This document shows, one piece after another, positions 1 through 64,000 of a stretch of DNA of 64,000 nt. The stretch's first letter is position 1; each line of letters opens with the position of its first letter. The stretch covers positions 62,001-126,000 of the forward strand of contig NZ_FOQV01000012.1 of the NCBI RefSeq assembly GCF_900113835.1, read 5' to 3'. The position numbers and the translations under genes are program-made. The notes under the pieces are model-generated. The model saw nothing but the letters and a program-made list of their open reading frames with translations, was not told the origin of the DNA and ran no database searches. Source of the DNA: Allobosea sp. OK403. Lineage in GTDB: Bacteria; Pseudomonadota; Alphaproteobacteria; Rhizobiales; Beijerinckiaceae.

Positions 1-897
1 TGGCAGGCCGGCAAGCCCGACCTCGACGGCGCCGAACTGATGGTCATTCCCGAGGGCAATAGCCGCGTGCTCAAGCTGCAGGCGGGCGAGGTCGATGCCG
101 CCATCGATATTCCGCTGAACCAGGTGCAAGGGCTGGGCCGCGACGGCAAGATCAAGACGGCGGTGGCCAATGTCTTCCGTACCGATTTCGTCATCATGAA
201 CACACGCAAGAAGCCGTTCGAGGATCAGCGCGTCCGGCAGGCATTGAACTATGCGATCGACAAGGAGGGGCTGGTCAAGGCGCTGCTCTACGGAACGGGC
301 AAGGTCTCGAACTCGCCGATGCCGCCGATGGCCTATGCCGACTCCAGCCTGAAGCCCTATCCGCACGACCTTGCCAAGGCCAAGGCCCTGCTGGCGGAGG
401 CCGGCTACAAGGACGGCTTCAAGACCTCGCTGCTGGTGGATTCCAGCCGGCCCCTGCACCGCCAGCTCGGCCAGGCCTTGCAGGCGGCCTTGAAGCAGAT
501 CGGCGTCACCGCCGATATCCGCCTCGTCGAGGGCGGCACGCATTGGACGACGACGAAGGCCGGCGACTACGAGATGGCCGTTGCCTATGCCACGAGCGAC
601 ACCATCGACCCTGACCAGCTTGCAGGCTTCCTGATCGTCAATCCCGAGCGCGCCAATGCCTACCACACGGAGTGGAAGAGCGAGCGCGTCAACGAGCTCT
701 ACGACAAGGAGCGCGTCACTGCCGACGGGCCCGAGCGCGGCAAGATGTTCCAGGAGATGATCAGGAACGCGCATGACGGTGCGCCCTCGGTCTTCCTGTT
801 TTATCCCGGCACCTCCTATGCCTATCGCAGCAATGTCGAGGGCTTCGAGGTCCTGCCGACTTCGAATTTCCGCCTCGAAGACGTCAAGCTGAAGTGA
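1..897 (+). CDS. ABC transporter substrate-binding protein, SBP_bac_5 family (5'-truncated by window)
   Basis: C-terminal 298 residues of a periplasmic peptide/opine/nickel-type solute-binding protein. The reading frame is open from base 1, so the N-terminus and signal peptide lie outside the window. Family-typical stretches are the segment VRQALNYAIDKEGLVKALLYG, with the usual R-Q-A-x-x-x-A-I-D signature, and AKALLAEAGY about 35 residues later. The stop is TGA at 895-897. Two permease genes of the DppB/DppC type follow on the same strand after 56 bp, so this is the binding component of one importer. The substrate cannot be read from sequence. The ATPase genes are not present downstream and may lie upstream of the window. 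Confidence 0.9.
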   Translation, partial: WQAGKPDLDGAELMVIPEGNSRVLKLQAGEVDAAIDIPLNQVQGLGRDGKIKTAVANVFRTDFVIMNTRKKPFEDQRVRQALNYAIDKEGLVKALLYGTGKVSNSPMPPMAYADSSLKPYPHDLAKAKALLAEAGYKDGFKTSLLVDSSRPLHRQLGQALQAALKQIGVTADIRLVEGGTHWTTTKAGDYEMAVAYATSDTIDPDQLAGFLIVNPERANAYHTEWKSERVNELYDKERVTADGPERGKMFQEMIRNAHDGAPSVFLFYPGTSYAYRSNVEGFEVLPTSNFRLEDVKLK

Positions 898-953
898 GGT
901 CGGCGATCTGAAGAGAGGCACGGGCGCCTCGTCGCCCAAGCCCCGTCCCCGCC

Positions 954-1889
954 ATGCTGATCTACATTCTCAAGCGCCTCGCGCAGCTGGTGCCGGTTCT
1001 GTTCGGCATCACGCTGGCGTGCTTCCTCCTGCTGCGCGCCCTGCCGGGCGACCCTGCGACGCTCCTCCTCGGCGCGCGTGGCGGGCCCGAGGAGATCGCG
1101 CTGATGAAGCAGCGGCTCGGGCTGGACCTGCCGCTGTGGCGCCAGTACCTGCTCTTCCTCGGGGATATCGTCTCCGGCAGCCTCGGCCGCTCGGTCGTGC
1201 ATGCGCGGCCGGTGATGCAGCTTGTGCTGGAGCGGCTGCCGGCGACCTTGTGGCTCGTTGCATATTCGACCGCGCTCGCCGTGCTGATGACCGTGCCACT
1301 GGCCTTGTGGTCGGCGATGGAGCGCGGGCGACCGGTCGATCTCGCGATCAAGCTCGCCTTCACGATCGTGATCGCGATGCCCTCCTTCTGGCTCGGCCTG
1401 ATCTTCGTCATCCTGTTCGCGATCTGGCTGCCGCTGTTCCCGACCTCTGGCTATGGCGACGATCTGCTCTCGCGGCTGCACCATACAACCCTGCCGGCGC
1501 TGGTGATCGCGCTCGCCACCGCCTCGCTGACCATCCGCAGCCTGCGCAGCGCCATCCTCGCCGTGCTCGGCTCGGACTACGTTACGACGGCGCGTGCGAA
1601 GGGCGCCGGTACGGCTCGGCTGATGACCGTTCATGTCCTGCCGAATGCGCTGATCTCCTCGATCTCCGTGCTCGGCGCCCATACGAGCTGGGTGATCGGT
1701 GGCACGGTCGTGATCGAGACCGTCTTCGCGCTACCGGGCCTCGGCTCGCTCTTCGTCGAATCGATCTTCGCCCGCGACTATCCGCTCATCCAGGGGCTCA
1801 CCATCGTCTTCGCCGTCCTCGTCGTGCTGATCAACCTGGCCACGGATCTCGCCTATGCGCTCGCCGATCCGCGCATCCGGCTGGAGTGA
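954..1889 (+). CDS. ABC transporter permease, DppB/OppB type
   Basis: 311-residue inner-membrane permease. The N-terminus MLIYILKRLAQLVPVLFGI is the classic first membrane helix of DppB-type permeases, followed by the G-D-P (LPGDPATLL) and GLD-P segments. The cytoplasmic EAA loop is seen as TTARAKGAGTARLMTVHVLPN, where the ATPase docks, and the C-terminus ends in A-D-P-R-I-R. Length is normal for the family. The stop at 1887-1889 lies 4 bases before the next start, so the two permeases are an operon pair. Function: one half of the transmembrane channel for the binding protein encoded just upstream. Confidence 0.95.
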   Translation: MLIYILKRLAQLVPVLFGITLACFLLLRALPGDPATLLLGARGGPEEIALMKQRLGLDLPLWRQYLLFLGDIVSGSLGRSVVHARPVMQLVLERLPATLWLVAYSTALAVLMTVPLALWSAMERGRPVDLAIKLAFTIVIAMPSFWLGLIFVILFAIWLPLFPTSGYGDDLLSRLHHTTLPALVIALATASLTIRSLRSAILAVLGSDYVTTARAKGAGTARLMTVHVLPNALISSISVLGAHTSWVIGGTVVIETVFALPGLGSLFVESIFARDYPLIQGLTIVFAVLVVLINLATDLAYALADPRIRLE

Positions 1890-1893
1890 GCCG

Positions 1894-2706
1894 ATGAGCC
1901 GCCTCCGCTCCAATCCGAGCCTCTTTGTCGGGCTCGCCATGCTGGCGCTGCTCGCCGCCTTCGTCGCGCTCGGCCAGCTTTGGACGCCGCAGGACCCGTT
2001 CGGGATCGACTACGGCAACACCTTGCAGCCGCCCTCGCTCGCCAACTGGCTCGGCACCGACGATCTCGGCCGCGATGTGGCCTCGCGGGTGCTGGCTGGC
2101 GGCTATGTCGACCTCAAGGTCGCGCTGATCTGCGTCGCGGCGCCGGCCATTCTCGGCATCGCCATCGGCGCGATCTCGGGCTTCGTCGGCGGGCGCGTCG
2201 ACACCTGGATCATGCGCATCACCGACATCTTCTGGGCCTTCCCGTTCTACGTGCTCGTGATTGCGATCGTCGGCGTGCTTGGTCCCGGCGAGACCAATCT
2301 CTACCTCGCTTTCCTGCTCGTGAACTGGATCTCCTTCGCGCGCATCGTGCGCGGCGAGGTCCTGGTGCTGCGCAACCTCGAATTCGTGCAGGCGGCGCGG
2401 AGCCTCGGCTGCTCGACGCCACGCATCGTGATCGTCCATGTGCTGCCAAACGCGGTCAACCCGGCCATCGTCTACGCAATGGCTGACGTGGTCCTCACCA
2501 TCCTCGCCGTGACCTCGCTCTCCTTCCTGGGGCTCGGTATCCAGCCTCCGACACCGGAATGGGGGCTCATGATCTCGGACGGCCGCCAGTTTCTCTTCGA
2601 CGCCTGGTGGATCGCGACCTTCCCCGGCCTCGCCATTATCTACACCGGCGTCACCTTCGCGCTGATCGGCGAAGGTCTCGACACTGCGCTGCGCCCCAAG
2701 GGTTGA
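1894..2706 (+). CDS. ABC transporter permease, DppC/OppC type
   Basis: 270-residue inner-membrane permease, second half of the channel. I chose the ATG at 1894 (MSRLRSNPSLFVGLAML), which lies 4 bases after the preceding stop. A longer in-frame start at 1855 would overlap the upstream gene and adds residues not typical of the family. DppC hallmarks are the WLGTDDLGRDVASRVLAGG segment near residues 50-68, the EAA loop (AARSLGCSTPRIVIVHVLPN) and the G-L-G-I-Q-P-P-x-P-E-W-G motif near the C-terminus. It acts with the neighbouring permease and binding protein. Confidence 0.94.
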   Translation: MSRLRSNPSLFVGLAMLALLAAFVALGQLWTPQDPFGIDYGNTLQPPSLANWLGTDDLGRDVASRVLAGGYVDLKVALICVAAPAILGIAIGAISGFVGGRVDTWIMRITDIFWAFPFYVLVIAIVGVLGPGETNLYLAFLLVNWISFARIVRGEVLVLRNLEFVQAARSLGCSTPRIVIVHVLPNAVNPAIVYAMADVVLTILAVTSLSFLGLGIQPPTPEWGLMISDGRQFLFDAWWIATFPGLAIIYTGVTFALIGEGLDTALRPKG

Positions 2707-2736
2707 CGGCCGTCCCCACCCGATTCGCCACAGGTT

Positions 2737-3687
2737 ATGCCAATGAGCTTCTTTGACGACGATCCCGTCCTGCAAGGCATCGGTACCCTGCTTGCTGAAA
2801 AGGCCCATGCGACCTTCCGCGAACGCGGCGTCCCGCCCGAACAGTTCGGCTATGTCCTGCTGCAGCCCGGCCGCGATGGCGGGCGGCCGAGAGGCGCGGC
2901 CCTGAACGCGGGCTGGCGCAGCTATCCCTGCTCCTTGGTCAAGGTGTTCTTTCTCGTCGCCGCGCAAGCGGCGCTGGAGGAAGGGCGGCTTCAGCCTCAC
3001 GAAGAGCTGGAGCGCGCCATGCGCGATATGATCCTGTGGTCGTCGAACGCTGCCACGAACTACATCATCGACCTGCTCTCGGGCACGACCGGAGACACGC
3101 TCCTGACAGATGCCGAGATGGCGGCCTGGAGCGGGCGGCGTCAGAGCGTCAACCGCTACTTCGCCGCGCTCGACTGGCCGGAGCTCGACGGTATCAATCT
3201 CGACCAGAAACTGATGGACGATCTGCGCTATGGCCGCGAGAAGATCGGCCTCGATCAGTCGCCCATCGGCCACAATGTGCTCACACCGATCGCCATGGCG
3301 CGGCTGATGTACGAGATTTTCCATGGCTCGCTGCTGGGCGAGACCTGCCGGCCGGTCATCCGCGACCTTCTGGCCCGAAACCTGGAAAGCCCCTTTGTCC
3401 AGCGAGGTGCCTATCAGGTCTCAGGCTATCTCGCCGGCGGCATGCCGGCGGGCACGCAGGTCTGGTCCAAGGCTGGCCGTACCCGCTGGCTCGGCGACGA
3501 GCGCGCTGAGTTTCGCCGGCATGACGCGTTGCGGTCAATCCTGCCGAATGGCGAGGCATTGATCGCCGTCGTGTTCACCCAGGGCGAGGCGATCGCCGAA
3601 GACGATGGTTTTTTTCCGTCGCTCGGAGCGCTGATTGCGGAACAGATCGTGCGCCGCGATGTCGGACACAGCGTTCGCCAGCGATAG
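2737..3687 (+). CDS. Cytosolic serine hydrolase, class A beta-lactamase fold
   Basis: 316 residues with the three active-site elements of penicillin-recognising enzymes: S-L-V-K at residues 66-69 (SxxK nucleophile/base), W-S-S-N at 101-104 (replacing SDN), and K-A-G at 245-247 (replacing KTG). No signal peptide or lipobox is visible, unlike true periplasmic beta-lactamases, so it probably acts in the cytoplasm. It starts 30 bp after the permease stop, which suggests it processes the imported solute. A second ATG at 2743 is also a plausible start. Role as amidase, esterase or peptidase is inference; resistance to beta-lactams is not implied. The gene ends inside an intergenic hairpin repeat. 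Confidence 0.8.
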   Translation: MPMSFFDDDPVLQGIGTLLAEKAHATFRERGVPPEQFGYVLLQPGRDGGRPRGAALNAGWRSYPCSLVKVFFLVAAQAALEEGRLQPHEELERAMRDMILWSSNAATNYIIDLLSGTTGDTLLTDAEMAAWSGRRQSVNRYFAALDWPELDGINLDQKLMDDLRYGREKIGLDQSPIGHNVLTPIAMARLMYEIFHGSLLGETCRPVIRDLLARNLESPFVQRGAYQVSGYLAGGMPAGTQVWSKAGRTRWLGDERAEFRRHDALRSILPNGEALIAVVFTQGEAIAEDDGFFPSLGALIAEQIVRRDVGHSVRQR

Positions 3688-3796
3688 AGCGCTTTCGAGC
3701 GAAGTGGATACCGGTTCGCGTGAAGAAACCGCGATAAAACAAGAATATAGAGCGTTTTCGAGCGAAGTGGACGCCGGTTCGCTCGAAAATGCTCTA
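3686..3796. repeat. Two tandem copies of an intergenic palindromic repeat
   Basis: Two related units, about 3686-3741 and 3749-3796, both contain CGAGCGAAGTGGA followed by CCGGTTCGC. Each can fold with its flanks (GCGAA pairing with TTCGC; in the second unit, AGCGTTTTCGAGCGAA with TTCGCTCGAAAATGCT). The same core recurs at 34835-34937 and, in part and inverted, near 50609-50619. They lie just after the serine hydrolase stop and before the 3' end of the kinase gene, i.e. between convergent genes, where they may act as a bidirectional terminator. Confidence 0.75.
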
Positions 3797-3864
3797 AGCT
3801 CGGCACCGGGCAGCGCAGCCCGACACGAAGCGGGCAGCCCACTGCATGGCCGACGCGGCGTATG

Positions 3865-6657
3865 TCAACGCTGATCTTCCAGGTAGATGGCGAGTTCGTC
3901 TACCAGGCGGCGCGACGCGTCGACATCAGAGGCTTCGGCCGCCTCTTCGAGGCCCGCGCCGAAATCGGTGATCGCCTGGAAGCCGAAGGCACCGCCTGAT
4001 CCCCTCATGTTGTGGCCAAGGATCGTCACAGCTTCGAAATCGGCCCGGTCCAGCGCGTCGCCCATGGAGACGACATGCTGTCTGCAACTGTCCAGGTAGG
4101 CGGGGACATAGGCCGCGAGCCTGGCGCTTGGGCGCCACGACCTGGGCGCTTCGAGGCGATCATCGCTGCGCAGAAGGGGCGACGCGACCGTGGAGTAGTC
4201 CTTGATCGCCTGGAGGAGCACGTCCTGCTTGATGGGCTTGGTCAAGTACGCCGTACAGCCCGCCGCTAGGCAGGCCTCGCGATCGCCCTTCAGCGCCGAC
4301 GCCGTCAGGGCGATGATCGGGGTTGGGGCGCGGTCATTGGCCTTTTCCCAAGCGCGGATCGTTCGCGTGGCGGTCAACCCGTCCATGACCGGCATTTGTC
4401 GATCCATCAGCAGCAGATCATAGCGGCGAGCTTTGAACATCTCGCAGGCGATCAACCCAGTCTCGGCCACATCGACGAGGTAGGGCGTATCTTCGAGGTA
4501 GGCCAAGGCGATGGTGCAGTTGTCCGGAGAATCCTCGGCCATGAGGATGCGCAACGCCGGCAGCGGTGCCTCCGGGCTGGCGCCCACTGGCGCGCTGACA
4601 GGCCGGCTGGCGGCCGCCCAGATCTCGAACGGAAGGGAAAAGGCGAACACGCTTCCCTTGCCCATGGTGCTGGTCACCCAGATCCGACCGCCCATCAACT
4701 CGACCAGGCGCTTGGAGATCGTCAGGCCGAGGCCCGAGCCGCCGAACCGGCGCGTCGTGGAGGAATCGGCCTGGGTGAAGCGCTCGAAGACGCGGTCGAG
4801 CTTGTCGGCGGCGATGCCGATGCCGGTGTCCGACACGCAGAACCGAAGCGCGGTCGGGGCGGAGCCATCCTGGTCTCTTTCGACCTTCAGGGAGACCTTG
4901 CCAACCTCAGTGAACTTGATGGCGTTGCCAAGCAGGTTGAGCAGCACCTGACGCAGGCGGGTCGGATCGCCGATCAGATCGTTGCTGACGTCCGGCGCGA
5001 TCTCGCAGACCACGGTCAGCCGTTTTTCCTGCGCCTTGGGGGCGACCATCTCGATCACCTTCTCGAGGTGGTCGCTCAACGAGAAGCCCGTCTGCTCCAG
5101 GTCGAGCTGCGAGGCCTCGACCTTGGACAGGTCCAGGATGTCGTTGATCAGGTTGAGCAGGTTGTCGCCCGCGCGGCGGAAGATCTGGACGTATTTGTCC
5201 TGCTCGGGCGTGAGCGAGGTCTTGGCCAGCAGGTCGGCGATGCCCATGACCGCATTCATCGGCGTGCGGATCTCATGGCTCATGCTGGCCAGGAAATCGG
5301 ACTTCGTCCGGCTGGCGCTCTCGGCGTCAGCCTTGGCTTGCTGCAGCTCGGCCTCGACCCGCTTGCGCTCGGTGACGTCGCGCGCCGCCGCGAAGACGCC
5401 CTTCAGGGTACGGCTTCGGTCATAGAAGGTGGTGGCGTTGTAGGACACGACGGCCTGCTTGCCGTCGCGGCTTCGCACCGTCAGCTCGTAGTCAGTGAGC
5501 GACTTTTCAGCGAGGACGCGCTTGATCCCCGCCTCGGCCCGCTCGGGATCGGTGAAGCAGTCCTTGAACGGTGCTCCGATCAACTCGTCGCGGGTGGAGC
5601 CGGTCAGGGCCTCGGTCTGTTTGTTGACGTCGGTGATGATGCCGGCAGAGTCGGTGGTGATCAGGGCGTCGATGTTGGATTCGATCAGCGAGCGGGTATA
5701 AAATTGCTGGTCGCGCAGGCGTTGGTCCGACCTCTTCTGCTCTTCCTCGACCAGCTTGCGGGCGGTGTTGTCGGTGCCGATCAGCAGGTAGCCAATGATG
5801 GCACCCGCGGCATCGCGCAAAGCCGTGACCGAGACGACTGCCGGAAACCGGGTGCCGTCCTTGCGGATATAGGTCAGCTCGTAGATGTCCTCGATGCCGC
5901 GCGAGGCCTTGAACACCAGGGCCTCAAATCCAGGCTCGATCGGCGTCGCCAGTTCGGCGCTCAAAGCCCGGGCCCGCACGACCAGTTCCTGGGGATCGGA
6001 GATGTCGGCCGGCGTGATGGTGTTCATCACCTCGGCGGCCGTATAGCCGAGCATGCGTTCGGCGCCGACATTGAAGATCTGGATCACGCCCTTGGCGTCG
6101 GTGGCGATGCTCGAGAAGTTGGCACTGTTGAAAATGGCGCTCTGCAAGGCGCCGGCTTTGAGCAGGGCCTCTTCAGCCTCCTTGCGCGCCGTGTTGTCGG
6201 TGCCGATCAGCAGATAGCCGATGATAGCGTCCTGCGCATCGCGCAATGCCGTGACCGAGACGACTGCCGGAAACCGGGTGCCGTCCTTGCGGATATAGGT
6301 CAGCTCGTAGATGTCCTCGATGCCGCGCGAGGCCTTGAACACCAGAGCCTCGAACCCCGGGGTGATGGCGGTCGCAAGTTCGGTGCTCAAGGCCTCAGCC
6401 CGCGCGATCAGCTCCTGGGGATCGGAGATGTCGGCCGGCGTGATGGTGTTCATCACCTCGGCGGCCGTGTAGCCGAGCATGCGCTCGGCGCCGACATTGA
6501 AGATCTGGATCACGCCCTTGGCGTCGGTGGCGATGCTCGAGAAGTTGGCGCTGTTGAAGATGGCGCTCTGCAAGGCGCCGGCCTTGACGGTCGACTCGTC
6601 CGTTTGGCCACGGGCCGCGGCTTCGGTCGCTCGAGCCAGCGGAGCCTCGTTGCCCAC
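3865..6657 (-). CDS. Hybrid sensor histidine kinase (three PAS, HisKA, HATPase, receiver, Hpt)
   Basis: 930-residue multidomain phosphorelay protein without evident membrane helices, so probably cytoplasmic. Domains in order: PAS 1 (about 26-160), PAS 2 (167-302, an almost identical copy of PAS 1), PAS 3 (320-432), a HisKA box with H461 in SMSHEIRTPMNAVMG, HATPase with N578 in the N box and G-boxes DTGIGIA (610-616) and GGSGLGLTI (639-647), receiver with D752 (LLLMDRQMPVMDG) and K807, and Hpt with H882 (GHNMRGSGGAFGF). The start is GTG. It lies downstream of a single-domain response regulator on the same strand, a likely output partner. The signal sensed is unknown. Confidence 0.93.
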   Translation of the reverse strand: MGNEAPLARATEAAARGQTDESTVKAGALQSAIFNSANFSSIATDAKGVIQIFNVGAERMLGYTAAEVMNTITPADISDPQELIARAEALSTELATAITPGFEALVFKASRGIEDIYELTYIRKDGTRFPAVVSVTALRDAQDAIIGYLLIGTDNTARKEAEEALLKAGALQSAIFNSANFSSIATDAKGVIQIFNVGAERMLGYTAAEVMNTITPADISDPQELVVRARALSAELATPIEPGFEALVFKASRGIEDIYELTYIRKDGTRFPAVVSVTALRDAAGAIIGYLLIGTDNTARKLVEEEQKRSDQRLRDQQFYTRSLIESNIDALITTDSAGIITDVNKQTEALTGSTRDELIGAPFKDCFTDPERAEAGIKRVLAEKSLTDYELTVRSRDGKQAVVSYNATTFYDRSRTLKGVFAAARDVTERKRVEAELQQAKADAESASRTKSDFLASMSHEIRTPMNAVMGIADLLAKTSLTPEQDKYVQIFRRAGDNLLNLINDILDLSKVEASQLDLEQTGFSLSDHLEKVIEMVAPKAQEKRLTVVCEIAPDVSNDLIGDPTRLRQVLLNLLGNAIKFTEVGKVSLKVERDQDGSAPTALRFCVSDTGIGIAADKLDRVFERFTQADSSTTRRFGGSGLGLTISKRLVELMGGRIWVTSTMGKGSVFAFSLPFEIWAAASRPVSAPVGASPEAPLPALRILMAEDSPDNCTIALAYLEDTPYLVDVAETGLIACEMFKARRYDLLLMDRQMPVMDGLTATRTIRAWEKANDRAPTPIIALTASALKGDREACLAAGCTAYLTKPIKQDVLLQAIKDYSTVASPLLRSDDRLEAPRSWRPSARLAAYVPAYLDSCRQHVVSMGDALDRADFEAVTILGHNMRGSGGAFGFQAITDFGAGLEEAAEASDVDASRRLVDELAIYLEDQR

Positions 6658-6764
6658 TTCCGTCTTCGAAATTGAGATGGGGAGTTTCCTAACTCAAAAC
6701 AGATGGGCCGTGACGCTTTCGAATTGGAAGGGTCACTCGAAACGAGAGCAGGATTGATCCGGCT

Positions 6765-7127
6765 CTAGTGGAGAAGCTTGCCGACGGCGAGCTCCAGCTG
6801 CTCCGGCCAGTACGGTTTCTGGATGAACTGGCCACCCCCGACGAACAGGTCGGACATGTCGGCGGTGAGTGGGCTGCCGGATGTATAGAGCACCCGCAAT
6901 CCCGGCCTGATGCCGATGGCCTGATTGGCCACATCGTAACCGCCGAGTGCCAATTTGCCGAGGCGGATGTCAACGAAGAGCATGTCGATATGCTGGCTGG
7001 CGGAGAGGTGCAAAAGCGCGCTCTCCAAATCGTCGGCCAGCAGTGGCGTGTGCCCCAAATCCTCGATAGCCCACTCGGCAGCCAGGCGAATGACCATTTC
7101 GTCCTCGACCACAAGAATAACGGCCAT
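6765..7127 (-). CDS. Single-domain response regulator (CheY-like receiver)
   Basis: 120 residues using the internal ATG at 7127 (MAVILVVEDEMVIRL). An upstream ATG at 7145 adds six residues. The acidic pocket is E8-D9, the phospho-acceptor is D53 in MLFVDIRL, the conserved T/S is in LYTSGS (about 82), and the lysine is K104 in FIQKPYWPEQ. There is no output domain, as in receivers that shuttle phosphate or regulate a partner protein. It precedes the hybrid kinase gene on the minus strand by about 107 bp and is probably co-transcribed with it. Confidence 0.88.
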   Translation of the reverse strand: MAVILVVEDEMVIRLAAEWAIEDLGHTPLLADDLESALLHLSASQHIDMLFVDIRLGKLALGGYDVANQAIGIRPGLRVLYTSGSPLTADMSDLFVGGGQFIQKPYWPEQLELAVGKLLH

Positions 7128-7503
7128 CAGAGCAGCCTCGTGCATGATCGCGGCATTCAGGAACCCCTATCGCGTCGTCTTGATGGATTCGACGACGCGC
7201 ACATAACGCGCAAACGATGCAAAGGTTCCGGTTATTCCCAGGAGCAGCCCACCGTCATTGCGGCCGTGCGACACAAGGGGGCACAGCCGATCCTGGGCCT
7301 GGGCGTTGGCGCGTTCACGCAAGCGCCTGGACTTGGCCCGGCTAATCGTCGACCGGGCCATGTCCAGGCATCAGAATTGGCTTTCCAGCGTCAGAACATG
7401 CGGAGAGGAGGCTTGGCGTCGTCTGGCAGGAGCAGCTTATCGGGTGTCCGGACAAGACGCTCCGCCAAGTCGGCCTCTGGGCTGCCTCCTGCACGCTTCT
7501 CCC
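7128..7503. other. Intergenic stretch without a recognisable gene
   Basis: About 375 bp between the response regulator start and the stop of the SMC-like ATPase gene. Open frames exist on both strands, but none has a family-like sequence or a good ribosome site. It should hold the promoter of the regulator-kinase operon near its left end. Confidence 0.5.
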
Positions 7504-10500
7504 TCACGCAGGCAATTCGTGCACGGTGATGGCGGGGCAGATCCCGCGGGCAATGTTGATCAGGTGGCGGTGATGCGTCGCCACGATGACCTGTCCGGTT
7601 TTGGCCATCTCGGCGAGGAGACGGCAGGCCTCCTCGGAGCGGAAATCGTCGAAGGTCTCGAGGATGTCGTCTGCGATGAACGGCAGCGAAGGGCGGGTCT
7701 TGGCGAACTCGTGGTAGCCGGCGATGCGCAGCGCCAGATAGAGTTGCGCCCGCGTGCCGGTCGACATGTCCGTGGCGAGTTTCGAGCCGCCCGCGGCCAT
7801 GACGCCCAAGAGGATTTCCTTGTCGCCGCTGGGCTGGGTCTTGAGGCCGGAATAGGCGCCCTTGGTGATCGTCTGGAAAGCCTCCGAGGCGGATTGCAGC
7901 ATCGAGGTACGGTGCGTCTCGCGATAGATCTGTAGTGCCTGGTGGGCGGCTGCGATGCCCAATTTCCGGCGCGCGAAGCTGATGGCCTTCTCCTCCAGCT
8001 CGACAAGCAATGTCCGGCGCTCCTCATCGAGCCGCGCGACCGCATCATCGCCACCGATCGCCGCGAGCGCGCGATCGGCCTGCATATGCCGGGCGTGGAG
8101 TTCGTGAGCTTCGCGATCCTGCCCTTCGAGCCGCGCTGTGAGCATGGCCGCCTCGGTTTCAAGCTGTGATTGATCGAGCTCGGCCAGGATCGCTTCAGCG
8201 GCATCCAGCGATTGGGATCGGCAAGCTGCAGTGATGCGTTCGCCCAGGAGTTTCAGCTGGCGCTCAAGGTCGGAGCGACGGTTGGCCTGGTCGATCATGG
8301 CGCTGACTTCGAGCAGCGAACCGACGCCGAAGAAAGCGGTCAGGGTCGATGCTTCAGCCTGATGCAGCGCCATCCCTTCCATGGCCTCACGCTGGGCGAT
8401 CTCGGCCTGGTCGAGGTCGGCTTGCTTGCTGCGGCGCTTCTGGTCGTTCAGGCGCGCGAGCTCAACTCGCCGGCGCAGCCCTGAGGCGAGTTCGAGGGGA
8501 TCATTGTCGTCTGCGAGGCCAAGCGTGCCGGCGATCGACTGCACGGCCTGGACGAACTGCTCCTGGTCTCGCTCCATGGCCTCGATGCGGTGGCTGAGAC
8601 TTTCGCGTTCGACCTCCAGGGGCGGAATCTCCGCAAGCAGGGCAAGGATCTGATTGAGCTCGTCAGGTCCGGGCGGGGAGGGCACTTCACCCAGCCAGCA
8701 GGACCCGATGGCAGCAGTCCAATCCCGTTCCCACTCGTCATCGACGGCTTGCGCCTCGGCGAGATCGCGCTTGCGCGCGCCGAGCTCAGTCGCATGGGTT
8801 TCCACGGCCTTTGCCGCGTTGGCGAGATCGGAACGCTGCTTCTTCTGCTGATCGACGATGGCCTGCAGGCTGAGGAGAAGGCTGTCGAAGGCGACGTCGG
8901 ACGACGCGGCTCCAGCACTCTTCAAGGCGGATGTCAGCCGCTCGATCTGGGCGGCGGCATCGTCTTGGGCGGCCTGAAGATCGGTCGATGCCGATTTGAG
9001 GGCGGCATTGATGTCGAGAACAGATGCGCGACGCGACAGCCAGCGATCGAGTTCGCTCAGGCGCATCTCGGCGGGCAGCCCGATCGCGCTGAGAGCGCCT
9101 GCTGTCTCGCGGTCCAGAACCATCTTCAGCTCGAGCGCCCGGCTCTGGAGATCCTCGACCCGCTTCAGCTTGGCTGAGGTTGTCGCCATCGCCTGGACAG
9201 CCTGCCGCAGCTCGGCAGCCTGGCTTGTTTGGCGAAGCTGCGCATCCGTGATCGCGTCGTCCTGCCGCAACGCGCTCTCGAAGGCGTCAGCCGTGGCATG
9301 GTCCATGGCGTGGCGATGGCCGAGCCAGGCGTCGTCGCGCCTGGTCCGGGCCGCGAGGGCCGCAGTATCGTCGACCAGCCCGGTTGCGACCTTGATCGCG
9401 TCTATTTTCGCAGAGAGCTCGATTGCGGTGTTGGTCAGGCTTTCGATCTCAGAGCCATGCGTGACCAGGGCCTGGCGGATCGTTTCAGCCCGGCCACGCC
9501 AGTCTTCGATCTGATCTGCCGTCGGCACTCTGACCGCGTTGAGCTGATCGATTTCACCAGACCACGGGCCAAGCTGCGAGACCTGGTCTGCAAGCTTCTC
9601 CCGGAGGTCGACGACGATGCGGCGCGCCGATCTTTCGCGGGCGACATGGTCGCTCGCCCGAGCCTGATCGAGAACGAGCTGCAGCCTTGCGACCGACGCC
9701 TCATCGGCCTTGGCCGGCCCGAACCCTTCAAGGACCTGTTTGGCCGCGGCAGCCGCCTCGCTGGCACGGATATGCTCTCTCCTCGCGGACTGCAGCCTTT
9801 CGCGGATCCCCGATCGCCGATCGATCAAGCCGCGGAGTCTTCCCACGAGCGAGGCCGGCAGCACCAGTTTCGATGGGTCCGCATCCGGTCGGTCGAGCCG
9901 TTCGGCGACCTTCTTGAGGCTGCCGGTCATGACGGCGAGTTCTGATTGCCGCTTCGGGATGTCGAGTGCCGCGACGTAGCGCGCCTCGCTGGTATGCAGG
10001 GCGTCGATTGCGGGGCCCGCCGCGATGACGGACGGCTCGACCTGAATGCCATCCCGCTCCCCGCGAATCCGCTCCACGCTGGCCGAGGCGATCTCGGATG
10101 CGGCCTTGAGGCGGCCATCGGCGGTGATGAGCTCCGGCAAGCGTTCAGCCCAGGCGGCAGGCGGCTGCGGCACCTCAGCCAAGCTCGATAGATCCTGGCG
10201 AAGGGCCCTTACGGCTGCCAGATCAGGCAAGGCGGAGAGGTAGCGGTTGATCTCGTCCAGACGGAGCTTCGACGTGCCGCGCTCGGCCAGCGAGGTTTCG
10301 TATTTTGCCGCGGCGTCGTCCCTGTCCTGGACAAGCTGGGCATGGGTGGTGGCAAGGACGTTGATCTCGTCCTTCCGGGCTTTCAGCGCATCGAGCCTGG
10401 TTTTGAAGCTCGCGAGTTCGGTCGACCGGGCGCGTGCCTTGTGAAAGGCGTCGGCGGTCTCCTGCAGCCTGGTGAGGGTCGAGCCGAAGGCGGCCAGACC

Positions 10501-10962
10501 GGCGCTGGCGGAGAAGAGCAATTGGCCGAGCTCACCCTGGCTGGCGAGGATGCTCTCGCCGCCGAGGCGCAGCGTCTCCTCATCGAGGCAGAACATCATC
10601 CGATAGGCTTCGCGGTTGATGCCGGAGAGGCCGGCGGTCAACACACCCTCATCGATGGCCTGGCCACTCGCATCCCGCAGCCGAGCCCCCCGTTTGACGC
10701 GCACCACGTCTCGCGTGCCGCCGGGGAGGTCGAGAGCTGCACCGAGCTGCATGGTGTCGTAGCCGTGCAGGAAGTCGTAGGGCGAGCGCTGGCCAATGCC
10801 GAAGAACAGGTCGACAATGGCGGCCGTGAGCGTCGATTTGCCGGCCTCATTGCTGCCGACGATCAGGTGGAAATCAGGCTTGCCGTCCTCGGGGCTGCCG
10901 AAGTCGAGCGCATGGTCGGTGAAGCGACCGAAACGGGTCAGATCAAGGCGCCGGATCCGCAT
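7504..10962 (-). CDS. SMC-like AAA ATPase, YhaN/RecF-SbcC type
   Basis: 1152 residues. The N-terminal half-ATPase has Walker A at residues 36-44 (GSNEAGKST) after the usual start MRIRRLDLTRFGRFTD. A long Ala/Leu/Arg/Glu-rich region predicted as coiled coil runs from about 170 to 950. The C-terminal half carries the signature and Walker B (SLPFIADDILETFDDFRSE) and the H-loop (VIVATHHRHL). This layout matches YhaN, the large partner of a metallophosphatase nuclease. It overlaps the nuclease gene at base 10962, so the two are translationally coupled and probably form an SbcCD/Mre11-Rad50-like complex acting on DNA ends. Confidence 0.9.
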   Translation of the reverse strand: MRIRRLDLTRFGRFTDHALDFGSPEDGKPDFHLIVGSNEAGKSTLTAAIVDLFFGIGQRSPYDFLHGYDTMQLGAALDLPGGTRDVVRVKRGARLRDASGQAIDEGVLTAGLSGINREAYRMMFCLDEETLRLGGESILASQGELGQLLFSASAGLAAFGSTLTRLQETADAFHKARARSTELASFKTRLDALKARKDEINVLATTHAQLVQDRDDAAAKYETSLAERGTSKLRLDEINRYLSALPDLAAVRALRQDLSSLAEVPQPPAAWAERLPELITADGRLKAASEIASASVERIRGERDGIQVEPSVIAAGPAIDALHTSEARYVAALDIPKRQSELAVMTGSLKKVAERLDRPDADPSKLVLPASLVGRLRGLIDRRSGIRERLQSARREHIRASEAAAAAKQVLEGFGPAKADEASVARLQLVLDQARASDHVARERSARRIVVDLREKLADQVSQLGPWSGEIDQLNAVRVPTADQIEDWRGRAETIRQALVTHGSEIESLTNTAIELSAKIDAIKVATGLVDDTAALAARTRRDDAWLGHRHAMDHATADAFESALRQDDAITDAQLRQTSQAAELRQAVQAMATTSAKLKRVEDLQSRALELKMVLDRETAGALSAIGLPAEMRLSELDRWLSRRASVLDINAALKSASTDLQAAQDDAAAQIERLTSALKSAGAASSDVAFDSLLLSLQAIVDQQKKQRSDLANAAKAVETHATELGARKRDLAEAQAVDDEWERDWTAAIGSCWLGEVPSPPGPDELNQILALLAEIPPLEVERESLSHRIEAMERDQEQFVQAVQSIAGTLGLADDNDPLELASGLRRRVELARLNDQKRRSKQADLDQAEIAQREAMEGMALHQAEASTLTAFFGVGSLLEVSAMIDQANRRSDLERQLKLLGERITAACRSQSLDAAEAILAELDQSQLETEAAMLTARLEGQDREAHELHARHMQADRALAAIGGDDAVARLDEERRTLLVELEEKAISFARRKLGIAAAHQALQIYRETHRTSMLQSASEAFQTITKGAYSGLKTQPSGDKEILLGVMAAGGSKLATDMSTGTRAQLYLALRIAGYHEFAKTRPSLPFIADDILETFDDFRSEEACRLLAEMAKTGQVIVATHHRHLINIARGICPAITVHELPA

Positions 10963-12239
10963 CAGGCTCGCGGCTCCCGATCGGCTTCATGCAGATGGGC
11001 GATGACGTCGAGCGCGCCATCTCGGGTCAATTGCGCGACGGCCTTCTCGAAGCCGGCCTCATCCTCTCCAAAAATCCTGTGGAGCTCGCGAGGCAATGCG
11101 CCCCGAAGCTCCGTGACGATCTCGCTGGCCTGAAGCCGGTAGGCATCCGATTTCAGGACGTCGCTGGAGATGAGCTGCGACAGCTCCGCGACGGCGCTGG
11201 CACTGTCGATCGCTGCTCCCAGAGGTTCGGAGCAGTCGGAGCTGACCTTTTCGATCCAGGTCTTGCCGATGATCGCGGCCTGCTGCTCGGCTTCGGCCAG
11301 CAGCATCTCGGTGTCCCGGCGCAAGCGCCAGCTGAGGGGCGTTGCGCCGGTGAGCCGGATACGGGCGATCAGATGATCGGATGCCGCGACTTCGCACTCA
11401 GCCGCCAGTTTGCGACCGATCGCCCGCATGGCATCCGGCCAGTCCTCGACGCCGGTCAGGTCCACCGTGACGCGCTCGAACTGAGCCGTGCTGGTGCGGT
11501 GCTCCTCGATCTGGACGGTGCCGTCATCGTTGACTGTGACGAGGCTGACCGATTTCGCACCGCTCTCGTTGATGTCACGGCCCTGCGGGATGCCGGGCAT
11601 GACGATGGCGGGCTTGTCGAGATGGACCTGGCGCTTGTGAACATGGCCGAGCGCCCAATAATCGAAGCCGGCCGCGGCGAGGTCGGCGACATTGCAGGGC
11701 GCATAACGATCATGGCCTTCGGCGCCGGCGAGGCTGGTGTGCAGCAGCCCGATATTGATCGCGCCGTCGACCGGAGGCTTGAACTTCGGCAGGAGGCTCT
11801 CAAGGGCGTGCGGCCGCGGGAAGCTGATCCCGTGAATGACGACGTCCCGGCGGCCTGTCTGACCGGGCAGGGAAATCGCCCCGGCGGAGCCTTTGAAGAA
11901 TGTCACGCTGTCGGGAAAGACGAGCTCGGCCGTTATCCGGGACATGGCATCATGGTTGCCGCGGATGCCGAAGGTGCGGATGCCCGCTTCATCCAGCCGG
12001 CGCAGCTGCGCGGCGATGAAGCCGGCGGTCTTCATGGAGGTCTGGTCGCCATCGTAGAGGTCGCCCGAAATCAGGAGGGCGTCGACCTTCTCGTCCAGGC
12101 AGAGATCGACGATTGCGACAAACGCCTTTCGCGTGGCGTTCGCGACCAGATCCGCGAGTTCGGGGTTTCGCAGCGCCAAAGACTTGAGCGGCGCATCGAT
12201 ATGCAGGTCCGCGCAGTGAACGAAGCGAAAGCTGAAAAT
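10962..12239 (-). CDS. Metallophosphatase DNA repair exonuclease, YhaO/SbcD type (apparent ATT start)
   Basis: All calcineurin-like motifs are present if translation begins at ATT 12237-12239, giving 425 residues: D11-L-H13 in FRFVHCADLHID, G59-D60 in ISGDLYDGD, N95-H96-D97 in GIRGNHDA, H167, and G198-H-V-H201. The next standard start is TTG at 12179, which would delete the D-x-H motif and inactivate the enzyme. Upstream in frame there is only a TGA (12261-12263) and no ATG, GTG or TTG. A GGGAG sequence lies about 10 bases before the ATT. It is the nuclease partner of the overlapping YhaN-like ATPase. The exact start is uncertain; the function is well supported. Confidence 0.85.
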   Translation of the reverse strand: MFSFRFVHCADLHIDAPLKSLALRNPELADLVANATRKAFVAIVDLCLDEKVDALLISGDLYDGDQTSMKTAGFIAAQLRRLDEAGIRTFGIRGNHDAMSRITAELVFPDSVTFFKGSAGAISLPGQTGRRDVVIHGISFPRPHALESLLPKFKPPVDGAINIGLLHTSLAGAEGHDRYAPCNVADLAAAGFDYWALGHVHKRQVHLDKPAIVMPGIPQGRDINESGAKSVSLVTVNDDGTVQIEEHRTSTAQFERVTVDLTGVEDWPDAMRAIGRKLAAECEVAASDHLIARIRLTGATPLSWRLRRDTEMLLAEAEQQAAIIGKTWIEKVSSDCSEPLGAAIDSASAVAELSQLISSDVLKSDAYRLQASEIVTELRGALPRELHRIFGEDEAGFEKAVAQLTRDGALDVIAHLHEADREPRA

Positions 12240-12584
12240 GACGTTCGGGCTCCCAACCCATCAGGATTCTTGCTGGTCGAGCATACGCGAAAGAAGCCCC
12301 TTGGGGAGGGACGGCCGCGCCTTGTCAGCCGGTATCTCGCTCTCGGCGTTAGGGAGCATAGCCACGATGGCTGGACTTGATTTGGCGAGCGGCCCGCGAC
12401 GCCAGCTGGACCGCTGAATAGCGCCACGACCGGACCCTGACTTTGGAGCTGGACGGGGGGTGAAACCGGGTGCGCGACGGATAGCGGGCCAACGGGGTTG
12501 GCTGCGCGCGTTCCCGCCCGCCATGGCGGATTTCCATTCGGATCGCGCTAGCTGAGCGGCCGTCTCCAGTGGCGGCGAAAGCTT
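12240..12584. other. Intergenic stretch upstream of the nuclease, with a possible leader ORF
   Basis: About 345 bp. On the minus strand a short frame, ATG at 12359 to TGA at 12261 (32 codons, beginning MLPNAESEIPADKARP), ends 21 bases before the proposed ATT start of the nuclease. It could be a leader peptide that couples translation to the nuclease. I do not recognise it, and it may be chance. Nothing else is evident. Confidence 0.3.
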
Positions 12585-13205
12585 TCAGCCGCCCTTCGCA
12601 TATTTCCAGAACCGGCCCTTGCCCTCGGCGATCCAGGCAAGTGCCTCGTCGATCCGCTTGTCGCGCGTGGCTTCGGTTTTCGCGTCGGCTATCCAGACAA
12701 TGTATTCTTTCCGGAACGACGCCGACTTGCTCTCGAATATCGTCTTGACCGATGGGGACGCTGCAAGGCGATCGACGAAAGCAGGCGGCGCGACGACGGT
12801 CTTGGCGGGCGCGGATGAGGTGCGCGGCGCGACCTTCGCGCCTTGCTCGTTGAGCACCATGGCCTCCCGGATCCAAGCGATAAGCTCTGCGTCGACGGGG
12901 AGATCGGCGAGGTTCGTCAACTTCCCCATGAAGCGTTTGGACGCCGGCAAATCGGCGCTTGCCTTGAGCCGCGGGTCGCTCATCAGCGAGCTCTTCCAGA
13001 AGGAAAAGGCGCAATGCGACTTGTAGGCGGCAAAAATGCACATCATCTCGCCGCGGTAGTCGAAATGGGGGATTCCCCATTTCAAGGTTTCGACAACGTC
13101 GGGGCAGGTCGAGCGGACAACGCCGCGCAGATGCGCCAGGATCGGCCTGGCGAACGCTTCGACGCCTTCGGCATACGCGTCGACCTTGGGTTCTGGACTG
13201 GGCAT
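12585..13205 (-). CDS. DUF1801 plus YdeI/OmdA-type protein
   Basis: 206 residues from the ATG at 13205 (MPSPEPKVDAY), chosen because a strong AGGAGG lies 10 bases upstream. An in-frame ATG at 13229 precedes that ribosome site and is less likely. The first half is a DUF1801 (YdhG-like) domain with the typical core KWGIPHFDYRGEMMCIFAAYKSH. The second half, after about residue 120, is the YdeI/OmpD-associated region with FRKEYIVWIADAKTEATRDKRI and a terminal GKGRFWKYAKG. The family is small, cytosolic and linked to general stress or bacteriocin protection in enterics. A biochemical role is not established. Confidence 0.85.
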   Translation of the reverse strand: MPSPEPKVDAYAEGVEAFARPILAHLRGVVRSTCPDVVETLKWGIPHFDYRGEMMCIFAAYKSHCAFSFWKSSLMSDPRLKASADLPASKRFMGKLTNLADLPVDAELIAWIREAMVLNEQGAKVAPRTSSAPAKTVVAPPAFVDRLAASPSVKTIFESKSASFRKEYIVWIADAKTEATRDKRIDEALAWIAEGKGRFWKYAKGG

Positions 13206-13371
13206 CCCGATTTCGCCTCCTGATCGCATGATCTATGGGTGGTTTCGAAGATCGAGCGCGCCGTGCTCGCGCGTCTTCGTTGAGGATCGGCGCGCCGGGC
13301 CAGAGGCTCAGGCTTGCATTGGCGCTTTCGTCCAAATCGATGGAGCCCGGCCGCCTTGGCGCGCTTGGCCG

Positions 13372-13776
13372 CTATTGCATGGCGGAGGGGTCCATCCACA
13401 GAACCTCCCAAACGTTCCCGTCCGGGTCCTCGATGTGGCGGTTGAACATGAAACCGAGGTCCTGGGCAGGATTTGGATCGGCGCGGCCGCCCGCCGCCAC
13501 GCCTTTTTCGATCGTGGCGTCCACCGCGTCCCTGCTGTCTGCGGTGAGCGCGATGAGCATCTGGCTCTCGCGCCTGGGGTCCCCGATCGGCCGCGCGGTG
13601 AACTGTCGGTAGTGCTCGTGGGTCAGCAGCATGACCCCGATCGCGTCCGAGAACATCACGGAGCTGGCTTGGTCGTTCGAGAACTGCGGATTCAGCGTGC
13701 CCCCGATCGCAAGATAGAAGCGTGTCGCCGCCGGCAGGTCGCGCACTGGCAGATTGACGAAAATCATCCTACCCAT
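13372..13776 (-). CDS. VOC family (glyoxalase/bleomycin-resistance fold) protein
   Basis: 134 residues, one vicinal-oxygen-chelate module pair. MIFVNLPVRDLPAATRFY is the typical first beta strand and helix, and FMFNRHIEDPDGNVWEVLWMD is the typical last strand with the metal-ligand-like E in VWEV. This subgroup is often annotated as lactoylglutathione lyase but has no proven substrate. It is transcribed divergently from the TetR gene at 13878, with a perfect palindrome in between, so it is almost certainly under that repressor's control. Confidence 0.9.
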   Translation of the reverse strand: MGRMIFVNLPVRDLPAATRFYLAIGGTLNPQFSNDQASSVMFSDAIGVMLLTHEHYRQFTARPIGDPRRESQMLIALTADSRDAVDATIEKGVAAGGRADPNPAQDLGFMFNRHIEDPDGNVWEVLWMDPSAMQ

Positions 13777-13798
13777 TTGTCTTCTCCGCTCCTTAGGT

Positions 13799-13823
13799 GC
13801 AGTACTAGTCGGTCTAGTACTGC
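13799..13823. promoter_or_regulatory. Perfect inverted-repeat operator between VOC and TetR genes
   Basis: GCAGTACTAG at 13799-13808 and its exact reverse complement CTAGTACTGC at 13814-13823 are separated by 5 bases. A further half-site, TCTAGTACCG, lies at 13855-13864 just before the TetR start. The location between divergent genes and the size fit a TetR-dimer operator controlling both directions. Confidence 0.82.
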
Positions 13824-13877
13824 GTCCTTGCCTATCATGTGCGGAACGGAACCGTCTAGTACCGAACTGGGGATGGC

Positions 13878-14522
13878 ATGAAGGTGGATGGCGAAACCCG
13901 CTCGGCGCGCAAGGAGCGCGATATCATCCACGCGGCCACCGTGGCGTTTGTGAGCCAGGGCTATGATGGAACGAGCATGGAGGAGATCGCCACCAAGGCC
14001 GCCGTCTCCAAACAGACGGTCTACAAGCATTTCGTCGACAAGGAGACGCTCTTTGGCGAGGTCATTCGCGCGTCGGCCGCTCAGGCTACCGAGGCCTTCG
14101 ATGCGGTCGCCGCGTTGCTGACCGAGGCGGAATTCATGACGGGGGGACTGCAGAAGGTCGCTCGACGCTTCATGTCGATGCTGATGGACGACGAGCGGTT
14201 GAAGCTGCGACGCCTCATCATTGCCAATGCCGATCGAATGCCTCAGCTCGGCCGCGACTGGTATGAAAAAGGCTTCGAGCGCATGCTTGCCTCGATGGCG
14301 ACCTGCTTCCAGCAGCTGACAGACCGGCAGCTGCTTCGGACACCCGACGCATATTTGGCTGCGAGCCATTTCTTTGGAATGTTGCTGTGGATTCCGATGA
14401 ACGAGGCGATGTTCACGGGTAACACCAATCCGCGCTCCCAAGCCGAGCTTGAACGCCACGCGGACGCGACGGTCGAAACATTCCTCATTGCCTATGGCGA
14501 GCCGGCGAAGCCTTCGGCGTAA
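13878..14522 (+). CDS. TetR/AcrR family transcriptional regulator
   Basis: 214 residues. The N-terminal helix-turn-helix spans about residues 12-58, with the canonical sequence SMEEIATKAAVSKQTVYKHFVDKETLF. The C-terminal ligand domain includes the TetR_C-type segment RRLIIANADRMPQLGRDWYEKG. It is divergent from the VOC gene across a perfect palindrome, the usual arrangement for an autoregulated repressor and its single target. The effector is unknown. Confidence 0.95.
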   Translation: MKVDGETRSARKERDIIHAATVAFVSQGYDGTSMEEIATKAAVSKQTVYKHFVDKETLFGEVIRASAAQATEAFDAVAALLTEAEFMTGGLQKVARRFMSMLMDDERLKLRRLIIANADRMPQLGRDWYEKGFERMLASMATCFQQLTDRQLLRTPDAYLAASHFFGMLLWIPMNEAMFTGNTNPRSQAELERHADATVETFLIAYGEPAKPSA

Positions 14523-14537
14523 TCAGCCTGCCCCTGA

Positions 14538-16622
<2,085 letters not shown>

Positions 16623-16686
16623 GCGCTGCCTCACGATCTGTCGATGAGTTCGATGAGGGGTATCTAACGGCTGCGTGTTGTGTTGA

Positions 16687-16726
16687 TTAGACGCCTTAAT
16701 CGACAAAGCCTCATAAGGCGATCTAA
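16687..16726. promoter_or_regulatory. Paired LysR-type binding boxes upstream of lysR and the flavodoxin gene
   Basis: TTAGACGCCTTA at 16687-16698 and TAAGGCGATCTAA at 16714-16726 form an imperfect inverted repeat. Box starts are 27 bp apart. The same box type and the same 27-bp spacing occur at 21988-22027, upstream of the secreted hydrolase operon. This is a good candidate for the binding sites of the LysR protein encoded immediately downstream. Confidence 0.7.
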
Positions 16727-16729
16727 CTA

Positions 16730-17623
16730 ATGGCGCATCCGAACTTCAACGATCTCGCCGCCTTCGCGATGGTGGCGCGCGAGCGCAGCTTCACCAGAGC
16801 CGGCGCCAAGCTTGGCGTGTCGCAGTCGGCCTTGAGCCAGACGATCAAGGGGCTCGAAGAGCGCCTCAAGCTTCGGCTGCTCACCCGCACGACGCGCAGC
16901 GTCGCGCCGACCGAGGCAGGCTTGAGGCTATTGGAGACGGTCGGGCCGCGCTTCGAAGAGATCGAGGCCGAGATCGCCGCGCTTGGCGAATTGCGCGGCA
17001 AGGCTGCCGGCACGATCCGCATCACCGCAGGCGAGCACCCGGCGATCTCGGTCCTGCAGCCTGCCCTGAAGCGGTTCCTGCCTGATCATCCCGACATCAA
17101 GGTCGAGATCATCGTCGACTACGGCCTAGTCGACATCGTGGCCGCGGGCTACGACGCCGGTGTGCGCATGGGCGAGCAGGTCGCCAAGGACATGATCGCG
17201 GTGCGGATCGGGCCGGAGATGCGCATGGCGGTGGTCGGCTCGCCGGGCTATCTCGAACGGCATGGCGTGCCCGTGACGCCGCAAGATCTGACCGCCCATA
17301 ACTGCATCGCCACCCGCATGCCGACCCATGGCGGCCTCTTCGCGTGGGGACTGGAGAAGGACGGCCACGAGGTCAAGGTCCGCTCGGACGGGCAGCTCGT
17401 CTTTAACAACCTCGCCATGCGGCTGAGCTCGGCGCTGGACGGGCTCGGCCTCGCATACATGCCGGAAGATCATGCCATCCCGCATGTCCGAGACGGCCGG
17501 TTGGTGCGGGTGCTCGAGGATTGGTGCGCGCCGTTCCCCGGCTATCACCTCTATTATCCGAGCCGCCGGCACTCCTCTTCTGCGTTGTCGGTGCTGATCG
17601 ACGCGTTGCGCTACCGGGACTGA
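16730..17623 (+). CDS. LysR family transcriptional regulator
   Basis: 297 residues. The N-terminal helix-turn-helix is in the standard place (residues about 5-63; FTRAGAKLGVSQSALSQTIKGLE), followed by the linker and effector-binding domain (IRITAGEHPAISVLQPALKRF). It resembles the subgroup often found next to oxidoreductases and aldo-keto reductases. It is divergent from the flavodoxin/AKR genes with paired boxes in between. Its 3' end overlaps by 13 bp the 3' end of the convergent hydrolase pseudogene. Confidence 0.95.
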   Translation: MAHPNFNDLAAFAMVARERSFTRAGAKLGVSQSALSQTIKGLEERLKLRLLTRTTRSVAPTEAGLRLLETVGPRFEEIEAEIAALGELRGKAAGTIRITAGEHPAISVLQPALKRFLPDHPDIKVEIIVDYGLVDIVAAGYDAGVRMGEQVAKDMIAVRIGPEMRMAVVGSPGYLERHGVPVTPQDLTAHNCIATRMPTHGGLFAWGLEKDGHEVKVRSDGQLVFNNLAMRLSSALDGLGLAYMPEDHAIPHVRDGRLVRVLEDWCAPFPGYHLYYPSRRHSSSALSVLIDALRYRD

Positions 17624-18465
17624 CGCCGCATCCAGAAGCGGATCGCCCCATCGATCCAGCCTATCGCGCTCGTCCCGACGCCGAGGCCAAAACCATGGCC
17701 GACGCCAGGATACTCGCGATAGTCGACCTCGGTGCCGAGGCGGCGCAATGCCGCCACGCGCTGGCGCATCGCAGTTGGCGGGGCGATGCCATCCTGGTCA
17801 CCGACGAGAGCGAAGGTCGGCGATTCGGTGGCCGCATGGTCGGAATGAGCCGTATAGGCCATGACGTCCGCGGCTGGTTTCGGGAGCTCGGGGCCGCCAT
17901 AGGATGAGACGCCATGGCTGCCGACGGACGCTGCCATGCGGGCGCCAGCCAAGCTACCCCACAGCGAATAGCCGCGCGTGTCCACGTCGAGCCTCGCGGC
18001 GTTGCGGAAGACGAAGTCGATCGCCGCAGCCAGATCCTGCGTCGCCACGCCGCTGCCCTTGCCGGCGCGGTCCTTCACGACGAAGGCGCTCAGCCCTGCG
18101 TCGCTGACCGCAGCCGCATAGGGGAAACCCTCGTGCACCGAGCCGACATAGGCGAAGCCGCCGCCGGGCGCGATGATGGCAAAGGGCGCGTTCGGCTTGC
18201 CGGGCAGGAAGAACAGCCCGGCATGAGCCTTGGGCGGCTCCGCGCGCATCTCGGCCTAGAAGATCTGGCGGCGCTGTTCGGCACCGTCGATCAGGCGGTT
18301 GAGGGCGCCGAGCGTCGAGGCGGCGTCGACATGGCTGTGATAGGGGAGCAGGGATCCGAGGGTGTCGGGCCTGGCCTGCAGATCATAGTCCCGGTCGTCC
18401 CAGGGCAGCGGTGGGCGAAACCCGTGAAGGCTGGGTGAGAGATCAGATCCTAGTGCTCTCGGCAG
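17611..18465 (-). pseudogene. Alpha/beta hydrolase pseudogene (amber stop and lost catalytic serine)
   Basis: One continuous reading frame encodes an alpha/beta hydrolase of the BD-FAE/esterase kind. It runs from about 18465 (GFRPPLPWDDRDYDLQARP), through AEQRRQIF, then a TAG at 18256-18258, and then on (AEMRAEPPKAHAGLFFLPGK) to the end at 17611. The stop interrupts otherwise family-like sequence in the same frame. No ATG, GTG or TTG start remains at the 5' end. The nucleophile elbow reads W-G-S-L-A-G instead of W-G-x-S-A-G, with a TTG codon at 17950-17952 where serine TCG is expected. A 212-residue product from the ATG at 18249 could still be made but would lack the nucleophile. The rest of the fold is well preserved, so decay is recent. 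Confidence 0.8.
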
Positions 18466-18616
18466 TCAGGCGACCACGAGGCTTGTCGGCGCTCGGAGGG
18501 GGCTGAGCCACGGCACCCTGAGCGCCGATCACGAGAAGCGGCAAGGCCAGGCAATCCCGCCGAGAAGCGAGGCAGCCGGGCCGGGCTCTCCGCTTTCGTT
18601 TGTCGTTTATCGCGTC

Positions 18617-19342
18617 CTATCCCTGCGGAGCCGGTTCCGTGCGCTCGGCAGCCGTTGTCGGCCGGTTCGTCGACGGCCGACCTCTCTGGACCGGCTGCAG
18701 GCCGTAAAAGGTCGCCACCATCACCAGCCCGGCGACTGCAGCGCAGTGGACGAAGAAGCCCGCGACCGAGGCCTCAAAGTCCCACCAGTCCAGCGTCATC
18801 TGCATGGAAAGCTTGCCGCCGAGGCCAAGGACAGTGCAGCTCCAGAAGCCGTGAAGCGCGATTCCCAGCGCGACGGCACGCAGCAAAAGCGTTCGCAGCG
18901 CGCTCGGCTTCCTGATCCCGAACAGCTTGCGCGCGATGCCCATCAGCATCGGCCAACGCAGCCCGAGATGGATTGAGACGATGATCAGCACCCAGTATGC
19001 CGCGAGCGTGTGGATCTGCCGGACAGTGAACCCGCCCCAGGGCGGCAGGAACGGCGACAGCGCGTTCGAGATCAGCACGCTCGTGACCAGCAATGCGAGC
19101 ATGGCACCGAGCAGTACGACTGTGACTCCGAGATTGACCAGGCTGCGCGGCTCGCGACGCGTCCGAGGGATGCCGCCCCACCATCGCCGGTTGAAGAAGT
19201 TGTGGGCGATCAGCAGCAGGAACATTGCCGCCCCGGTGACCTCATGGACGAGGTTGCCGAGCCACCAATAGGCGAAGCCGAGCAGCAGCAGCCCGACGGA
19301 CAAGCCATCGAGCCAGAGCCGAGACAGAAACAGGCGGTTCAC
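18617..19342 (-). CDS. DUF4405/cytochrome b561-like membrane protein
   Basis: 241 residues from a GTG at 19342 (VNRLFLSRLWLDGLSVGLLL), with GGGAG upstream. Several hydrophobic helices carry paired histidines suited to heme b: WWLGNLVHEVTGAAMFLLLIAHNFFN and RQIHTLAAYWVLIIVSIHLGLRW, with further H in the C-terminal helices (ALHGFWS, FFVHCAAVAG). Predicted role: inner-membrane electron carrier that could serve the exported c-type cytochrome encoded 17 bp upstream in the same operon. Confidence 0.82.
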   Translation of the reverse strand: MNRLFLSRLWLDGLSVGLLLLGFAYWWLGNLVHEVTGAAMFLLLIAHNFFNRRWWGGIPRTRREPRSLVNLGVTVVLLGAMLALLVTSVLISNALSPFLPPWGGFTVRQIHTLAAYWVLIIVSIHLGLRWPMLMGIARKLFGIRKPSALRTLLLRAVALGIALHGFWSCTVLGLGGKLSMQMTLDWWDFEASVAGFFVHCAAVAGLVMVATFYGLQPVQRGRPSTNRPTTAAERTEPAPQG

Positions 19343-19359
19343 GGCGCGATCTCCCGCGG

Positions 19360-19842
19360 CTATTCGATCGGCGTTCCGTTGAAGCGAGGAATGCGCGAGC
19401 CGGTGAACAGATACTCCGCCCCCGACTGGCTCTGGTGGCAGGACTGGCAGCGGGCGGTGTTCTCGGCGGTGTTGATCGACTTGTCGGGCCAGAACCATTG
19501 GAACTGCCAGTCGCCGGTGCGGCGGCGCTCGTCATAGTCGGCGCCCCAGCCCTGGCCCTTCTCCATAACGAAGTAGCGGAAGAGCTTGCCGTCGCGATAG
19601 TCGACCAGCACGAAATGCGTGCCCGCCGGCACCGGCTGGCGGTTCTTGACCGCCTCGATCGCGGCGGGCGTCGTCATGATGCGCTCGGTGACGTTGCCAC
19701 GCCGGACAGTAGTGTAGTGAACCAGCTTGTCGAACTCGGGAAACGTGGCGCGGGTGGGCTCTGCATGGACCTGCCAGCCGACCGTCAGCACGGCGGCCAT
19801 CGACAGGCTCACCGCTGCGTTCTGGAAGGTGGGGATTTTCAT
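19360..19842 (-). CDS. Exported c-type cytochrome, P460 family-like
   Basis: 160 residues from the ATG at 19842. MKIPTFQNAAVSLSMAAVL and then VHAEP form a clear Sec signal peptide with A-x-A-like cleavage. The mature part carries one heme-attachment motif, CQSCH, near residues 136-140. Upstream of it is GTHFVLVDYRDGKLFRYFVM and a W-rich stretch (WQFQWFWPD) typical of the cytochrome P460 family. In true P460 enzymes the heme is cross-linked to a lysine; that cannot be judged here. It lies between the membrane cytochrome b and the cupin gene. Confidence 0.82.
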   Translation of the reverse strand: MKIPTFQNAAVSLSMAAVLTVGWQVHAEPTRATFPEFDKLVHYTTVRRGNVTERIMTTPAAIEAVKNRQPVPAGTHFVLVDYRDGKLFRYFVMEKGQGWGADYDERRRTGDWQFQWFWPDKSINTAENTARCQSCHQSQSGAEYLFTGSRIPRFNGTPIE

Positions 19843-19855
19843 GATTGCGTCGATC

Positions 19856-20338
19856 CTATCGCCGGTAATGCTCGTCGGAGACAGCTTCCAGCCACTCGAC
19901 GGTCTTGCCGTCGAGCGCTTCGGATATCGCGACATGGGTCATCCCATTCGTCGCGGACGCGCCGTGCCAGTGCTTCACCCCCGGCGGGATCCAGACGGTG
20001 TCGCCGGTGCGGATTTCCTGAACCGGCCCATCCCAGTGCTGCACCAGCCCGACGCCGGTCGTGACGAAAAGAGTCTGGCCGAGCGGATGGGTGTGCCACG
20101 CCGTCCGGGCGCCGGGCTCGAAGCTGACGGTGCCGCCGCTGATCCGCGCCGGCGCGGTTCCCTGGAACCGTCCGTCGACACGCACAGTGCCGGTGAAGTT
20201 CTGGGCGGGGCCGACGCTTGGCGCCTGCGCGCCGGCACGCTGCACGGTGACGGCCTGCGCGGTCTGGGAGAGCGCGTCGGCTGCGGGCATCAGGCCTGCG
20301 ACGACGGCGAGGATTTTGGCTGACATCGCGATGCTCAC
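19856..20338 (-). CDS. Exported cupin-domain protein
   Basis: 160 residues with a signal peptide-like N-terminus (MSAKILAVVAGLMPAADALS; ATG at 20338 or four codons later). A single cupin barrel has motif 1 HTHPLGQTLFVTTG and motif 2 GDTVWIPPGVKHWHGA, giving the usual His-His-(Q)-His metal set. Cupins with an adjacent CMD gene are common; here the start overlaps the CMD stop by 4 bases, so they are translationally coupled. Predicted to be a periplasmic metal-dependent oxygenase, isomerase or sensor of a small organic compound. Confidence 0.88.
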   Translation of the reverse strand: MSIAMSAKILAVVAGLMPAADALSQTAQAVTVQRAGAQAPSVGPAQNFTGTVRVDGRFQGTAPARISGGTVSFEPGARTAWHTHPLGQTLFVTTGVGLVQHWDGPVQEIRTGDTVWIPPGVKHWHGASATNGMTHVAISEALDGKTVEWLEAVSDEHYRR

Positions 20339-20751
20339 TTGGGTTTGAAGACGTCGCGGGCGATGCCGATCGCGACGATGGCGTTGGGCCAGCCGGCATA
20401 GAAGGCGAGCTGTGTGATCGCCTCGACGATCTCCTCCTCCTTGACGCCATTGGTGCGCGCCAGAGCGATGTGCGAGCGCAACTGCTCTGGGTGGTTCTTC
20501 GCGATCAGGGCAGCCACGGTGATCAGGCTGCGGTCGCGCTTGGCCAGGCCGGGACGTTCCCAGATGTCGCCGAACAGGACGCTGTCTGTCAGCTCCGCCA
20601 TTTTGGGCGCGATATCGCCCATCAGTTGCTGGGCACGGGACGGCGGCTTGGACCCAGGCGAATTTGGGCTCTGCGTCTGGGCGCCTGCTGCCGTGACGCC
20701 TGCGGCGAAAAGGCCGGCAGCGGCGACGATAGCGCTGATGAGGGTACTCAT
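20335..20751 (-). CDS. Exported carboxymuconolactone decarboxylase (CMD/AhpD-like) protein
   Basis: 138 residues from the ATG at 20751 (MSTLISAIVAAAGLFAAGVTAAGAQ), which gives a clean signal peptide. A longer upstream frame lacks it. The CMD core is present: RDRSLITVAALIAKNHPEQLRSHI and then EEEIVEAITQLAFYAGWPNA. The AhpD C-x-x-C is absent, as in gamma-CMD-type proteins. Export is unusual, since most CMD proteins are cytosolic. It is coupled to the cupin gene and downstream of the secreted hydrolase gene. Confidence 0.88.
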   Translation of the reverse strand: MSTLISAIVAAAGLFAAGVTAAGAQTQSPNSPGSKPPSRAQQLMGDIAPKMAELTDSVLFGDIWERPGLAKRDRSLITVAALIAKNHPEQLRSHIALARTNGVKEEEIVEAITQLAFYAGWPNAIVAIGIARDVFKPK

Positions 20752-20839
20752 GGGGGAGGTTGTCCTTATGAATGGCGGACGCGGCAGTCGATCCAGGAAG
20801 GCCGCCTGTGCCGGGTGTTGGCTCAACCGGCGAAAGCGC

Positions 20840-21931
20840 TCAGTCGAGCTTCTTCTCGGCCAGGAACGTCGTGACCTGATCGGCGATCTCGATGTTGTTC
20901 AGGTCCGAGAACGGAAAATGCGTGTTCCCCCGGATCCCGGCCTCGGGAAGGTGAACGAGCCTGACCTGTCCACCATGCTTGTTGACCGTGTCGGCCCAGA
21001 TCCGCGCCATCTCCAGTCGGCCGCGCCAGGCGTCCTGCGTCGGCACGTCGGTCGGCTTCGCCGGGATGTTGTCGCCGTAAAACACGATGATCGGCAGCTT
21101 GGTCAGCGCCATGAAGTCAGCCATCGGAACCGGCACGCCCTCGATCATGTCGAAGGAGGTAGGCACTGGCTTGGGCAGTTCGCCCTGCGGGAAGACGAAG
21201 CCGCTGCCCGGCTCGAAGGCAACGATTGCCTTGACGTCGGGGCTCTTGATCGCGGTGAGCCAGCCCGGACCGCCGCTCTGCGAATGCGTCATCAGGATGC
21301 CCGGCCCGATCCTGGCGAAGAGCGCTGAGACGCTGTCGGATATCAGGGTGGCGTCGAACGGCCCGGTGTTCGGCGTCATCGCCCGGAAATACTGGTTCAG
21401 GGTCTCCGGCTTGCGGTCGAACTGGACGCCGTCGAAATAGTTCGGCCAGATGCCTATACGGAATTGGCCGAACCAGAACTGTTCGTCGGGCGTGGGCTTC
21501 AGCGTCGCCTCGACGGTACTGCGGCCCGCATTGCCGCGCCGTGGCTGGTCGATGAGATAGGTTGCGAAGCGGCGTCGCAGGAAGATGTTCTGGAAACCCT
21601 CGCGCCCGTCCGGCGTCGTCTCCCAGGTCTTCGAGAACTGGCCCGCGCCATGCCACATCACGATGGGCAGGCTGCGGGCGTTCACCGGCACTTGGTAGAA
21701 TGCGTAGAGATGGTCGCCGTGGAAGGTCTGTCCCATCGGCGCCAAGGGTTTGAGCGGATCGAATGTGCCCGGCGCGGTCGTGACGGAGCCGCCGACGGCG
21801 AAGCTGCCCTGGTCTTGAATGAGGACCGGCTCGGTGCGCGCGGCCTGCTGGGCGGCTGTAGGCAGCGATACCAGTATGGCGGCGCCTATCAGGAGCGCCG
21901 TCCCAGAAGTGCGTTTTGTCATTGCAGGCAT
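20840..21931 (-). CDS. Exported alpha/beta hydrolase, first gene of the redox operon
   Basis: 363 residues with an N-terminal signal peptide (MTKRTSGTALLIGAAILVS, cleavage after TAAQQA). The start may be ATG 21931 or 21922. The hydrolase fold shows an oxyanion strand PIVMWHGAGQFSKTW, a nucleophile region GILMTHSQSGGPGW (S in H-S-Q-S-G-G) and a late histidine in GIRGNTHFPFSD. The substrate is unknown. It is preceded by two boxes matching those in front of the LysR gene and followed on the same strand by CMD, cupin, cytochrome c, cytochrome b and the dead hydrolase. Confidence 0.87.
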   Translation of the reverse strand: MPAMTKRTSGTALLIGAAILVSLPTAAQQAARTEPVLIQDQGSFAVGGSVTTAPGTFDPLKPLAPMGQTFHGDHLYAFYQVPVNARSLPIVMWHGAGQFSKTWETTPDGREGFQNIFLRRRFATYLIDQPRRGNAGRSTVEATLKPTPDEQFWFGQFRIGIWPNYFDGVQFDRKPETLNQYFRAMTPNTGPFDATLISDSVSALFARIGPGILMTHSQSGGPGWLTAIKSPDVKAIVAFEPGSGFVFPQGELPKPVPTSFDMIEGVPVPMADFMALTKLPIIVFYGDNIPAKPTDVPTQDAWRGRLEMARIWADTVNKHGGQVRLVHLPEAGIRGNTHFPFSDLNNIEIADQVTTFLAEKKLD

Positions 21932-21987
21932 CGGTCCCTCGGTCGCTATCAGCGTCCGGTGAACCTAACGGCCCGGGCAGTGTTCGA

Positions 21988-22027
21988 TTAGGCGCCTAAA
22001 CCCACTAGGACCAATTAGTCCGCCTAA
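21988..22027. promoter_or_regulatory. Paired LysR-type boxes upstream of the secreted hydrolase operon
   Basis: TTAGGCGCCTAA (21988-21999, a perfect 12-bp palindrome) and TTAGTCCGCCTAA (22015-22027) lie about 60-95 bp before the hydrolase start. Their 27-bp spacing equals that of the boxes at 16687 and 16714. The region 21932-22097 otherwise holds no gene. Confidence 0.7.
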
Positions 22028-22097
22028 TAAATCATTAGCTTCGCAGTTTCGATAAATGTCCGCTTTGCGCCCTGCCGCGAGAGCGGCTTAATCCATT

Positions 22098-22418
22098 GGC
22101 GCCTCGCCGGCATCGGACAAGTCGGCATTCGGGCAAATCTTGGCGCGCTGGCCGGTGGGCGGCTAGGCGCGGAGCTGACCGCAATCCGGCTGTGCGAGGA
22201 CAGCTCGGCGCGACAGGCGGGGATGGGCCGGCAATCGCCCCTTCCGGCCTTCGGGCCGGCTGAGCGGGCGGCGAACCGGCCGTCATTCACCGAGCCGCAC
22301 AATCGCGATCGAGCGGGAAGATCGGCCGGCGGGCGCGCCGATAGGGCAGCTTCGTCAGGTCCGGCGTGCACAGCGCGCCGCTGTCGCAGACGATCACCTT
22401 GCCGGCGATCGGCTCGAA
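22098..22418. repeat. Direct repeat, right copy: M81 gene 3' end plus downstream flank
   Basis: About 321 bp matching 14633-14970 in the same orientation. It covers the last 43 or so codons of the intact M81 gene (22287-22418) and about 190 bp of non-coding flank (22098-22286), where I see no gene. Together the two copies bracket about 7.1 kb. Confidence 0.85.
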
Positions 22419-23783
22419 GGCGGCGCGGAAATGCTGCATCGACTTCAGCGCCACCACGCGCTTGGCGGCGGGGTCGATGCCGAAGGCGCGGAATTGCTGC
22501 AGGTCGTTCATCTGCGCCCGGATCGTGGTGACCAGGATCTCGATGTCGCCGACGCGCAGCACGGCGCAGGGCCCCCAGCTCGCATGGAGGCCGCCGAGCA
22601 TCGGGCCGTCGCCGACATAGTTGCCCGCGCTCAGGCTGACGAGCGTGCCGGTGAGGGCAAGCGGCCCGCCGCCGATCTCGGGGTCGACCTTGCCGCCGAG
22701 CCGGACCGAAACCGTCGCGCCCGGCTGCGCCCGGTGCAGTTCGGCCGCGGCTTCCGGATCGACGATCGGGCCAAAGCAGGCGTCTTTCAAACCGGCCTCG
22801 ATCATGGCTTTCAAAAGCCCGGTCGCGTCGCCATAGCCGCCGCCGCCGGGATTGTCGGCGTAATCGGCGATGATCAGCGGGCCCGATGTCGCGACATAGG
22901 CGGCCGCCTCCGCAACGGCCTCTGCCACCGTGAGGAAGGGCGTCACCATCTCGAAGCGGCGCTGCCACATGTCGTCGACCAGCGCCTCGGCGAAGCCGCG
23001 ATGGCGCGCAAGATCGCCCTCGCAGGTGACGAGCACGGTCGGGCCGACCTCGGCGATATCGGCATTGCCGAAGCCGCCATTGACGCTGACGGCGAAGACG
23101 CCGGGCTCCTGCTCATAGGCCTTCGCCTTGGCGATGCGCGCGACCATCGGGCCGATATCGGTGCGCCCGCCATTGACCTCCTCCAGCATCGGCCGCTCGG
23201 CGCGCAGCGTTACCGGCCTGATCTCGCCCACCATGGCGCGCTGCAGGATGCCCGCTGCCAGCCGCCCTGTCTCGCGGACATCGACATGCGGATAGGTCTT
23301 GTAGGAGACGACGATCTCGGCGAGCTCCGTCATCGCCCGGGTGACATTGGCATGAGGGTCGAGCGTGACGCCGATCGGCACTTTCGGGCCGAGCACGGCG
23401 CGCAGCCGCTTGAGCAATTCGCCTTCGCCATCCTCGCAGAACTCCGTCACCATCGCGCCATGCAGGCCCAGCAGCACGCCGTCGATCGTCCCGGCATGGG
23501 CCTTGGCCGCTTCGATGATGACATTGGCGATGCGGTCGAAGGCATCGCGCGTCACCGGGCCCGAGGGCTGGGCCGCGGCGCTGATCGCATGGATCACCCG
23601 CCAGCCGGCCGGGCGGCCGATATCGAGGAAGCCGGCGATCGGCGTATTGGCCTCGCCGCGCTCAGTGATGGCGGCGTCGCCCAGCCTGATGCCGCGATCC
23701 GTGAAGGCGGCGTAATCGGCCGGGCAGCGGCTGAAGGTGTTGCTCTCATGTGAGAACTCGGCGGTCAGCACGGTGAAGCTCAT
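22287..23783 (-). CDS. M81 family metallopeptidase (MlrC-like)
   Basis: 498 residues from the ATG at 23783 (MSFTVLTAEFSHESNTFS). The open frame continues upstream but there overlaps the permease gene in another frame. Family features are E-F-S-H-E-S-N-T-F at the N-terminus, GVLLGLHGAMV, a metal-ligand-like D-P-H-A-N, and the C-terminal MlrC domain beginning near residue 300 (PLIIADYADNPGGGGYGDATGLL). MlrC was named for linear-microcystin degradation, but most homologues act on unknown peptides or amides. It is the last gene of an operon with a Dpp-type importer, implying cytosolic cleavage of the imported compound. Confidence 0.93.
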   Translation of the reverse strand: MSFTVLTAEFSHESNTFSRCPADYAAFTDRGIRLGDAAITERGEANTPIAGFLDIGRPAGWRVIHAISAAAQPSGPVTRDAFDRIANVIIEAAKAHAGTIDGVLLGLHGAMVTEFCEDGEGELLKRLRAVLGPKVPIGVTLDPHANVTRAMTELAEIVVSYKTYPHVDVRETGRLAAGILQRAMVGEIRPVTLRAERPMLEEVNGGRTDIGPMVARIAKAKAYEQEPGVFAVSVNGGFGNADIAEVGPTVLVTCEGDLARHRGFAEALVDDMWQRRFEMVTPFLTVAEAVAEAAAYVATSGPLIIADYADNPGGGGYGDATGLLKAMIEAGLKDACFGPIVDPEAAAELHRAQPGATVSVRLGGKVDPEIGGGPLALTGTLVSLSAGNYVGDGPMLGGLHASWGPCAVLRVGDIEILVTTIRAQMNDLQQFRAFGIDPAAKRVVALKSMQHFRAAFEPIAGKVIVCDSGALCTPDLTKLPYRRARRPIFPLDRDCAAR

Positions 23784-23845
23784 GGCGTTCCCTGGGGTCC
23801 CTGATGATTGTCTTGGATGCGGTTCTTGTGGAGTGGTGCGGGGCG

Positions 23846-24691
23846 TCAGCCGTCGCGCAGCGAGGCGCGGATATCGAGCGCCTCGATCAGCGCGTCCCCG
23901 AACAGGTTGATGGCGATCACGGTGGTGGCGATGACGAGGCCGGGAAAGATGATGATCCAGGGCGCGATGAAGATCTGCGCCGTGCCCGAGCTCATCATCG
24001 CCCCCCAGCTCGGCACCGGCGGCTGCGCGCCGAGCCCGAAGAAGCCCAGCGTCGCCTCGAGCACGATGGCATCGCCCGTCGCCAGCATGCCGGCGACGAT
24101 GACCGGGGTCATCGCATTGGGCAGGAGATGGCGGAAGAGCACGCGGCCGGGATGGGCGCCGGCCGCCACCGCCGCATCGACGAAGAGCTCGCCCTTGAGC
24201 GACATCACCTGCGCCCGCGTCAATCGGGTGAACTGGGCGAGATAGGCGATCGCGATGGCGATCGCGGTGGAATGCAGCCCCGGCCCCAGGATCGCGATCA
24301 GGATCAGCGCCAGCAGGATCTCGGGAAAGGACCAGGTCAGGTCGACGATGACGGTCACGGCCCGGTCGAACAGGCCGCCGAAATAGCCGGCGGCGGCGCC
24401 AAGCGTCGCGCCTGCGACCACCGACAGCGCGATCGAGAGCACGCTGACGCTGAGCGAGGTGCGCGCGCCCTGGATGATGCGCGAGAGCAGGTCGCGCCCG
24501 AATTCGTCGGTGCCGAGCCAATGCGCCGGGGAGGGCGGCGTATTGGCGATCGAGAGCTGCTGGGCCGCATAGTCGTAAGGCGCGATCCACGGCGCGAAGA
24601 TGGCGCAGAAGACGAGCGCGATCAGGAACAGCGCGCAGATGGCGCCGCGCGGCGAGCGGGCGAGGCGGGCGGGCAGCGACAGACGGCTCAT
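23846..24691 (-). CDS. ABC transporter permease, DppC type
   Basis: 281 residues from the ATG at 24691 (MSRLSLPARLARSPRGAICAL); the frame extends further but overlaps the upstream gene. DppC hallmarks are HWLGTDEFGRDLLSRIIQGA, the EAA loop (AVAAGAHPGRVLFRHLLPN) and G-L-G-A-Q-P-P-V-P-S-W-G. It forms the channel with the DppB-type partner encoded 10 bp upstream and feeds the M81 peptidase pathway. Confidence 0.94.
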   Translation of the reverse strand: MSRLSLPARLARSPRGAICALFLIALVFCAIFAPWIAPYDYAAQQLSIANTPPSPAHWLGTDEFGRDLLSRIIQGARTSLSVSVLSIALSVVAGATLGAAAGYFGGLFDRAVTVIVDLTWSFPEILLALILIAILGPGLHSTAIAIAIAYLAQFTRLTRAQVMSLKGELFVDAAVAAGAHPGRVLFRHLLPNAMTPVIVAGMLATGDAIVLEATLGFFGLGAQPPVPSWGAMMSSGTAQIFIAPWIIIFPGLVIATTVIAINLFGDALIEALDIRASLRDG

Positions 24692-24701
24692 CTTGTAGCC
24701 C

Positions 24702-25634
24702 TCATCTTGCACCCATGGCTTCGCGCAGGCGCGGATCGAGCGCCGCCTGGGCGAGATCGCCAAGCAGCGTGCCGAGCATCACCGCGATGGCGAGCATCAA
24801 CAGGCAGCCCTGCACCAGCGGATAGTCGCGCTGGCCGAGCGCTGTGATCAAAAGCGAGCCGAGGCCCGGCCGGGCGAAGACATATTCGACGGTGACGGCG
24901 CCGCCGAGAATCCAGCCGATGCGCAGGCCCAGGATCGTCATCACCGGCAGCATCGCCTGCTGCAGCACGTGGCGCAGCTGGATGCGCCAGAAGGGCAGGC
25001 CCTTGGCGTGGAGCACGCGCACGAAATCGCGGCTGGCGATCTCGATTATCGCGGCACGGGTGACGCGGGCGATCAGCGCGGTGCCGCCGATGCCGATGGT
25101 CAGCGCCGGCAGGACCAGCGCGTCCCAACTGCGCGCGCCGGAAACCGGGAACCATTCGAATTGCACGGCGAACATCAGGATCATCAGCAGCGCCAGCCAG
25201 AAGCTCGGCAGCGTCGAGCCGAGCAGGATGAAGCCCATCACCACCCGGTCGAACAGGCTGTCGCGGAAGGAGGCGGCGAGCACGCCGGTGACGATCCCCA
25301 CCGTGGTGGAGAAGATCAGCGCCGCGCCGCCGAGCGCCAGGCTGTGCGGCATGTTCTCCGCGATCAACCGCGCGACCGGCTGGCGCATCACGATGGCGTC
25401 GCCGAGATCGCCCGTGACGACCTTGGCGAGCCAGCGCCCGTATTGCACGAGCAGCGGCTGATCGAGGCCGTAGCGGGCGATCATCTGTGCCCGCTGCTCG
25501 GGCGAGGAGCCGACCTGGATCAGATGCTCCAGCGGATCGCCCGGCACGAGATGGATGATCATGAAGATCACCAGCGAGACGGCGAGGAACACCGGCACCA
25601 ACATGGCGAGCCGCCGGATCGCGAAATGCAGCAA
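24702..25634 (-). CDS. ABC transporter permease, DppB type
   Basis: 310 residues starting MLHFAIRRLAMLVPVFLAVS, with HLVPGDPLEHL, the region YGLDQPLLVQYGRWL and the EAA loop (VLHAKGLPFWRIQLRHVLQQ). The C-terminus ends in L-D-P-R-L-R-E. It lies between the binding-protein gene and the DppC gene. No ATP-binding gene occurs anywhere in this cluster. Confidence 0.95.
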   Translation of the reverse strand: MLHFAIRRLAMLVPVFLAVSLVIFMIIHLVPGDPLEHLIQVGSSPEQRAQMIARYGLDQPLLVQYGRWLAKVVTGDLGDAIVMRQPVARLIAENMPHSLALGGAALIFSTTVGIVTGVLAASFRDSLFDRVVMGFILLGSTLPSFWLALLMILMFAVQFEWFPVSGARSWDALVLPALTIGIGGTALIARVTRAAIIEIASRDFVRVLHAKGLPFWRIQLRHVLQQAMLPVMTILGLRIGWILGGAVTVEYVFARPGLGSLLITALGQRDYPLVQGCLLMLAIAVMLGTLLGDLAQAALDPRLREAMGAR

Positions 25635-25665
25635 GGCGCTCTCCCCTCCGCGGCCGGGACTGGGC

Positions 25666-27249
25666 TCAGTTCGCCGGAGCGATATCGAGCATGGTCGGTC
25701 CGTAGAGCCCGGTGCCGCGGATCACCTGGGGCAAGGTGATGCGCTTGCCATAGGCCAGGCTCTGCGCCGGCTGGTAGATCGGCGCGAACGGGTACTGCGA
25801 CAGCACATATTCATGATAGCGGGTGAAGTTCGCGACGCGCTCCTCCCAGGTCTTGGACTTGTTCATGGCGATATCGTTCAGCCGCTCGGCTTCCGGGTCG
25901 TTGAACATCGAGACATTGGGGTAGCCGGCGCGCTTGGCGGCGAAGAACCAGTCGACGATGTCGGCATTGGTCCACTGATAGGCGCGGATCGCGAGCTGAT
26001 GCTCGGTCTTCTTGCGGTACTGCGCGTTGATCGAGCCGGCATCGATGATGCTGATGTCGGCCTGCATGCCGACAGCCTTGAGCTGGGCCTGGACGATCTC
26101 GACGAGGCGCTTGAACTCGGTGCCGTTCTGGGTCCAGAGCTTGACCTCGAGGCGCTTGCCGTCCTTGACGCGGATGCCGTCGGGGCCTGCCTTCCAGCCG
26201 GCTGCGTCGAACAGCTTCTTCGAGCGTTCGGGATCGTAGGAGATCTTGTATTTCGGGTCGACCTGCGCCTCCTTCAGCGAGGAGATCAGGAAGGTGTCGG
26301 CCGCCGCGCCATTGCCGCCATAGAGGCTGGTCAGGATCTCCTTTTGGTTGACGGCGAAGGCGGTCGCCTCGCGCAGCCTGACATCGGTGAACGGCTCGAC
26401 GCTGGTGTTGATCGGCATATAGACCAGCTCGTTGCCGGGAAAGGTGACGAGCTTCACCGCCTTGTCGGCCTGGATGCGCGGCAGGAAGTCGGTGGGGACA
26501 TTGACCAGCATGTCGGCGCCGCCGGTCTTCAATTCGAGATAGGCGGTCGATTCCTCGGCGATTTCGCGGAAGGTCAGCTTCTTGAACTTCGCCGGCCCCT
26601 TGTTGGCCGAGAGGTCGGAGGCCCAGGCATAGTCGTCATTGCGCACCAGCACGGTCTGCTGGCCGACGCTGAACTGCTGCATCTTGTAGGGGCCGGTGCC
26701 GATGGCCTCGGTCACGCCGAATTTGTCGCCGAGCGCCGTGTAGGATTTGGGCTCGGGAATGCACATGAAGGATGTGGCGAGGTTGAACAGCAGGTTCGGG
26801 TCGGGGTGCTTCATGTGGAAGCGCACGGTCAGATCGTCGACGACCTCGACACGCTCGATCGCCTCGACGGTGAAGGCGTTCTCGGTGCCCTTGAACTGCG
26901 GCACCCACCATTCGATCGTGCGGGCGTTGAACGGCTCGCCATTGTGGAACTTGACGCCGGGCTTCAGCTTGAAGGTCCATTGCATGCCGTCGGGGCTGGC
27001 TTCCCAGGAGGAGGCGAGCTGGCCATGGAAGCTCTGGTCGGCATCCTGCACGACGAGACGGTCGAAGATCAGCGTCGTCGCGGTGTTGAGCTTGGTCGCC
27101 TTGGTCGGGTTGTAGGTCGGCGCACCGACGAGGCGCGCGGTCATCACGAAGGTCGCCTCCTGCGCCTGGGCGGTGGTTGCGGCCATGCCTGTGAGGCTCA
27201 AGCCCGCCAAGCCCAAGGCCAGCAGGCTGCGTGTCATCATCGTCTTCAT
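25666..27249 (-). CDS. ABC transporter substrate-binding protein, SBP_bac_5 family
   Basis: 527 residues from the ATG at 27249 (MKTMMTRSLLALGLAGLSL), giving a Sec signal peptide cleaved after AQA. Typical features are LASSWEASPDGMQWTFKLKPGVKFHNGEPF, GTGPYKMQQF and VRLREATAFAVNQKEILTSLYG. It is the first structural gene of the Dpp-type operon that ends in the M81 peptidase. A run of short tandem repeats lies just upstream, between it and the RpiR regulator gene. Confidence 0.95.
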   Translation of the reverse strand: MKTMMTRSLLALGLAGLSLTGMAATTAQAQEATFVMTARLVGAPTYNPTKATKLNTATTLIFDRLVVQDADQSFHGQLASSWEASPDGMQWTFKLKPGVKFHNGEPFNARTIEWWVPQFKGTENAFTVEAIERVEVVDDLTVRFHMKHPDPNLLFNLATSFMCIPEPKSYTALGDKFGVTEAIGTGPYKMQQFSVGQQTVLVRNDDYAWASDLSANKGPAKFKKLTFREIAEESTAYLELKTGGADMLVNVPTDFLPRIQADKAVKLVTFPGNELVYMPINTSVEPFTDVRLREATAFAVNQKEILTSLYGGNGAAADTFLISSLKEAQVDPKYKISYDPERSKKLFDAAGWKAGPDGIRVKDGKRLEVKLWTQNGTEFKRLVEIVQAQLKAVGMQADISIIDAGSINAQYRKKTEHQLAIRAYQWTNADIVDWFFAAKRAGYPNVSMFNDPEAERLNDIAMNKSKTWEERVANFTRYHEYVLSQYPFAPIYQPAQSLAYGKRITLPQVIRGTGLYGPTMLDIAPAN

Positions 27250-27299
27250 CCCGTTTCCCCTTTTTGTCGTGAGATGCTGCGCAAGCATGGAAGTCATTG

Positions 27300-27345
27300 A
27301 AGGCCAGGAAGGCTTGGAAGGCATGGAAGGCTTGGAAGGCGGCGC
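27300..27345. repeat. Short tandem repeat, 9-bp unit AAGGCNNGG
   Basis: Five successive units read AAGGCCAGG, AAGGCTTGG, AAGGCATGG, AAGGCTTGG and AAGGCGGCG in the 100-bp gap between the RpiR gene and the binding-protein gene. It sits in the likely leader or promoter of the transporter operon (minus strand). Confidence 0.85.
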
Positions 27346-27348
27346 CCC

Positions 27349-28227
27349 TCAGTCGAGCGGGCCCGTGTTGTCGCCGACATGGCCGGTGAAGCGGCCATAG
27401 AGCTCCGCCATCCGGTTCAGCCGCTGCTCGACCTGCGGGCCGAGCTCGACGAAGACGGCGTTGATCATGAGGTTGCTCAGGCTCGCCATCTGGGCGGTCG
27501 AGTCCCAGAACAGGTTGAACTCTGTCGAGACCACCAGCATCTCGTCGACCAGCCCGCGCCCCCAGTCGCAGAAGGAATCGGTGACGAGCGTGGTGGCGAT
27601 GCCGGCGGCCTTGGCTTCCCGCGCCAGCACTTTTGCCATGCGCGAATAGCGCCGCGCCTCGAAGATCACCAGGCAGCGCCCGGGCTCGTCCGGCAGCAGC
27701 AGCTCGGAGAAATTGCCGGCGGCGAGGTCGACCAGATGCACGCCGTCGCGCAGATACTGGAGCTGGTTGGCGAGGTATTGCGCCAGCCCGCGCTCGGTCT
27801 GGAAGCCGGTGATGTAGACTGTGGGCGCGCTGGCGAGCCGGCGCGCCACGCGCTTCCACTCCTCGCTCTGGGCGAGCTCGTAGAGCCTGACGAGGCCGGC
27901 GATCTCGAGCTCGAGGCTGCGCGCCAGCTGGTCGTCGCCAGCACGGCTGCGCTGCTGGAAATCGCGCAGCCGGTCGCTGATCAGCCAGGGGCTGTCGCCG
28001 ATCTCATCGGCCAGGCTCGCCTTGAGATCCTTCAGGCTCCTGTAGCCGAGCGTCCGGCAGAAGCGCCCGACCGTCGGCTCGCTCAACGAAACCTTCTCGG
28101 CCAGGCTCGCCGCCGTCTCGAAGGGCAGGCTCGGCATCCGCGCCAGCATGTAGCTCGCCAGCGCCTTGTCGGCGCGGGAGCCGCTGGCGAGGCAGGCCTG
28201 CAATCTCTGGCGGAGTGTCTGCGACAT
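27349..28227 (-). CDS. MurR/RpiR family transcriptional regulator
   Basis: 292 residues: an N-terminal helix-turn-helix of the RpiR type (about 1-80; FETAASLAEKVSLSEPTVGRFCRTLGYRSLKDLKASL) and a C-terminal SIS domain (about 125-260; VYITGFQTERGLAQYLANQL, CLVIFEARRYSRMAKVLAREA). SIS domains bind sugar phosphates or related ligands. It is the first gene of the minus-strand cluster with the Dpp-type importer and M81 peptidase, and divergent from the DadA-like oxidase. It probably controls both. Confidence 0.92.
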   Translation of the reverse strand: MSQTLRQRLQACLASGSRADKALASYMLARMPSLPFETAASLAEKVSLSEPTVGRFCRTLGYRSLKDLKASLADEIGDSPWLISDRLRDFQQRSRAGDDQLARSLELEIAGLVRLYELAQSEEWKRVARRLASAPTVYITGFQTERGLAQYLANQLQYLRDGVHLVDLAAGNFSELLLPDEPGRCLVIFEARRYSRMAKVLAREAKAAGIATTLVTDSFCDWGRGLVDEMLVVSTEFNLFWDSTAQMASLSNLMINAVFVELGPQVEQRLNRMAELYGRFTGHVGDNTGPLD

Positions 28228-28390
28228 CGGAACTCCCGGCGATGTCTTAATGAAGAAATTTTTCTATCACGCTGTCAAAGGATTTTTATTTTCTTGCAAA
28301 TCATGGCGGTTTGAGGCTCGTCTGGGGTCATGCCACAGGCAGCGATGCCCGCGGCGGCTATGCCCAAGCCGCTGCTGATTGTCGGGGCGA

Positions 28391-29746
28391 ATGGAGACGG
28401 GTCTGACCGGCGCGATGACGACTGCAACAGGACTGGCCCAGACAGAGCAGGCCGAAACCGGACAGGCCCAGCCACGCCAAGCCGGCTCGCGACAGGCGCA
28501 GGCACGGCAAGTCGACGTGATCGTGCTCGGGGCCGGCATCATCGGCGTCAGCGCGGCCCTGCATCTGCAGGAGCGCGGCCGCAGCGTCCTGCTGGTCGAT
28601 CGCGGTGAACCGGGAGGCGAAACCAGCCATGGCAATGCCGGGCTGATCGAGCGCTCCTCCGTCGTGCCCTACGCCTTCCCGCGCGATCTCGCGACGCTTG
28701 CCGCCTTCGCCTCGAACCGCTCCATCGCCGTGCGCTACCGGCCGGCGACGCTCTTGCGGATGGCGCCGTGGCTGGCGCGCTACTGGTGGAATTCGGCGCC
28801 CGGCCGGCTCGAGCGGCAGGGCCGTGCCATCCTGCCGCTGATCGAACGCTGCATCGACGAGCACCGGCGCTGGACGGCGGCCGCCGGCACGCAGGCGCTG
28901 ATGCGCGGGGAGGGCTGGATCGAGCTCTACCGCAGCCCGCGCGCGCTCGGGCAGGCGGTTTCCGCCGCGGCGGGCTTGCACGGCTATGGACTCACCTATG
29001 ACGTGCTGGACCCTGAGACCCTGCGCGCCCTGGAGCCCGCCTTGCTGCCCGGCACAGCGACCGGCGCCTTGCACTGGCGCGACCCCGTCACCGTCAGCGA
29101 TCCCGGCGCGGTGACGCGCGCCTATGCCGGCTTGTTCGCCGCACGCGGCGGCACGCTGGTGCAGGCGGACGCGCTGGAGCTGCGCCAGGAGGGTGCGCAA
29201 TGGCGCCTGCCGACCGCGGCCGGAGACTGGCGGGCGGCGGAGGTCGTCGTCGCGCTCGGGCCCTGGTCGGGCGATCTCTACGAGCGTTTCGGCTATCGCT
29301 TCCCGCTCGCCTTCAAGCGCGGCTACCACATGCATTACGCGGCCGTGAACGAGGCTGTGCCGCAGCATCCGCTTTGTGATGCGCAGGCCGGTTTCGTGCT
29401 GAGCGCGATGCAGCGCGGCATTCGCCTGACCACCGGCATCGAGCTTGCCGGCCGCGACGAGCCCTCGGATAGCTGGCAGCTCGACCAGGCGGAAACGGTC
29501 GCGCGGCGGATCATGCCGCTGGGCCAGCGACTGGATGCGCAGCCCTGGCGCGGCGCGCGGCCCTGCCTGCCCGACATGCTGCCTGTCATCGGCCCGGCTT
29601 CCCGCCATCGCGGCCTGTGGTTCGCCTTCGGCCACGCCCATCACGGCTTCACCCTGGGGCCAGCCACCGGGCGGCTCCTGGCGGAAGCGATGACAGGCGC
29701 ACCGGCCTTCTGCGACCTCAAGCCCTTCGCGGCTGATCGCTTCTAG
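28391..29746 (+). CDS. FAD-dependent oxidoreductase, DadA/D-amino-acid dehydrogenase type
   Basis: 451 residues from the ATG at 28391; an in-frame TTG at 28379 and an ATG at 28415 are alternatives. A non-conserved Ala/Gln-rich head of about 40 residues precedes the dinucleotide motif VIVLGAGIIGVSAALHLQERG. Also present are the DAO-type segment GNAGLIERSSVVPYAFP and the C-terminal FAD-contact region LWFAFGHAHHGFTLGPATGRLLAE. It would oxidise an amino acid or sarcosine-like amine and pass electrons to the respiratory chain. It is divergent from RpiR and next to the peptide importer and M81 peptidase, so it could oxidise residues released there. Confidence 0.9.
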   Translation: METGLTGAMTTATGLAQTEQAETGQAQPRQAGSRQAQARQVDVIVLGAGIIGVSAALHLQERGRSVLLVDRGEPGGETSHGNAGLIERSSVVPYAFPRDLATLAAFASNRSIAVRYRPATLLRMAPWLARYWWNSAPGRLERQGRAILPLIERCIDEHRRWTAAAGTQALMRGEGWIELYRSPRALGQAVSAAAGLHGYGLTYDVLDPETLRALEPALLPGTATGALHWRDPVTVSDPGAVTRAYAGLFAARGGTLVQADALELRQEGAQWRLPTAAGDWRAAEVVVALGPWSGDLYERFGYRFPLAFKRGYHMHYAAVNEAVPQHPLCDAQAGFVLSAMQRGIRLTTGIELAGRDEPSDSWQLDQAETVARRIMPLGQRLDAQPWRGARPCLPDMLPVIGPASRHRGLWFAFGHAHHGFTLGPATGRLLAEAMTGAPAFCDLKPFAADRF

Positions 29747-30046
29747 GGGATCGGTCCAGGCGCGGACCGGCCCGACGCTGAAAGCGGGCGACGGCAGCAC
29801 GGGCAGAGCATCTGTCTTGAACGCCGAGAGAATGCCTGTTCCCGCCCCAACGGGAGCGCCGCTTGGGCGGCGTGAACCCGATGCCGGACTTTGCTCTGCA
29901 CATAGTTCGGCTCTGCAAGGAGCTCGGCCATGAGGTTCCAGGTGCCAGCCTGACGCGGTACGTAACGGAGATGGGCGCGTCATAGAGGCATGATGCCTGC
30001 CGGCTGCCTTGAGCGCCCGGGAGAAGGGCAGGGCGCCCGGCTCTCG
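29747..30046. other. Intergenic stretch without a recognisable gene
   Basis: 300 bp between the convergent 3' ends of the DadA-like and HxlR genes. No family-like frame, strong hairpin or T-run is evident. A GCGCCCGG direct repeat occurs near 30014 and 30034. Confidence 0.45.
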
Positions 30047-30421
30047 TCAGCGCCGCTTGCGGCCCCTCATGGTCGGTCGCTCCGGCACGGTTTGGCCGTG
30101 CTCCTGCCACCAGGCCGTCAACGCCTCGATCGTCGGGCCGAGCCCTCGCGCTTTGGGGGTGATCTCATACTCGACCTTGGGCGGGACTTGCGCGAACACC
30201 GTGCGTGAGACCAGACCGTCGGCTTCGAGCTCGCGCAGCTGCGCCGTCAGCATGTGCTGGGTGATGCCGGGGATCGCCTTGCGCAGCTCCCCGAAGCGGT
30301 AGGTGCGCTGGTGGAGAAGCCACATGATCTCCAGCTTCCACTTGCCCGAGAGCAGCGCGAAGGCCCGGCGCATCTCGTCCTGCATGGTGAAGTCGCCATT
30401 GGCCATGGTCAGGTTTTCCAT
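30047..30421 (-). CDS. HxlR family transcriptional regulator
   Basis: 124 residues, a single winged helix. HxlR hallmarks are LLSGKWKLEIMWLLHQRTYRFGELRKAI, GITQHMLTAQLRELEADGLVSR and VEYEITPKARGLGPTIEALTAWW. ATG 30421 or 30406 may be the start. It is divergent from the DoxX-like gene, with a 143-bp AT-rich gap holding both promoters, the typical HxlR/DoxX arrangement. Members often respond to electrophiles or oxidants. Confidence 0.93.
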   Translation of the reverse strand: MENLTMANGDFTMQDEMRRAFALLSGKWKLEIMWLLHQRTYRFGELRKAIPGITQHMLTAQLRELEADGLVSRTVFAQVPPKVEYEITPKARGLGPTIEALTAWWQEHGQTVPERPTMRGRKRR

Positions 30422-30564
30422 ACTAAGAGACAGTAATTCATCCTACTTGTGGAGATTAACATTGTCCGCAATTTTGCTTGTATCGACAAGCCGTTCGTTG
30501 ATTTGAGCTGCTCTACAGAAACATTTCGATTGGAGAATGCTGCCTTCGCAGCAGATGAGAACTC

Positions 30565-30993
30565 ATGTCCGCACAATACATCTATTGGGCAAGCACCGCA
30601 TTGCTGTTGCTCTTATATGCCTCGTCCGCATTCCTTTACCTGACCAAGGGCGCCTGGGTCCGCGAGGCCCTGGCGGGGCTTGGATATCCCGCTTATCTCG
30701 TCCAGCTCATGATCGTCGTGAAGATCCTGGGGCCGATCGCGATCCTCTGGCGTCTAAGCCCGTTTCTGAGCGATCTCGCCTATGCCGGCATGCTCTATCA
30801 CCTGCTGCTCTCGGGCCTGGCCCATCTTGGCGTGCGCAAGCCACTGGCGGCAGTGCCGGCGGTCGTGGGCCTCATGCTCCTGGCCGCATCGTTCTACACC
30901 CAGAACGCCGCCCGCGAGACCCCGTCGCCCTATGCACCGATGCGGTTCGAGCGTTCGGCGGCACATGGCCACGCAACCGAACGGGCGTCGTGA
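30565..30993 (+). CDS. DoxX-like membrane protein
   Basis: 142 residues with four hydrophobic segments (about 5-25, 44-64, 72-90 and 94-112): IYWASTALLLLLYASSAFLY, YLVQLMIVVKILGPIAIL, LAYAGMLYHLLLSGLAH and VPAVVGLMLLAASFY, as in DoxX_2 proteins. It is divergent from its likely regulator HxlR. Its stop codon TGA (30991-30993) overlaps the ATG of a truncated SDR gene. Confidence 0.88.
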   Translation: MSAQYIYWASTALLLLLYASSAFLYLTKGAWVREALAGLGYPAYLVQLMIVVKILGPIAILWRLSPFLSDLAYAGMLYHLLLSGLAHLGVRKPLAAVPAVVGLMLLAASFYTQNAARETPSPYAPMRFERSAAHGHATERAS

Positions 30994-31229
30994 TGGCTCG
31001 CCTGAGCGGAGCGGTCGTCATCGTCAGCGGCGCGGGCCGCGACATTGGCTCTTCACATGCGGGGGGTCTGCTGTCCCGGAGCTCATTCGCAAACACGTCG
31101 ATGGAGGCAGATGCACGGACGGAGCAGTGGCTGCGCCCCTTGCAGGCCGGCGAAGCGTCGGACAGCACGGACAATCAGAAAGCTGCGAGTGCGACCACGC
31201 CCGCCATCATGTCAGGAACTGAGTGCTGA
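30993..31229 (+). pseudogene. 5' remnant of a short-chain dehydrogenase/reductase gene
   Basis: The ATG overlaps the DoxX stop (TGATG). The first 25 or so residues (MARLSGAVVIVSGAGRDIGS) form an SDR first strand plus a degenerate G-x-x-x-G-x-G nucleotide loop. After about residue 28 the sequence no longer resembles an SDR, and the frame ends at 31229 after 78 codons. This is a truncated gene left from a DoxX-SDR operon. Confidence 0.6.
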
Positions 31230-31550
31230 CCTGCTCACCGGGCGGTGACGAAGCGTGCCCACCTCCTCATCGCTGATCGGTGTCAAAGGCGGATCGAAGG
31301 CCTCGCGCAGGCGCATGACAAGCGATTGTGCCCATAGCGCATTCCAGACAAGACCACCGTGATCATCCGCCCGCTCGTAGCATCCTTGCTGCCGCGAACG
31401 CGCCGGAAGCGGTCAAGAGCGCCATCGCCTTCGGCGGTCGGCACGCCTTCATCGCCAGCCGCGCCGCGGCCGGCCTTGTCGCTCTTCTCCTTGCCGCCGC
31501 CGCGCGCGATCGCTTTGACAGTATCCTATCCAGGGGGATACGATGCGGCG
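31230..31550. other. Intergenic stretch before the metal-sensor gene
   Basis: About 320 bp. Only the promoter/operator at its right end is recognisable. The open frame running into the sensor gene from 31359 has no family-like sequence before 31551. Confidence 0.45.
31515..31541 (+). promoter_or_regulatory. Promoter with embedded RcnR/CsoR-type operator
   Basis: TTGACA (31515-31520) forms a perfect -35. Directly after it, GTATCC (31521-31526) and GGATAC (31536-31541) make an inverted repeat around a G-run, the kind of A/T-flanked G-tract bound by RcnR/CsoR repressors. A weak -10 (GATACGAT) overlaps the right arm. The start codon of the sensor at 31551 leaves a very short leader. Metal-released autorepression is the obvious reading. 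Confidence 0.65.
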
Positions 31551-31829
31551 ATGTCAGAACCGCATATCCACGCCAGCCATCCCGACATCGCCACGCGGCT
31601 GAAGCGGGCCGAAGGCGAGCTGCGCAAGCTCATCGAGATGACCGAGGCGGGGTGCAACTGCCTCGACATCGCCCAGCAGCTGCAGGTGGTCGAAAGCGCC
31701 GTCGGTGGCGCCAAGAGGACGCTGGTCCAGGACCATCTTGACCACTGCCTCGAGCATGCCGCCGGCACGCTGTCGCGTGATCAGCGCCAGTCGATCGATG
31801 CGTTCAAGGCCATCACCAAATATCTCTGA
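31551..31829 (+). CDS. RcnR/CsoR/FrmR-family metal-sensing repressor
   Basis: 92 residues, all-helical family: HPDIATRLKRAEGELRKLI and then CLDIAQQLQVVESAVGGAKRTLV. Potential ligands are H5/H7 at the N-terminus, C35 (with C37), H62, H65 and C66. This resembles RcnR (His near the N-terminus, Cys35, His60, His64) more than copper-sensing CsoR. The start at 31551 is chosen from the family N-terminus and operator spacing. It is 42 bp upstream of an NreB-like exporter, so nickel or cobalt is the likely effector. Confidence 0.9.
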   Translation: MSEPHIHASHPDIATRLKRAEGELRKLIEMTEAGCNCLDIAQQLQVVESAVGGAKRTLVQDHLDHCLEHAAGTLSRDQRQSIDAFKAITKYL

Positions 31830-31871
31830 CCCCGCAGCATTCCCGACCCGCTATCAGGCAAGATTGATCTC

Positions 31872-33242
31872 ATGCTCGCCGTTCTGGCCAACCGCACATA
31901 TGGTCGCCTCTTTCTCGCGCAGATCATCGCGCTGCTCGGTACAGGGCTGCTGACGGTCGCGCTCGGGCTGCTCGCCTTCAACCTCGCCGGCGACAAGGCG
32001 GGCACGGTTCTGGGCACCGCGCTGGCGATCAAGATGGTCGCCTACGTCACCGTCGCGCCGGTTGTGGGGGCTTTTGCGGCTCAGCTACCGCGCAAGGCCT
32101 TCCTGATCGCGATGGACCTGGTCCGGGCGGCCATTGCCCTGCTGCTGCCCTTCATCACCGAGATCTGGCAGATCTACGTCCTGATCTTTCTGCTGCAGTC
32201 GGCTTCGGCCGCCTTCACGCCGACCTTCCAGGCGACCATCCCCGACGTGCTGCCCGACGAGAACGACTACACCAAGGCGCTCTCCCTCTCCCGGCTGTCC
32301 TATGATCTGGAGAGCCTGACCAGTCCGATGCTGGCAGCCGCGCTGCTGACGCTGATCAACTATCATTGGCTGTTCTCCGGCACGGTCGTGGGGTTCCTCG
32401 CCTCGGCTGCGCTCGTGCTCTCGGTGACGCTGCCGGTTTCGCCGGCGACGGCACGGGCGGGCGGCATCTACGACAAGACCACGCGCGGCATGCGGATCTA
32501 TCTGGCCACGCCGCGCCTGCGTGGCCTGCTCGCGCTCAACATGGCCGCCGCCACCGGCGGCGCGATGGTGATCGTCAACACGGTCGTGTTCGTGAAGGGG
32601 CGCCTCGGGCTCGGCGACGGCCAGGTCGCGCTCGCGCTGGCCTGCTTCGGCGGCGGTTCGATGATCGCTGCGCTGGCCCTGCCGCACCTGCTGGAGAAGC
32701 TTGCCGATCGACGGGTCATGTTCACGGCCGCGATCTATCTCGGCTGCGTGCTGCTGATCGCGGCCGCATTCCTGTTCGCGGTCGATGGCATCGGCATCTC
32801 GGCCGCAACGACAGCTGCGAGCGCCGGCCTCTGGCCGGGGCTGCTGGCGACATGGCTCTTGCTCGGCCTGGGCTATTCGGCTGTCCAGACGCCCTCCGGC
32901 AGGCTGCTCCGCCGCTCCGCCCACGCCGCCGATCGTCCGGCCGTCTTCGCCGCCCAGTTCGCATTATCCCATGCCTGCTGGCTGATCACCTATCCTCTGG
33001 CTGGATGGCTCGGCGCGGCATTGCCCGTCTCCCTGACCTTCGGCCTCTTCGCGCTGCTCACGCTGGTCTCGGTGGTCGTCGCCAGGCGTGTCTGGCCGTC
33101 CGATGAAATCGGCGACATCGCCCACAGCCATGACGACCTGCCCGCCGACCATCCCCACCTCGCAGGCATCGACGACAACGGCCACGCCCATGCCTTCGTC
33201 ATCGACGATCTTCACGAGGAGTGGCCGGAGCGGACGGGCTGA
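31872..33242 (+). CDS. MFS exporter with His-rich tail, NreB-like nickel/cobalt efflux
   Basis: 456 residues with about 12 membrane helices: LANRTYGRLFLAQIIALLGTG at the N-terminus, LQSASAAFTPTFQATIPDVLP in helices 4-5. The last 40 residues are rich in His and acidic residues (IAHSHDDLPADHPHLAG, DDNGHAHAF), the kind of cytosolic metal-binding tail described for NreB. Position directly behind an RcnR-like repressor supports metal export. Nickel versus cobalt cannot be decided from sequence. Confidence 0.85.
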   Translation: MLAVLANRTYGRLFLAQIIALLGTGLLTVALGLLAFNLAGDKAGTVLGTALAIKMVAYVTVAPVVGAFAAQLPRKAFLIAMDLVRAAIALLLPFITEIWQIYVLIFLLQSASAAFTPTFQATIPDVLPDENDYTKALSLSRLSYDLESLTSPMLAAALLTLINYHWLFSGTVVGFLASAALVLSVTLPVSPATARAGGIYDKTTRGMRIYLATPRLRGLLALNMAAATGGAMVIVNTVVFVKGRLGLGDGQVALALACFGGGSMIAALALPHLLEKLADRRVMFTAAIYLGCVLLIAAAFLFAVDGIGISAATTAASAGLWPGLLATWLLLGLGYSAVQTPSGRLLRRSAHAADRPAVFAAQFALSHACWLITYPLAGWLGAALPVSLTFGLFALLTLVSVVVARRVWPSDEIGDIAHSHDDLPADHPHLAGIDDNGHAHAFVIDDLHEEWPERTG

Positions 33243-33298
33243 ACCTGGGTGCGGCCGTTGTCATGGACTGGGCGATAGGATCTCAGTGAGGCTACCCT

Positions 33299-33988
33299 TC
33301 ACCAGACCCGAAGGGCTCGCTCCGTCCTGTCGGCGAGTTGCGTGACGATATAGGCGATCACCATGTAGATCACCACGGCGATCAAGAAGGCTTCGAGGTA
33401 ATAGAAATTCAACGCAGCCGTCAGTTGCGATTGCGCAAATATATCGACGACCTCGATTGCGAAGCCAAGAGACAGTGCCTTCATGATCACCATGATCGAG
33501 CTGGCAAGGTCAGGTATTGCTGAGACGACTACTTGCGGGAACAGGATTCGCCGGAACAATTGGCTGTTTTTGTAGCCTAGTGAATGCGCGGCGTCTGACT
33601 GGCCCGTGTCAAAGGAGTTCAGGGCTCCCTTGACGATCTCCGCCTGGAACGCAGCCATGCAGGCGATCAGGGACACGACGAGGATGACCCAGTTGGATGT
33701 TGTGTGACCGTTGAGCGTCACCCCGACCAGTGAACCAAGGAACTGAATGACTGCGGGAAGACTATAATAGACGAGAAAGATCACGATGACCTTTGGGACG
33801 CCCTTGAAGACGACCTTGTAGGCCACGACGAATTCCCGCAGGACTGGTATCCGTCGATGCTCAACGAGCGCAAACAGGCCGCCTATGATCGTCGAGACGA
33901 CGAAGACGATGAGCGCCATGGCGAGTGTCACGGGCACGGCGCCGATGATATCCCGGAAATCGGGAAGCAGAACATCCATATCAAACAT
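33299..33988 (-). CDS. Polar amino-acid ABC transporter permease (HisM type)
   Basis: 229 residues from the ATG at 33988 (MFDMDVLLPDFRDIIGAVPV). His/Glu-type permease features are the N-terminal helix with AMALIVFVVSTIIGGLFALV, KGVPKVIVIFLVYY and the EAA-like loop HSLGYKNSQLFRRILFPQVV. Composition is less GC-rich than its surroundings. It ends the amino-acid ABC operon. A short inverted repeat (CCCTTC 33295, GAAGGG 33310) sits over its stop codon, convergent with the NreB gene. Confidence 0.92.
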   Translation of the reverse strand: MFDMDVLLPDFRDIIGAVPVTLAMALIVFVVSTIIGGLFALVEHRRIPVLREFVVAYKVVFKGVPKVIVIFLVYYSLPAVIQFLGSLVGVTLNGHTTSNWVILVVSLIACMAAFQAEIVKGALNSFDTGQSDAAHSLGYKNSQLFRRILFPQVVVSAIPDLASSIMVIMKALSLGFAIEVVDIFAQSQLTAALNFYYLEAFLIAVVIYMVIAYIVTQLADRTERALRVW

Positions 33989-34007
33989 AGTCTGATCGAC
34001 CTCTCTG

Positions 34008-34724
34008 TCAGGCGCTCGCCATGAGCGTGGTCTTGATCGGCGCCGCGTTCGGTACGTACATCGAGGAGCGACGCTCGAAGAAGCGTACGGCGAGCCACAC
34101 AATCAGGCACATTGCTGAATAGATAACCGCGAGAACAAGATACGTTTGAAATTGATATTGATTATAATCCCGCTCCATAATCAAATGTGCGGTCGCCATA
34201 ACGTCGGCCGCGCCTATATACATGACGAGGGCGACGTTATGGATCATATATATCAGTGAATTTCCGTATCCCGGCAGCGCGATGTGAATCGTTTGCGGGC
34301 CGACGACGCGGAAGATCTTCTGCCGAAAGCTGTATCCCAGGCTGTCGGCGGCGTCGTGCTGCCCGCGGTCTACGGCCAGATAGGCAGGCCGCATGACCTC
34401 CGACAGATAACCGCCATGGTAGAGGCTCAGCCCCAACATCGAAGCCGCCGTGGCCGACAGAAAATCCGGGACGCCGAACAGGCCTGCCAAGACGGGAAGC
34501 CCGTAGAACGCGACGAACAGCTGCAGGACGACGGGGACGCTACGTGCATATGACACGTAAAGGTCGGCCAGCTGACTGATCACGGGTACCCTGCGGACCC
34601 GGAATGTTGTCGCGACCAGAGCCAGGCAGAACCCGGCCAGCAGGGCCACGAACATGATGGCGAGCGTCAGCGGCAATGCCGAGAGGAGCTCGGGTATCAT
34701 TGCAGATATGTCCACAAGGCTCAC
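34008..34724 (-). CDS. Polar amino-acid ABC transporter permease (HisQ type)
   Basis: 238 residues. LTLAIMFVALLAGFCLALVA is the first helix. Then come YVSYARSVPVVLQLFVAFYG, the typical L-x-G-T-P-like loop in divergent form, and the EAA loop (ADSLGYSFRQKIFRVVGPQ). It pairs with the permease encoded 19 bp downstream. It is separated from the binding-protein gene by a 270-bp spacer filled with hairpin repeats. Confidence 0.93.
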   Translation of the reverse strand: MSLVDISAMIPELLSALPLTLAIMFVALLAGFCLALVATTFRVRRVPVISQLADLYVSYARSVPVVLQLFVAFYGLPVLAGLFGVPDFLSATAASMLGLSLYHGGYLSEVMRPAYLAVDRGQHDAADSLGYSFRQKIFRVVGPQTIHIALPGYGNSLIYMIHNVALVMYIGAADVMATAHLIMERDYNQYQFQTYLVLAVIYSAMCLIVWLAVRFFERRSSMYVPNAAPIKTTLMASA

Positions 34725-34782
34725 TTCGAAACACTCCCTCTCGCAATGTCCGGGCTTGATCGTGACCGTATGATGGTTCGCT

Positions 34783-34937
34783 TGAAGCGCCGGACCAAAA
34801 ACGGGAAACCGGTTTTCGGTGCGGCGCTTGATCTAGAGCATTTTCGAGCGAAGTGGACACCGGTTCGCGTGAAGAAAATGCGATAAAACAAATAGTTAGA
34901 GCATTTTTGCGATTCAGAGAAACGCGGAAGTGCTCTA
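34783..34937. repeat. Compound intergenic hairpin repeats inside the amino-acid ABC operon
   Basis: Two elements. At 34783-34829, AAGCGCCG and CGGCGCTT arms enclose AAACCGGTTT. At 34835-34937, AGAGCATTTTCGAGCGAAG is followed by GAAGAAAATGC, then further arms ending in GTGCTCT. The second shares its core with the repeats at 3686-3796. They lie between the binding-protein gene and the permease genes and could attenuate or stabilise parts of the operon mRNA. Confidence 0.75.
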
Positions 34938-34997
34938 GGCGACAGAGCATCGGAGCCGGTTACGTTCCGGCATCCGACGCTCTGCGTTGAGCATTCG

Positions 34998-35837
34998 CTA
35001 CTTCATGTAGACGACGATGTCCTCACCGAACCACTTCTGCGAGATCTTGCTCAGCGTGCCATCTTCCTTCAGCTCTTTGAGCGCCTTATCGATGTCGGAA
35101 AGTAAAGCCTGATTTTTATCGGCTTTGTGAATCAGCATGAAGGTGTTGTTGATGGTGATTGGATCGCTCGCCTTGATGTCGAGCTTCTGGTTGTCGATGA
35201 CTTCCTGCTGCCCGAGGTTCGATGGCAGGATCGCCGCGTCGTATTTCTTGTTCTGAATCTCGTTCAGGCGATTGGGGTAGGGGACACCGGCATTCGATGC
35301 CGTGATGTCGAGCTTGTAGCTCGGGTTGTCCGCCTGCCACTGGGTGACGAACCTGTAAGTCCCTCCGCCGGCCGTCAGGGGCACGACCTGCTTACCGACC
35401 AGATCCTTCAATGCGTTGATGTTGCTGTCCTTGCGGCTATAGATCTTCAGCAGACTGGCGCCCATCGGGTTTTCGGGAATGAGGAACTGCTTGCTGCGTG
35501 CCGGATTCTTGTAATAGCCGCCGGTCGAGATGTCGTACTTCCCGGTGACGAGGCCGGTCTCCTGCGCAATATCCGCGGCCCCTTCCATCTCGAACTTGTA
35601 CTGGGGCAGCTTTGCGTTGATCGCTTTCAGGACATCGGGCTCATATCCTTGCGGCTCGACGCCGATCGCGCCCCATGACAGGGGCTTCGACTCTGCCGAG
35701 GTCGCGATCTTGATCGTCCGGACTGGGCTGGCGGAGGTCTGAGCATAGCTCGCCCCAGCGGTTGAAAGAGCGATTGCCATGCCGCCAGCAACGGCCAAAC
35801 CGAATTGACGGCGCGAAAGTGATTTCATTGTAGACAT
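34998..35837 (-). CDS. Polar amino-acid ABC transporter substrate-binding protein
   Basis: 279 residues. The N-terminus has a twin-arginine signal (LSRRQFGLAVAGGMAIA) with cleavage near SYAQ. The SBP_bac_3 fold shows GYEPDVLKAINAKLPQYKFE, YDISTGGYYKNPARSKQF and the C-terminal LKELKEDGTLSKISQKWFG. An AAAGGA lies upstream of the ATG at 35837; a second ATG three codons later also fits. The substrate (an amino acid or opine) is not readable. Confidence 0.93.
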   Translation of the reverse strand: MSTMKSLSRRQFGLAVAGGMAIALSTAGASYAQTSASPVRTIKIATSAESKPLSWGAIGVEPQGYEPDVLKAINAKLPQYKFEMEGAADIAQETGLVTGKYDISTGGYYKNPARSKQFLIPENPMGASLLKIYSRKDSNINALKDLVGKQVVPLTAGGGTYRFVTQWQADNPSYKLDITASNAGVPYPNRLNEIQNKKYDAAILPSNLGQQEVIDNQKLDIKASDPITINNTFMLIHKADKNQALLSDIDKALKELKEDGTLSKISQKWFGEDIVVYMK

Positions 35838-35854
35838 TGTCTAGGAATCCTTTC

Positions 35855-36595
35855 TTAGTTGTGGGTGTGTTCAGAGTTCAGGAACTGGGCAAGGCGTGGG
35901 CTGGAGGGTGTATCGAAGATCTCGGTCGGGCTTCCGTCGGCAGCGACGATGCCCTTGTCCATGAAGACAATTCGGTTCGAGATGCTCCTTGCAAACTGCA
36001 TCTCGTGGGTCACGAGCAGAGAGGTAATTCCTGACGACGCGACATCCTTGATCACCTTCAGAACTTCACCGACGAGTTCAGGATCAAGCGATGAGGTGGG
36101 TTCGTCGAAGAGCATCACATCCGGTCGAACCGCCAACGCACGCGCGATGCCGGTGCGCTGGAGCTGGCCACCCGAGAGCTGCGACGGGTAGCTGTCTTGC
36201 TTCGCGGAGAGCCCGACTCGTTCAAGCTCTTGCAGGGCGATTTGGCGCGCCTCGTCCTTGGATTTGCGCTGCACGACTACAAGCGGGTCCATCACGTTTT
36301 GAATGACCGTCATGTTCTTGAAGACGTTGAATTGCTGGAAAACCATGGCGGTCCGGCACCGGATCGCCTGGATCGCGGCCTTGTCGACGCGCTGGTAATC
36401 CATCCGGATCTGATCGAACGTGATGGTTCCCGATGCCGGCTTGACCAGGTAGTTGATGCATTTCAGCAGCGTGGTCTTGCCGGTACCGCTGGGACCGATG
36501 ATCGACACCACGTCACCGCGACGCACGGAAAGATCGACACCGTTCAGGATCTGGGTGCTTCCGTAGGACAGCCTCAAATTTTTGAGTTCAAGCAT
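35855..36595 (-). CDS. Polar amino-acid ABC transporter ATP-binding protein
   Basis: 246 residues from the ATG at 36595 (MLELKNLRLSYG). Walker A is GPSGTGKTT, Q-loop VFQQFNVF, signature LSGGQLQR, Walker B VMLFDEPTSSLDPE, H-loop LLVTHE. It closely follows the GlnQ/HisP pattern. Its start overlaps by 8 bp the 3' end of a small flavoprotein remnant. Confidence 0.95.
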   Translation of the reverse strand: MLELKNLRLSYGSTQILNGVDLSVRRGDVVSIIGPSGTGKTTLLKCINYLVKPASGTITFDQIRMDYQRVDKAAIQAIRCRTAMVFQQFNVFKNMTVIQNVMDPLVVVQRKSKDEARQIALQELERVGLSAKQDSYPSQLSGGQLQRTGIARALAVRPDVMLFDEPTSSLDPELVGEVLKVIKDVASSGITSLLVTHEMQFARSISNRIVFMDKGIVAADGSPTEIFDTPSSPRLAQFLNSEHTHN

Positions 36596-36776
36596 CTCTG
36601 GTTGGTGTCCTTTCGAAGGAGCGCTGCTGTCGGGTTCGATGGGGCGGCAGCCAGGATTTTGCCGGAAGCTCCAGCCATTCCAGATCCTGCCGCAGGCGGG
36701 CTTCCAGCGCGGCAAGTCCCAGTGCAGCAAGTCCCATCGCGGCCAGCCCCATCGGGGTTGCGGGCGATACGATCAT
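36588..36776 (-). pseudogene. N-terminal remnant of an NAD(P)/FAD-dependent oxidoreductase gene
   Basis: A 62-codon frame whose ATG overlaps the LysR stop (ATGA at 36773-36776). It starts with an Ala/Leu-rich stretch, then has LEARLRQDLEWLELPAKSWL and P-P. I recognise that pattern as the lead-in to the first Rossmann motif of a group of NAD(P)-binding flavoproteins found beside amino-acid ABC transporters. The dinucleotide motif itself is missing; the frame changes to unrelated residues and runs into the ATPase start. Reading as a deletion remnant is inference; a genuine small protein is possible. Confidence 0.45.
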
Positions 36777-37762
36777 GAGCGCGCCTCCTGGTTGTCCGCC
36801 GCGCCATAGACGGCATCGGCCAGCATCTCGGTGCCGGCCGCATCGCGCAGCACGAAGCCTGGGATGAGCGCAGCGGCGGATTTCAGCAGCGCCTCGTTCA
36901 GCGCCGCGATGCTGGGCGTGAGCGGGCGCGCGACAGGCGAGATCGCCCCGAACAGGAACGGGATCGTCACGTCGAGCGGGCGCAGCACGACGCCCTTGAT
37001 GGGCAGACCACAGGCCGCCGCAGGCTCGATGATGGCGACGCCCAAGCCGCGACGCGCCAGGGCGAGCGCCGTGAGGGAGGCATTGGCGTCGATCAGTTCG
37101 CGCGGCGCGATGCCGGCTGCCGCGAACGCCTCGTCCACCCGCCGGCGCAGCCGATAGGGGTTTGCCATGGTGATGACGCGCCGCAAGGCGAGGTCAGCAA
37201 GCGCGACGACGTCACGGCTCGCCAGCGGATCGTTTTCCGCCATCGCCGCAAGGCAGGGCGCCTCGCCGATCCAGTGCACATCGAGGCCGGGATGCTCGAT
37301 CGGCAGGCTGGCCAGGCCGAAATCGGCCGATTGCGACAGCACCTGCTGCACCACGCCCTCGGCCGCGAGCGCCTCGATATGGATCTGCCGCGGCAGGAGC
37401 GCCGGATCCATCGCGGCGAGCGCATCCGGCACGATGCTGGCCGCGAGCGCCGGCGTCGCCGCGAGCTCGATCGCGGGCAGCGCCCCGGCCCCGATCGCCG
37501 CCGCACGCTCGCGGATATGCTTGAGGCCGAAGAACAGGCGCTCGACCTGCACATGGAACAGCACGCCGCGCGGCGTCGGACTGATGCGCGGACCGCTGCG
37601 ATGCAAAAGCTCGTAGCCGATCTCCGCTTCGAGATCCCGGATCTGCCGGGTCACGGCGGGCTGGGAGCGGTCCAGCAAGCGCGCCGCGCCGGTGATGCTG
37701 CCCGCCGACATCACCGCCACGAAGGCTTCAAGCTGCCGGATGTCGAAAGCCTCATTATTCAT
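36773..37762 (-). CDS. LysR family transcriptional regulator
   Basis: 329 residues from the ATG at 37762 (MNNEAFDIRQLEAFVAVM). The helix-turn-helix is GSITGAARLLDRSQPAVTRQIRDLEAEIGYELLHR. The effector domain follows (IELAATPALAASIVPDALAAM), similar to regulators of opine or amino-acid uptake such as OccR/NocR relatives. It heads the minus-strand operon with the amino-acid ABC transporter and probably controls it. Confidence 0.93.
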   Translation of the reverse strand: MNNEAFDIRQLEAFVAVMSAGSITGAARLLDRSQPAVTRQIRDLEAEIGYELLHRSGPRISPTPRGVLFHVQVERLFFGLKHIRERAAAIGAGALPAIELAATPALAASIVPDALAAMDPALLPRQIHIEALAAEGVVQQVLSQSADFGLASLPIEHPGLDVHWIGEAPCLAAMAENDPLASRDVVALADLALRRVITMANPYRLRRRVDEAFAAAGIAPRELIDANASLTALALARRGLGVAIIEPAAACGLPIKGVVLRPLDVTIPFLFGAISPVARPLTPSIAALNEALLKSAAALIPGFVLRDAAGTEMLADAVYGAADNQEARS

Positions 37763-37913
37763 ATCCGATATGCTAGGTCCGCATTGATACAGATCAAACA
37801 TAAAACGCTGATCAATAATCGCCTATCCGCACATTTTTGAATGATTGGAAGATATTGATACTGATTTCGCATAATGAGAGACTGTTCTTCCCCTAGCGGA
37901 GCCTGGCGCAGCA

Positions 37914-38153
37914 ATGCCGTTCGCTTCGGCCATTCCGAGCCCACCCGCGCCACCTCCACCCCGGTTACGAAGGACCTCGACCGGGACAGGTTTTTTCGTC
38001 AGCGCAGTCGGGCAGGTGGTCACGAATGCGCATGTCGTCGAGAGTTGCGCCGATCCGAAGACCCGAGGGAGAGCCGCGCCGGCGACGGCGGCACGCGCCA
38101 GGACGTCCGCAGCCTCTACATTGTCACCGGCACGACTTGGATGTCTGCTTTGA
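37914..38153 (+). pseudogene. Remnant of a trypsin-like serine protease gene
   Basis: The frame contains STGTGFFVSAVGQVVTNAHV followed by VESC, a textbook first segment of a trypsin/HtrA-like domain including the catalytic histidine (TNAHVV). After about 25 residues it degenerates into Ala/Arg-rich sequence and stops. No Asp or Ser motif follows. It sits between a LysR gene and an unrelated membrane protein gene. Confidence 0.65.
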
Positions 38154-38239
38154 GTGATTGCCTAACGTTAGCTTCCGGCGCTCGCCAGACCCATCATAAC
38201 CAGACTTGCCACGAGCGGCGCGGCTCTGCACCATCGGGC

Positions 38240-38728
38240 ATGCCCCGTCGCGCGACCCTTGCGGCGTTCCGGAAGGACGCCGCCTATTTTGGCCTCCTGG
38301 CTGTCCAGACGGCGGCAGCGACGGCGCTGTTCTGGGTGATGTTTCCGTTGTTTCGCCAGATGATCACGCGGATGGGCGAGCCGCTGCAGGTGAGCCGCCT
38401 CGTCGAGCTGGAAATCGTGCTGGCGACGTTGATCCTGCATTGTGCCTACTGGGCACGCTACCGCTGGGTCGCGGTCGCGATGCCGGTCCACAACCCCTTT
38501 CTCGGTCATCTCGTCCAGTTTGCCGGGCGCTCCAGTTTTTTCTTTGGCGGCGCGCTGTTCTCGGTGCTGTTTTTCCGGCACGTGCCGGAGCTTACCGGGC
38601 TGCCCTCGCTCGGCCAGGCCCTGGCCAGAGGCCTCATCGTGCTCTGGGTGCTGTTTGCCCTGTTCTGCTATTCGCTCGAGCTCGACCGGCTTGGCAAAGC
38701 CATCGAGGAGCCGCCCAAGCAGGCTTGA
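38240..38728 (+). CDS. Hypothetical four-helix membrane protein
   Basis: 162 residues from the ATG at 38240 (MPRRATLAAFRKDAAYFGLL). Four hydrophobic segments, about 15-36, 52-70, 88-108 and 122-145, with charged loops (ARYRWVAVAMPVHNPF). The Arg-rich frame upstream of this start has a different character and overlaps the protease remnant. I do not recognise the family. It is convergent with the barrel protein gene at 38832. Confidence 0.6.
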   Translation: MPRRATLAAFRKDAAYFGLLAVQTAAATALFWVMFPLFRQMITRMGEPLQVSRLVELEIVLATLILHCAYWARYRWVAVAMPVHNPFLGHLVQFAGRSSFFFGGALFSVLFFRHVPELTGLPSLGQALARGLIVLWVLFALFCYSLELDRLGKAIEEPPKQA

Positions 38729-38831
38729 AAGGAAGCGGGCTTGGCAAGCAGCGGGCCCTGAACCGATGTGACCGGCCGGCGCGCTGTCTGCAGGCTTTCG
38801 TGAATTCCTCTCCGTGCCCCTTGGCCGAAAC

Positions 38832-39788
38832 TCAGTGTTTCCGGGTCAGGTAAAGCGGCACGGAGAGCACGAGCTGGATGGAGGTGCCCGTCTTGCCGGT
38901 CGTGCTCCGCGACAGTGCTCCAGCCAGCCCGACGCCGAACATCTTGTTGTCGGCGGCATCGTACTTCTCGAATTCCAGCGTCGCGAAGACCTGCCGAACC
39001 GGCTTGGCGTGGATGATCGTGCCGAGATTGCCGCCGCCAAAGGTGGCGTAGCCGGCCTTTCCCGTCAGCTTCCAGCCGGCCTCCCACTGATGATAGGCCC
39101 CGACATAGCCGCCATAGAGCGGCTGAAGCTGGCCCGGCCCGGAATTGACGGTGACATAGGTGAGTGCGAGGCCTGCGATGAGGCCGCGGTGTCCCGCCTC
39201 GTCGAGGGAGAAATCCGCATCGAGCCCCCCTGACCAGGTCGTCGTCAGAGCCGATCCGGGTGGAATCCTGACGGGCCGCGAGACCGAGCCGGAGACCGAA
39301 AGCTCGGGGACGAACCGGGCCTGATCGAGGAAGGTATAGTCGAAACCGGTGCTGAAGCTGCCCAGCGCCAGTTGCGACCATGGCGTGGAAACCGTCTTGG
39401 AGCTGGCGAAATCGAAGCCCGCATGGACGCTCAGATCGTCGGTGATGTCGATGGTCAGCGGGGCATCGATGGAGAGCGACTTGCCGGAGCTGCTCGTGAT
39501 CGAGAAAAACCCGCGACGGCCGATGACGAAACTGTTTCCCGGCGATCTGGCCATCGTCGCGGAGGCGTCGATATAGATCACCGGTCCCGTCGCTGACGGC
39601 TCGGCCTCCTCGGCGGGCGCCTCCGTGCCAGGCCGCTCTTCGGCAAGGCTGGCCGGGGCGGGAAGGGCGCATGCGAGCGCCATCAGGACCCGGTGGAGAG
39701 CCCGGCTGAACGGCGCCGACCGCCGCGCGCCGCCAGGGGAGATGCGCTCGCGGGGCGTGAGTTCCTGGGGCACGAGTTCCTGGGACAT
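38832..39788 (-). CDS. Putative outer-membrane beta-barrel protein
   Basis: About 318 residues from the ATG at 39788; ATG 39683 (MALACALPAPASLAEE) would start directly at the signal peptide and is equally plausible. After the signal there is an acidic linker, then alternating amphipathic strands (SVHAGFDFASSKTVSTPWSQ, GYVGAYHQWEAGWKLTGKAG) and a C-terminal IQLVLSVPLYLTRKH. This is typical of Gram-negative barrels, though the last residue is His rather than Phe. No specific family recognised. Confidence 0.65.
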   Translation of the reverse strand: MSQELVPQELTPRERISPGGARRSAPFSRALHRVLMALACALPAPASLAEERPGTEAPAEEAEPSATGPVIYIDASATMARSPGNSFVIGRRGFFSITSSSGKSLSIDAPLTIDITDDLSVHAGFDFASSKTVSTPWSQLALGSFSTGFDYTFLDQARFVPELSVSGSVSRPVRIPPGSALTTTWSGGLDADFSLDEAGHRGLIAGLALTYVTVNSGPGQLQPLYGGYVGAYHQWEAGWKLTGKAGYATFGGGNLGTIIHAKPVRQVFATLEFEKYDAADNKMFGVGLAGALSRSTTGKTGTSIQLVLSVPLYLTRKH

Positions 39789-40129
39789 CAGCTCCGCATT
39801 CCCTAGTGATGGCTCAGCCCTGCCGCAACTCCCCAGCGGGGCATGCGATGGAGCGCCTGCGCATAAACTTGGACTTGCAGACGTCGTGAAGCTTGTCGGC
39901 GTGGTTCGCATCGACTAACCTTGATCCTATAGGGGACTTCGGTCAATTCAGGCCGATGGTTTATAATTTTCATATGTAAAATGGGACGGTGATAATTTTT
40001 CGAGGGTGAAATTAGTCTGTACAAGAATATACGTCCGTGTGTTATTGAATTTCAGTCGATAAATTTGCTGGCGATGTCGATGATATGAGCTTGTTTGCCA
40101 AAACAGACTTCAGCTGATTTTTTGATCCG

Positions 40130-42442
40130 ATGGCAAGTGGTCGTGCATCAATGTCTAGTCGGAAACAATTAGCCGGGCGACCATTTACGTCAGATTTGGG
40201 ATTTCTGGCGATCTTGCCTTTATTCTGTCTGTTTTTATGTTTGCACGCCCTCTCGCTTCCGGCGCTCGCCCAAACCCCGGCTCCGCCCGCCGGGATCAGC
40301 CAGGAGCAGTTCGACGCACTTGTCGAAGCTATCGGCCGATCGGTCGTCGAGAAGCTGAAGGCTCCCGCGCCCGCGTCTGCGCCGGCGGCGAGAGGAGGGG
40401 CCTCGGACCCCGTCGGGGTCGCGACGCCGGACCCGCTCGAAGACCGGGTGGCGCAATTCGTCGACAGAGGCGCTGCCGCTTTGGCGGCTTTCCCTGAACT
40501 CGGCCGCCGGCTGGCGGAGTTTCCCAAGCTGATCGTCCAGGCCGGCGATGGCCGCGGATTGTCTGCGTTTCTCCTGCTGTTGTTCATCTCCGCGGCGATG
40601 GCGCTCGCCGTCGAACGGCTCGTGGCGGCGCTGTTCGGTGGTTTGCGAACGCGCCTGGGTGCGAGAGTGGCCGCGACATCCGGCCCTTCCGCATTGCTGC
40701 CGATCGGCGCGATCCTGGCGCTCGATCTTGTCGGCGTCGCCGCCGTCTGGCTCGTCAGCTATGGCGCGATCGGCATCTGGTTTTCCCGCGGCGTCGGCCA
40801 GGACAAGCTGGCGGCAGCAGTCCTGGCGGGGATCTTCGCCTGGCGGCTTTACATGCTGGCTTTCCGGTTCGTGCTGCGGCCGGCCCTCGCCGGCGCCCGC
40901 CTCGCGGCAATGGATGATGGCGAAGCCGCCGCCCTGTATCGCCGCGTCACGCTGATCGTCCTCCTGATCACGACCTTGCGGATCGTGATCCGCCTGCTGA
41001 TCGCGACCGCGACCCCGGCGGAGGCGATCGCCGCCGGCCAGATCCTGGTGACGAGCCTCGTGCTGAGCTTCGTCTTCTGGATGGCCGCGCGCTCGCGCAT
41101 CGCCGTCGGTCGCTGGCTGGCCGGGCTGGCCTCGACCCAAGACAGCCTGGCCGGCCGGCTGGGCGCTCACTGGCTCACCGTCGCGGCGCCGCTTTTCCTG
41201 GCGCTCGGGCTCACCCAGATCTACGGCGCCGTGGTCGCGCGCTACACCGTGCCCAACGCCGTGCTCCTGACGCTCAATGCGCTGATCGCATTGATCCTGT
41301 TTCAAACGCTGGCGCGCTACCTGACGCGGCTACGCCCGGCGGCTGCGCCCGCACTCGCGGACGGCGAGCCGGCCGCCGAGCCCACCGCCGATGCGGTGGC
41401 CATGCCGGTTCCACGCCGTTTCACCGATGTCGTCATTCGCTGCATCAGGACGGCCGTCCTGCTCGCGATCATGGTCTTCGTCGCGCAAAGCTGGATCGTG
41501 GATGTCTTCGCGCTCGTCGACGAGCAGGGCTGGCGGATGCTCGCCCGTTCGTCTCTCGCGACAGCCGTGACGCTGTTCCTCGCCTTCGTGGCCTGGGAGC
41601 TGGTCGATTTCTTCACCCGCGCGCCACCGGCGACGGCCAGCGACGTCGCGGCGGCAGGAGAGGGCGGCGGCGGTTCCGGCTCCCGCCTTGCGACCATGCT
41701 GCCGCTGCTGCGGGTCGTGCTTGCGATCACGATCGGCGTGCTGGCCCTGCTCATCGTGCTCTCGGAGATGGGGGTCAACATCGCGCCGCTGCTGGCCGGG
41801 GCATCGGTGTTCGGGCTGGCCTTGTCCTTCGGCAGCCAGGCGCTCGTGCGCGACATCGTCTCGGGGATATTCTACCTGAGCGACGATGCCTTCCGCATCG
41901 GCGAGTACATCGATTGCGGCAAGGCGAAGGGATCCGTCGAGGGTTTTACGCTGCGCTCGATCCGGCTGCGCCATCAGAACGGCCAGGTCCACACCATCCC
42001 GTTCGGCCAGCTCGGCCAGATCACCAATTTCAGCCGGGACTGGGCGACCGTCAAATTCAACCTCCGCTTCAAGCGCGACACCGATCTCGAGAAACTGCGC
42101 AAGACGGTCAAGAAGATCGGCGACCAGATGCAGGCGGATCCCGAATTCGCCAATGATTTCATCGCTCCGCTGCGCATGCAGGGCGTTGCCGACATCCTGG
42201 ACAATGCGATCCTGGTTCGCTTCAAATTCACCGTCAAACCGATCCAGCCGAGCTATGTCCAGCGGGTTGCGGTGAAGACCATGGTCATGACCTTCCCGGC
42301 TATCGGGATCGAGTTCGCGGACTCGATGGTCGCGGTCCAGACAATGGGCGCAGGCGGCGATCAGGCCACTGCTGCGGCCGCGAGCTCGGCCCAGAACCGA
42401 TCGCGGGCCGAACTGGCCCTGTCCACGGAGGCGGGACAGTGA
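40130..42442 (+). CDS. Large mechanosensitive ion channel, MscS family
   Basis: 770 residues (start 40130; ATG 40151 also possible). A signal peptide ends in LPALAQTP, a periplasmic/coiled region follows (PAGISQEQFDALVEAIGRSV), then about ten membrane helices. The MscS core near residues 530-700 has GVNIAPLLAGASVFGLALSF in the pore helix, then LVRDIVSGIFYLSDDAFRIG and GFTLRSIRLRHQNGQVHTIP. It is longer than E. coli MscS and similar to YbdG/YbiO-type channels. Role: release of osmolytes during hypo-osmotic shock. A truncated paralogue lies tail-to-tail 96 bp downstream. Confidence 0.92.
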   Translation: MASGRASMSSRKQLAGRPFTSDLGFLAILPLFCLFLCLHALSLPALAQTPAPPAGISQEQFDALVEAIGRSVVEKLKAPAPASAPAARGGASDPVGVATPDPLEDRVAQFVDRGAAALAAFPELGRRLAEFPKLIVQAGDGRGLSAFLLLLFISAAMALAVERLVAALFGGLRTRLGARVAATSGPSALLPIGAILALDLVGVAAVWLVSYGAIGIWFSRGVGQDKLAAAVLAGIFAWRLYMLAFRFVLRPALAGARLAAMDDGEAAALYRRVTLIVLLITTLRIVIRLLIATATPAEAIAAGQILVTSLVLSFVFWMAARSRIAVGRWLAGLASTQDSLAGRLGAHWLTVAAPLFLALGLTQIYGAVVARYTVPNAVLLTLNALIALILFQTLARYLTRLRPAAAPALADGEPAAEPTADAVAMPVPRRFTDVVIRCIRTAVLLAIMVFVAQSWIVDVFALVDEQGWRMLARSSLATAVTLFLAFVAWELVDFFTRAPPATASDVAAAGEGGGGSGSRLATMLPLLRVVLAITIGVLALLIVLSEMGVNIAPLLAGASVFGLALSFGSQALVRDIVSGIFYLSDDAFRIGEYIDCGKAKGSVEGFTLRSIRLRHQNGQVHTIPFGQLGQITNFSRDWATVKFNLRFKRDTDLEKLRKTVKKIGDQMQADPEFANDFIAPLRMQGVADILDNAILVRFKFTVKPIQPSYVQRVAVKTMVMTFPAIGIEFADSMVAVQTMGAGGDQATAAAASSAQNRSRAELALSTEAGQ

Positions 42443-42538
42443 CGATGCATATGGCGCAGTCCTGGGCCGACGCAGTCCTCGCCAGAGCAATGGCAGGGTG
42501 CCGCGCAACGCTTTGCTCCGCCTTTTTGATCACACTCA

Positions 42539-42922
42539 TCACACCGCCAGGAAGGCGGAGAGGCTGCGTCCGGCGCCCGCCTCCCTGACCAGGGAGGGGA
42601 GCGCGATCAGGCGCCGCGCGAGTTCGGGAAAGGCGGCGAGCGCCTCCCGGCTGCGCGCGACGGATTCGCTGACGCGCCCTTCGAGTTCGTCTTCCCGAGC
42701 TCCGGCCGGAGCGGCGGGCGGAGCTGTGGTGCCCTTCTCGGCCTGGCGGGCGTCCAGCTTCCGAACGACGGCCGCGCCGATCGCCTCGACCAGCGCCTCG
42801 AACTGCTCCTTGCCGATACCGGCCGGAGGTTGAGGTGGGCTGGGCGAAAGCGGGGTATGCGAAGCCCGCGCGACCGCGCACAGCAGGAAGCAGCCGTAGA
42901 GCCACGCAGCCAGGTTCGCCAT
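42539..42922 (-). pseudogene. Truncated MscS paralogue (N-terminal part only)
   Basis: 127 codons: signal-like MANLAAWLYGCFLLCAVARA, then PPAGIGKEQFEALVEAIGAA and EGRVSESVARSREALAAFPELARRLIALP, ending RSLSAFLAV and stop. This parallels the N-terminus of the intact channel at 40130 (PPAGISQEQFDALVEAIGRS, AALAAFPELGRRLAEFP, GLSAFLLLL) up to the start of the first channel helix, where it stops. Either a remnant of a second channel gene or a small secreted derivative. Confidence 0.75.
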
Positions 42923-43038
42923 GCCCCCTCTCGCCGAGTGGCGACAGGGGTGTTCAGGTGACGCGAGGCAATCGCTGCCCGTCTGACTCCGCCCCTAGCT
43001 GCGGCTCTTTCGTCACGGGCGGTTTCTGCTGCTCGCTG

Positions 43039-44271
43039 TCAGTGGCCGCTGAAGACGAGGGTCTGGATCGGCAGCACCAGCGCCTGGATGCGCAGCAGCA
43101 GGGCGTGCACCAGCCCGACCGCATCGACCGCGTGCAAGGCGATGCGGCGCAGCGTGCCGGTGTCCTTCGCCACGATCACGTCGTGATTGCTGCTATAGGC
43201 ATTGGCGATGCAGCTGCTGCCGGGCGTCACGCCGTCGAGCCCGCCCTGGTAGAGCGGCTCGAGGAAGGTGAGGATCGTTCCCGGCCGGACCACCTGCTGC
43301 GCATCGATCAGCTGTTCGCCGCTTCTGAGCTGGCCTGCGGCGATGAAATCTTGCACGCCCGTCACCACCATCGGAATGACCTCCCACGGCTTCGAGATGC
43401 AGGTGACCTCGGCAGCCATGCCGACCTTGATCACCTGCGCCTCGATCTGGCTGAAGCCGGCCTGCAACCTGCCCCGCCCGGCCTCTTCCGGGATGATGAT
43501 CCCGGCCGGGCGCATGAAGGGGTTGACGATGTCGCCGATCCGCAGCGTGAACTGTTCGACGCGCCCGGCGAAGCCGGCGCGCACGACCGTTTTCTGCAGC
43601 TCGACCTCGGCCTGGGCGAGCGCGGCCGCGGCGCTGGCGCGTTCGGCGGGAAGGAGCGAGACGATCTTCGCCTGGGCGGCGTCCTTGGCGGCCGTCGCCG
43701 AAAGGACGGCAGCCTCGCGGCCCGCCACGATGTTCTCGAGCCGTTCGATCTCGCGCGTCGCGACGATGGCATCGTTGCGACGCTTCAGCTCGTTCTTGGT
43801 TTGCAACTCGTCCATGGCCTGCTGCAGGGCGCTCTTCGCCTCCAGGATCTTGCCTTCATCGGCCAGGATATCCGCCTTCGCGACGACGAGCGCGGCATCG
43901 GCCTCGGCGATCTTGCGGCGCGCTGCCTCAACGGCCGCCTCCTGCGTGCTGCTGTCGAGCGTGAAGATCGGTGCGCCCTTGGCGACCGCCTGGCTGAAGC
44001 CGACATGGATCTGCGCGACGCGGCCATTGACCTCCGGCACGATCGGGACCGTCCGGAAGAAGACCGTGGCGCTGGTCGTGGAGGGGTGGTTGTAGAAGAT
44101 CACGGTGATCAGGCCGACCGTCAGCATCACGCAGGTGACGAGACCCCAGCGCAACTCGAACCAAACCGAATAGAGCGTGAGCTCGCGGCCGAACCGTTTG
44201 CCCTGGCGGTAGCGACGATAGAGATAGTCGGGAAGGAGGGTGAAGAACGCGCAGACCAGAAGCTCAAGCAT
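43039..44271 (-). CDS. HlyD/EmrA-type membrane fusion protein
   Basis: 410 residues. One N-terminal membrane helix (GLVTCVMLTVGLITVIFYN, about 44-62), a biotinyl-lipoyl half-motif VPIVPEVNGRVAQIHVGFSQ, a long alpha-hairpin (about 110-215, A/E/K-rich) and a second half AGFAGRVEQFTLRIGDIVN. Adaptors of this kind bridge inner-membrane transporters to the outer membrane. No pump gene is adjacent. Instead it overlaps by 8 bp a 150-residue membrane protein gene that may be its partner. Confidence 0.85.
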   Translation of the reverse strand: MLELLVCAFFTLLPDYLYRRYRQGKRFGRELTLYSVWFELRWGLVTCVMLTVGLITVIFYNHPSTTSATVFFRTVPIVPEVNGRVAQIHVGFSQAVAKGAPIFTLDSSTQEAAVEAARRKIAEADAALVVAKADILADEGKILEAKSALQQAMDELQTKNELKRRNDAIVATREIERLENIVAGREAAVLSATAAKDAAQAKIVSLLPAERASAAAALAQAEVELQKTVVRAGFAGRVEQFTLRIGDIVNPFMRPAGIIIPEEAGRGRLQAGFSQIEAQVIKVGMAAEVTCISKPWEVIPMVVTGVQDFIAAGQLRSGEQLIDAQQVVRPGTILTFLEPLYQGGLDGVTPGSSCIANAYSSNHDVIVAKDTGTLRRIALHAVDAVGLVHALLLRIQALVLPIQTLVFSGH

Positions 44272-44716
44272 GGTTCTTCTCCTCGATGCCGGCGCCCGCG
44301 ACCGGCATGGTCCCGTCCGGTCCTGGCACGGCGGTCTCCGCGTCCGATGCTGCGTCGCCGCCCCGGCCCGGCGCGATATTGGCCATTTTCTCGAGGGAGC
44401 CGGCCATCCGGCCGAACATCCCTGGGATGTCAGGCAGGTCGATCAGCGCGAGCAGTAGCCCGGCGACCCAGAAGGCATGGACATGCGTGAAGAGCGCGAG
44501 CAGCCCGAGAACGGCGACGATCTCGAACTGGATCTTGTGCGTCTTGTGCGCCATCCGCTCCGGCAGGGTATGCAGGCGCAGGAAGAGCAGGCCGATGCCC
44601 AGCACCGCTCCGACGAGGGTGATCGCCGCGACCACCATCAGGTGGTCCGTCCCCCCCGGCTCGGTAATGAAGCTCGGCAGGTGGTGAGGGGCGGCGGGGT
44701 TCATGGCGGGGTTCAT
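44264..44716 (-). CDS. Hypothetical membrane protein coupled to the HlyD gene
   Basis: 150 residues with two hydrophobic segments (LMVVAAITLVGAVLGIGLLF about 26-45; IQFEIVAVLGLLALFTHVHAFWVAGLLLALI about 63-93), a helical amphipathic part and an acidic Gly/Ala tail. The stop overlaps the start of the HlyD-type gene, so they are translationally coupled. I do not recognise a named family; this two-gene pairing occurs beside adaptors of the YibH kind, which is memory-based and unverified. Confidence 0.7.
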   Translation of the reverse strand: MNPAMNPAAPHHLPSFITEPGGTDHLMVVAAITLVGAVLGIGLLFLRLHTLPERMAHKTHKIQFEIVAVLGLLALFTHVHAFWVAGLLLALIDLPDIPGMFGRMAGSLEKMANIAPGRGGDAASDAETAVPGPDGTMPVAGAGIEEKNHA

Positions 44717-44753
44717 GGCGACTTCCCTGGCTTCAGGAGGCTGACGGGCAGGT

Positions 44754-45197
44754 CTACTGCTTGAATCCGATCAGGACCCCGTCGGCTCCCAATGAGAGCT
44801 GGAGGCCCTTCCTTTGCGTCGCGAGACGCATCAGCACGCCCTTGGCGTTGCGCAGCCAGAGCGTGCCGCGGCCCTGGCCGCCGATCGCCCAGCCCTCGCG
44901 GATCTGGACATAGGCGCCGGCGATGTCCTCGACCTGGTTCAGGCCATAGACGGAGCCGGTCGCCGTGAGGCGCGACGCGCCGATGCCGCCGATGCCGAGC
45001 CCGCCGACGGTGATGTCGTAGCTGCGGTTGTGGAAGCGGAGCGTGCCACCGCCGATCGCCCCGGAGCCGATGAAGGCGACCTGGAGCTGCTTGATGCGAA
45101 CGGTGGCGCTGGGCGGCCCGCTGGGACGGGTTTGTGCGTAGGCACTCCCGCTGGCCAGCAGGAAGCCCAGAACGAGGGCGGCGATCCTTACAATCAT
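44754..45197 (-). CDS. Secreted hypothetical protein (DUF1134-like beta protein)
   Basis: 147 residues with a signal peptide (MIVRIAALVLGFLLASGSAYAQ). The mature part is Gly-rich and beta-prone with repeats of the type GSGAIGGGTLRFHNRSYDIT and VGGLGIGGIGASRLTATGSV, ending LSLGADGVLIGF. This resembles the DUF1134 family of periplasmic lipid/EipA-type proteins, with moderate confidence. It lies 37 bp upstream of the membrane protein-HlyD pair on the same strand and is probably in one operon. Confidence 0.7.
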   Translation of the reverse strand: MIVRIAALVLGFLLASGSAYAQTRPSGPPSATVRIKQLQVAFIGSGAIGGGTLRFHNRSYDITVGGLGIGGIGASRLTATGSVYGLNQVEDIAGAYVQIREGWAIGGQGRGTLWLRNAKGVLMRLATQRKGLQLSLGADGVLIGFKQ

Positions 45198-45327
45198 GAT
45201 GCTCTCCGGATGGTTGTCTCGCGGGCGTCGGACTTGCGGGCGTCGGATTTGCGCGGAGAATCGCCGGTCGGTTCCGAGGGCCGGGCGGGATGGCGCATTT
45301 GAGCGCTGCGATGGGCATCCGATGCGC

Positions 45328-45474
45328 TCAAAAGTGACAGGCGATGCTGGAGAACGCGCCGTGCTGGGTGGCGCGGTATGTGAACCCGTCGTTGCGGTAG
45401 TCGGTGTAGCTCGCCCGATAGCCGAGCGCGGTCGAGATCGACTCGGCCCAGCGATAGCTCACCGACGCGAAGTC
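45328..45474 (-). pseudogene. C-terminal fragment of an outer-membrane barrel protein
   Basis: The minus-strand frame encodes FASVSYRWAESISTALGYRA, SYTDYRNDGFTYRATQHGAF and SSIACHF then TGA at 45328-45330. Alternating aromatic strands and a terminal Phe are diagnostic of a beta-barrel C-terminus. The upstream part of the gene is missing. Confidence 0.65.
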
Positions 45475-45657
45475 TCACAGGGAGGACGATTGCTCCTGGC
45501 GCAGAAGGGCTGCCTTGGCCTCGGCGAGACCGGAGCAAAGCGAACAGAATTCCTCGTTCGTCCTGGCAAGTTCCTCAATGGCGTGTTCCCGATCCGGAAA
45601 ATGGGCGACGGCGACCAGCAGCTTTGGATCGATGATGAAAACCAGACACCTTCTCAA
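45475..45657 (-). CDS. Possible small protein, unknown
   Basis: 60 residues from a TTG start, ending HAIEELARTNEEFCSLCSGLAEAKAALLRQEQ, an amphipathic helical stretch reminiscent of small regulatory proteins in this order. The start is weak and no homologue is recalled, so this may be chance or the end of a larger decayed gene. The rest of the 45198-45776 interval (promoters of both flanking genes) shows no other gene. Confidence 0.3.
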   Translation of the reverse strand: MRRCLVFIIDPKLLVAVAHFPDREHAIEELARTNEEFCSLCSGLAEAKAALLRQEQSSSL

Positions 45658-45776
45658 GGTGAGGCGGTTGCGCCGTCTCTTGATCCGTCAGCATTGCCCT
45701 GTAGCCGGCAACTCGGGAGTAGTTTACGGTAGGTTACATCGGAGCAATGTCGCGACGGATCAGGAGAGGCGATCCT

Positions 45777-47585
45777 ATGCTCGACGGCCGCAGCATTGCC
45801 GATGAAGTGCCCCAGGTGCGACCGCAGCATTCAGCGGACGATGTGCGCGCTGAGCTTGATCGTCTCTTCGCAAGTCCCGAATTCAACGTTCCGAGCCGAG
45901 CCAAGAAGTTCCTGCGCTATATCGTCGAAGAATCGCTGGCGGGACGCGCGGCCCGCATCAAAGCCTATACGGTGGGAACCAAAGTCTTCGAGCGTGATCC
46001 CGGCTTCGATGCTCAGAACGACCCGGTCGTTCGCATCGAGGCCGGACGGTTGCGCCGCGCGCTGGAACGCTACTATCTGATCGCCGGCTTGACCGATTCC
46101 ATCGTGATTTCGATCCCGAAGGGCGGCTATGTGCCATTCTTTGAGGTTCGGGCAGCGCAACAGATCCTGCCCCTCGTGCCAAGCTTGCCGCCCCCCGACA
46201 AGGTCGGTCCTCAGCCTCTGCCACGGCGCATGGCTTGGCTCGGAGCCGGCGTGGCCATCTCCGCCGCTCTGTTCATCGGCATCGCCCTGCCGAGCGGCTC
46301 ACGCAATGTTCCAAGGCTGACGATAGAAGCCCCGGCGGGGCCGACCCTTGCCGTCATGCCGTTCGTCAATCTCGGCGACATCCCGGAGGCGAAGATCTAT
46401 GCGGAAGGGTTGACCGAGGAGATGATGAGCCAGGTCGCGCGCTTCAAGGAACTGTCGGTCCTCGGCCGCGAAACCTCCCGGAACATCCTGCCCGGCGCCG
46501 ATATCACGCAGATCCATCGCGCGCTTGGTGCCAGATATGTGCTGGAGGGAAGCGTTCGCGCCGCGACCTATCAGCTGCGCGTCACGGGCCGGTTGCTCGA
46601 TGCCGGGACAGGGGCGGTGCTGTGGTCGCAGAGCTATGACGGCGACCTGCGCGTGCACGATCTCTTCACGATTCAGAACGATGTGGCGCAGAAGGTCGCC
46701 ACGGCCATCGCGCAACCCTATGGCATCATCTTCCAGGCCGACGGACTACGGACCGGCGCAAATTCGTCGGACAATCTCGAAGCCTATGCCTGCTCCCTCA
46801 AGTTCTATGGCTACCGAACCGCACTCTCCGCCGAGAGCCACAGCGCGGTTCGCGGTTGCCTCGAACAGGCCACCGCCGCCAATCCTGGCTATGCGACCGC
46901 CTGGGCGATGCTGTCGATCCTGTATCTCGACGAGGATCGCTTCGGCTTCAACCCGAGGCCGGGCTCGTCAACAGCCATTCAGCGTTCGACAGACGCGGCT
47001 CGCCGTGCCATCCGGCTCGATCCGGCGAACATCCGGGCGCTTCAGGCTCTCATGATGGCGCTGTTTTTCACCCAGCAACCGGCGGAGGCGCTCGAAATCG
47101 GCGAGCGGGCCGTGGCCTTGAATCCGAACGATACCGAGTTGCTCGCCGAGCTCGGCACGCGCGTGGGGCAAGTCGGGGCCTGGGCCCGCGGCACTGCGCT
47201 GCTGGAGCAGGCACTGGCCCGCAATCCCGCGCAGTCCGACTATTATAACGGGATCCTGGCTCATCACGCCTATATGCAGCGCGACTATCGGCGGGCCGAA
47301 GCGCTGATCCGGCAGGTCAGCCTGAACAGGTTCCCACTCTACCATTTCGTTGCCGCCATCATCTACGCCCAGCTCGAGATGAAGCCGCAGGCGGCGGCGG
47401 CGAAGGGCGAGTTCCTCCGCCTGATCCCGACGTTCTTCGAGAACTGGGAGCACGAGGTGGCCAAGCGCAACTACCGGCCGGAGGATGCCATCCACCTGGC
47501 CGAGGGTGCCCGGAAGGCCGGCTTTCCATTGCCGGCCAGGACAGTGGCAGAGGCTGCTTCCGCGGCGGAGTTCCCGCAGCACTGA
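45777..47585 (+). CDS. TolB-like/TPR protein with N-terminal conserved domain (often annotated adenylate cyclase)
   Basis: 602 residues from the ATG at 45777, preceded by GGAGAGG; an in-frame ATG at 45747 is less likely. The N-terminal helical domain (about 19-123; SRAKKFLRYIVEESLAG, DPVVRIEAGRLRRALERYY) is followed by one membrane helix (152-172). Then comes a TolB-like domain (about 188-310; LAVMPFVNLGDIPEAKIYAE, ARYVLEGSVR, LWSQSYDGDL) and several TPR units (about 370-560; AIRLDPANIRALQALMMALF). No cyclase catalytic domain is present. Probably a scaffold or regulatory membrane protein. Confidence 0.8.
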   Translation: MLDGRSIADEVPQVRPQHSADDVRAELDRLFASPEFNVPSRAKKFLRYIVEESLAGRAARIKAYTVGTKVFERDPGFDAQNDPVVRIEAGRLRRALERYYLIAGLTDSIVISIPKGGYVPFFEVRAAQQILPLVPSLPPPDKVGPQPLPRRMAWLGAGVAISAALFIGIALPSGSRNVPRLTIEAPAGPTLAVMPFVNLGDIPEAKIYAEGLTEEMMSQVARFKELSVLGRETSRNILPGADITQIHRALGARYVLEGSVRAATYQLRVTGRLLDAGTGAVLWSQSYDGDLRVHDLFTIQNDVAQKVATAIAQPYGIIFQADGLRTGANSSDNLEAYACSLKFYGYRTALSAESHSAVRGCLEQATAANPGYATAWAMLSILYLDEDRFGFNPRPGSSTAIQRSTDAARRAIRLDPANIRALQALMMALFFTQQPAEALEIGERAVALNPNDTELLAELGTRVGQVGAWARGTALLEQALARNPAQSDYYNGILAHHAYMQRDYRRAEALIRQVSLNRFPLYHFVAAIIYAQLEMKPQAAAAKGEFLRLIPTFFENWEHEVAKRNYRPEDAIHLAEGARKAGFPLPARTVAEAASAAEFPQH

Positions 47586-47634
47586 GCGCCGCGGCCACCC
47601 CGAGCATACAGGATGCTACAGGCCCCGCCGCCGC

Positions 47635-47655
47635 GCCTCTGCTAAACGCAGAGGC
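47635..47655. terminator. Perfect stem-loop after the TolB/TPR gene
   Basis: GCCTCTGC and GCAGAGGC arms (8 bp, perfect) with a TAAAC loop, 50 bp past the stop. There is no T-run, so termination would be weak or Rho-assisted. The remaining bases to 47822 hold no gene. Confidence 0.5.
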
Positions 47656-47822
47656 AAGGTGATCCTGCGCTTCGAAGCTAACCGAGCAGTTCTCTGACGG
47701 GCCGTGCTCCTACCGGCACAGCCCCCCTTTGCAGACGCCGATGGGCGTGTCACCACTCGCTGTCGGTGTTACGTTGGGTCATCGAGGCCTCTTCCGGCAA
47801 AGCGAAGGCGACGACTGTGCTC

Positions 47823-48971
47823 ATGGCCGCAGCGGCTCACATCAGAATTCGAACCTGGCTCATCGCAGCGCTTGCCGTGGCGGCATTCGGTGCAGGTTGT
47901 GGCACCCGGCCAGAGACCGGTTTTCTCGCCCCGGTAGCCGCGACCGACGCAGAGGGAACGCCTCACATGATCCTGGTCGCGACGACCCGCAAACGGGACG
48001 AACGACCGGGCACCTTCTTCGGCGGCGAGCGCGCAACGCCACTCGATTTCGCGGGGATCGAGGTCTCGGTGCCCCCCGGACACAAGCCGAGCGAAATCGA
48101 ATGGGCCTCCGCGGCGCCGGGCAATGCCCAGAGCAATTTCGTCGTCCGCCGGGCCGGCTTTCTCGACGGGGAGAAGGCTTTCGTCCGGTCGCTCAACGCC
48201 CAGCTCGCGGCGCGTCCGCGCGGCAGCCGCAAGGTGCTGCTATTCATCCACGGCTACAACACGATGTTCGCCGAGGGGCTCTATCGCTTCGCCCAGCTCG
48301 TTCACGACGCCAAATCGTCCGCCGTGCCGGTGCTGTTCACCTGGGCGTCGCGCGGTGAGCTGACGCAGTACGTCTACGACAACAACAGCGCCACGACGGC
48401 GCGCGACGATCTCGAACGGACCATCCGCCTGATCTTCGCGAGCGATGCCGAGCAGGTGAATATCCTGGCCCATTCGATGGGCAACTGGGTTACGGTCGAG
48501 GCGCTGCGGCAGATCAAGATCTCCGGCGGGCTTGCGCAGATCGGCAAGCTCGGCAACCTCGTGCTGGCGGCGCCCGATATCGACGTCGATGTGTTCAAGT
48601 CGCAGATGCGGCGCTTCGGCAAGCCCAAAAAGCCGTTCTTTATTGTTCTGTCTAAGGACGACAAGGCGCTCGGCGCCTCGCGCTTCATCGCCGGCGGCCA
48701 GGAGCGTCTCGGCGCCGGGAGCAACACGGCGGAGCTCGCCGAGCTCGGCGCCGTCGTCATCGATCTCTCTGACGTCAAGGCGACGGACTCGAGCAATCAC
48801 GGCAAGTTCGCCCAGCTTGCGGCCATCGCGCCGCAGCTGGAGCATGCCTTGGCCCAGGGCGTCGACCAGAAGCCGGGCGCCGCCGCAGAGGCGGCGGGAG
48901 AGTCCCTGAGCACGATCGTTTCGCTACCGATCAAGATCCTCGGCCTGCCACTGAAGATCATCGCGCAATAG
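47823..48971 (+). CDS. Lipoprotein alpha/beta hydrolase, DUF900 family
   Basis: 382 residues from the ATG at 47823. The lipoprotein signal TWLIAALAVAAFGAGC has its lipobox cysteine at residue 26. The hydrolase fold is SRKVLLFIHGYNTMFAEGLY, VPVLFTWASRGELTQYVYD, the nucleophile elbow NILAHSMGNWVTVEAL, and a late SSNHGKF histidine. DUF900 proteins are lipase/esterase-like envelope proteins. An earlier in-frame ATG at 47766 would put extra polar residues before the signal and is less likely. Confidence 0.88.
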   Translation: MAAAAHIRIRTWLIAALAVAAFGAGCGTRPETGFLAPVAATDAEGTPHMILVATTRKRDERPGTFFGGERATPLDFAGIEVSVPPGHKPSEIEWASAAPGNAQSNFVVRRAGFLDGEKAFVRSLNAQLAARPRGSRKVLLFIHGYNTMFAEGLYRFAQLVHDAKSSAVPVLFTWASRGELTQYVYDNNSATTARDDLERTIRLIFASDAEQVNILAHSMGNWVTVEALRQIKISGGLAQIGKLGNLVLAAPDIDVDVFKSQMRRFGKPKKPFFIVLSKDDKALGASRFIAGGQERLGAGSNTAELAELGAVVIDLSDVKATDSSNHGKFAQLAAIAPQLEHALAQGVDQKPGAAAEAAGESLSTIVSLPIKILGLPLKIIAQ

Positions 48972-49183
48972 TCGCGCGAGCCGAAGCCGAACCAGAGCAG
49001 CCGGTGCCTGTTCGAGACACCACTCAAACCAGTGGAGGAGACAATCACGGCGACGAAGTGCGCGATCTTTACAGCCTCACCCATACTGGGCGGTTTCATG
49101 GCGATGGTGCAAATCCAACCCGCGGAAGCTTCGTCTACTGCAAGACGGTCGGCATCCCGAAACGCTGGGTCGCGCGAGCCGGT

Positions 49184-49525
49184 TCAGCGGCGCGTCAGCA
49201 GCCAGGGATAGCGGCGCAGATATCTGTCGCAGACCTGTTGTTCCAGGCCCTTGGCGTAAGCCGCGGAGAACTCCTTGGCGAAGTCCGCGCCGCCCATCAC
49301 TATCGCCCGTGACGAGATATCCCCGCCCTTGCTGTCGGGAGGGGCTTGCGTCTGCGACCCCGTCTCGACGAGCGCGAGGCCACGGCAGCGCGCCGCCGCC
49401 TCGCGGGCCGCGCCGATCTGGTAGAGAGCCCGGGGCGAGCCCGCCTCCGGCGGCGCCTGGGCGGACACCGGCAAGGCGGCGACCAAAGCCAGCATCAGCA
49501 GCGCCGCCGCGAATTGTCCTTGCAA
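49184..49525 (-). CDS. Small secreted protein of unknown function
   Basis: 113 residues with a clear signal peptide (MQGQFAAALLMLALVAALPVSAQ). The mature part has two cysteines (AAARCRGLALV, EQQVCDRYLRRYPWLL), possibly disulphide-linked. Family not recognised. It follows the SDR gene on the same strand by 9 bp and may be co-transcribed. Confidence 0.65.
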   Translation of the reverse strand: MQGQFAAALLMLALVAALPVSAQAPPEAGSPRALYQIGAAREAAARCRGLALVETGSQTQAPPDSKGGDISSRAIVMGGADFAKEFSAAYAKGLEQQVCDRYLRRYPWLLTRR

Positions 49526-49534
49526 CGACGCCTC

Positions 49535-50425
49535 CTATAACCGTGAGCTGAAGGTGATTGAAATTGCCATGATTGCAAGGCCCGCCTCCGATGTCGTTGA
49601 TGCCGACATCAGACCCGGCAACCCGTTCTGCTTTCGCAGGCTCTTGTCGAACGCGAATTCGGGGACGAAACGGCGCAGAAAACTGACCTGGCGCGCCATT
49701 TTCCCTGCCGCGTAGCGCCGCTTCGGAGCGGTGGCGGTCGCAGCTTCGAGAATCGTCTTTGCTACGATTTCCGGCGCATCACCTGCGTCGATCGCTGTCC
49801 GCATGATCGTGTTCATGCCGTCCCGCGCGGCGTCATAGATGTCCAGCAACCGGTCCGGCCTTACGAGGTTCTCTTCAAATGACGTGCGGGTATAGGCCGG
49901 CTCGACCAGCACAACTCGGATCCCCAACGTGCGTAGTTCATGATCGAGCGACTCCGAATAGCCTTCCACGGCGTGCTTGGTCGCCGCGTAGAGCGCGGAG
50001 TAAGGCGCCGGGATCAGTCCGAGCAGCGAGCTCAGATTGACGATCCTGCCTTGCTTCTGACGGCGCATCACTGGCAGCACCGCGTTGGTCACGCGCAAAA
50101 CGCCGAAGACGTTTACATCGAATAGCGCCTGGGCCTGCGCGGTCGAGGATTCCTCCGCGCCGCCGAGCAGCCCGATGCCGGCATTGTTGACGAGCAGGTC
50201 GATGCGGCCGGCCTTGGCCATCACCTCGTTGACCAGCTTCGCCACGGACTCATCATCGGTCACGTCACAGGCCAGCATGGTCACGCCGTCGATGCTTTCG
50301 GCGGCCGTGCGACGGCTGGTTCCGAACACGCGATAACCCGCACCCCGCAAGGCTTTGGCCGTCGCGCGCCCGATACCGGAGGATGCGCCTGTCACGACGG
50401 CGACGCCAGGACTGATCATGTTCAT
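49535..50425 (-). CDS. Short-chain dehydrogenase/reductase
   Basis: 296 residues from the ATG at 50425 (MNMISPGVAVVTGASSGIGR). Cofactor loop T-G-A-S-S-G-I-G, N-N-A-G (LLVNNAGIGLLG), catalytic S in IVNLSSLLG and Y-x-x-x-K (YAATKHAVEGY). The last 25 or so residues after DKSLRKQNGLPG look like a readthrough tail beyond the usual family end. It is upstream on the same strand as the small secreted protein and downstream of the TetR gene that controls the RND pump. SDR-TetR neighbours are common. Confidence 0.93.
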   Translation of the reverse strand: MNMISPGVAVVTGASSGIGRATAKALRGAGYRVFGTSRRTAAESIDGVTMLACDVTDDESVAKLVNEVMAKAGRIDLLVNNAGIGLLGGAEESSTAQAQALFDVNVFGVLRVTNAVLPVMRRQKQGRIVNLSSLLGLIPAPYSALYAATKHAVEGYSESLDHELRTLGIRVVLVEPAYTRTSFEENLVRPDRLLDIYDAARDGMNTIMRTAIDAGDAPEIVAKTILEAATATAPKRRYAAGKMARQVSFLRRFVPEFAFDKSLRKQNGLPGLMSASTTSEAGLAIMAISITFSSRL

Positions 50426-50550
50426 GGAGATCATCTCTTTTCTATGTGTGTTGGATTGGTGAGGCGGAGACCCGAAAGGCCGGGGCGCAAGATCGGCGCG
50501 AGAGGCCTCAATCATGAGCGCCTTTGGCGCGCCGGGCGGTCAGCGCGTCG

Positions 50551-50619
50551 AGAGCGGTTTCCGATCCAGTTGGATCGTTCAACAGCTCTAGCTCTTTGGT
50601 TTAACGCGTTTTCTTCACG
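50551..50619. repeat. Partial intergenic hairpin repeat
   Basis: AGAGCGGTT and AACAGCTCT arms enclose GATCCAGTTGGATC (50551-50590). Then come the words TTTAACGCG and TTTTCTTCACG, which are the reverse complement of the GTGAAGAAA...CGCG portion of the repeats at 3686 and 34835. It lies in the 280-bp gap between the SDR and TetR genes, which otherwise holds no gene. Confidence 0.6.
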
Positions 50620-50706
50620 GCCGTTGGCCGCAGAGCGCGCTCGTAGGAGCATCCCGTACGGGCTCGGTGCCCGCTGCACTTGCGATGGGGCCTCGGCGGA
50701 CAATCG

Positions 50707-51312
50707 TCATTGGCGCCGGCTCGGCTGCACATCGTGCGCAGACGACTGCGCCGCGACGCTAGCGGCCGCCGCCTGCAGGAACCGTTTCGACAGACGCTCG
50801 TCGTTGACAGAGCGCGCGAGCAGAACTGCGCCGACCATCGTCGAGAGAATGGCCATGGCCTTGCCATCGGGCACATCACCATCGGCCTTGCCGACCCAGC
50901 CGCTCAGCATCTCAAGATGGTCTGCGATCCCGGCTTCGAACGCCGCCTTCACGTTCGGACCTTGCCTGGCGGCATCCGAGCCCAGCGCGACGATGGGACA
51001 ACCATCCGTTTTCTCGGCGCAGTGACCCATGCTGAGATAGAAATCGACCACCGCCGCCAGCGGGGCCTCAGGATTGGACCGGGCGGCAGCCGACCACCGG
51101 CCCGTGGCGCTCTCCAGCGCGCGCTTGGACGCTTGCGCCGCCAGATCGTCCTTGGATTCGAACTGTTTGTAGAAGGCGCCCTGCGTCAGCCCGGCGCCGG
51201 CCATCAGATCCTTCAGCCCAATGCCGTCGAACCCATGCTCCCGGAAGAGACGGCTGGCCACGTCGATGACCGTTTCCCGGTTTTCCTCGGCCTGCTGGCG
51301 CGTGACACGCAT
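50707..51312 (-). CDS. TetR family repressor of the RND efflux operon
   Basis: 201 residues. Helix-turn-helix at about 15-60 (ASRLFREHGFDGIGLKDLMA, LTQGAFYKQFESKDDLAA). A conserved GHCAEKTDGCPIVALG region typical of the TetR group next to SDR and efflux genes. It is divergent from the RND adaptor gene across an operator with 18-bp arms. Confidence 0.94.
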   Translation of the reverse strand: MRVTRQQAEENRETVIDVASRLFREHGFDGIGLKDLMAGAGLTQGAFYKQFESKDDLAAQASKRALESATGRWSAAARSNPEAPLAAVVDFYLSMGHCAEKTDGCPIVALGSDAARQGPNVKAAFEAGIADHLEMLSGWVGKADGDVPDGKAMAILSTMVGAVLLARSVNDERLSKRFLQAAAASVAAQSSAHDVQPSRRQ

Positions 51313-51325
51313 CGGGACCCTCCAT

Positions 51326-51380
51326 AATTAGATTGCGTTCGACATCTATATTCGGTATAGCGGTCGAATGCAATCTAATT
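51326..51380. promoter_or_regulatory. Long inverted-repeat operator between TetR and RND genes
   Basis: AATTAGATTGCGTTCGAC (51326-51343) and GTCGAATGCAATCTAATT (51363-51380) are reverse complements with one mismatch, 19 bp apart. The right arm overlaps a possible early ATG of the adaptor gene at 51368, which argues for the later start at 51392. Such arms fit two TetR dimers or two divergent promoters. Confidence 0.8.
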
Positions 51381-51391
51381 GGTTCGGGACG

Positions 51392-52513
51392 ATGAGCAAG
51401 AAAAAGAAGTCAGTGATCGCCGCTGGGGGCGTCGTGCTCGCCGTGGCGGCAGTGGCGGGATTCGTCACCTTGTCGGCGCGCCCCCAGAGCGCGTCTGCGG
51501 TCGGCGATCCCAGGCAGAATGCTCCGATCGTCAGGCTGGTGACGCCAACGCCGGTCGTGGACGCCGAACGGCGTTTCACGGGGGCTGTCGCGGCCCGGGT
51601 GCAGAGCAATCTGGGCTTCCGCGTTCCGGGCAAGATCGTCGAACGCCTGGTCAATGTCGGCCATGCCGTGGCGGCCGGCCAGCCGTTGATGCGGATCGAC
51701 GAGACTGACCTGCAGCTCGCCCTCGCAGCCAAACGCAACGCCGTCGCTGCGGCTCGCGCTGTCCTGGTTCAGGCCCGTGCCGACGAGAAGCGTTATGCCG
51801 TTCTGGTCAAGGACGGTTTCGCGGCCAGCCCACAGCGCTATGAACAGGCAAAGGCTGCCCTCGACACCGCCGCCGCCCAGCTTGCAGCGGCCGAGGCCGA
51901 CGAGAAAGTGGCTGAGAACGGATCGAGCTATTCGGTCCTCGTTGCCGACGCCGATGGAATCGTCGTCGAGACCCTTGGCGAGCCGGGCCAGGTCGTAACC
52001 GCCGGGCAGACCGTCATCCGGCTTGCCCAGGCCGGCCCGCGCGAGGCGGTCGTCGCGCTTCCCGAGACGATCAGGCCGGCCATCGGTTCTTCGGCCGTGG
52101 CCAATCTCTATGGCGCGGAGGCCCGCCGCTACTCGGCGACCCTCCGGCAGCTCTCGGATTCCGCGGATCCGCAGACCCGCACCTATGAAGCGCGCTATGT
52201 GCTCGACGGCGAGGCCGCCTCAGCGCCGCTCGGCGCAACCGTGACGATCCGGCTGGCCCATCAGACGAGTCAGCCCGAGATGGAAGTGCCGCTCGGTGCG
52301 GTGCTGGACGATGGCCAGAAGACCGGTGTCTGGCTGCTGGACGCTGCCACCTCGACCGTGAAATTCCGCCCGATCACCCTTGTCCGGGTGACCAGCGAGA
52401 CTGCGATCATATCTGGACTGAGCGCGAGCGAGCCGGTGGTGTCCCTCGGAGCTCACCTGCTGCAGGACGGCGCCCGCGTCAGGACCCTGTCCCAAAACGG
52501 GGGCACCAAATGA
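51392..52513 (+). CDS. RND efflux periplasmic adaptor
   Basis: 373 residues from the ATG at 51392 (MSKKKKSVIAAGGVVLAVAA), an N-terminal anchor or signal. Lipoyl halves: ARVQSNLGFRVPGKIVERLV and then VLVADADGIVVETLGEPGQV, with a short alpha-hairpin between (about 105-170), beta barrel afterwards. An AcrA/MdtA-type protein that links the RND pump to an outer-membrane channel, absent here. It overlaps the pump gene by 4 bp. Confidence 0.94.
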   Translation: MSKKKKSVIAAGGVVLAVAAVAGFVTLSARPQSASAVGDPRQNAPIVRLVTPTPVVDAERRFTGAVAARVQSNLGFRVPGKIVERLVNVGHAVAAGQPLMRIDETDLQLALAAKRNAVAAARAVLVQARADEKRYAVLVKDGFAASPQRYEQAKAALDTAAAQLAAAEADEKVAENGSSYSVLVADADGIVVETLGEPGQVVTAGQTVIRLAQAGPREAVVALPETIRPAIGSSAVANLYGAEARRYSATLRQLSDSADPQTRTYEARYVLDGEAASAPLGATVTIRLAHQTSQPEMEVPLGAVLDDGQKTGVWLLDAATSTVKFRPITLVRVTSETAIISGLSASEPVVSLGAHLLQDGARVRTLSQNGGTK

Positions 52514-55500
52514 GCCTCAATCTCTCAGCGATCGCGGTACGCGAACGGGCCGTCACCCTGTTCTCGATCATCCTGCTGGTGGCAGCCGGCATCTACGCTT
52601 TCTTCATGCTCGGCCGGGCGGAGGATCCGAGTTTCACCATCAAGACGCTGACCGTCACGACCGTATGGCCGGGTGCGACCGCGCGCGAGATGCAGGATCT
52701 GGTCGCCGAGCCGCTGGAGAAACGGATCCAGGAACTGACCTGGTACGACCGCGTCGAGACGACGACCCGACCGGGTTACGCCTATATGACCGTCACGCTG
52801 AAGGACAGCACGCCGCCTGCCGCGGTTGAGGAAGAGTTCTATCAGGCCCGCAAGAAGCTTGGCGACGAGGCCCGCAACCTGCCGGCAGGCGTGCTCGGCC
52901 CCTTCGTCAATGACGAATACTCGGATGTGAGTTTCGCCCTCTATGCCTTGAAGGCCAAGGGGATGCCGATGCGCGAACTGGCGCGGCAGGCGGAGACCAT
53001 CCGTCAGGACCTGCTGCATGTTCCTGGCGTCAAGAAAATCAACATCCTCGGCGAGCGACCCGAGCAGATCTTCGTCGAGTTCTCGTATTCGAAGCTCGCG
53101 ACGCTGGGCGTATCAGCGCAGGACATCATCACGGCCCTGCAGCGGCAGAACACCGTCACCCCCGCGGGCTCGATCGATACGAGCGGTCCGCAGATGTTCA
53201 TTCGGGTGGACGGCGCCTATCAAGGCCTGAAGGCGATCGCCGACACGCCCATCGTCGCCGCGGGACGGACGCTGAAGCTCTCCGATATCGCCGATATACG
53301 CCGCGGCTATCAGGATCCTCCGACATATCTGATCCGGCGTCAGGGCGAGGCCACGATCCTGGTTGCCGCCGTCATGCAGGCGGGCTGGGACGGGCTGGCC
53401 CTTGGCAAGGCGCTGGAAGACAAGACGGCGGCAATCGCGCAGACGCTGCCGCTCGGCATGACGCTCGACAAGGTGACCGACCAGGCCGTCAACATCACCT
53501 CGGCGGTCGACGAGTTCATGATGAAGTTTGCCATGGCGCTGGGCGTCGTGCTGCTGGTGAGCCTGCTCAGCCTCGGCTGGCGCGTCGGCATCGTCGTGGC
53601 CGCGGCCGTGCCGCTGACGCTTGCCGTCGTCTTCCTGATCATGCTGGAGACCGGCCGGTTCTTCGACCGCATCACGCTCGGCGCCCTCATCCTGGCGCTC
53701 GGCCTCCTGGTCGATGACGCCATCATCGCCATCGAGGTCATGGTGGTGAAGATGGAAGAGGGCATGGACCGCATCAAGGCGGCTGCCTATGCGTGGAGCC
53801 ATACGGCGGCGCCGATGCTGTCGGGCACGCTGGTGACGATCGCCGGCTTCCTGCCGGTCGGTTTCGCGCGTTCGACTGCCGGCGAATATGCCGGCAACAT
53901 CTTCTGGGTCGTGGGCTTCGCCCTGATCGTCTCCTGGATCGTGGCGGTAGTCTTCACGCCCTATCTCGGCGTCAAGATGTTGCCTGACATCAAGCCGATT
54001 CCCGGCGGTGTGCACGCGATCTACGATACGCCGAATTATCGGCGGCTGAGGGGGCTCATCACCTTTGCCGTGCGCCACAAGTTCATGACATGCGCGATCG
54101 TCGTCGTGGCGTTCGCGCTGTCGGGCATCGGCATGGGCGGCGTCAAACAGCAGTTCTTCCCGACATCGGACCGCCCCGAAGTGCTGGTCGAGGTGCGCTT
54201 GCCCGAAGGGACAAGCGTTGAGACGACGACGGCTGCGGTCCAGAAGCTGGAAAGCTGGCTGGGCAACCAGCCCGAGGCGACCATCGTCACCAGCTATGTC
54301 GGCCAGGGCGCGCCGCGCTTCTTCTTCGCGATGGCGCCCGAACTGCCTGATCCCGCCTTCGCCAAGATCGTTGCCCTGACACCGGATGCCGGGGCGCGAG
54401 AGGCCTTGAAGCACAGGCTGCGCGAGGCCGTGTCCCATGGCCTTGTCCCTGAAGCCTTCGTGCGCGTCACCCAACTCGTCTTCGGACCCTACACGCCGTT
54501 CCCGGTCGAGTTCCGCGTCATGGGCCCCGATCCGGCGCAGCTATATGCAATTTCCGCGCAGGCGCTGGAGGTGATGCGGGGCGTTGCGGATGTCCGTCAG
54601 GCCAACCGCGACTGGGGCAATCGCACGCCCGTGCTGCGCTTCGTGCCCGACCAGGACCGGCTTAACCTCATCGGCCTTTCGCCCGCGGCGGTTGGCCAGC
54701 AGCTTCAGTTCCTGCTGACCGGCGTCACCGTCACGCAGGTTCGCGAGGATATCCGCAATGTGCCGGTGGTGGCGCGCAGCGCCGGCAGCGAGCGGCTTGA
54801 CCCGGCGCGTCTCGCAGACTTCTCGCTGATGAGCCGCGACGGTCGCCAGATCCCGCTCGATCAGATCGGCCACTCCGAAATGCGCCTGGAGGAGCCGATC
54901 CTGAAACGGCGCGACCGCACGCCCGTCATCACGATTCGCGCGGATATCAATGAGGCCACCCAGCCTCCGGAGGTCTCCAAGCAGATCATGACGGCCCTGC
55001 AGCCGCTGATCGCTTCACTCCCGGCGGGCTATCGCATCGAGACCGGAGGATCGATCGAGGAGGCGACCAAAGCCAATACCGCCTTGGGGAAGGTCTTCCC
55101 GGTGATGATCGCCGCCACGCTGATCGTCATCATGCTTCAGGTGCGCTCGTTCTCGATGATGGCGATGGTGCTGCTCACGGCGCCGCTGGGCGTGATCGGC
55201 GTCGTCCCGACATTGCTCCTCTTCAATCAGCCCTTCGGGTTCAATGCCATCCTGGGTCTGATCGGCCTGGCCGGCATCCTGATGCGCAACACCCTGATCC
55301 TGACCGAGCAGATCGAGGAAAACCGCGCGGCCGGCCTCGACGACTATCACGCCGTCATCGAAGCGACGGTGCAGCGGACACGGCCCGTGATCCTGACGGC
55401 GCTCGCGGCGGTGCTCGCCTTCATCCCCCTGACGCATTCCGTCTTCTGGGGATCGATGGCCTACACGCTGATCGGCGGCACCGCCGTCGGCACCGTGCTG

Positions 55501-55647
55501 ATCCTGCTGTTCCTTCCCGCGCTGTATACGGCCTGGTTCCGCATCAAGCCGACGCCCGATCACGAAAGTCGGGGTTCGTCGGTTAGCCCGGAACCGCACG
55601 TGGCATTGGAGGCAGGGGCTGAAGGCGCTACGGAACTCGCCGGATGA
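52510..55647 (+). CDS. RND efflux pump permease (AcrB family)
   Basis: 1045 residues, full length. MSLNLSAIAVRERAVTLFSI and then FTIKTLTVTTVWPGATAREM at the start. The proton-relay aspartates are in GLLVDDAIIAIEVM (helix 4). The second half repeats the fold (LIGLAGILMRNTLILTEQIE) and ends in YTAWFRIKPTPD. Expels toxic organic compounds using the proton gradient; substrate unknown. It overlaps the MarR gene by 4 bp, forming an adaptor-pump-regulator operon. Confidence 0.95.
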   Translation: MSLNLSAIAVRERAVTLFSIILLVAAGIYAFFMLGRAEDPSFTIKTLTVTTVWPGATAREMQDLVAEPLEKRIQELTWYDRVETTTRPGYAYMTVTLKDSTPPAAVEEEFYQARKKLGDEARNLPAGVLGPFVNDEYSDVSFALYALKAKGMPMRELARQAETIRQDLLHVPGVKKINILGERPEQIFVEFSYSKLATLGVSAQDIITALQRQNTVTPAGSIDTSGPQMFIRVDGAYQGLKAIADTPIVAAGRTLKLSDIADIRRGYQDPPTYLIRRQGEATILVAAVMQAGWDGLALGKALEDKTAAIAQTLPLGMTLDKVTDQAVNITSAVDEFMMKFAMALGVVLLVSLLSLGWRVGIVVAAAVPLTLAVVFLIMLETGRFFDRITLGALILALGLLVDDAIIAIEVMVVKMEEGMDRIKAAAYAWSHTAAPMLSGTLVTIAGFLPVGFARSTAGEYAGNIFWVVGFALIVSWIVAVVFTPYLGVKMLPDIKPIPGGVHAIYDTPNYRRLRGLITFAVRHKFMTCAIVVVAFALSGIGMGGVKQQFFPTSDRPEVLVEVRLPEGTSVETTTAAVQKLESWLGNQPEATIVTSYVGQGAPRFFFAMAPELPDPAFAKIVALTPDAGAREALKHRLREAVSHGLVPEAFVRVTQLVFGPYTPFPVEFRVMGPDPAQLYAISAQALEVMRGVADVRQANRDWGNRTPVLRFVPDQDRLNLIGLSPAAVGQQLQFLLTGVTVTQVREDIRNVPVVARSAGSERLDPARLADFSLMSRDGRQIPLDQIGHSEMRLEEPILKRRDRTPVITIRADINEATQPPEVSKQIMTALQPLIASLPAGYRIETGGSIEEATKANTALGKVFPVMIAATLIVIMLQVRSFSMMAMVLLTAPLGVIGVVPTLLLFNQPFGFNAILGLIGLAGILMRNTLILTEQIEENRAAGLDDYHAVIEATVQRTRPVILTALAAVLAFIPLTHSVFWGSMAYTLIGGTAVGTVLILLFLPALYTAWFRIKPTPDHESRGSSVSPEPHVALEAGAEGATELAG

Positions 55648-56081
55648 AGGCCTGGTCTGCCACGACGTCGATCGGGCCTGAGTGGAACTCGGGCGTCTTG
55701 GTGCAGGCCCAGCGCGCCGCTCGCGTCCTGACGCGGCGTTTTGACAGCGCCTTGCAGCCCGTCGGGATCAGCAGCGGGCAGGTCTCGCTGTTGATGTCGA
55801 TCGATCAGGCAAAATCACCGAGCCTCGGCGCCATCGCCGCTCTGTTGGCGATGGACAGAACGACACTGACGGCAAACATCAAGCCGCTGGAGCGCCGCAA
55901 GCTGGTCAAGACGAGTATCGACGAGAGGGACGGGCGGGTCCGCATTTTAGCGTTGACGCCGGAAGGCCGCACGGTGCTCGCCGAAGCCTTGCCAATATGG
56001 ATTCGACTGCATTCCGCGATTGAAGCCCGCTTGGCAGAGCCCATGCGTTTGAAGGAAGATTTGAGCTTGTTGTCTGAGTGA
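55644..56081 (+). CDS. MarR family transcriptional regulator
   Basis: 145 residues. Winged helix: LGAIAALLAMDRTTLTANIKPLERRKLVKT and then DERDGRVRILALTPEGRTVL. The start overlaps the RND pump stop, so a second regulator is produced in proportion to the pump. Might fine-tune the operon, which is also under the divergent TetR. Confidence 0.92.
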   Translation: MKAWSATTSIGPEWNSGVLVQAQRAARVLTRRFDSALQPVGISSGQVSLLMSIDQAKSPSLGAIAALLAMDRTTLTANIKPLERRKLVKTSIDERDGRVRILALTPEGRTVLAEALPIWIRLHSAIEARLAEPMRLKEDLSLLSE

Positions 56082-56479
56082 TCGTGCGATGAGACGCGTC
56101 GGCATTTCACCCGTCGCCGCTATACGTCCGCACCAATAATCCGGGGCTACGTCAAATCGACGGGGTGCCTGTCACGAGGCGCTGAAATTTTGAATTATGA
56201 GTGGCTACATCGACACAATTACAAAGAGTTACAATGAATTCCTGAATCGGTTTCGAAGAGCTTCAGAATGCTTCGAAGAGATCCAGGACGCTTCGAAAAA
56301 ACCAGGACGCTTCGACTGTTTCAGCCATGGCCATGCCAGCATGCCGCCGCACCGGCCGGGGCGCAAATCCCGGCTTTCCCAGAGGCGCGGTTCCTGGCCC
56401 TTTGCCGATGTCAGGAGGGTTCGCTTTCGGGCGGTGGCGTTACATGATCGGCCCCAGCCGGAGCCGGCGCGCAGCTGAT
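56082..56479. other. Intergenic stretch with a doubtful ORF and short repeats
   Basis: About 400 bp between the convergent MarR and deacetylase genes. A low-GC part (56180-56340) contains an ATG-initiated frame, 56197-56478 (MSGYIDTITKSYNEFLNRFR), and the repeated word CCAGGACGCTTCGA twice. The frame turns Arg/Pro-rich in its second half and is not family-like. I would not call it a gene. Confidence 0.35.
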
Positions 56480-57382
56480 TTAATCAAACCCGGCAGCGGC
56501 TTTGCCTGCTGATTGGGCCAGTTCTCCGACCCAGGACGCGATATCGCCGGGGCGGGTCAACCAGATCCTATCGATGCTGGAAGCAATGTGCTCCAGCGCG
56601 CGCGTCAAGGCGCGCAGGCGGAAAGGCTGCCCGGAAATGAATGAGTGGACCACGACGCTCATCACCAGCGGCTGGTCGCGCGAGGCTTCGAGCATTTCGT
56701 CGAACTCGTCGATGATCATTTCGGCGAATTCGCGCGCGCTCGCCTGCCGCCCGATGATGGTCGAGCTGTCGTTGAGCTCCAGCGCATAGGGCATCGCCAT
56801 CAGCCTGCCGCTCTCGGTGTTGAGCCAGACGGGCTGATCGTCCATTCGGAAATCCGCGACGTATTGAAAGCCTTGCGCCGCCAGCAGGTCCAGCGTCGCC
56901 GGGCTGTGCGCCAGCCATGGGCTCGACCAGCCCTTGGGCGGCTGCCCTTCCTCCGCGGCGATGCGCTCATAGACCGCGCGGAGATAGGTCGCCTCCTCCT
57001 GCGGGTTCATTGTCGCGAGGCTATGCGAGTTGCTCAGGCCATGGGCGACGAACTCGGCGCCGGCCTCCCGGGCGGCCGCGATGACGGCCGGCGCGTGATC
57101 GTAGATGGCGGTGTTCAGCAGCACGGCCGGCTTGATGCCAAGCGTCTTGAAGCGGTCGAACAGCCGGAACGCGCCGACGCGATTGCCGTAGTCGCGCCAG
57201 GAGGTGTTGACGAGATCGGGCTTGGAGGCGCCGGGCAGCAGGTCCTCGGTCAATCCCTCGCCGAAGGCGTACTCCTCGACGCCGACAGCGACATAGACGG
57301 CCAACCCGGCGCCATTGGGCCAGCGATAGGTCGGCCGCTCCTTGATCGCGGAATAACCGTAGCGTCCATGGGTCGCGAGCAT
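56480..57382 (-). CDS. NodB-fold polysaccharide deacetylase family protein (allantoinase/PuuE-like)
   Basis: 300 residues from the ATG at 57382 (MLATHGRYGYSAIKERPTYR), one base after the upstream stop; an ATG at 57412 is also in frame. Features: WPNGAGLAVYVAVGVEEYAF, NTSWRDYGNRVGAFRLFDRF, the histidine motif AHGLSNSHSLATMNPQEE, and PQG-like SSPWLAHSPATLDLLAAQGF. This subgroup includes uricase-linked allantoinase PuuE and imidase-like enzymes, so it may cleave a cyclic amide rather than a polysaccharide. It is the last gene of the seven-gene operon. Confidence 0.85.
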   Translation of the reverse strand: MLATHGRYGYSAIKERPTYRWPNGAGLAVYVAVGVEEYAFGEGLTEDLLPGASKPDLVNTSWRDYGNRVGAFRLFDRFKTLGIKPAVLLNTAIYDHAPAVIAAAREAGAEFVAHGLSNSHSLATMNPQEEATYLRAVYERIAAEEGQPPKGWSSPWLAHSPATLDLLAAQGFQYVADFRMDDQPVWLNTESGRLMAMPYALELNDSSTIIGRQASAREFAEMIIDEFDEMLEASRDQPLVMSVVVHSFISGQPFRLRALTRALEHIASSIDRIWLTRPGDIASWVGELAQSAGKAAAGFD

Positions 57383-57383
57383 C

Positions 57384-58922
57384 TCAGATGTCCTGGTGGT
57401 GGCGTTCGGCATCGCCGAGCCAGCGGTTCATGCCGATGTCGCGGGCGCAGGCCCTGGCATACATGGCGCGGTAATGCGGCAGCCAGCGCTCGGCGGCCTG
57501 CGCCGCCTGTTCGAGGGCAGGCGCGCGCCTCGAGAACAGCTCGCGGGCTTCGGCGCGCAAGGCCGCCTCGTCCATGGTCGCGAGCCGGCCCTGCTCGTAG
57601 ACGACTTCGCCCGCGACCATGGTCAGGCGAACGGAACCGCCGTTCTCGCAATAGACGAGTTGCCGGCGCAGGTCGTTCAGCGGCGTGAAGGGCAGCGCAT
57701 CGAGATCGAGCATGACAAGGTCGGCGAGCCTACCGGGCGCCAGGACGCCCAGTTCGTCCTGCAACCCCATCGCGCGGGCGCCGCCCTTGAACAGGCAGTC
57801 GAGGATCTCGCCGGCGCGCGGCCAGCTCTCATAGTCGGGACTGGAGATGTTGTGGATCAGCCCTGCCATCTTGGCGACGGCCCAGATGTTGACGGCGTCG
57901 TCGGCGATGGCTTCGTCAGTGCCGAGGCAGATCGGGATACCGCGATCGCGGATCCGCCGGAACGGCATCACGCCGCTGCCGAGCCGCAGGTTGCTGATCG
58001 GATTGTGCGCGATGACCGCCCCGGCTCCGGCAATCAGGTCGAGATCGGCGTCGTCGACCCAGATGGCGTGGATGATGTTGAGCCGCTCCGAGAGAATGCC
58101 GAGATCGGCGGCATAGCCGACCAGCGAGCGCCCATGCAGGCGCGGCTGCTCCTGGCTCAGCACGCGCTGGAGCTTGGTCTCCAGCATATGCGCGTAGAAT
58201 GGCAGGCCATGGCTTCGGCTCAGATCGCCCAGCGCCTGCGCATAGTTGGCCGAGACCCGTTGCGGCGCCGAGCATGACACCGCCGCGCGAAGGCGGCCGT
58301 CACAAGCGCCATGCCAGCGCGAGATCAGATGGCGATACATCGCCAGCAAATCCGCGGTGCCGAAAGCACGCGGCTTCTCCAGTTCGGCGCGCAGACCGCC
58401 CGGCAGCAAATCCGCCAGGAAGGGCAGCTTGTCCAGTTCGGGCAGATTGGGCTCGTCGAGCGCGACGGTGGCGCGGATGCCGCTGTCGGCATAGGCCTGC
58501 ATCACGGCGTCGATGATCTCCGCTGTCGGCTCCGGCACGAAGAAGGCATCGTCCTGCACGGCGGTGACGCCGCTCTTCAGCATCTCGGCACAGGCGAGCT
58601 GGGTTCGGATGTAGGCCTCGCGCGGTGTCGGCCGCAGCGCTTCCAGTGCCGGGCTCTCATAGAGCATGAAGATTTCGAGCGGCAGGCTGTCGAGCCGACC
58701 CTTCATATGGTTCACCGGCGAATGGAAATGCGCGTTGATCAGGCCAGGGAGCAGCAGCTTGCCGCGGCCATCGATGATGCGCACGTCGCGCGGCGCCTGC
58801 CGCACCGTATCGGGGCCGATGGCGATGATGCGATCGCCCGCGACCAGCAGATCCGTGGCCGGCGTCATGCCGCTTTCGCAGGCGAGATCGAGGAGGTGAA
58901 CGTTGCGGAACAGCGTGCTCAT
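57384..58922 (-). CDS. Amidohydrolase, TRZ/ATZ (cytosine deaminase-like) family
   Basis: 512 residues from the ATG at 58922 (MSTLFRNVHLLDLACESG), overlapping the preceding stop. Metal-site features: LLPGLINAHFHSPVNH (HxH), YAHMLET, IIHAIWVDDADL and ICLGTDEAIADD (Asp). The C-terminal small beta domain has GVLAPGRLADLVMLDLD. Family members deaminate or dechlorinate N-heterocycles. In this operon it would act on the compound imported by the PotABCD-type system. Confidence 0.92.
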   Translation of the reverse strand: MSTLFRNVHLLDLACESGMTPATDLLVAGDRIIAIGPDTVRQAPRDVRIIDGRGKLLLPGLINAHFHSPVNHMKGRLDSLPLEIFMLYESPALEALRPTPREAYIRTQLACAEMLKSGVTAVQDDAFFVPEPTAEIIDAVMQAYADSGIRATVALDEPNLPELDKLPFLADLLPGGLRAELEKPRAFGTADLLAMYRHLISRWHGACDGRLRAAVSCSAPQRVSANYAQALGDLSRSHGLPFYAHMLETKLQRVLSQEQPRLHGRSLVGYAADLGILSERLNIIHAIWVDDADLDLIAGAGAVIAHNPISNLRLGSGVMPFRRIRDRGIPICLGTDEAIADDAVNIWAVAKMAGLIHNISSPDYESWPRAGEILDCLFKGGARAMGLQDELGVLAPGRLADLVMLDLDALPFTPLNDLRRQLVYCENGGSVRLTMVAGEVVYEQGRLATMDEAALRAEARELFSRRAPALEQAAQAAERWLPHYRAMYARACARDIGMNRWLGDAERHHQDI

Positions 58923-59677
58923 TGCGATGGGCTCAGGATGTCGAAGAGCCGCCCCCAGTGCCGGCCCCGGCCGTCCAGCACGCCGGTCAGGTGCAGTGCG
59001 TGCCAGACGGCCAGCGTCGTCGAGTCGAGGATCGGGATGCCAAGCTCGCGCTCCAGAGCGTCGACGACATAGGCCGCGGGCATGTTGGTGCACCAGCTCA
59101 GGATCGCGTCGGGCCGCGCCGCCGCGACGCCCCGCATCATGGCCGCGATGGCATCGTCGGACATGGCTGCGAAGTCGAGATTATCGGCGATGCCGGCATG
59201 GGCTTCCGCCACGACATCCAGACCCTCGGAGCGGAACCGGCCGATCAGCTTGTCCTGGTAGGCCGCGCCATAGGGCGACACCACCGCGATGCGTCGGGCC
59301 TGGAAATGGGCCAGAGCCGCTTGCAGGGCGATCGTCGACGTCGTCGCCGGGATCGTGGTCTCGCTCTCGATCCGCCGGCACAGCGCATCATCGACTGGGA
59401 AGCCGAGATTGGCGCCCTTGCTGCCGTTCCAGACGATGATGTCGGGCCTGGCATGGGCCAGCAACCTTGCCGCAGCGAGCATGCCATCCCAGTCGTAGTC
59501 GTCGGGAAACAGATCCTTGCTGCCGAAGACCGGCGTGCGCGAGAAATGTCCGGAGACCTCGGGAAAATCGCTGAGGATCGCGTTCGTCACCCGCTCGACG
59601 ACGAGATTGGCGGAGGGCGTGATCATCGCGATGGCCGTGCGGTGGTCGGGGCGCAGCGATGGGGCAGGGGGCGCCAT
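58919..59677 (-). CDS. Asp/Glu racemase superfamily enzyme (maleate isomerase/arylmalonate decarboxylase-like)
   Basis: 252 residues from the ATG at 59677; a GTG one codon earlier also fits. AIAMITPSANLVVERVTNAI is the substrate-anchoring P-S-x-N segment. The C-terminal catalytic cysteine is in AILSWCTNMPAAYVVDALE. The first-half cysteine seen in maleate isomerases and racemases is replaced here: DIIVWNGSKGANLG has no Cys. A single-cysteine site recalls arylmalonate decarboxylase. Stop and start overlaps tie it to the transporter ATPase and the amidohydrolase genes. Confidence 0.87.
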   Translation of the reverse strand: MAPPAPSLRPDHRTAIAMITPSANLVVERVTNAILSDFPEVSGHFSRTPVFGSKDLFPDDYDWDGMLAAARLLAHARPDIIVWNGSKGANLGFPVDDALCRRIESETTIPATTSTIALQAALAHFQARRIAVVSPYGAAYQDKLIGRFRSEGLDVVAEAHAGIADNLDFAAMSDDAIAAMMRGVAAARPDAILSWCTNMPAAYVVDALERELGIPILDSTTLAVWHALHLTGVLDGRGRHWGRLFDILSPSQ

Positions 59678-60804
59678 CACGCGGCACCCTCCAGCAGCAG
59701 GCGATTGCGGTCGGCAGCCCAGCTCGCCAGCACCTCGCTGCCGGCCGTAATCGGTGCAACCGCATCGTCGGCGACATCGTTCTGGCGCACCGCGATCAGC
59801 GGCTCGCCATTGGCGCGGCGCAGATAGAAATGCGTGTTGACGCCGTGATAGACGACCTGCTCGACGATCATCCGGCTCTGGTTGGGTGCGGCATCCTCGC
59901 TCTTCGCCGGCGCGATCCGTACCGATTCCGGCCGCACCGCAATCAGGGCCTGCCCTGATGCCGGCGGCGTGCCGTCGAGGGCGAGCGTCGTGCCATCCTG
60001 CGCCGTGACGAGATAGCTGCCTGCCTCGCGCCGCGTGACCCGTCCTTCGAAGAAGTTCGACGTCCCGATGAAGCTCGCGACGAAGCGCGTCGCCGGCCGC
60101 TCATAGATCTCCTTGGGCGCGCCGATCTGTTCGATGCGGCCATTGTTCATCACCGCAATCCGGTCCGACAGGGTCAACGCCTCGTCCTGGTCATGCGTCA
60201 CCATCAGCGTGGTGATGCCGAGCCGCTGCTGGAGCTGGCGCATCTCAATCTGCATGCTCTCGCGCAGCTTCTTGTCGAGCGCCCCGAAGGGCTCGTCGAG
60301 CAGCAGCACCGAGGGCTCGACGATGAGGGCGCGCGCCAGGCCGACACGCTGCTGCTGCCCGCCGGAAAGCTGGTGCGGCAACCGCTCGGCAAAGGCCGAG
60401 AGCTGGACCAGCGCCAGCGTCTCGGCGACACGCCTGGCGATATCGGCAGCCGGCACCTTCCGCATTTCCAGGCCGAAGGCGAGGTTTCGCGCCACGGTCA
60501 GATGCGGGAACAGCGCATAGTTCTGGAACAGCATGCCGATATTGCGGCGATGCACCGGCGTCGCCGTGACGGAGCGCCCACCGATCCGGATGTCCCCGGC
60601 GGTGGGATCGATCAGCCCAGCGATCATCCGCATGATCGTGGTCTTGCCGCAGCCCGACGGGCCGAGCAGGGACAGGACATGCCCCGGCTCGATCTCGAAG
60701 CTCACGCCGCGGACGGCGAGCATGGAGCCGTAGCTCTTCTGAACATCCTCGACGGCGATGTCCGCTGCCTTTGGGCGTGCAGGTGCCATGACGTCAGATG
60801 CCAT
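59677..60804 (-). CDS. ABC transporter ATP-binding protein, PotA type
   Basis: 375 residues. Walker A GPSGCGKTT, Q-loop LFQNYALFPH, signature HQLSGGQQQRVGLARAL, Walker B VLLLDEPFGALD, H-loop VTHDQDEAL, then a C-terminal TOBE domain (about 285-370). Drives the spermidine/putrescine-type importer encoded by the three genes upstream. Confidence 0.95.
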   Translation of the reverse strand: MASDVMAPARPKAADIAVEDVQKSYGSMLAVRGVSFEIEPGHVLSLLGPSGCGKTTIMRMIAGLIDPTAGDIRIGGRSVTATPVHRRNIGMLFQNYALFPHLTVARNLAFGLEMRKVPAADIARRVAETLALVQLSAFAERLPHQLSGGQQQRVGLARALIVEPSVLLLDEPFGALDKKLRESMQIEMRQLQQRLGITTLMVTHDQDEALTLSDRIAVMNNGRIEQIGAPKEIYERPATRFVASFIGTSNFFEGRVTRREAGSYLVTAQDGTTLALDGTPPASGQALIAVRPESVRIAPAKSEDAAPNQSRMIVEQVVYHGVNTHFYLRRANGEPLIAVRQNDVADDAVAPITAGSEVLASWAADRNRLLLEGAA

Positions 60805-60809
60805 GATCG

Positions 60810-61892
60810 TCAGGCCGTGAAGATCTGGCTGATCTTCTCGATCCAGTCGGAGCGGACCGAGTTGACATGGGCCCAGTCCGGGCTGAACAGGCCGAGTTCA
60901 TCCATCTTCGTGTCGGGGTAGGCGAGCAGGCCCGCGATTTCAGGCTTGAACGACAGGCCGCCAATGGCAGGCGCCGCGAGCGCCGCCTCGGCCAGCCCCT
61001 GCTGCACGGCAGGGTCGAGCATGCGGTTCATGAAGGCGGCGCCGAGATCGGCTGCGGGCGCGTTCTTGACCAGCACCTGGCAGTTCACGCCGGCAAATGC
61101 GCCCTCCTTGGGGAAGCACATCTCGATCGGCGCGCCCTTCACCTTGTAAGGGAAGACGTATTTCGAGTATTCCGGCCCGCCGATCGAGCCTTGGCCCTGC
61201 GCAACCAGAAGCGCCGCATCGTCGGTGCTGTAGAGGTTGAGCACATTGGGCTTCAGCTCGGCGAGCTTCGGCCAGGCCGCATCAGTGAGATATTGCGCCT
61301 CCTTATAGGGCTTGCCGGTGGCGATCGCCGCTGCCGCGATGATCATGAAGACGCTCGGCGTCGTCTTGGTGCCGACCATCGAGAATTTCCGGGCAAAGCG
61401 CGGATTCCACAGATCGGCATAGCTCTCCAGCGGCTTGGTCGCCTGCGGGTTGTAGAACAGGCCGGCCGAGGAGACCGCCAGCGCGACGCCATAGCCGTCA
61501 TTGTAGATGAAGCGCGGATAGACCTTGCCGAGGTTCGGCATCTTGTCCTTGGGCAGGGCCGCGATCAGGTCCTCGCGCTTGGCGATTTCGACGCCGAGAT
61601 CGTCGATGAACATCACAGTGAATTTCGGCGCGGCCTTGGCGGCGCGCAGCAGGCCGATCTGGCCGAGCGTCGAGCCCTGCTGGGCATCGACCTTGCAGTC
61701 GAACTCCCTCTCGAAGGCCGGCAGCACGTTGCGGCGGATGAACTCGCCCTGCGTGCCGCCCCAGATGCCGATCTGCATGGTCTGGCCGGTGGCCCAGGCG
61801 TTGCGGACGAAGAAGCTCGGGGCGGCAAGGCCGGCAGCCGCTGCGGCTCCCGTCTTGAGGATGCTGCGGCGGTTGATCGTGGTCCTGGTCAT
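60810..61892 (-). CDS. ABC transporter substrate-binding protein, PotD-like
   Basis: 360 residues from the ATG at 61892. Twin-arginine signal INRRSILKTGAAAAAGLAAP cleaved near AWA. SBP_bac_6/8 fold: MQIGIWGGTQGEFIRRNVLP, GSTLGQIGLLRAAKAAPKF, TTPSVFMIIAAAAIATGKPY. The substrate could be a polyamine or another small N-containing compound; the operon's hydrolases argue for a cyclic amide or related molecule. Confidence 0.93.
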   Translation of the reverse strand: MTRTTINRRSILKTGAAAAAGLAAPSFFVRNAWATGQTMQIGIWGGTQGEFIRRNVLPAFEREFDCKVDAQQGSTLGQIGLLRAAKAAPKFTVMFIDDLGVEIAKREDLIAALPKDKMPNLGKVYPRFIYNDGYGVALAVSSAGLFYNPQATKPLESYADLWNPRFARKFSMVGTKTTPSVFMIIAAAAIATGKPYKEAQYLTDAAWPKLAELKPNVLNLYSTDDAALLVAQGQGSIGGPEYSKYVFPYKVKGAPIEMCFPKEGAFAGVNCQVLVKNAPAADLGAAFMNRMLDPAVQQGLAEAALAAPAIGGLSFKPEIAGLLAYPDTKMDELGLFSPDWAHVNSVRSDWIEKISQIFTA

Positions 61893-61983
61893 GGCACGGC
61901 TCCTGAAAATCAGCGGCATCTGCCGCGGCGTTGGGAAAGGCGAAGGCGTCGTCGGAAACGAATGGCGTCAGAAACGGATGGCC

Positions 61984-62787
61984 TCAGAAACTCATGGCCC
62001 GGCGCAGCCCGGCGAGGCGTTCGAGCAGCAGCACCATGAAGAGCGAGAAGAAGATCATCAGCGAGGCGATGGCCGCGATGCCGGGGTCGAACATCCGGCT
62101 GATCAGCGAGATCATCATCATCGGCAACGGCACATGGCTGGCGTCGAACAGCCACATCGAGACGGCGTAGTTGTCGAAGGAGGTGACGAAGGCGAAGAGC
62201 GCGCCGGCGATCAGGCCGGGCATGATCTGCGGCCGCGTCACCCGCCAGAAGGCGGTGAAGCGGTCGGCGCCGAGCGTCCGGGCGGCCTCTTCGAGGCCGG
62301 GATCGACCGTGACGAGGCTCGCCGAGACGGTGCGCACGACATAGGGCGTCGTCACCAGCACGTGCCCGATGACGAGGTTGAGATAGGCGTCCTGCGAGCC
62401 GAGCGAGGAGAACAGGCGCAGCAGCGCGATGCCGGTCACCAGCGTCGGGAAGATCAGCGGCGAGAGCACGAGACCCTGGACGATGGCCTTGCCGGGAAAA
62501 GACAGCCGCACCAGCCCGATGGCGGTGGGCGTGCCGAGCAGCATCGCCCCGATCGCCGCCGAGGCGCTGAGCATCACGCTGAAGCGGAAGGACGAGCTGA
62601 AATCGGGCTCATCCAGCACCTTGGCGTACCAGCCGAGCGTGAAGCCCCGGGGCGGGAAGGTGACGAAGGGCGTGTCCGACACCGACAGCACGATCGGCAG
62701 GATCAGCGGTAGCATCAGGAAGACCATGATGACCGCAGTCAGCGCATAGATCAGCGGCGCAGCGCGCCCGAGGCCGGTCTCCGACAT
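61984..62787 (-). CDS. ABC transporter permease, PotC type
   Basis: 267 residues from the ATG at 62787 (MSETGLGRAAPLIYALTAVI); the first base of the ATG pairs with the preceding TGA. Features: LMLPLILPIVLSVSDTPFVT, the EAA loop (AARTLGADRFTAFWRVTRPQIMPG) and six helices. The frame is open further upstream but there overlaps the PotB-type gene. Confidence 0.94.
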   Translation of the reverse strand: MSETGLGRAAPLIYALTAVIMVFLMLPLILPIVLSVSDTPFVTFPPRGFTLGWYAKVLDEPDFSSSFRFSVMLSASAAIGAMLLGTPTAIGLVRLSFPGKAIVQGLVLSPLIFPTLVTGIALLRLFSSLGSQDAYLNLVIGHVLVTTPYVVRTVSASLVTVDPGLEEAARTLGADRFTAFWRVTRPQIMPGLIAGALFAFVTSFDNYAVSMWLFDASHVPLPMMMISLISRMFDPGIAAIASLMIFFSLFMVLLLERLAGLRRAMSF

Positions 62788-63725
62788 CACGCGGCCTCCG
62801 TCGCACGGGTGCGGGTCTTGCGCTCGATCAGCGCCATGTAGGCGAGGTTGATCGTCATCGCGATCACGACCATCACCGTCGCGATCGCCGCCCCGAACGG
62901 CCAGTCGAACACGGTCAGGATCTGCTCCTCGACCAGCGTGCCCAGCATCTTGGTGAAGCTGCCGCCCAGCAGCGAGGGCAGGATGAAGGAGCTCGCGGTC
63001 AAGGAGAAGACGAGCGTGCAGCCGGCCCCGAGTCCCGGCAGGCTGAGCGGCAGCGTCACCCGGCGAAAAACGGCGAGGCTGTCGCCGCCGAGCGTGCGCG
63101 CGGCATCCTCTACGGCCGGATCGATGCGTCCGATCGCGGCCGTCAGGGGCAGCACCATCATCGGCAGGAAGACCTGGACGGAGCCGATGACCACGGCCCA
63201 GTCGCTGTAGAGCAATTCGACCGGCCCCAGGCCGAGGAAGGACAAAGCCCAGTTCAGGACGCCGTTGGGGCCGTTGGCCAGGATGATCCGCCAGCCATAG
63301 GCGCGCACCACCACATTGACGAGCAAGGGCGCGATCACCAGCACCGTGATCAGGCGGCCGAGCCAGACCGGGCCGCGCGCGATCACCAGCGCCAGCGGAT
63401 AGGCCAGCAGCGTCGCGCTGATGGTGGTGAACAGGCTGATCCGCAGCGTCGTCAGCATCACGCCGCGATAGAGATCGACCGTGGCGAGGCGGATGTAATT
63501 CGCCAGCGTCGGCAGGGTCGTCAGGCTGCCGTCGGGCAGCTGCTTCAGGAAGCTGTAGCGCACCATCAGCCCGACGGGGATGACGAAGACGAGCACGAAG
63601 AAGAGGACGACCGGGCCCAGCAGCATCAGCCCAGGCAGCAGCGTCGAGCTCCGCTTGCCGGCAGCTCCGGCGCGCGCTTGCATCATCGCTGGCGCTATCG
63701 GCTCTGAGGGCGTGCTGAGCGTCAC
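62787..63725 (-). CDS. ABC transporter permease, PotB type
   Basis: 312 residues from a GTG at 63725 with GAGG upstream; an ATG at 63686 is equally possible (MMQARAGAAGKRSSTLLPGL). First helix LLGPVVLFFVLVFVIPVGLM, EAA loop (AARTLGGDSLAVFRRVTLPLSLPG). First gene of the seven-gene minus-strand operon (PotB, PotC, binding protein, ATPase, racemase-like, amidohydrolase, deacetylase). Confidence 0.92.
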   Translation of the reverse strand: MTLSTPSEPIAPAMMQARAGAAGKRSSTLLPGLMLLGPVVLFFVLVFVIPVGLMVRYSFLKQLPDGSLTTLPTLANYIRLATVDLYRGVMLTTLRISLFTTISATLLAYPLALVIARGPVWLGRLITVLVIAPLLVNVVVRAYGWRIILANGPNGVLNWALSFLGLGPVELLYSDWAVVIGSVQVFLPMMVLPLTAAIGRIDPAVEDAARTLGGDSLAVFRRVTLPLSLPGLGAGCTLVFSLTASSFILPSLLGGSFTKMLGTLVEEQILTVFDWPFGAAIATVMVVIAMTINLAYMALIERKTRTRATEAA

Positions 63726-63792
63726 CGGCCACCTCGACTGAACAGATGCCGACGGCCGTGCCGTCGCTGTGTGTCGATAATTACGACTATGA

Positions 63793-63802
63793 TTGTCGAC
63801 AA
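63793..63802. promoter_or_regulatory. GntR-type palindrome TTGTCGACAA
   Basis: A perfect 10-bp palindrome of the TTGTC-n-ACAA kind used by FadR-subfamily GntR regulators, about 70 bp before the PotB-type start and in an AT-rich promoter region. A related GTATAC lies 10 bp further. It fits control of the importer operon by the divergent gene at 63940. Confidence 0.55.
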
Positions 63803-63939
63803 AACAAGCTAGTATACGCACCAATTAATTGCATCATGAGATACAAAAATAGGCAGATAGATCGACAGGTGCGCTTTTCAGGGTTAGACAAGCGTGATTC
63901 ATTTGCAGCGCTCGATCGCTGAAAACGCTCTGGACACCG

Positions 63940-64000
63940 ATGGCCGAACGCGAGGACGACAGGGACGAGGCCGGAGACGACCTCGTCTACGACAAGATCC
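63940..64000 (+). CDS. Probable GntR-type regulator, cut by window end
   Basis: Only 20 codons are visible, from the ATG at 63940: MAEREDDRDEAGDDLVYDKI. The acidic lead followed by V-Y-D-K-I resembles the lead-in to a GntR winged helix. Divergent placement from a transporter operon and the TTGTCGACAA palindrome support this. The assignment is tentative. Confidence 0.4.
   Translation, partial: MAEREDDRDEAGDDLVYDKI

Follow-up and report, generated by a model that had tools for sequence, protein, structure and literature searches.

A conserved bacterial operon combining exported enzymes with a cytochrome c'-beta-like protein and a DUF4405 cytochrome b: a possible LysR-induced periplasmic detoxification module

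The results presented here point, with a probability that we put at roughly one half, to a detoxification module of the periplasm that LysR induces and that a DUF4405 protein and a cytochrome c'-beta-like protein link to the quinone pool. It lies in a stretch of 64,000 nucleotides (the window) from Allobosea sp. OK403, a soil bacterium, and the reading draws on observed gene content, conservation, leaders recognized by rule, heme and active-site residues and a LysR box. In the electron-relay half of the proposed mechanism, the DUF4405 protein (heme b, membrane, quinone pool) would work with the c'-beta cytochrome, joined in part of the loci by an exported flavin protein, either a Tat-type flavodoxin or an FMN-bind-like protein encoded beside ApbE. 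The exported-chemistry half would consist of a SulE-like esterase, further hydrolases, a cupin and a CMD protein. Electrons would flow outward from quinol, with the cytochrome as carrier or peroxidase, and an aldo/keto reductase (AKR), cytoplasmic in the window and Tat-exported in some other loci, would handle reactive carbonyls. Inducer and substrate may be a reactive electrophile, quinone, phenolic ester or peroxide. A preliminary description of this DNA had proposed oxidation through a fixed chain of hydrolase, cupin and CMD protein; the analysis supports neither that direction nor that chain.

The five genes were confirmed where they had been described, as real, closely packed genes on the minus strand (Table 1). 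Their junctions measure 88 bp (HYD-CMD), -4 bp (CMD-cupin, an overlap), 13 bp (cupin-CYT) and 17 bp (CYT-DUF4405).

Table 1. Features of the operon and its surroundings, in window coordinates.
Feature	Position	Strand	Residues or evidence
HYD, exported alpha/beta hydrolase, SulE / 4q34 / esterase 713 family	20840..21931	-	Ser217, Glu240, His338
CMD, exported, gamma-CMD-type, cysteine-free	20335..20751	-	Pfam and NCBIfam scans, alignment
CUP, cupin above the NCBIfam (R)-mandelonitrile lyase cut-off; signal peptide borderline	19856..20338	-	
CYT, exported one-heme cytochrome (CQSCH), c'-beta-like	19360..19842	-	Leu79, Phe91, Arg48 cap
DUF4405, six-helix cytochrome b	18617..19342	-	His33, 47, 111, 125
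Degenerate exported-esterase gene	17611..18540 (upstream bound approximate)	-	Stop codons, disrupted frame, GSSAG with Leu for Ser
LysR-type regulator, divergent from flavodoxin-AKR	16730..17623	+	
FLD, Flavodoxin_4 with Tat-like leader	16032..16622	-	Pfam; SRKAIL
AKR, aldo/keto reductase without N-terminal extension	14975..15970	-	
LysR-box-like site, LysR-FLD intergenic region	16684..16704	+	Weight matrix; site in training set
Two more box-like sites, 54-99 bp upstream of HYD	21985..22030		Scores 10.4, 10.6
Left direct repeat, containing a second copy of the final 44 codons of an M81-family gene	14667..14970	+	
Right direct repeat; overlaps the M81-family gene proper at its 3' end	22118..22418	+	

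The preliminary description had proposed a survey for co-occurrence, and the families do keep company: all five (HYD, CMD, cupin, CYT and DUF4405) were found together in 41 of the 80 CYT loci, often in unchanged order. These counts cover up to 10 kb per side (16 loci were shorter than 18 kb) and include related loci that are not independent. A LysR match was present in 38 of the 41 loci. Taken singly, DUF4405 occurred in 79 of the 80 loci, cupin in 59, HYD in 58 and CMD in 51, against 0-20 of 80 for 30 control ORFs that were chosen mechanically and some of which may not be genes. In 78 of the 79 DUF4405-bearing loci that gene followed CYT on the same strand by less than 150 bp. Not all parts are required everywhere, since the DNA compared lacked a cupin in 21 loci and a CMD in 29. 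Hydrolases were frequent partners in general; the window lacks a second one that 41 of the 80 loci carry, and its downstream exported-esterase gene is broken.

The name P460-family cytochrome given to CYT in the preliminary description holds for the Pfam family (Cytochrome_P460, 48.2 bits, above cut-off) and fails for a cross-linked P460. Leucine (Leu79) stands at the position of the cross-link lysine (McP460 Lys78) and phenylalanine (Phe91) at that of the distal carboxylate, the catalytic acid, in 80 of 80 rows (the window and 79 others; 4 of 83 other matches were dropped for coverage or stops). Because both residues are replaced throughout, CYT is, as judged from its residues, cytochrome c'-beta-like and not a true P460, and hydroxylamine oxidation by CYT was ruled out on the same grounds. 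The acid position was mapped through NeCP-beta Ala109, as McP460 Asp102 itself falls in an alignment gap. Distant rows in a separate alignment (A1) carried Leu or Met at the cross-link position (Met in L017 and L019), and three of them (L017, L018 and L019) had Val or Leu at the acid position. Among the chains compared, the best structural match was Nitrosomonas c'-beta (Z 15.5). The sequence and fold features of c'-beta proteins were found: the same fold, a CxxCH motif, no lysine, and a Phe or Arg cap. With NeCP-beta (7s5o) CYT shares the fold, the single CxxCH, the missing cross-link lysine and the Arg cap (Arg48, 80 of 80 rows); it differs in having Leu for Met and Phe for Ala and in standing nearly always beside DUF4405. 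According to the accessible part of PMC11928373, Nitrosomonas c'-beta has guaiacol peroxidase activity and a gas-binding role has been proposed for c'-beta proteins.

The DUF4405 protein scored 35 bits, above the Pfam cut-off, and its four histidines were conserved (H33, H111 and H125 in 64/64 rows, H47 in 63/64; the window and 63 of 82 other matches). The predicted structure has six long helices (pLDDT 83.7), which with the four histidines points to a cytochrome b; the best PDB row was a hydrogenase cytochrome b at Z 10.1, a value at which a helical bundle proves little. The heme-b membrane protein previously proposed to follow CYT, and with it the c-type and b-type pair, was thus supported. 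In the accessible text of PMC11334425, a related DUF4405 protein binds heme B and DUF4405 genes pair with Flavodoxin_4 and ApbE. The module resembles those extracytosolic electron-transfer systems, within the same limits of that source, in its six-helix protein with four conserved histidines, its Flavodoxin_4 partner and, in some loci, ApbE with an FMN-bind-like gene; it differs in the additional c'-beta cytochrome, cupin, CMD and esterases and in the window genome, where no apbE match was found (7 of 14 control genomes were positive).

The flavodoxin, previously seen as a cytoplasmic helper, does not fit that role with its Tat-like leader, whose motif reads SRRAIL in the relative L053. FLD occurred in only 16 of the 80 loci, ApbE in 10 and an adjoining FMN-bind-like gene in 8. 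FLD and ApbE never overlapped, against about 2 loci expected by simple product, and none of the 16 FLD loci had an FMN-bind-like gene; these counts are suggestive only of mutually exclusive carriers. The window AKR is probably cytoplasmic, given its start. For the Tat-exported AKR of other loci, the two best matches in the window genome (56-57%), the first of them the window AKR, begin at query residue 54-55, and no close match there reached through the leader, the leaders of close matches only having been compared.

CMD scored 77.3 bits, above its Pfam cut-off. An AhpD-type peroxidase was ruled out, as the protein has no cysteine and hence no CxxC motif, and so were the ECF41 'COE' operons, whose CMD proteins are CxxC-bearing and sigma-factor linked in the accessible part of PMC3426412. 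The cupin scored above cut-off for Cupin_2 (45.1 bits) and for (R)-mandelonitrile lyase (183.6 bits, cut-off 140), and matched PDB 4bif at E 9.7e-51. H82, H84 and H123 were present in 62 of 62 rows and Q88 in at least 95%; the metal ligands of the lyase are His, His, Gln and His. The cupin therefore has the metal-site residues of the lyase, its lyase activity being putative, and is unlike 4bif in its likely export as part of the operon.

HYD fell under the Abhydrolase_6 cut-off (22.7 bits, cut-off 26.3) and matched SulE chains (E 6.8e-64) and 4q34 (E 1e-121). The Ser-Glu-His triad, taken from the accessible part of PMC10356948, was kept in 58 of 58 rows (the window and 57 others). HYD is like SulE, which de-esterifies sulfonylureas (same source), in family, triad and signal peptide, and unlike it in being embedded in a redox operon.

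Signal peptides were judged by a home-made rule. HYD, CMD and CYT of the window passed; the cupin has a hydrophobic N-terminal extension and failed, with an Asp ahead of the likely cut. Of the four exported proteins previously claimed, three were thus supported and the cupin is borderline. Cupins directly upstream of CYT passed in 39 of 43 cases, the window cupin being among the 4 failures. LysR proteins passed in 2 of 87 cases; the rule is not specific, however, because AKRs without a leader also passed (AKR 9/9, sAKR1 30/37, sAKR3 21/25). Matches starting after query residue 45 or lacking a start codon were omitted from the leader counts (respectively 14 and 2 of 67 for CMD, 0 and 1 of 84 for CYT, 2 and 1 of 62 for HYD forms; 4 of 70 for cupin). 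Across 240 genomes surveyed from the class, the rule recognized no leader in 18 of the 22 CUP-family cupins found outside the window genome, 2 of these 18 lacking a candidate start codon; among the survey cupins outside CYT operons, 3 of 21 passed. The earlier view that an exported CMD with an exported cupin is unusual gains from these counts for the cupin and loses for CMD, an exported double CMD being present in two survey loci (L134 and L142).

The LysR-box-like site recurred upstream of HYD by weight matrix, where the window box (10.6) lies between the 95th (5.3) and 99th (11.2) percentiles of random stretches. Among 82 operon promoters, 37 had a box above the 95th percentile, 19 of these above the 99th, and 45 had none above the 95th; the first operon gene was assigned mechanically, and two of 84 loci were left out, one having no upstream DNA and one a promoter in common with LysR. 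A CTAAT-N-ATTAG pattern had one match in the window and none upstream of the LysR genes examined, and the weight matrix was used instead.

Several other readings were weighed. The genes might form an island of separate units (cupin-CMD, CYT-DUF4405, hydrolases) under a single regulator and not one pathway, as the units do occur apart: CYT-DUF4405 stands without cupin or CMD in L083, L084, L108 and L124 (the last only 6.4 kb), and the 14-kb loci L134 and L142 have a double CMD and cupin without CYT. We regard this as unlikely, the retention of five families in half of the loci, often in the same order, arguing against it. A catabolic route seems less probable still; in it, opening of an ester or lactone by the hydrolase would be followed by conversion through cupin and CMD, with electrons passing via CYT and DUF4405 to the respiratory chain. 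The gamma-CMD-like, cysteine-free CMD, the many hydrolases and transport genes (an ABC ATPase cluster in 12 of 83 loci at a median of 8 kb, SBP_bac_5 in 5, TctC in 4) are consistent with it; on the other side, CMD lies far under the PcaC decarboxylase (TIGR02425) cut-off (76.4 vs 155.7 bits) and no ring-cleavage enzyme was found in the 24 largest neighbour clusters (representatives Pfam-scanned, 2 without match).

Quite doubtful is a quinol-driven periplasmic reductase system in which DUF4405, the c'-beta cytochrome and an exported flavin carrier, for which Tat flavodoxin and the ApbE-linked FMN protein would be alternatives, would feed electrons to exported enzymes including the Tat-AKR. That AKR keeps its catalytic residues and, being outside the cytoplasm, would have to recycle trapped NADP(H); in this scheme the window operon would represent a form lacking it. 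Nitrogen-oxide handling, with CYT binding NO or oxidizing hydroxylamine, is highly improbable: the gas-binding role proposed for c'-beta proteins (PMC11928373, accessible part) speaks for it, whereas the lysine and acid of hydroxylamine oxidation are missing and none of the 24 scanned clusters held a nitrogen-cycle enzyme.

For the detoxification module, parallels exist among known systems, as far as the accessible portions of the sources go. As regards the direction of electron flow, where oxidation gained no support, the donors linked with MsrQ-like and DUF4405-type systems are membrane or cytosolic ones, and NapH-like systems serve reductases and oxidases alike (PMC11334425, PMC8238504). 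MsrPQ and RclABC similarly join a membrane redox protein to a periplasmic partner (PMC8238504, PMC7464077); Pfam and NCBIfam scans of ten window proteins found no MsrP, RclA or RclB family. Conserved dehalogenating regions of Sulfurospirillum likewise contain DUF4405 and a CMD-family gene, with putative quinol dehydrogenase parts, but span 50 kb around reductive dehalogenases, and the accessible part of PMC8865925 names no cytochrome P460-family gene. Among the papers listed in the literature search this was the one with both DUF4405 and CMD; none of those listed joined 'cytochrome P460' to CMD, cupin or DUF4405. In agreement with the preliminary description, no pathway with this gene combination was found in the literature searched, which covered few subscription titles. 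The combination of mostly known families appears to be new; DUF4405 electron-transfer systems are already known. It gives four families of ill-defined role (DUF4405, c'-beta cytochromes, cupin 'hydroxynitrile lyases' and SulE-like esterases) a common setting, and points to a single regulator with a single box. If electrons do run outward, the module would represent a novel means of powering detoxification in the periplasm.

Viral contigs gave 5 pattern matches, with no relative among them. The cluster is flanked by 300-bp direct repeats, at what is apparently a cassette-exchange site (40 of 115 candidates were scored in the repeat analysis). With a copy on a conjugative plasmid and this apparent exchange site, the cluster seems to be mobile among bacteria.

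The operon encoding an exported SulE-like esterase (HYD), an exported carboxymuconolactone-decarboxylase-family protein (CMD), a cupin, an exported one-heme cytochrome (CYT) and a six-helix cytochrome b (DUF4405) has junctions of 88, -4, 13 and 17 bp. A LysR gene lies downstream of a degenerate esterase in convergent orientation, and a flavodoxin-aldo/keto reductase (AKR) pair diverges from it. Our best reading, with a probability of about one half, is that the genes form a periplasmic detoxification module, induced through LysR and linked to the quinone pool. The preliminary description of an exported hydrolase-CMD-cupin-P460 oxidation/detoxification pathway stands in outline, although the kind of cytochrome and the place of the flavodoxin must be changed and oxidation is unproven.

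Features of the CYT locus (window positions)
Feature	Position	Strand	Remark
Direct repeats, about 300 bp	14667-14970 and 22118-22418		from the 3' end of an M81-family gene
Degenerate esterase	17611 to about 18540		downstream of DUF4405
HYD, CMD, cupin, CYT, DUF4405 (in that order)	18617-21931	minus	operon

A 23-row CYT alignment was scanned against a collection of 84,980 species genomes, yielding 204 matching stretches and 129 relatives. The best 80 loci from these relatives were kept, two genomes contributing two loci each, and family presence was scored by tblastn (E 1e-8) in up to 10 kb on each side of CYT (16 loci were shorter than 18 kb). DUF4405 was found in 79/80 loci, LysR in 73 (68 at ≥50% identity), the cupin in 59, HYD in 58, AKR in 55, CMD in 51, a second, YcjY-like hydrolase in 41, the exported esterase that is decayed in the window in 27 and flavodoxin in 16. 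The complete five-family set was present in 41/80 loci, 38 of which also had LysR. Among 30 control ORFs taken from the rest of the window, the most frequent reached 20/80 and 15 had no match. Close CYT matches (E <1e-70) and cupins over the cut-off are rare in the class (3 and 22 of 240 genomes surveyed), and therefore the co-location rate is not background. Hosts were mainly Rhizobiales, together with Roseomonas, Azospirillum, Nisaea, Vreelandella, Rhodoferax and Polaromonas, and are not independent. Co-occurrence of the families in other genomes was confirmed, and the original observation largely holds.

CYT residues were mapped by alignment to McP460 and NeCP-beta, the references for P460 and c'-beta cytochromes, using the residue table of PMC11928373; McP460 Lys78 and Arg50 and NeCP-beta Met79 and Arg46 (offset 20) landed as aligned. 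All 80 of 80 rows carry Leu79 in place of the cross-link lysine, Phe91 at the acid position and Arg48 as the cap. In distant relatives the cross-link position is occupied by Leu or Met, and the acid position by Phe, Val or Leu. The structure closest to the CYT AlphaFold model (pLDDT 86.8) is NeCP-beta (Z 15.5), with P460 proteins at Z 10.5-12.8. Since NeCP-beta is closest and the cross-link lysine and acid are replaced, the Pfam name P460 is misleading. Peroxidase-like activity is reported for NeCP-beta in PMC11928373. DUF4405, with four conserved His and six long helices, shares these features with the heme-B protein described in PMC11334425. HYD belongs to the SulE family and has its triad, the cupin is of the (R)-mandelonitrile lyase family, and CMD is gamma-type and cysteine-free.

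Leaders were called by a home-made rule, which passed CYT in 83/83, HYD in 59/59 (two query forms), CMD in 45/51 and the control LysR in 2/87. Cupins passed in 44/66 overall: 39/43 of those directly upstream of CYT and 5/23 of the others. The window cupin is borderline and fails. Leader-less AKRs also passed (9/9, 30/37 and 21/25), so its calls on AKRs were set aside. By eye, 14 of the 19 flavodoxins inspected have a twin-arginine leader; the window flavodoxin has Arg-Lys instead. The flavodoxin had been grouped with the AKR as handling reactive products, but with this Tat-like leader a role as a cytoplasmic helper is not supported. The window genome gave no match to ApbE, a flavinylation-system protein, and therefore its flavodoxin should hold FMN non-covalently and be exported folded. 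ApbE genes occur in 10/80 loci (Pfam), 8 with an adjoining gene for a small FMN-bind-like protein that has no Pfam match, and these loci show zero overlap with the 16 flavodoxin loci. The run ApbE, FMN-bind-like, Tat-AKR, CYT, DUF4405 (L061 7108-11198, similar in L062 and L068) is a compact relay variant; in L062 HYD is interposed.

A GATTAG-N-TAATC block is conserved among LysR upstream regions, and a matrix was built from 59 regions (54 sites). Its top site in the 64-kb window is the window's own LysR site, and of the three distinct sites ranked after it, two fall within the DNA 54-99 bp upstream of HYD. Compared with 3,494 random stretches, 19 of 82 operon promoters exceeded the 99th percentile and 37 the 95th, 45 falling below the 95th; the window's own promoter scores between the two.

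The direct repeat, whose copies match at 88% and 91% in two blocks, brackets the 7.45-kb cluster. The left copy contains the final 44 codons of an M81-family gene, whose own end is the right copy. Other genome matches reach 72-74% over ≤148 bp or are very short (40 of 115 candidates scored). In G001, which has no CYT match, the M81 end (96% identical) lies 1.9 kb from the left flank (window 12346), versus 9.9 kb in the window. In G032 and G019 about 4 kb of different DNA comes after the M81 end and is closed by another repeat copy. This DNA encodes a hydrolase (33% to the YcjY-like hydrolase) and a LysR that shares 58-59% identity with the window LysR, plus an MFS gene in G032. Given the repeats and the empty or alternative cassettes in relatives, the locus appears to be a place where LysR cassettes are exchanged. 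Relatives L169, L170 and L171 have no cluster or a different LysR cassette at the repeat site. A conjugative plasmid of Sinorhizobium meliloti also carries a copy of the cluster. In S. meliloti RCAM1115 (L027 7428-7898, 10146-10834) a stop codon interrupts CYT and the HYD match is split, so the RCAM1115 copy looks damaged.

The window's exported-esterase gene has stops, frame damage and Ser to Leu in GSSAG, whereas the L031 copy aligns in a single frame. A membrane adenylate/guanylate cyclase gene (L026 5334-6662) occurs in 8/80 loci, 5 at >50% identity. A distinct AKR form occurs in 22/80 loci and in L026-L028, and no such gene was found in the window genome. Across 25 rows, in which one sequence occurs twice, conservation is at least 95% for each of Arg11-Arg12 and for Asp103, Tyr108, Lys133 and His178, the four residues of the AKR tetrad.

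Pfam scans of the 24 largest neighbour clusters revealed many redox enzymes and no ring-cleavage enzymes; SDR, ABC ATPase, molybdenum-hydroxylase subunits, old-yellow-enzyme type, aldehyde dehydrogenase and solute-binding proteins were present, and MFS transporters occur in 29/80 loci (tblastn). Two CMD stretches plus a cupin, separate from the CYT operon, appear in L066, L087, L099, L111, L113, L118, L120, L134 and L142, the last two without any CYT in the locus DNA, and form a related unit that may be free-standing.
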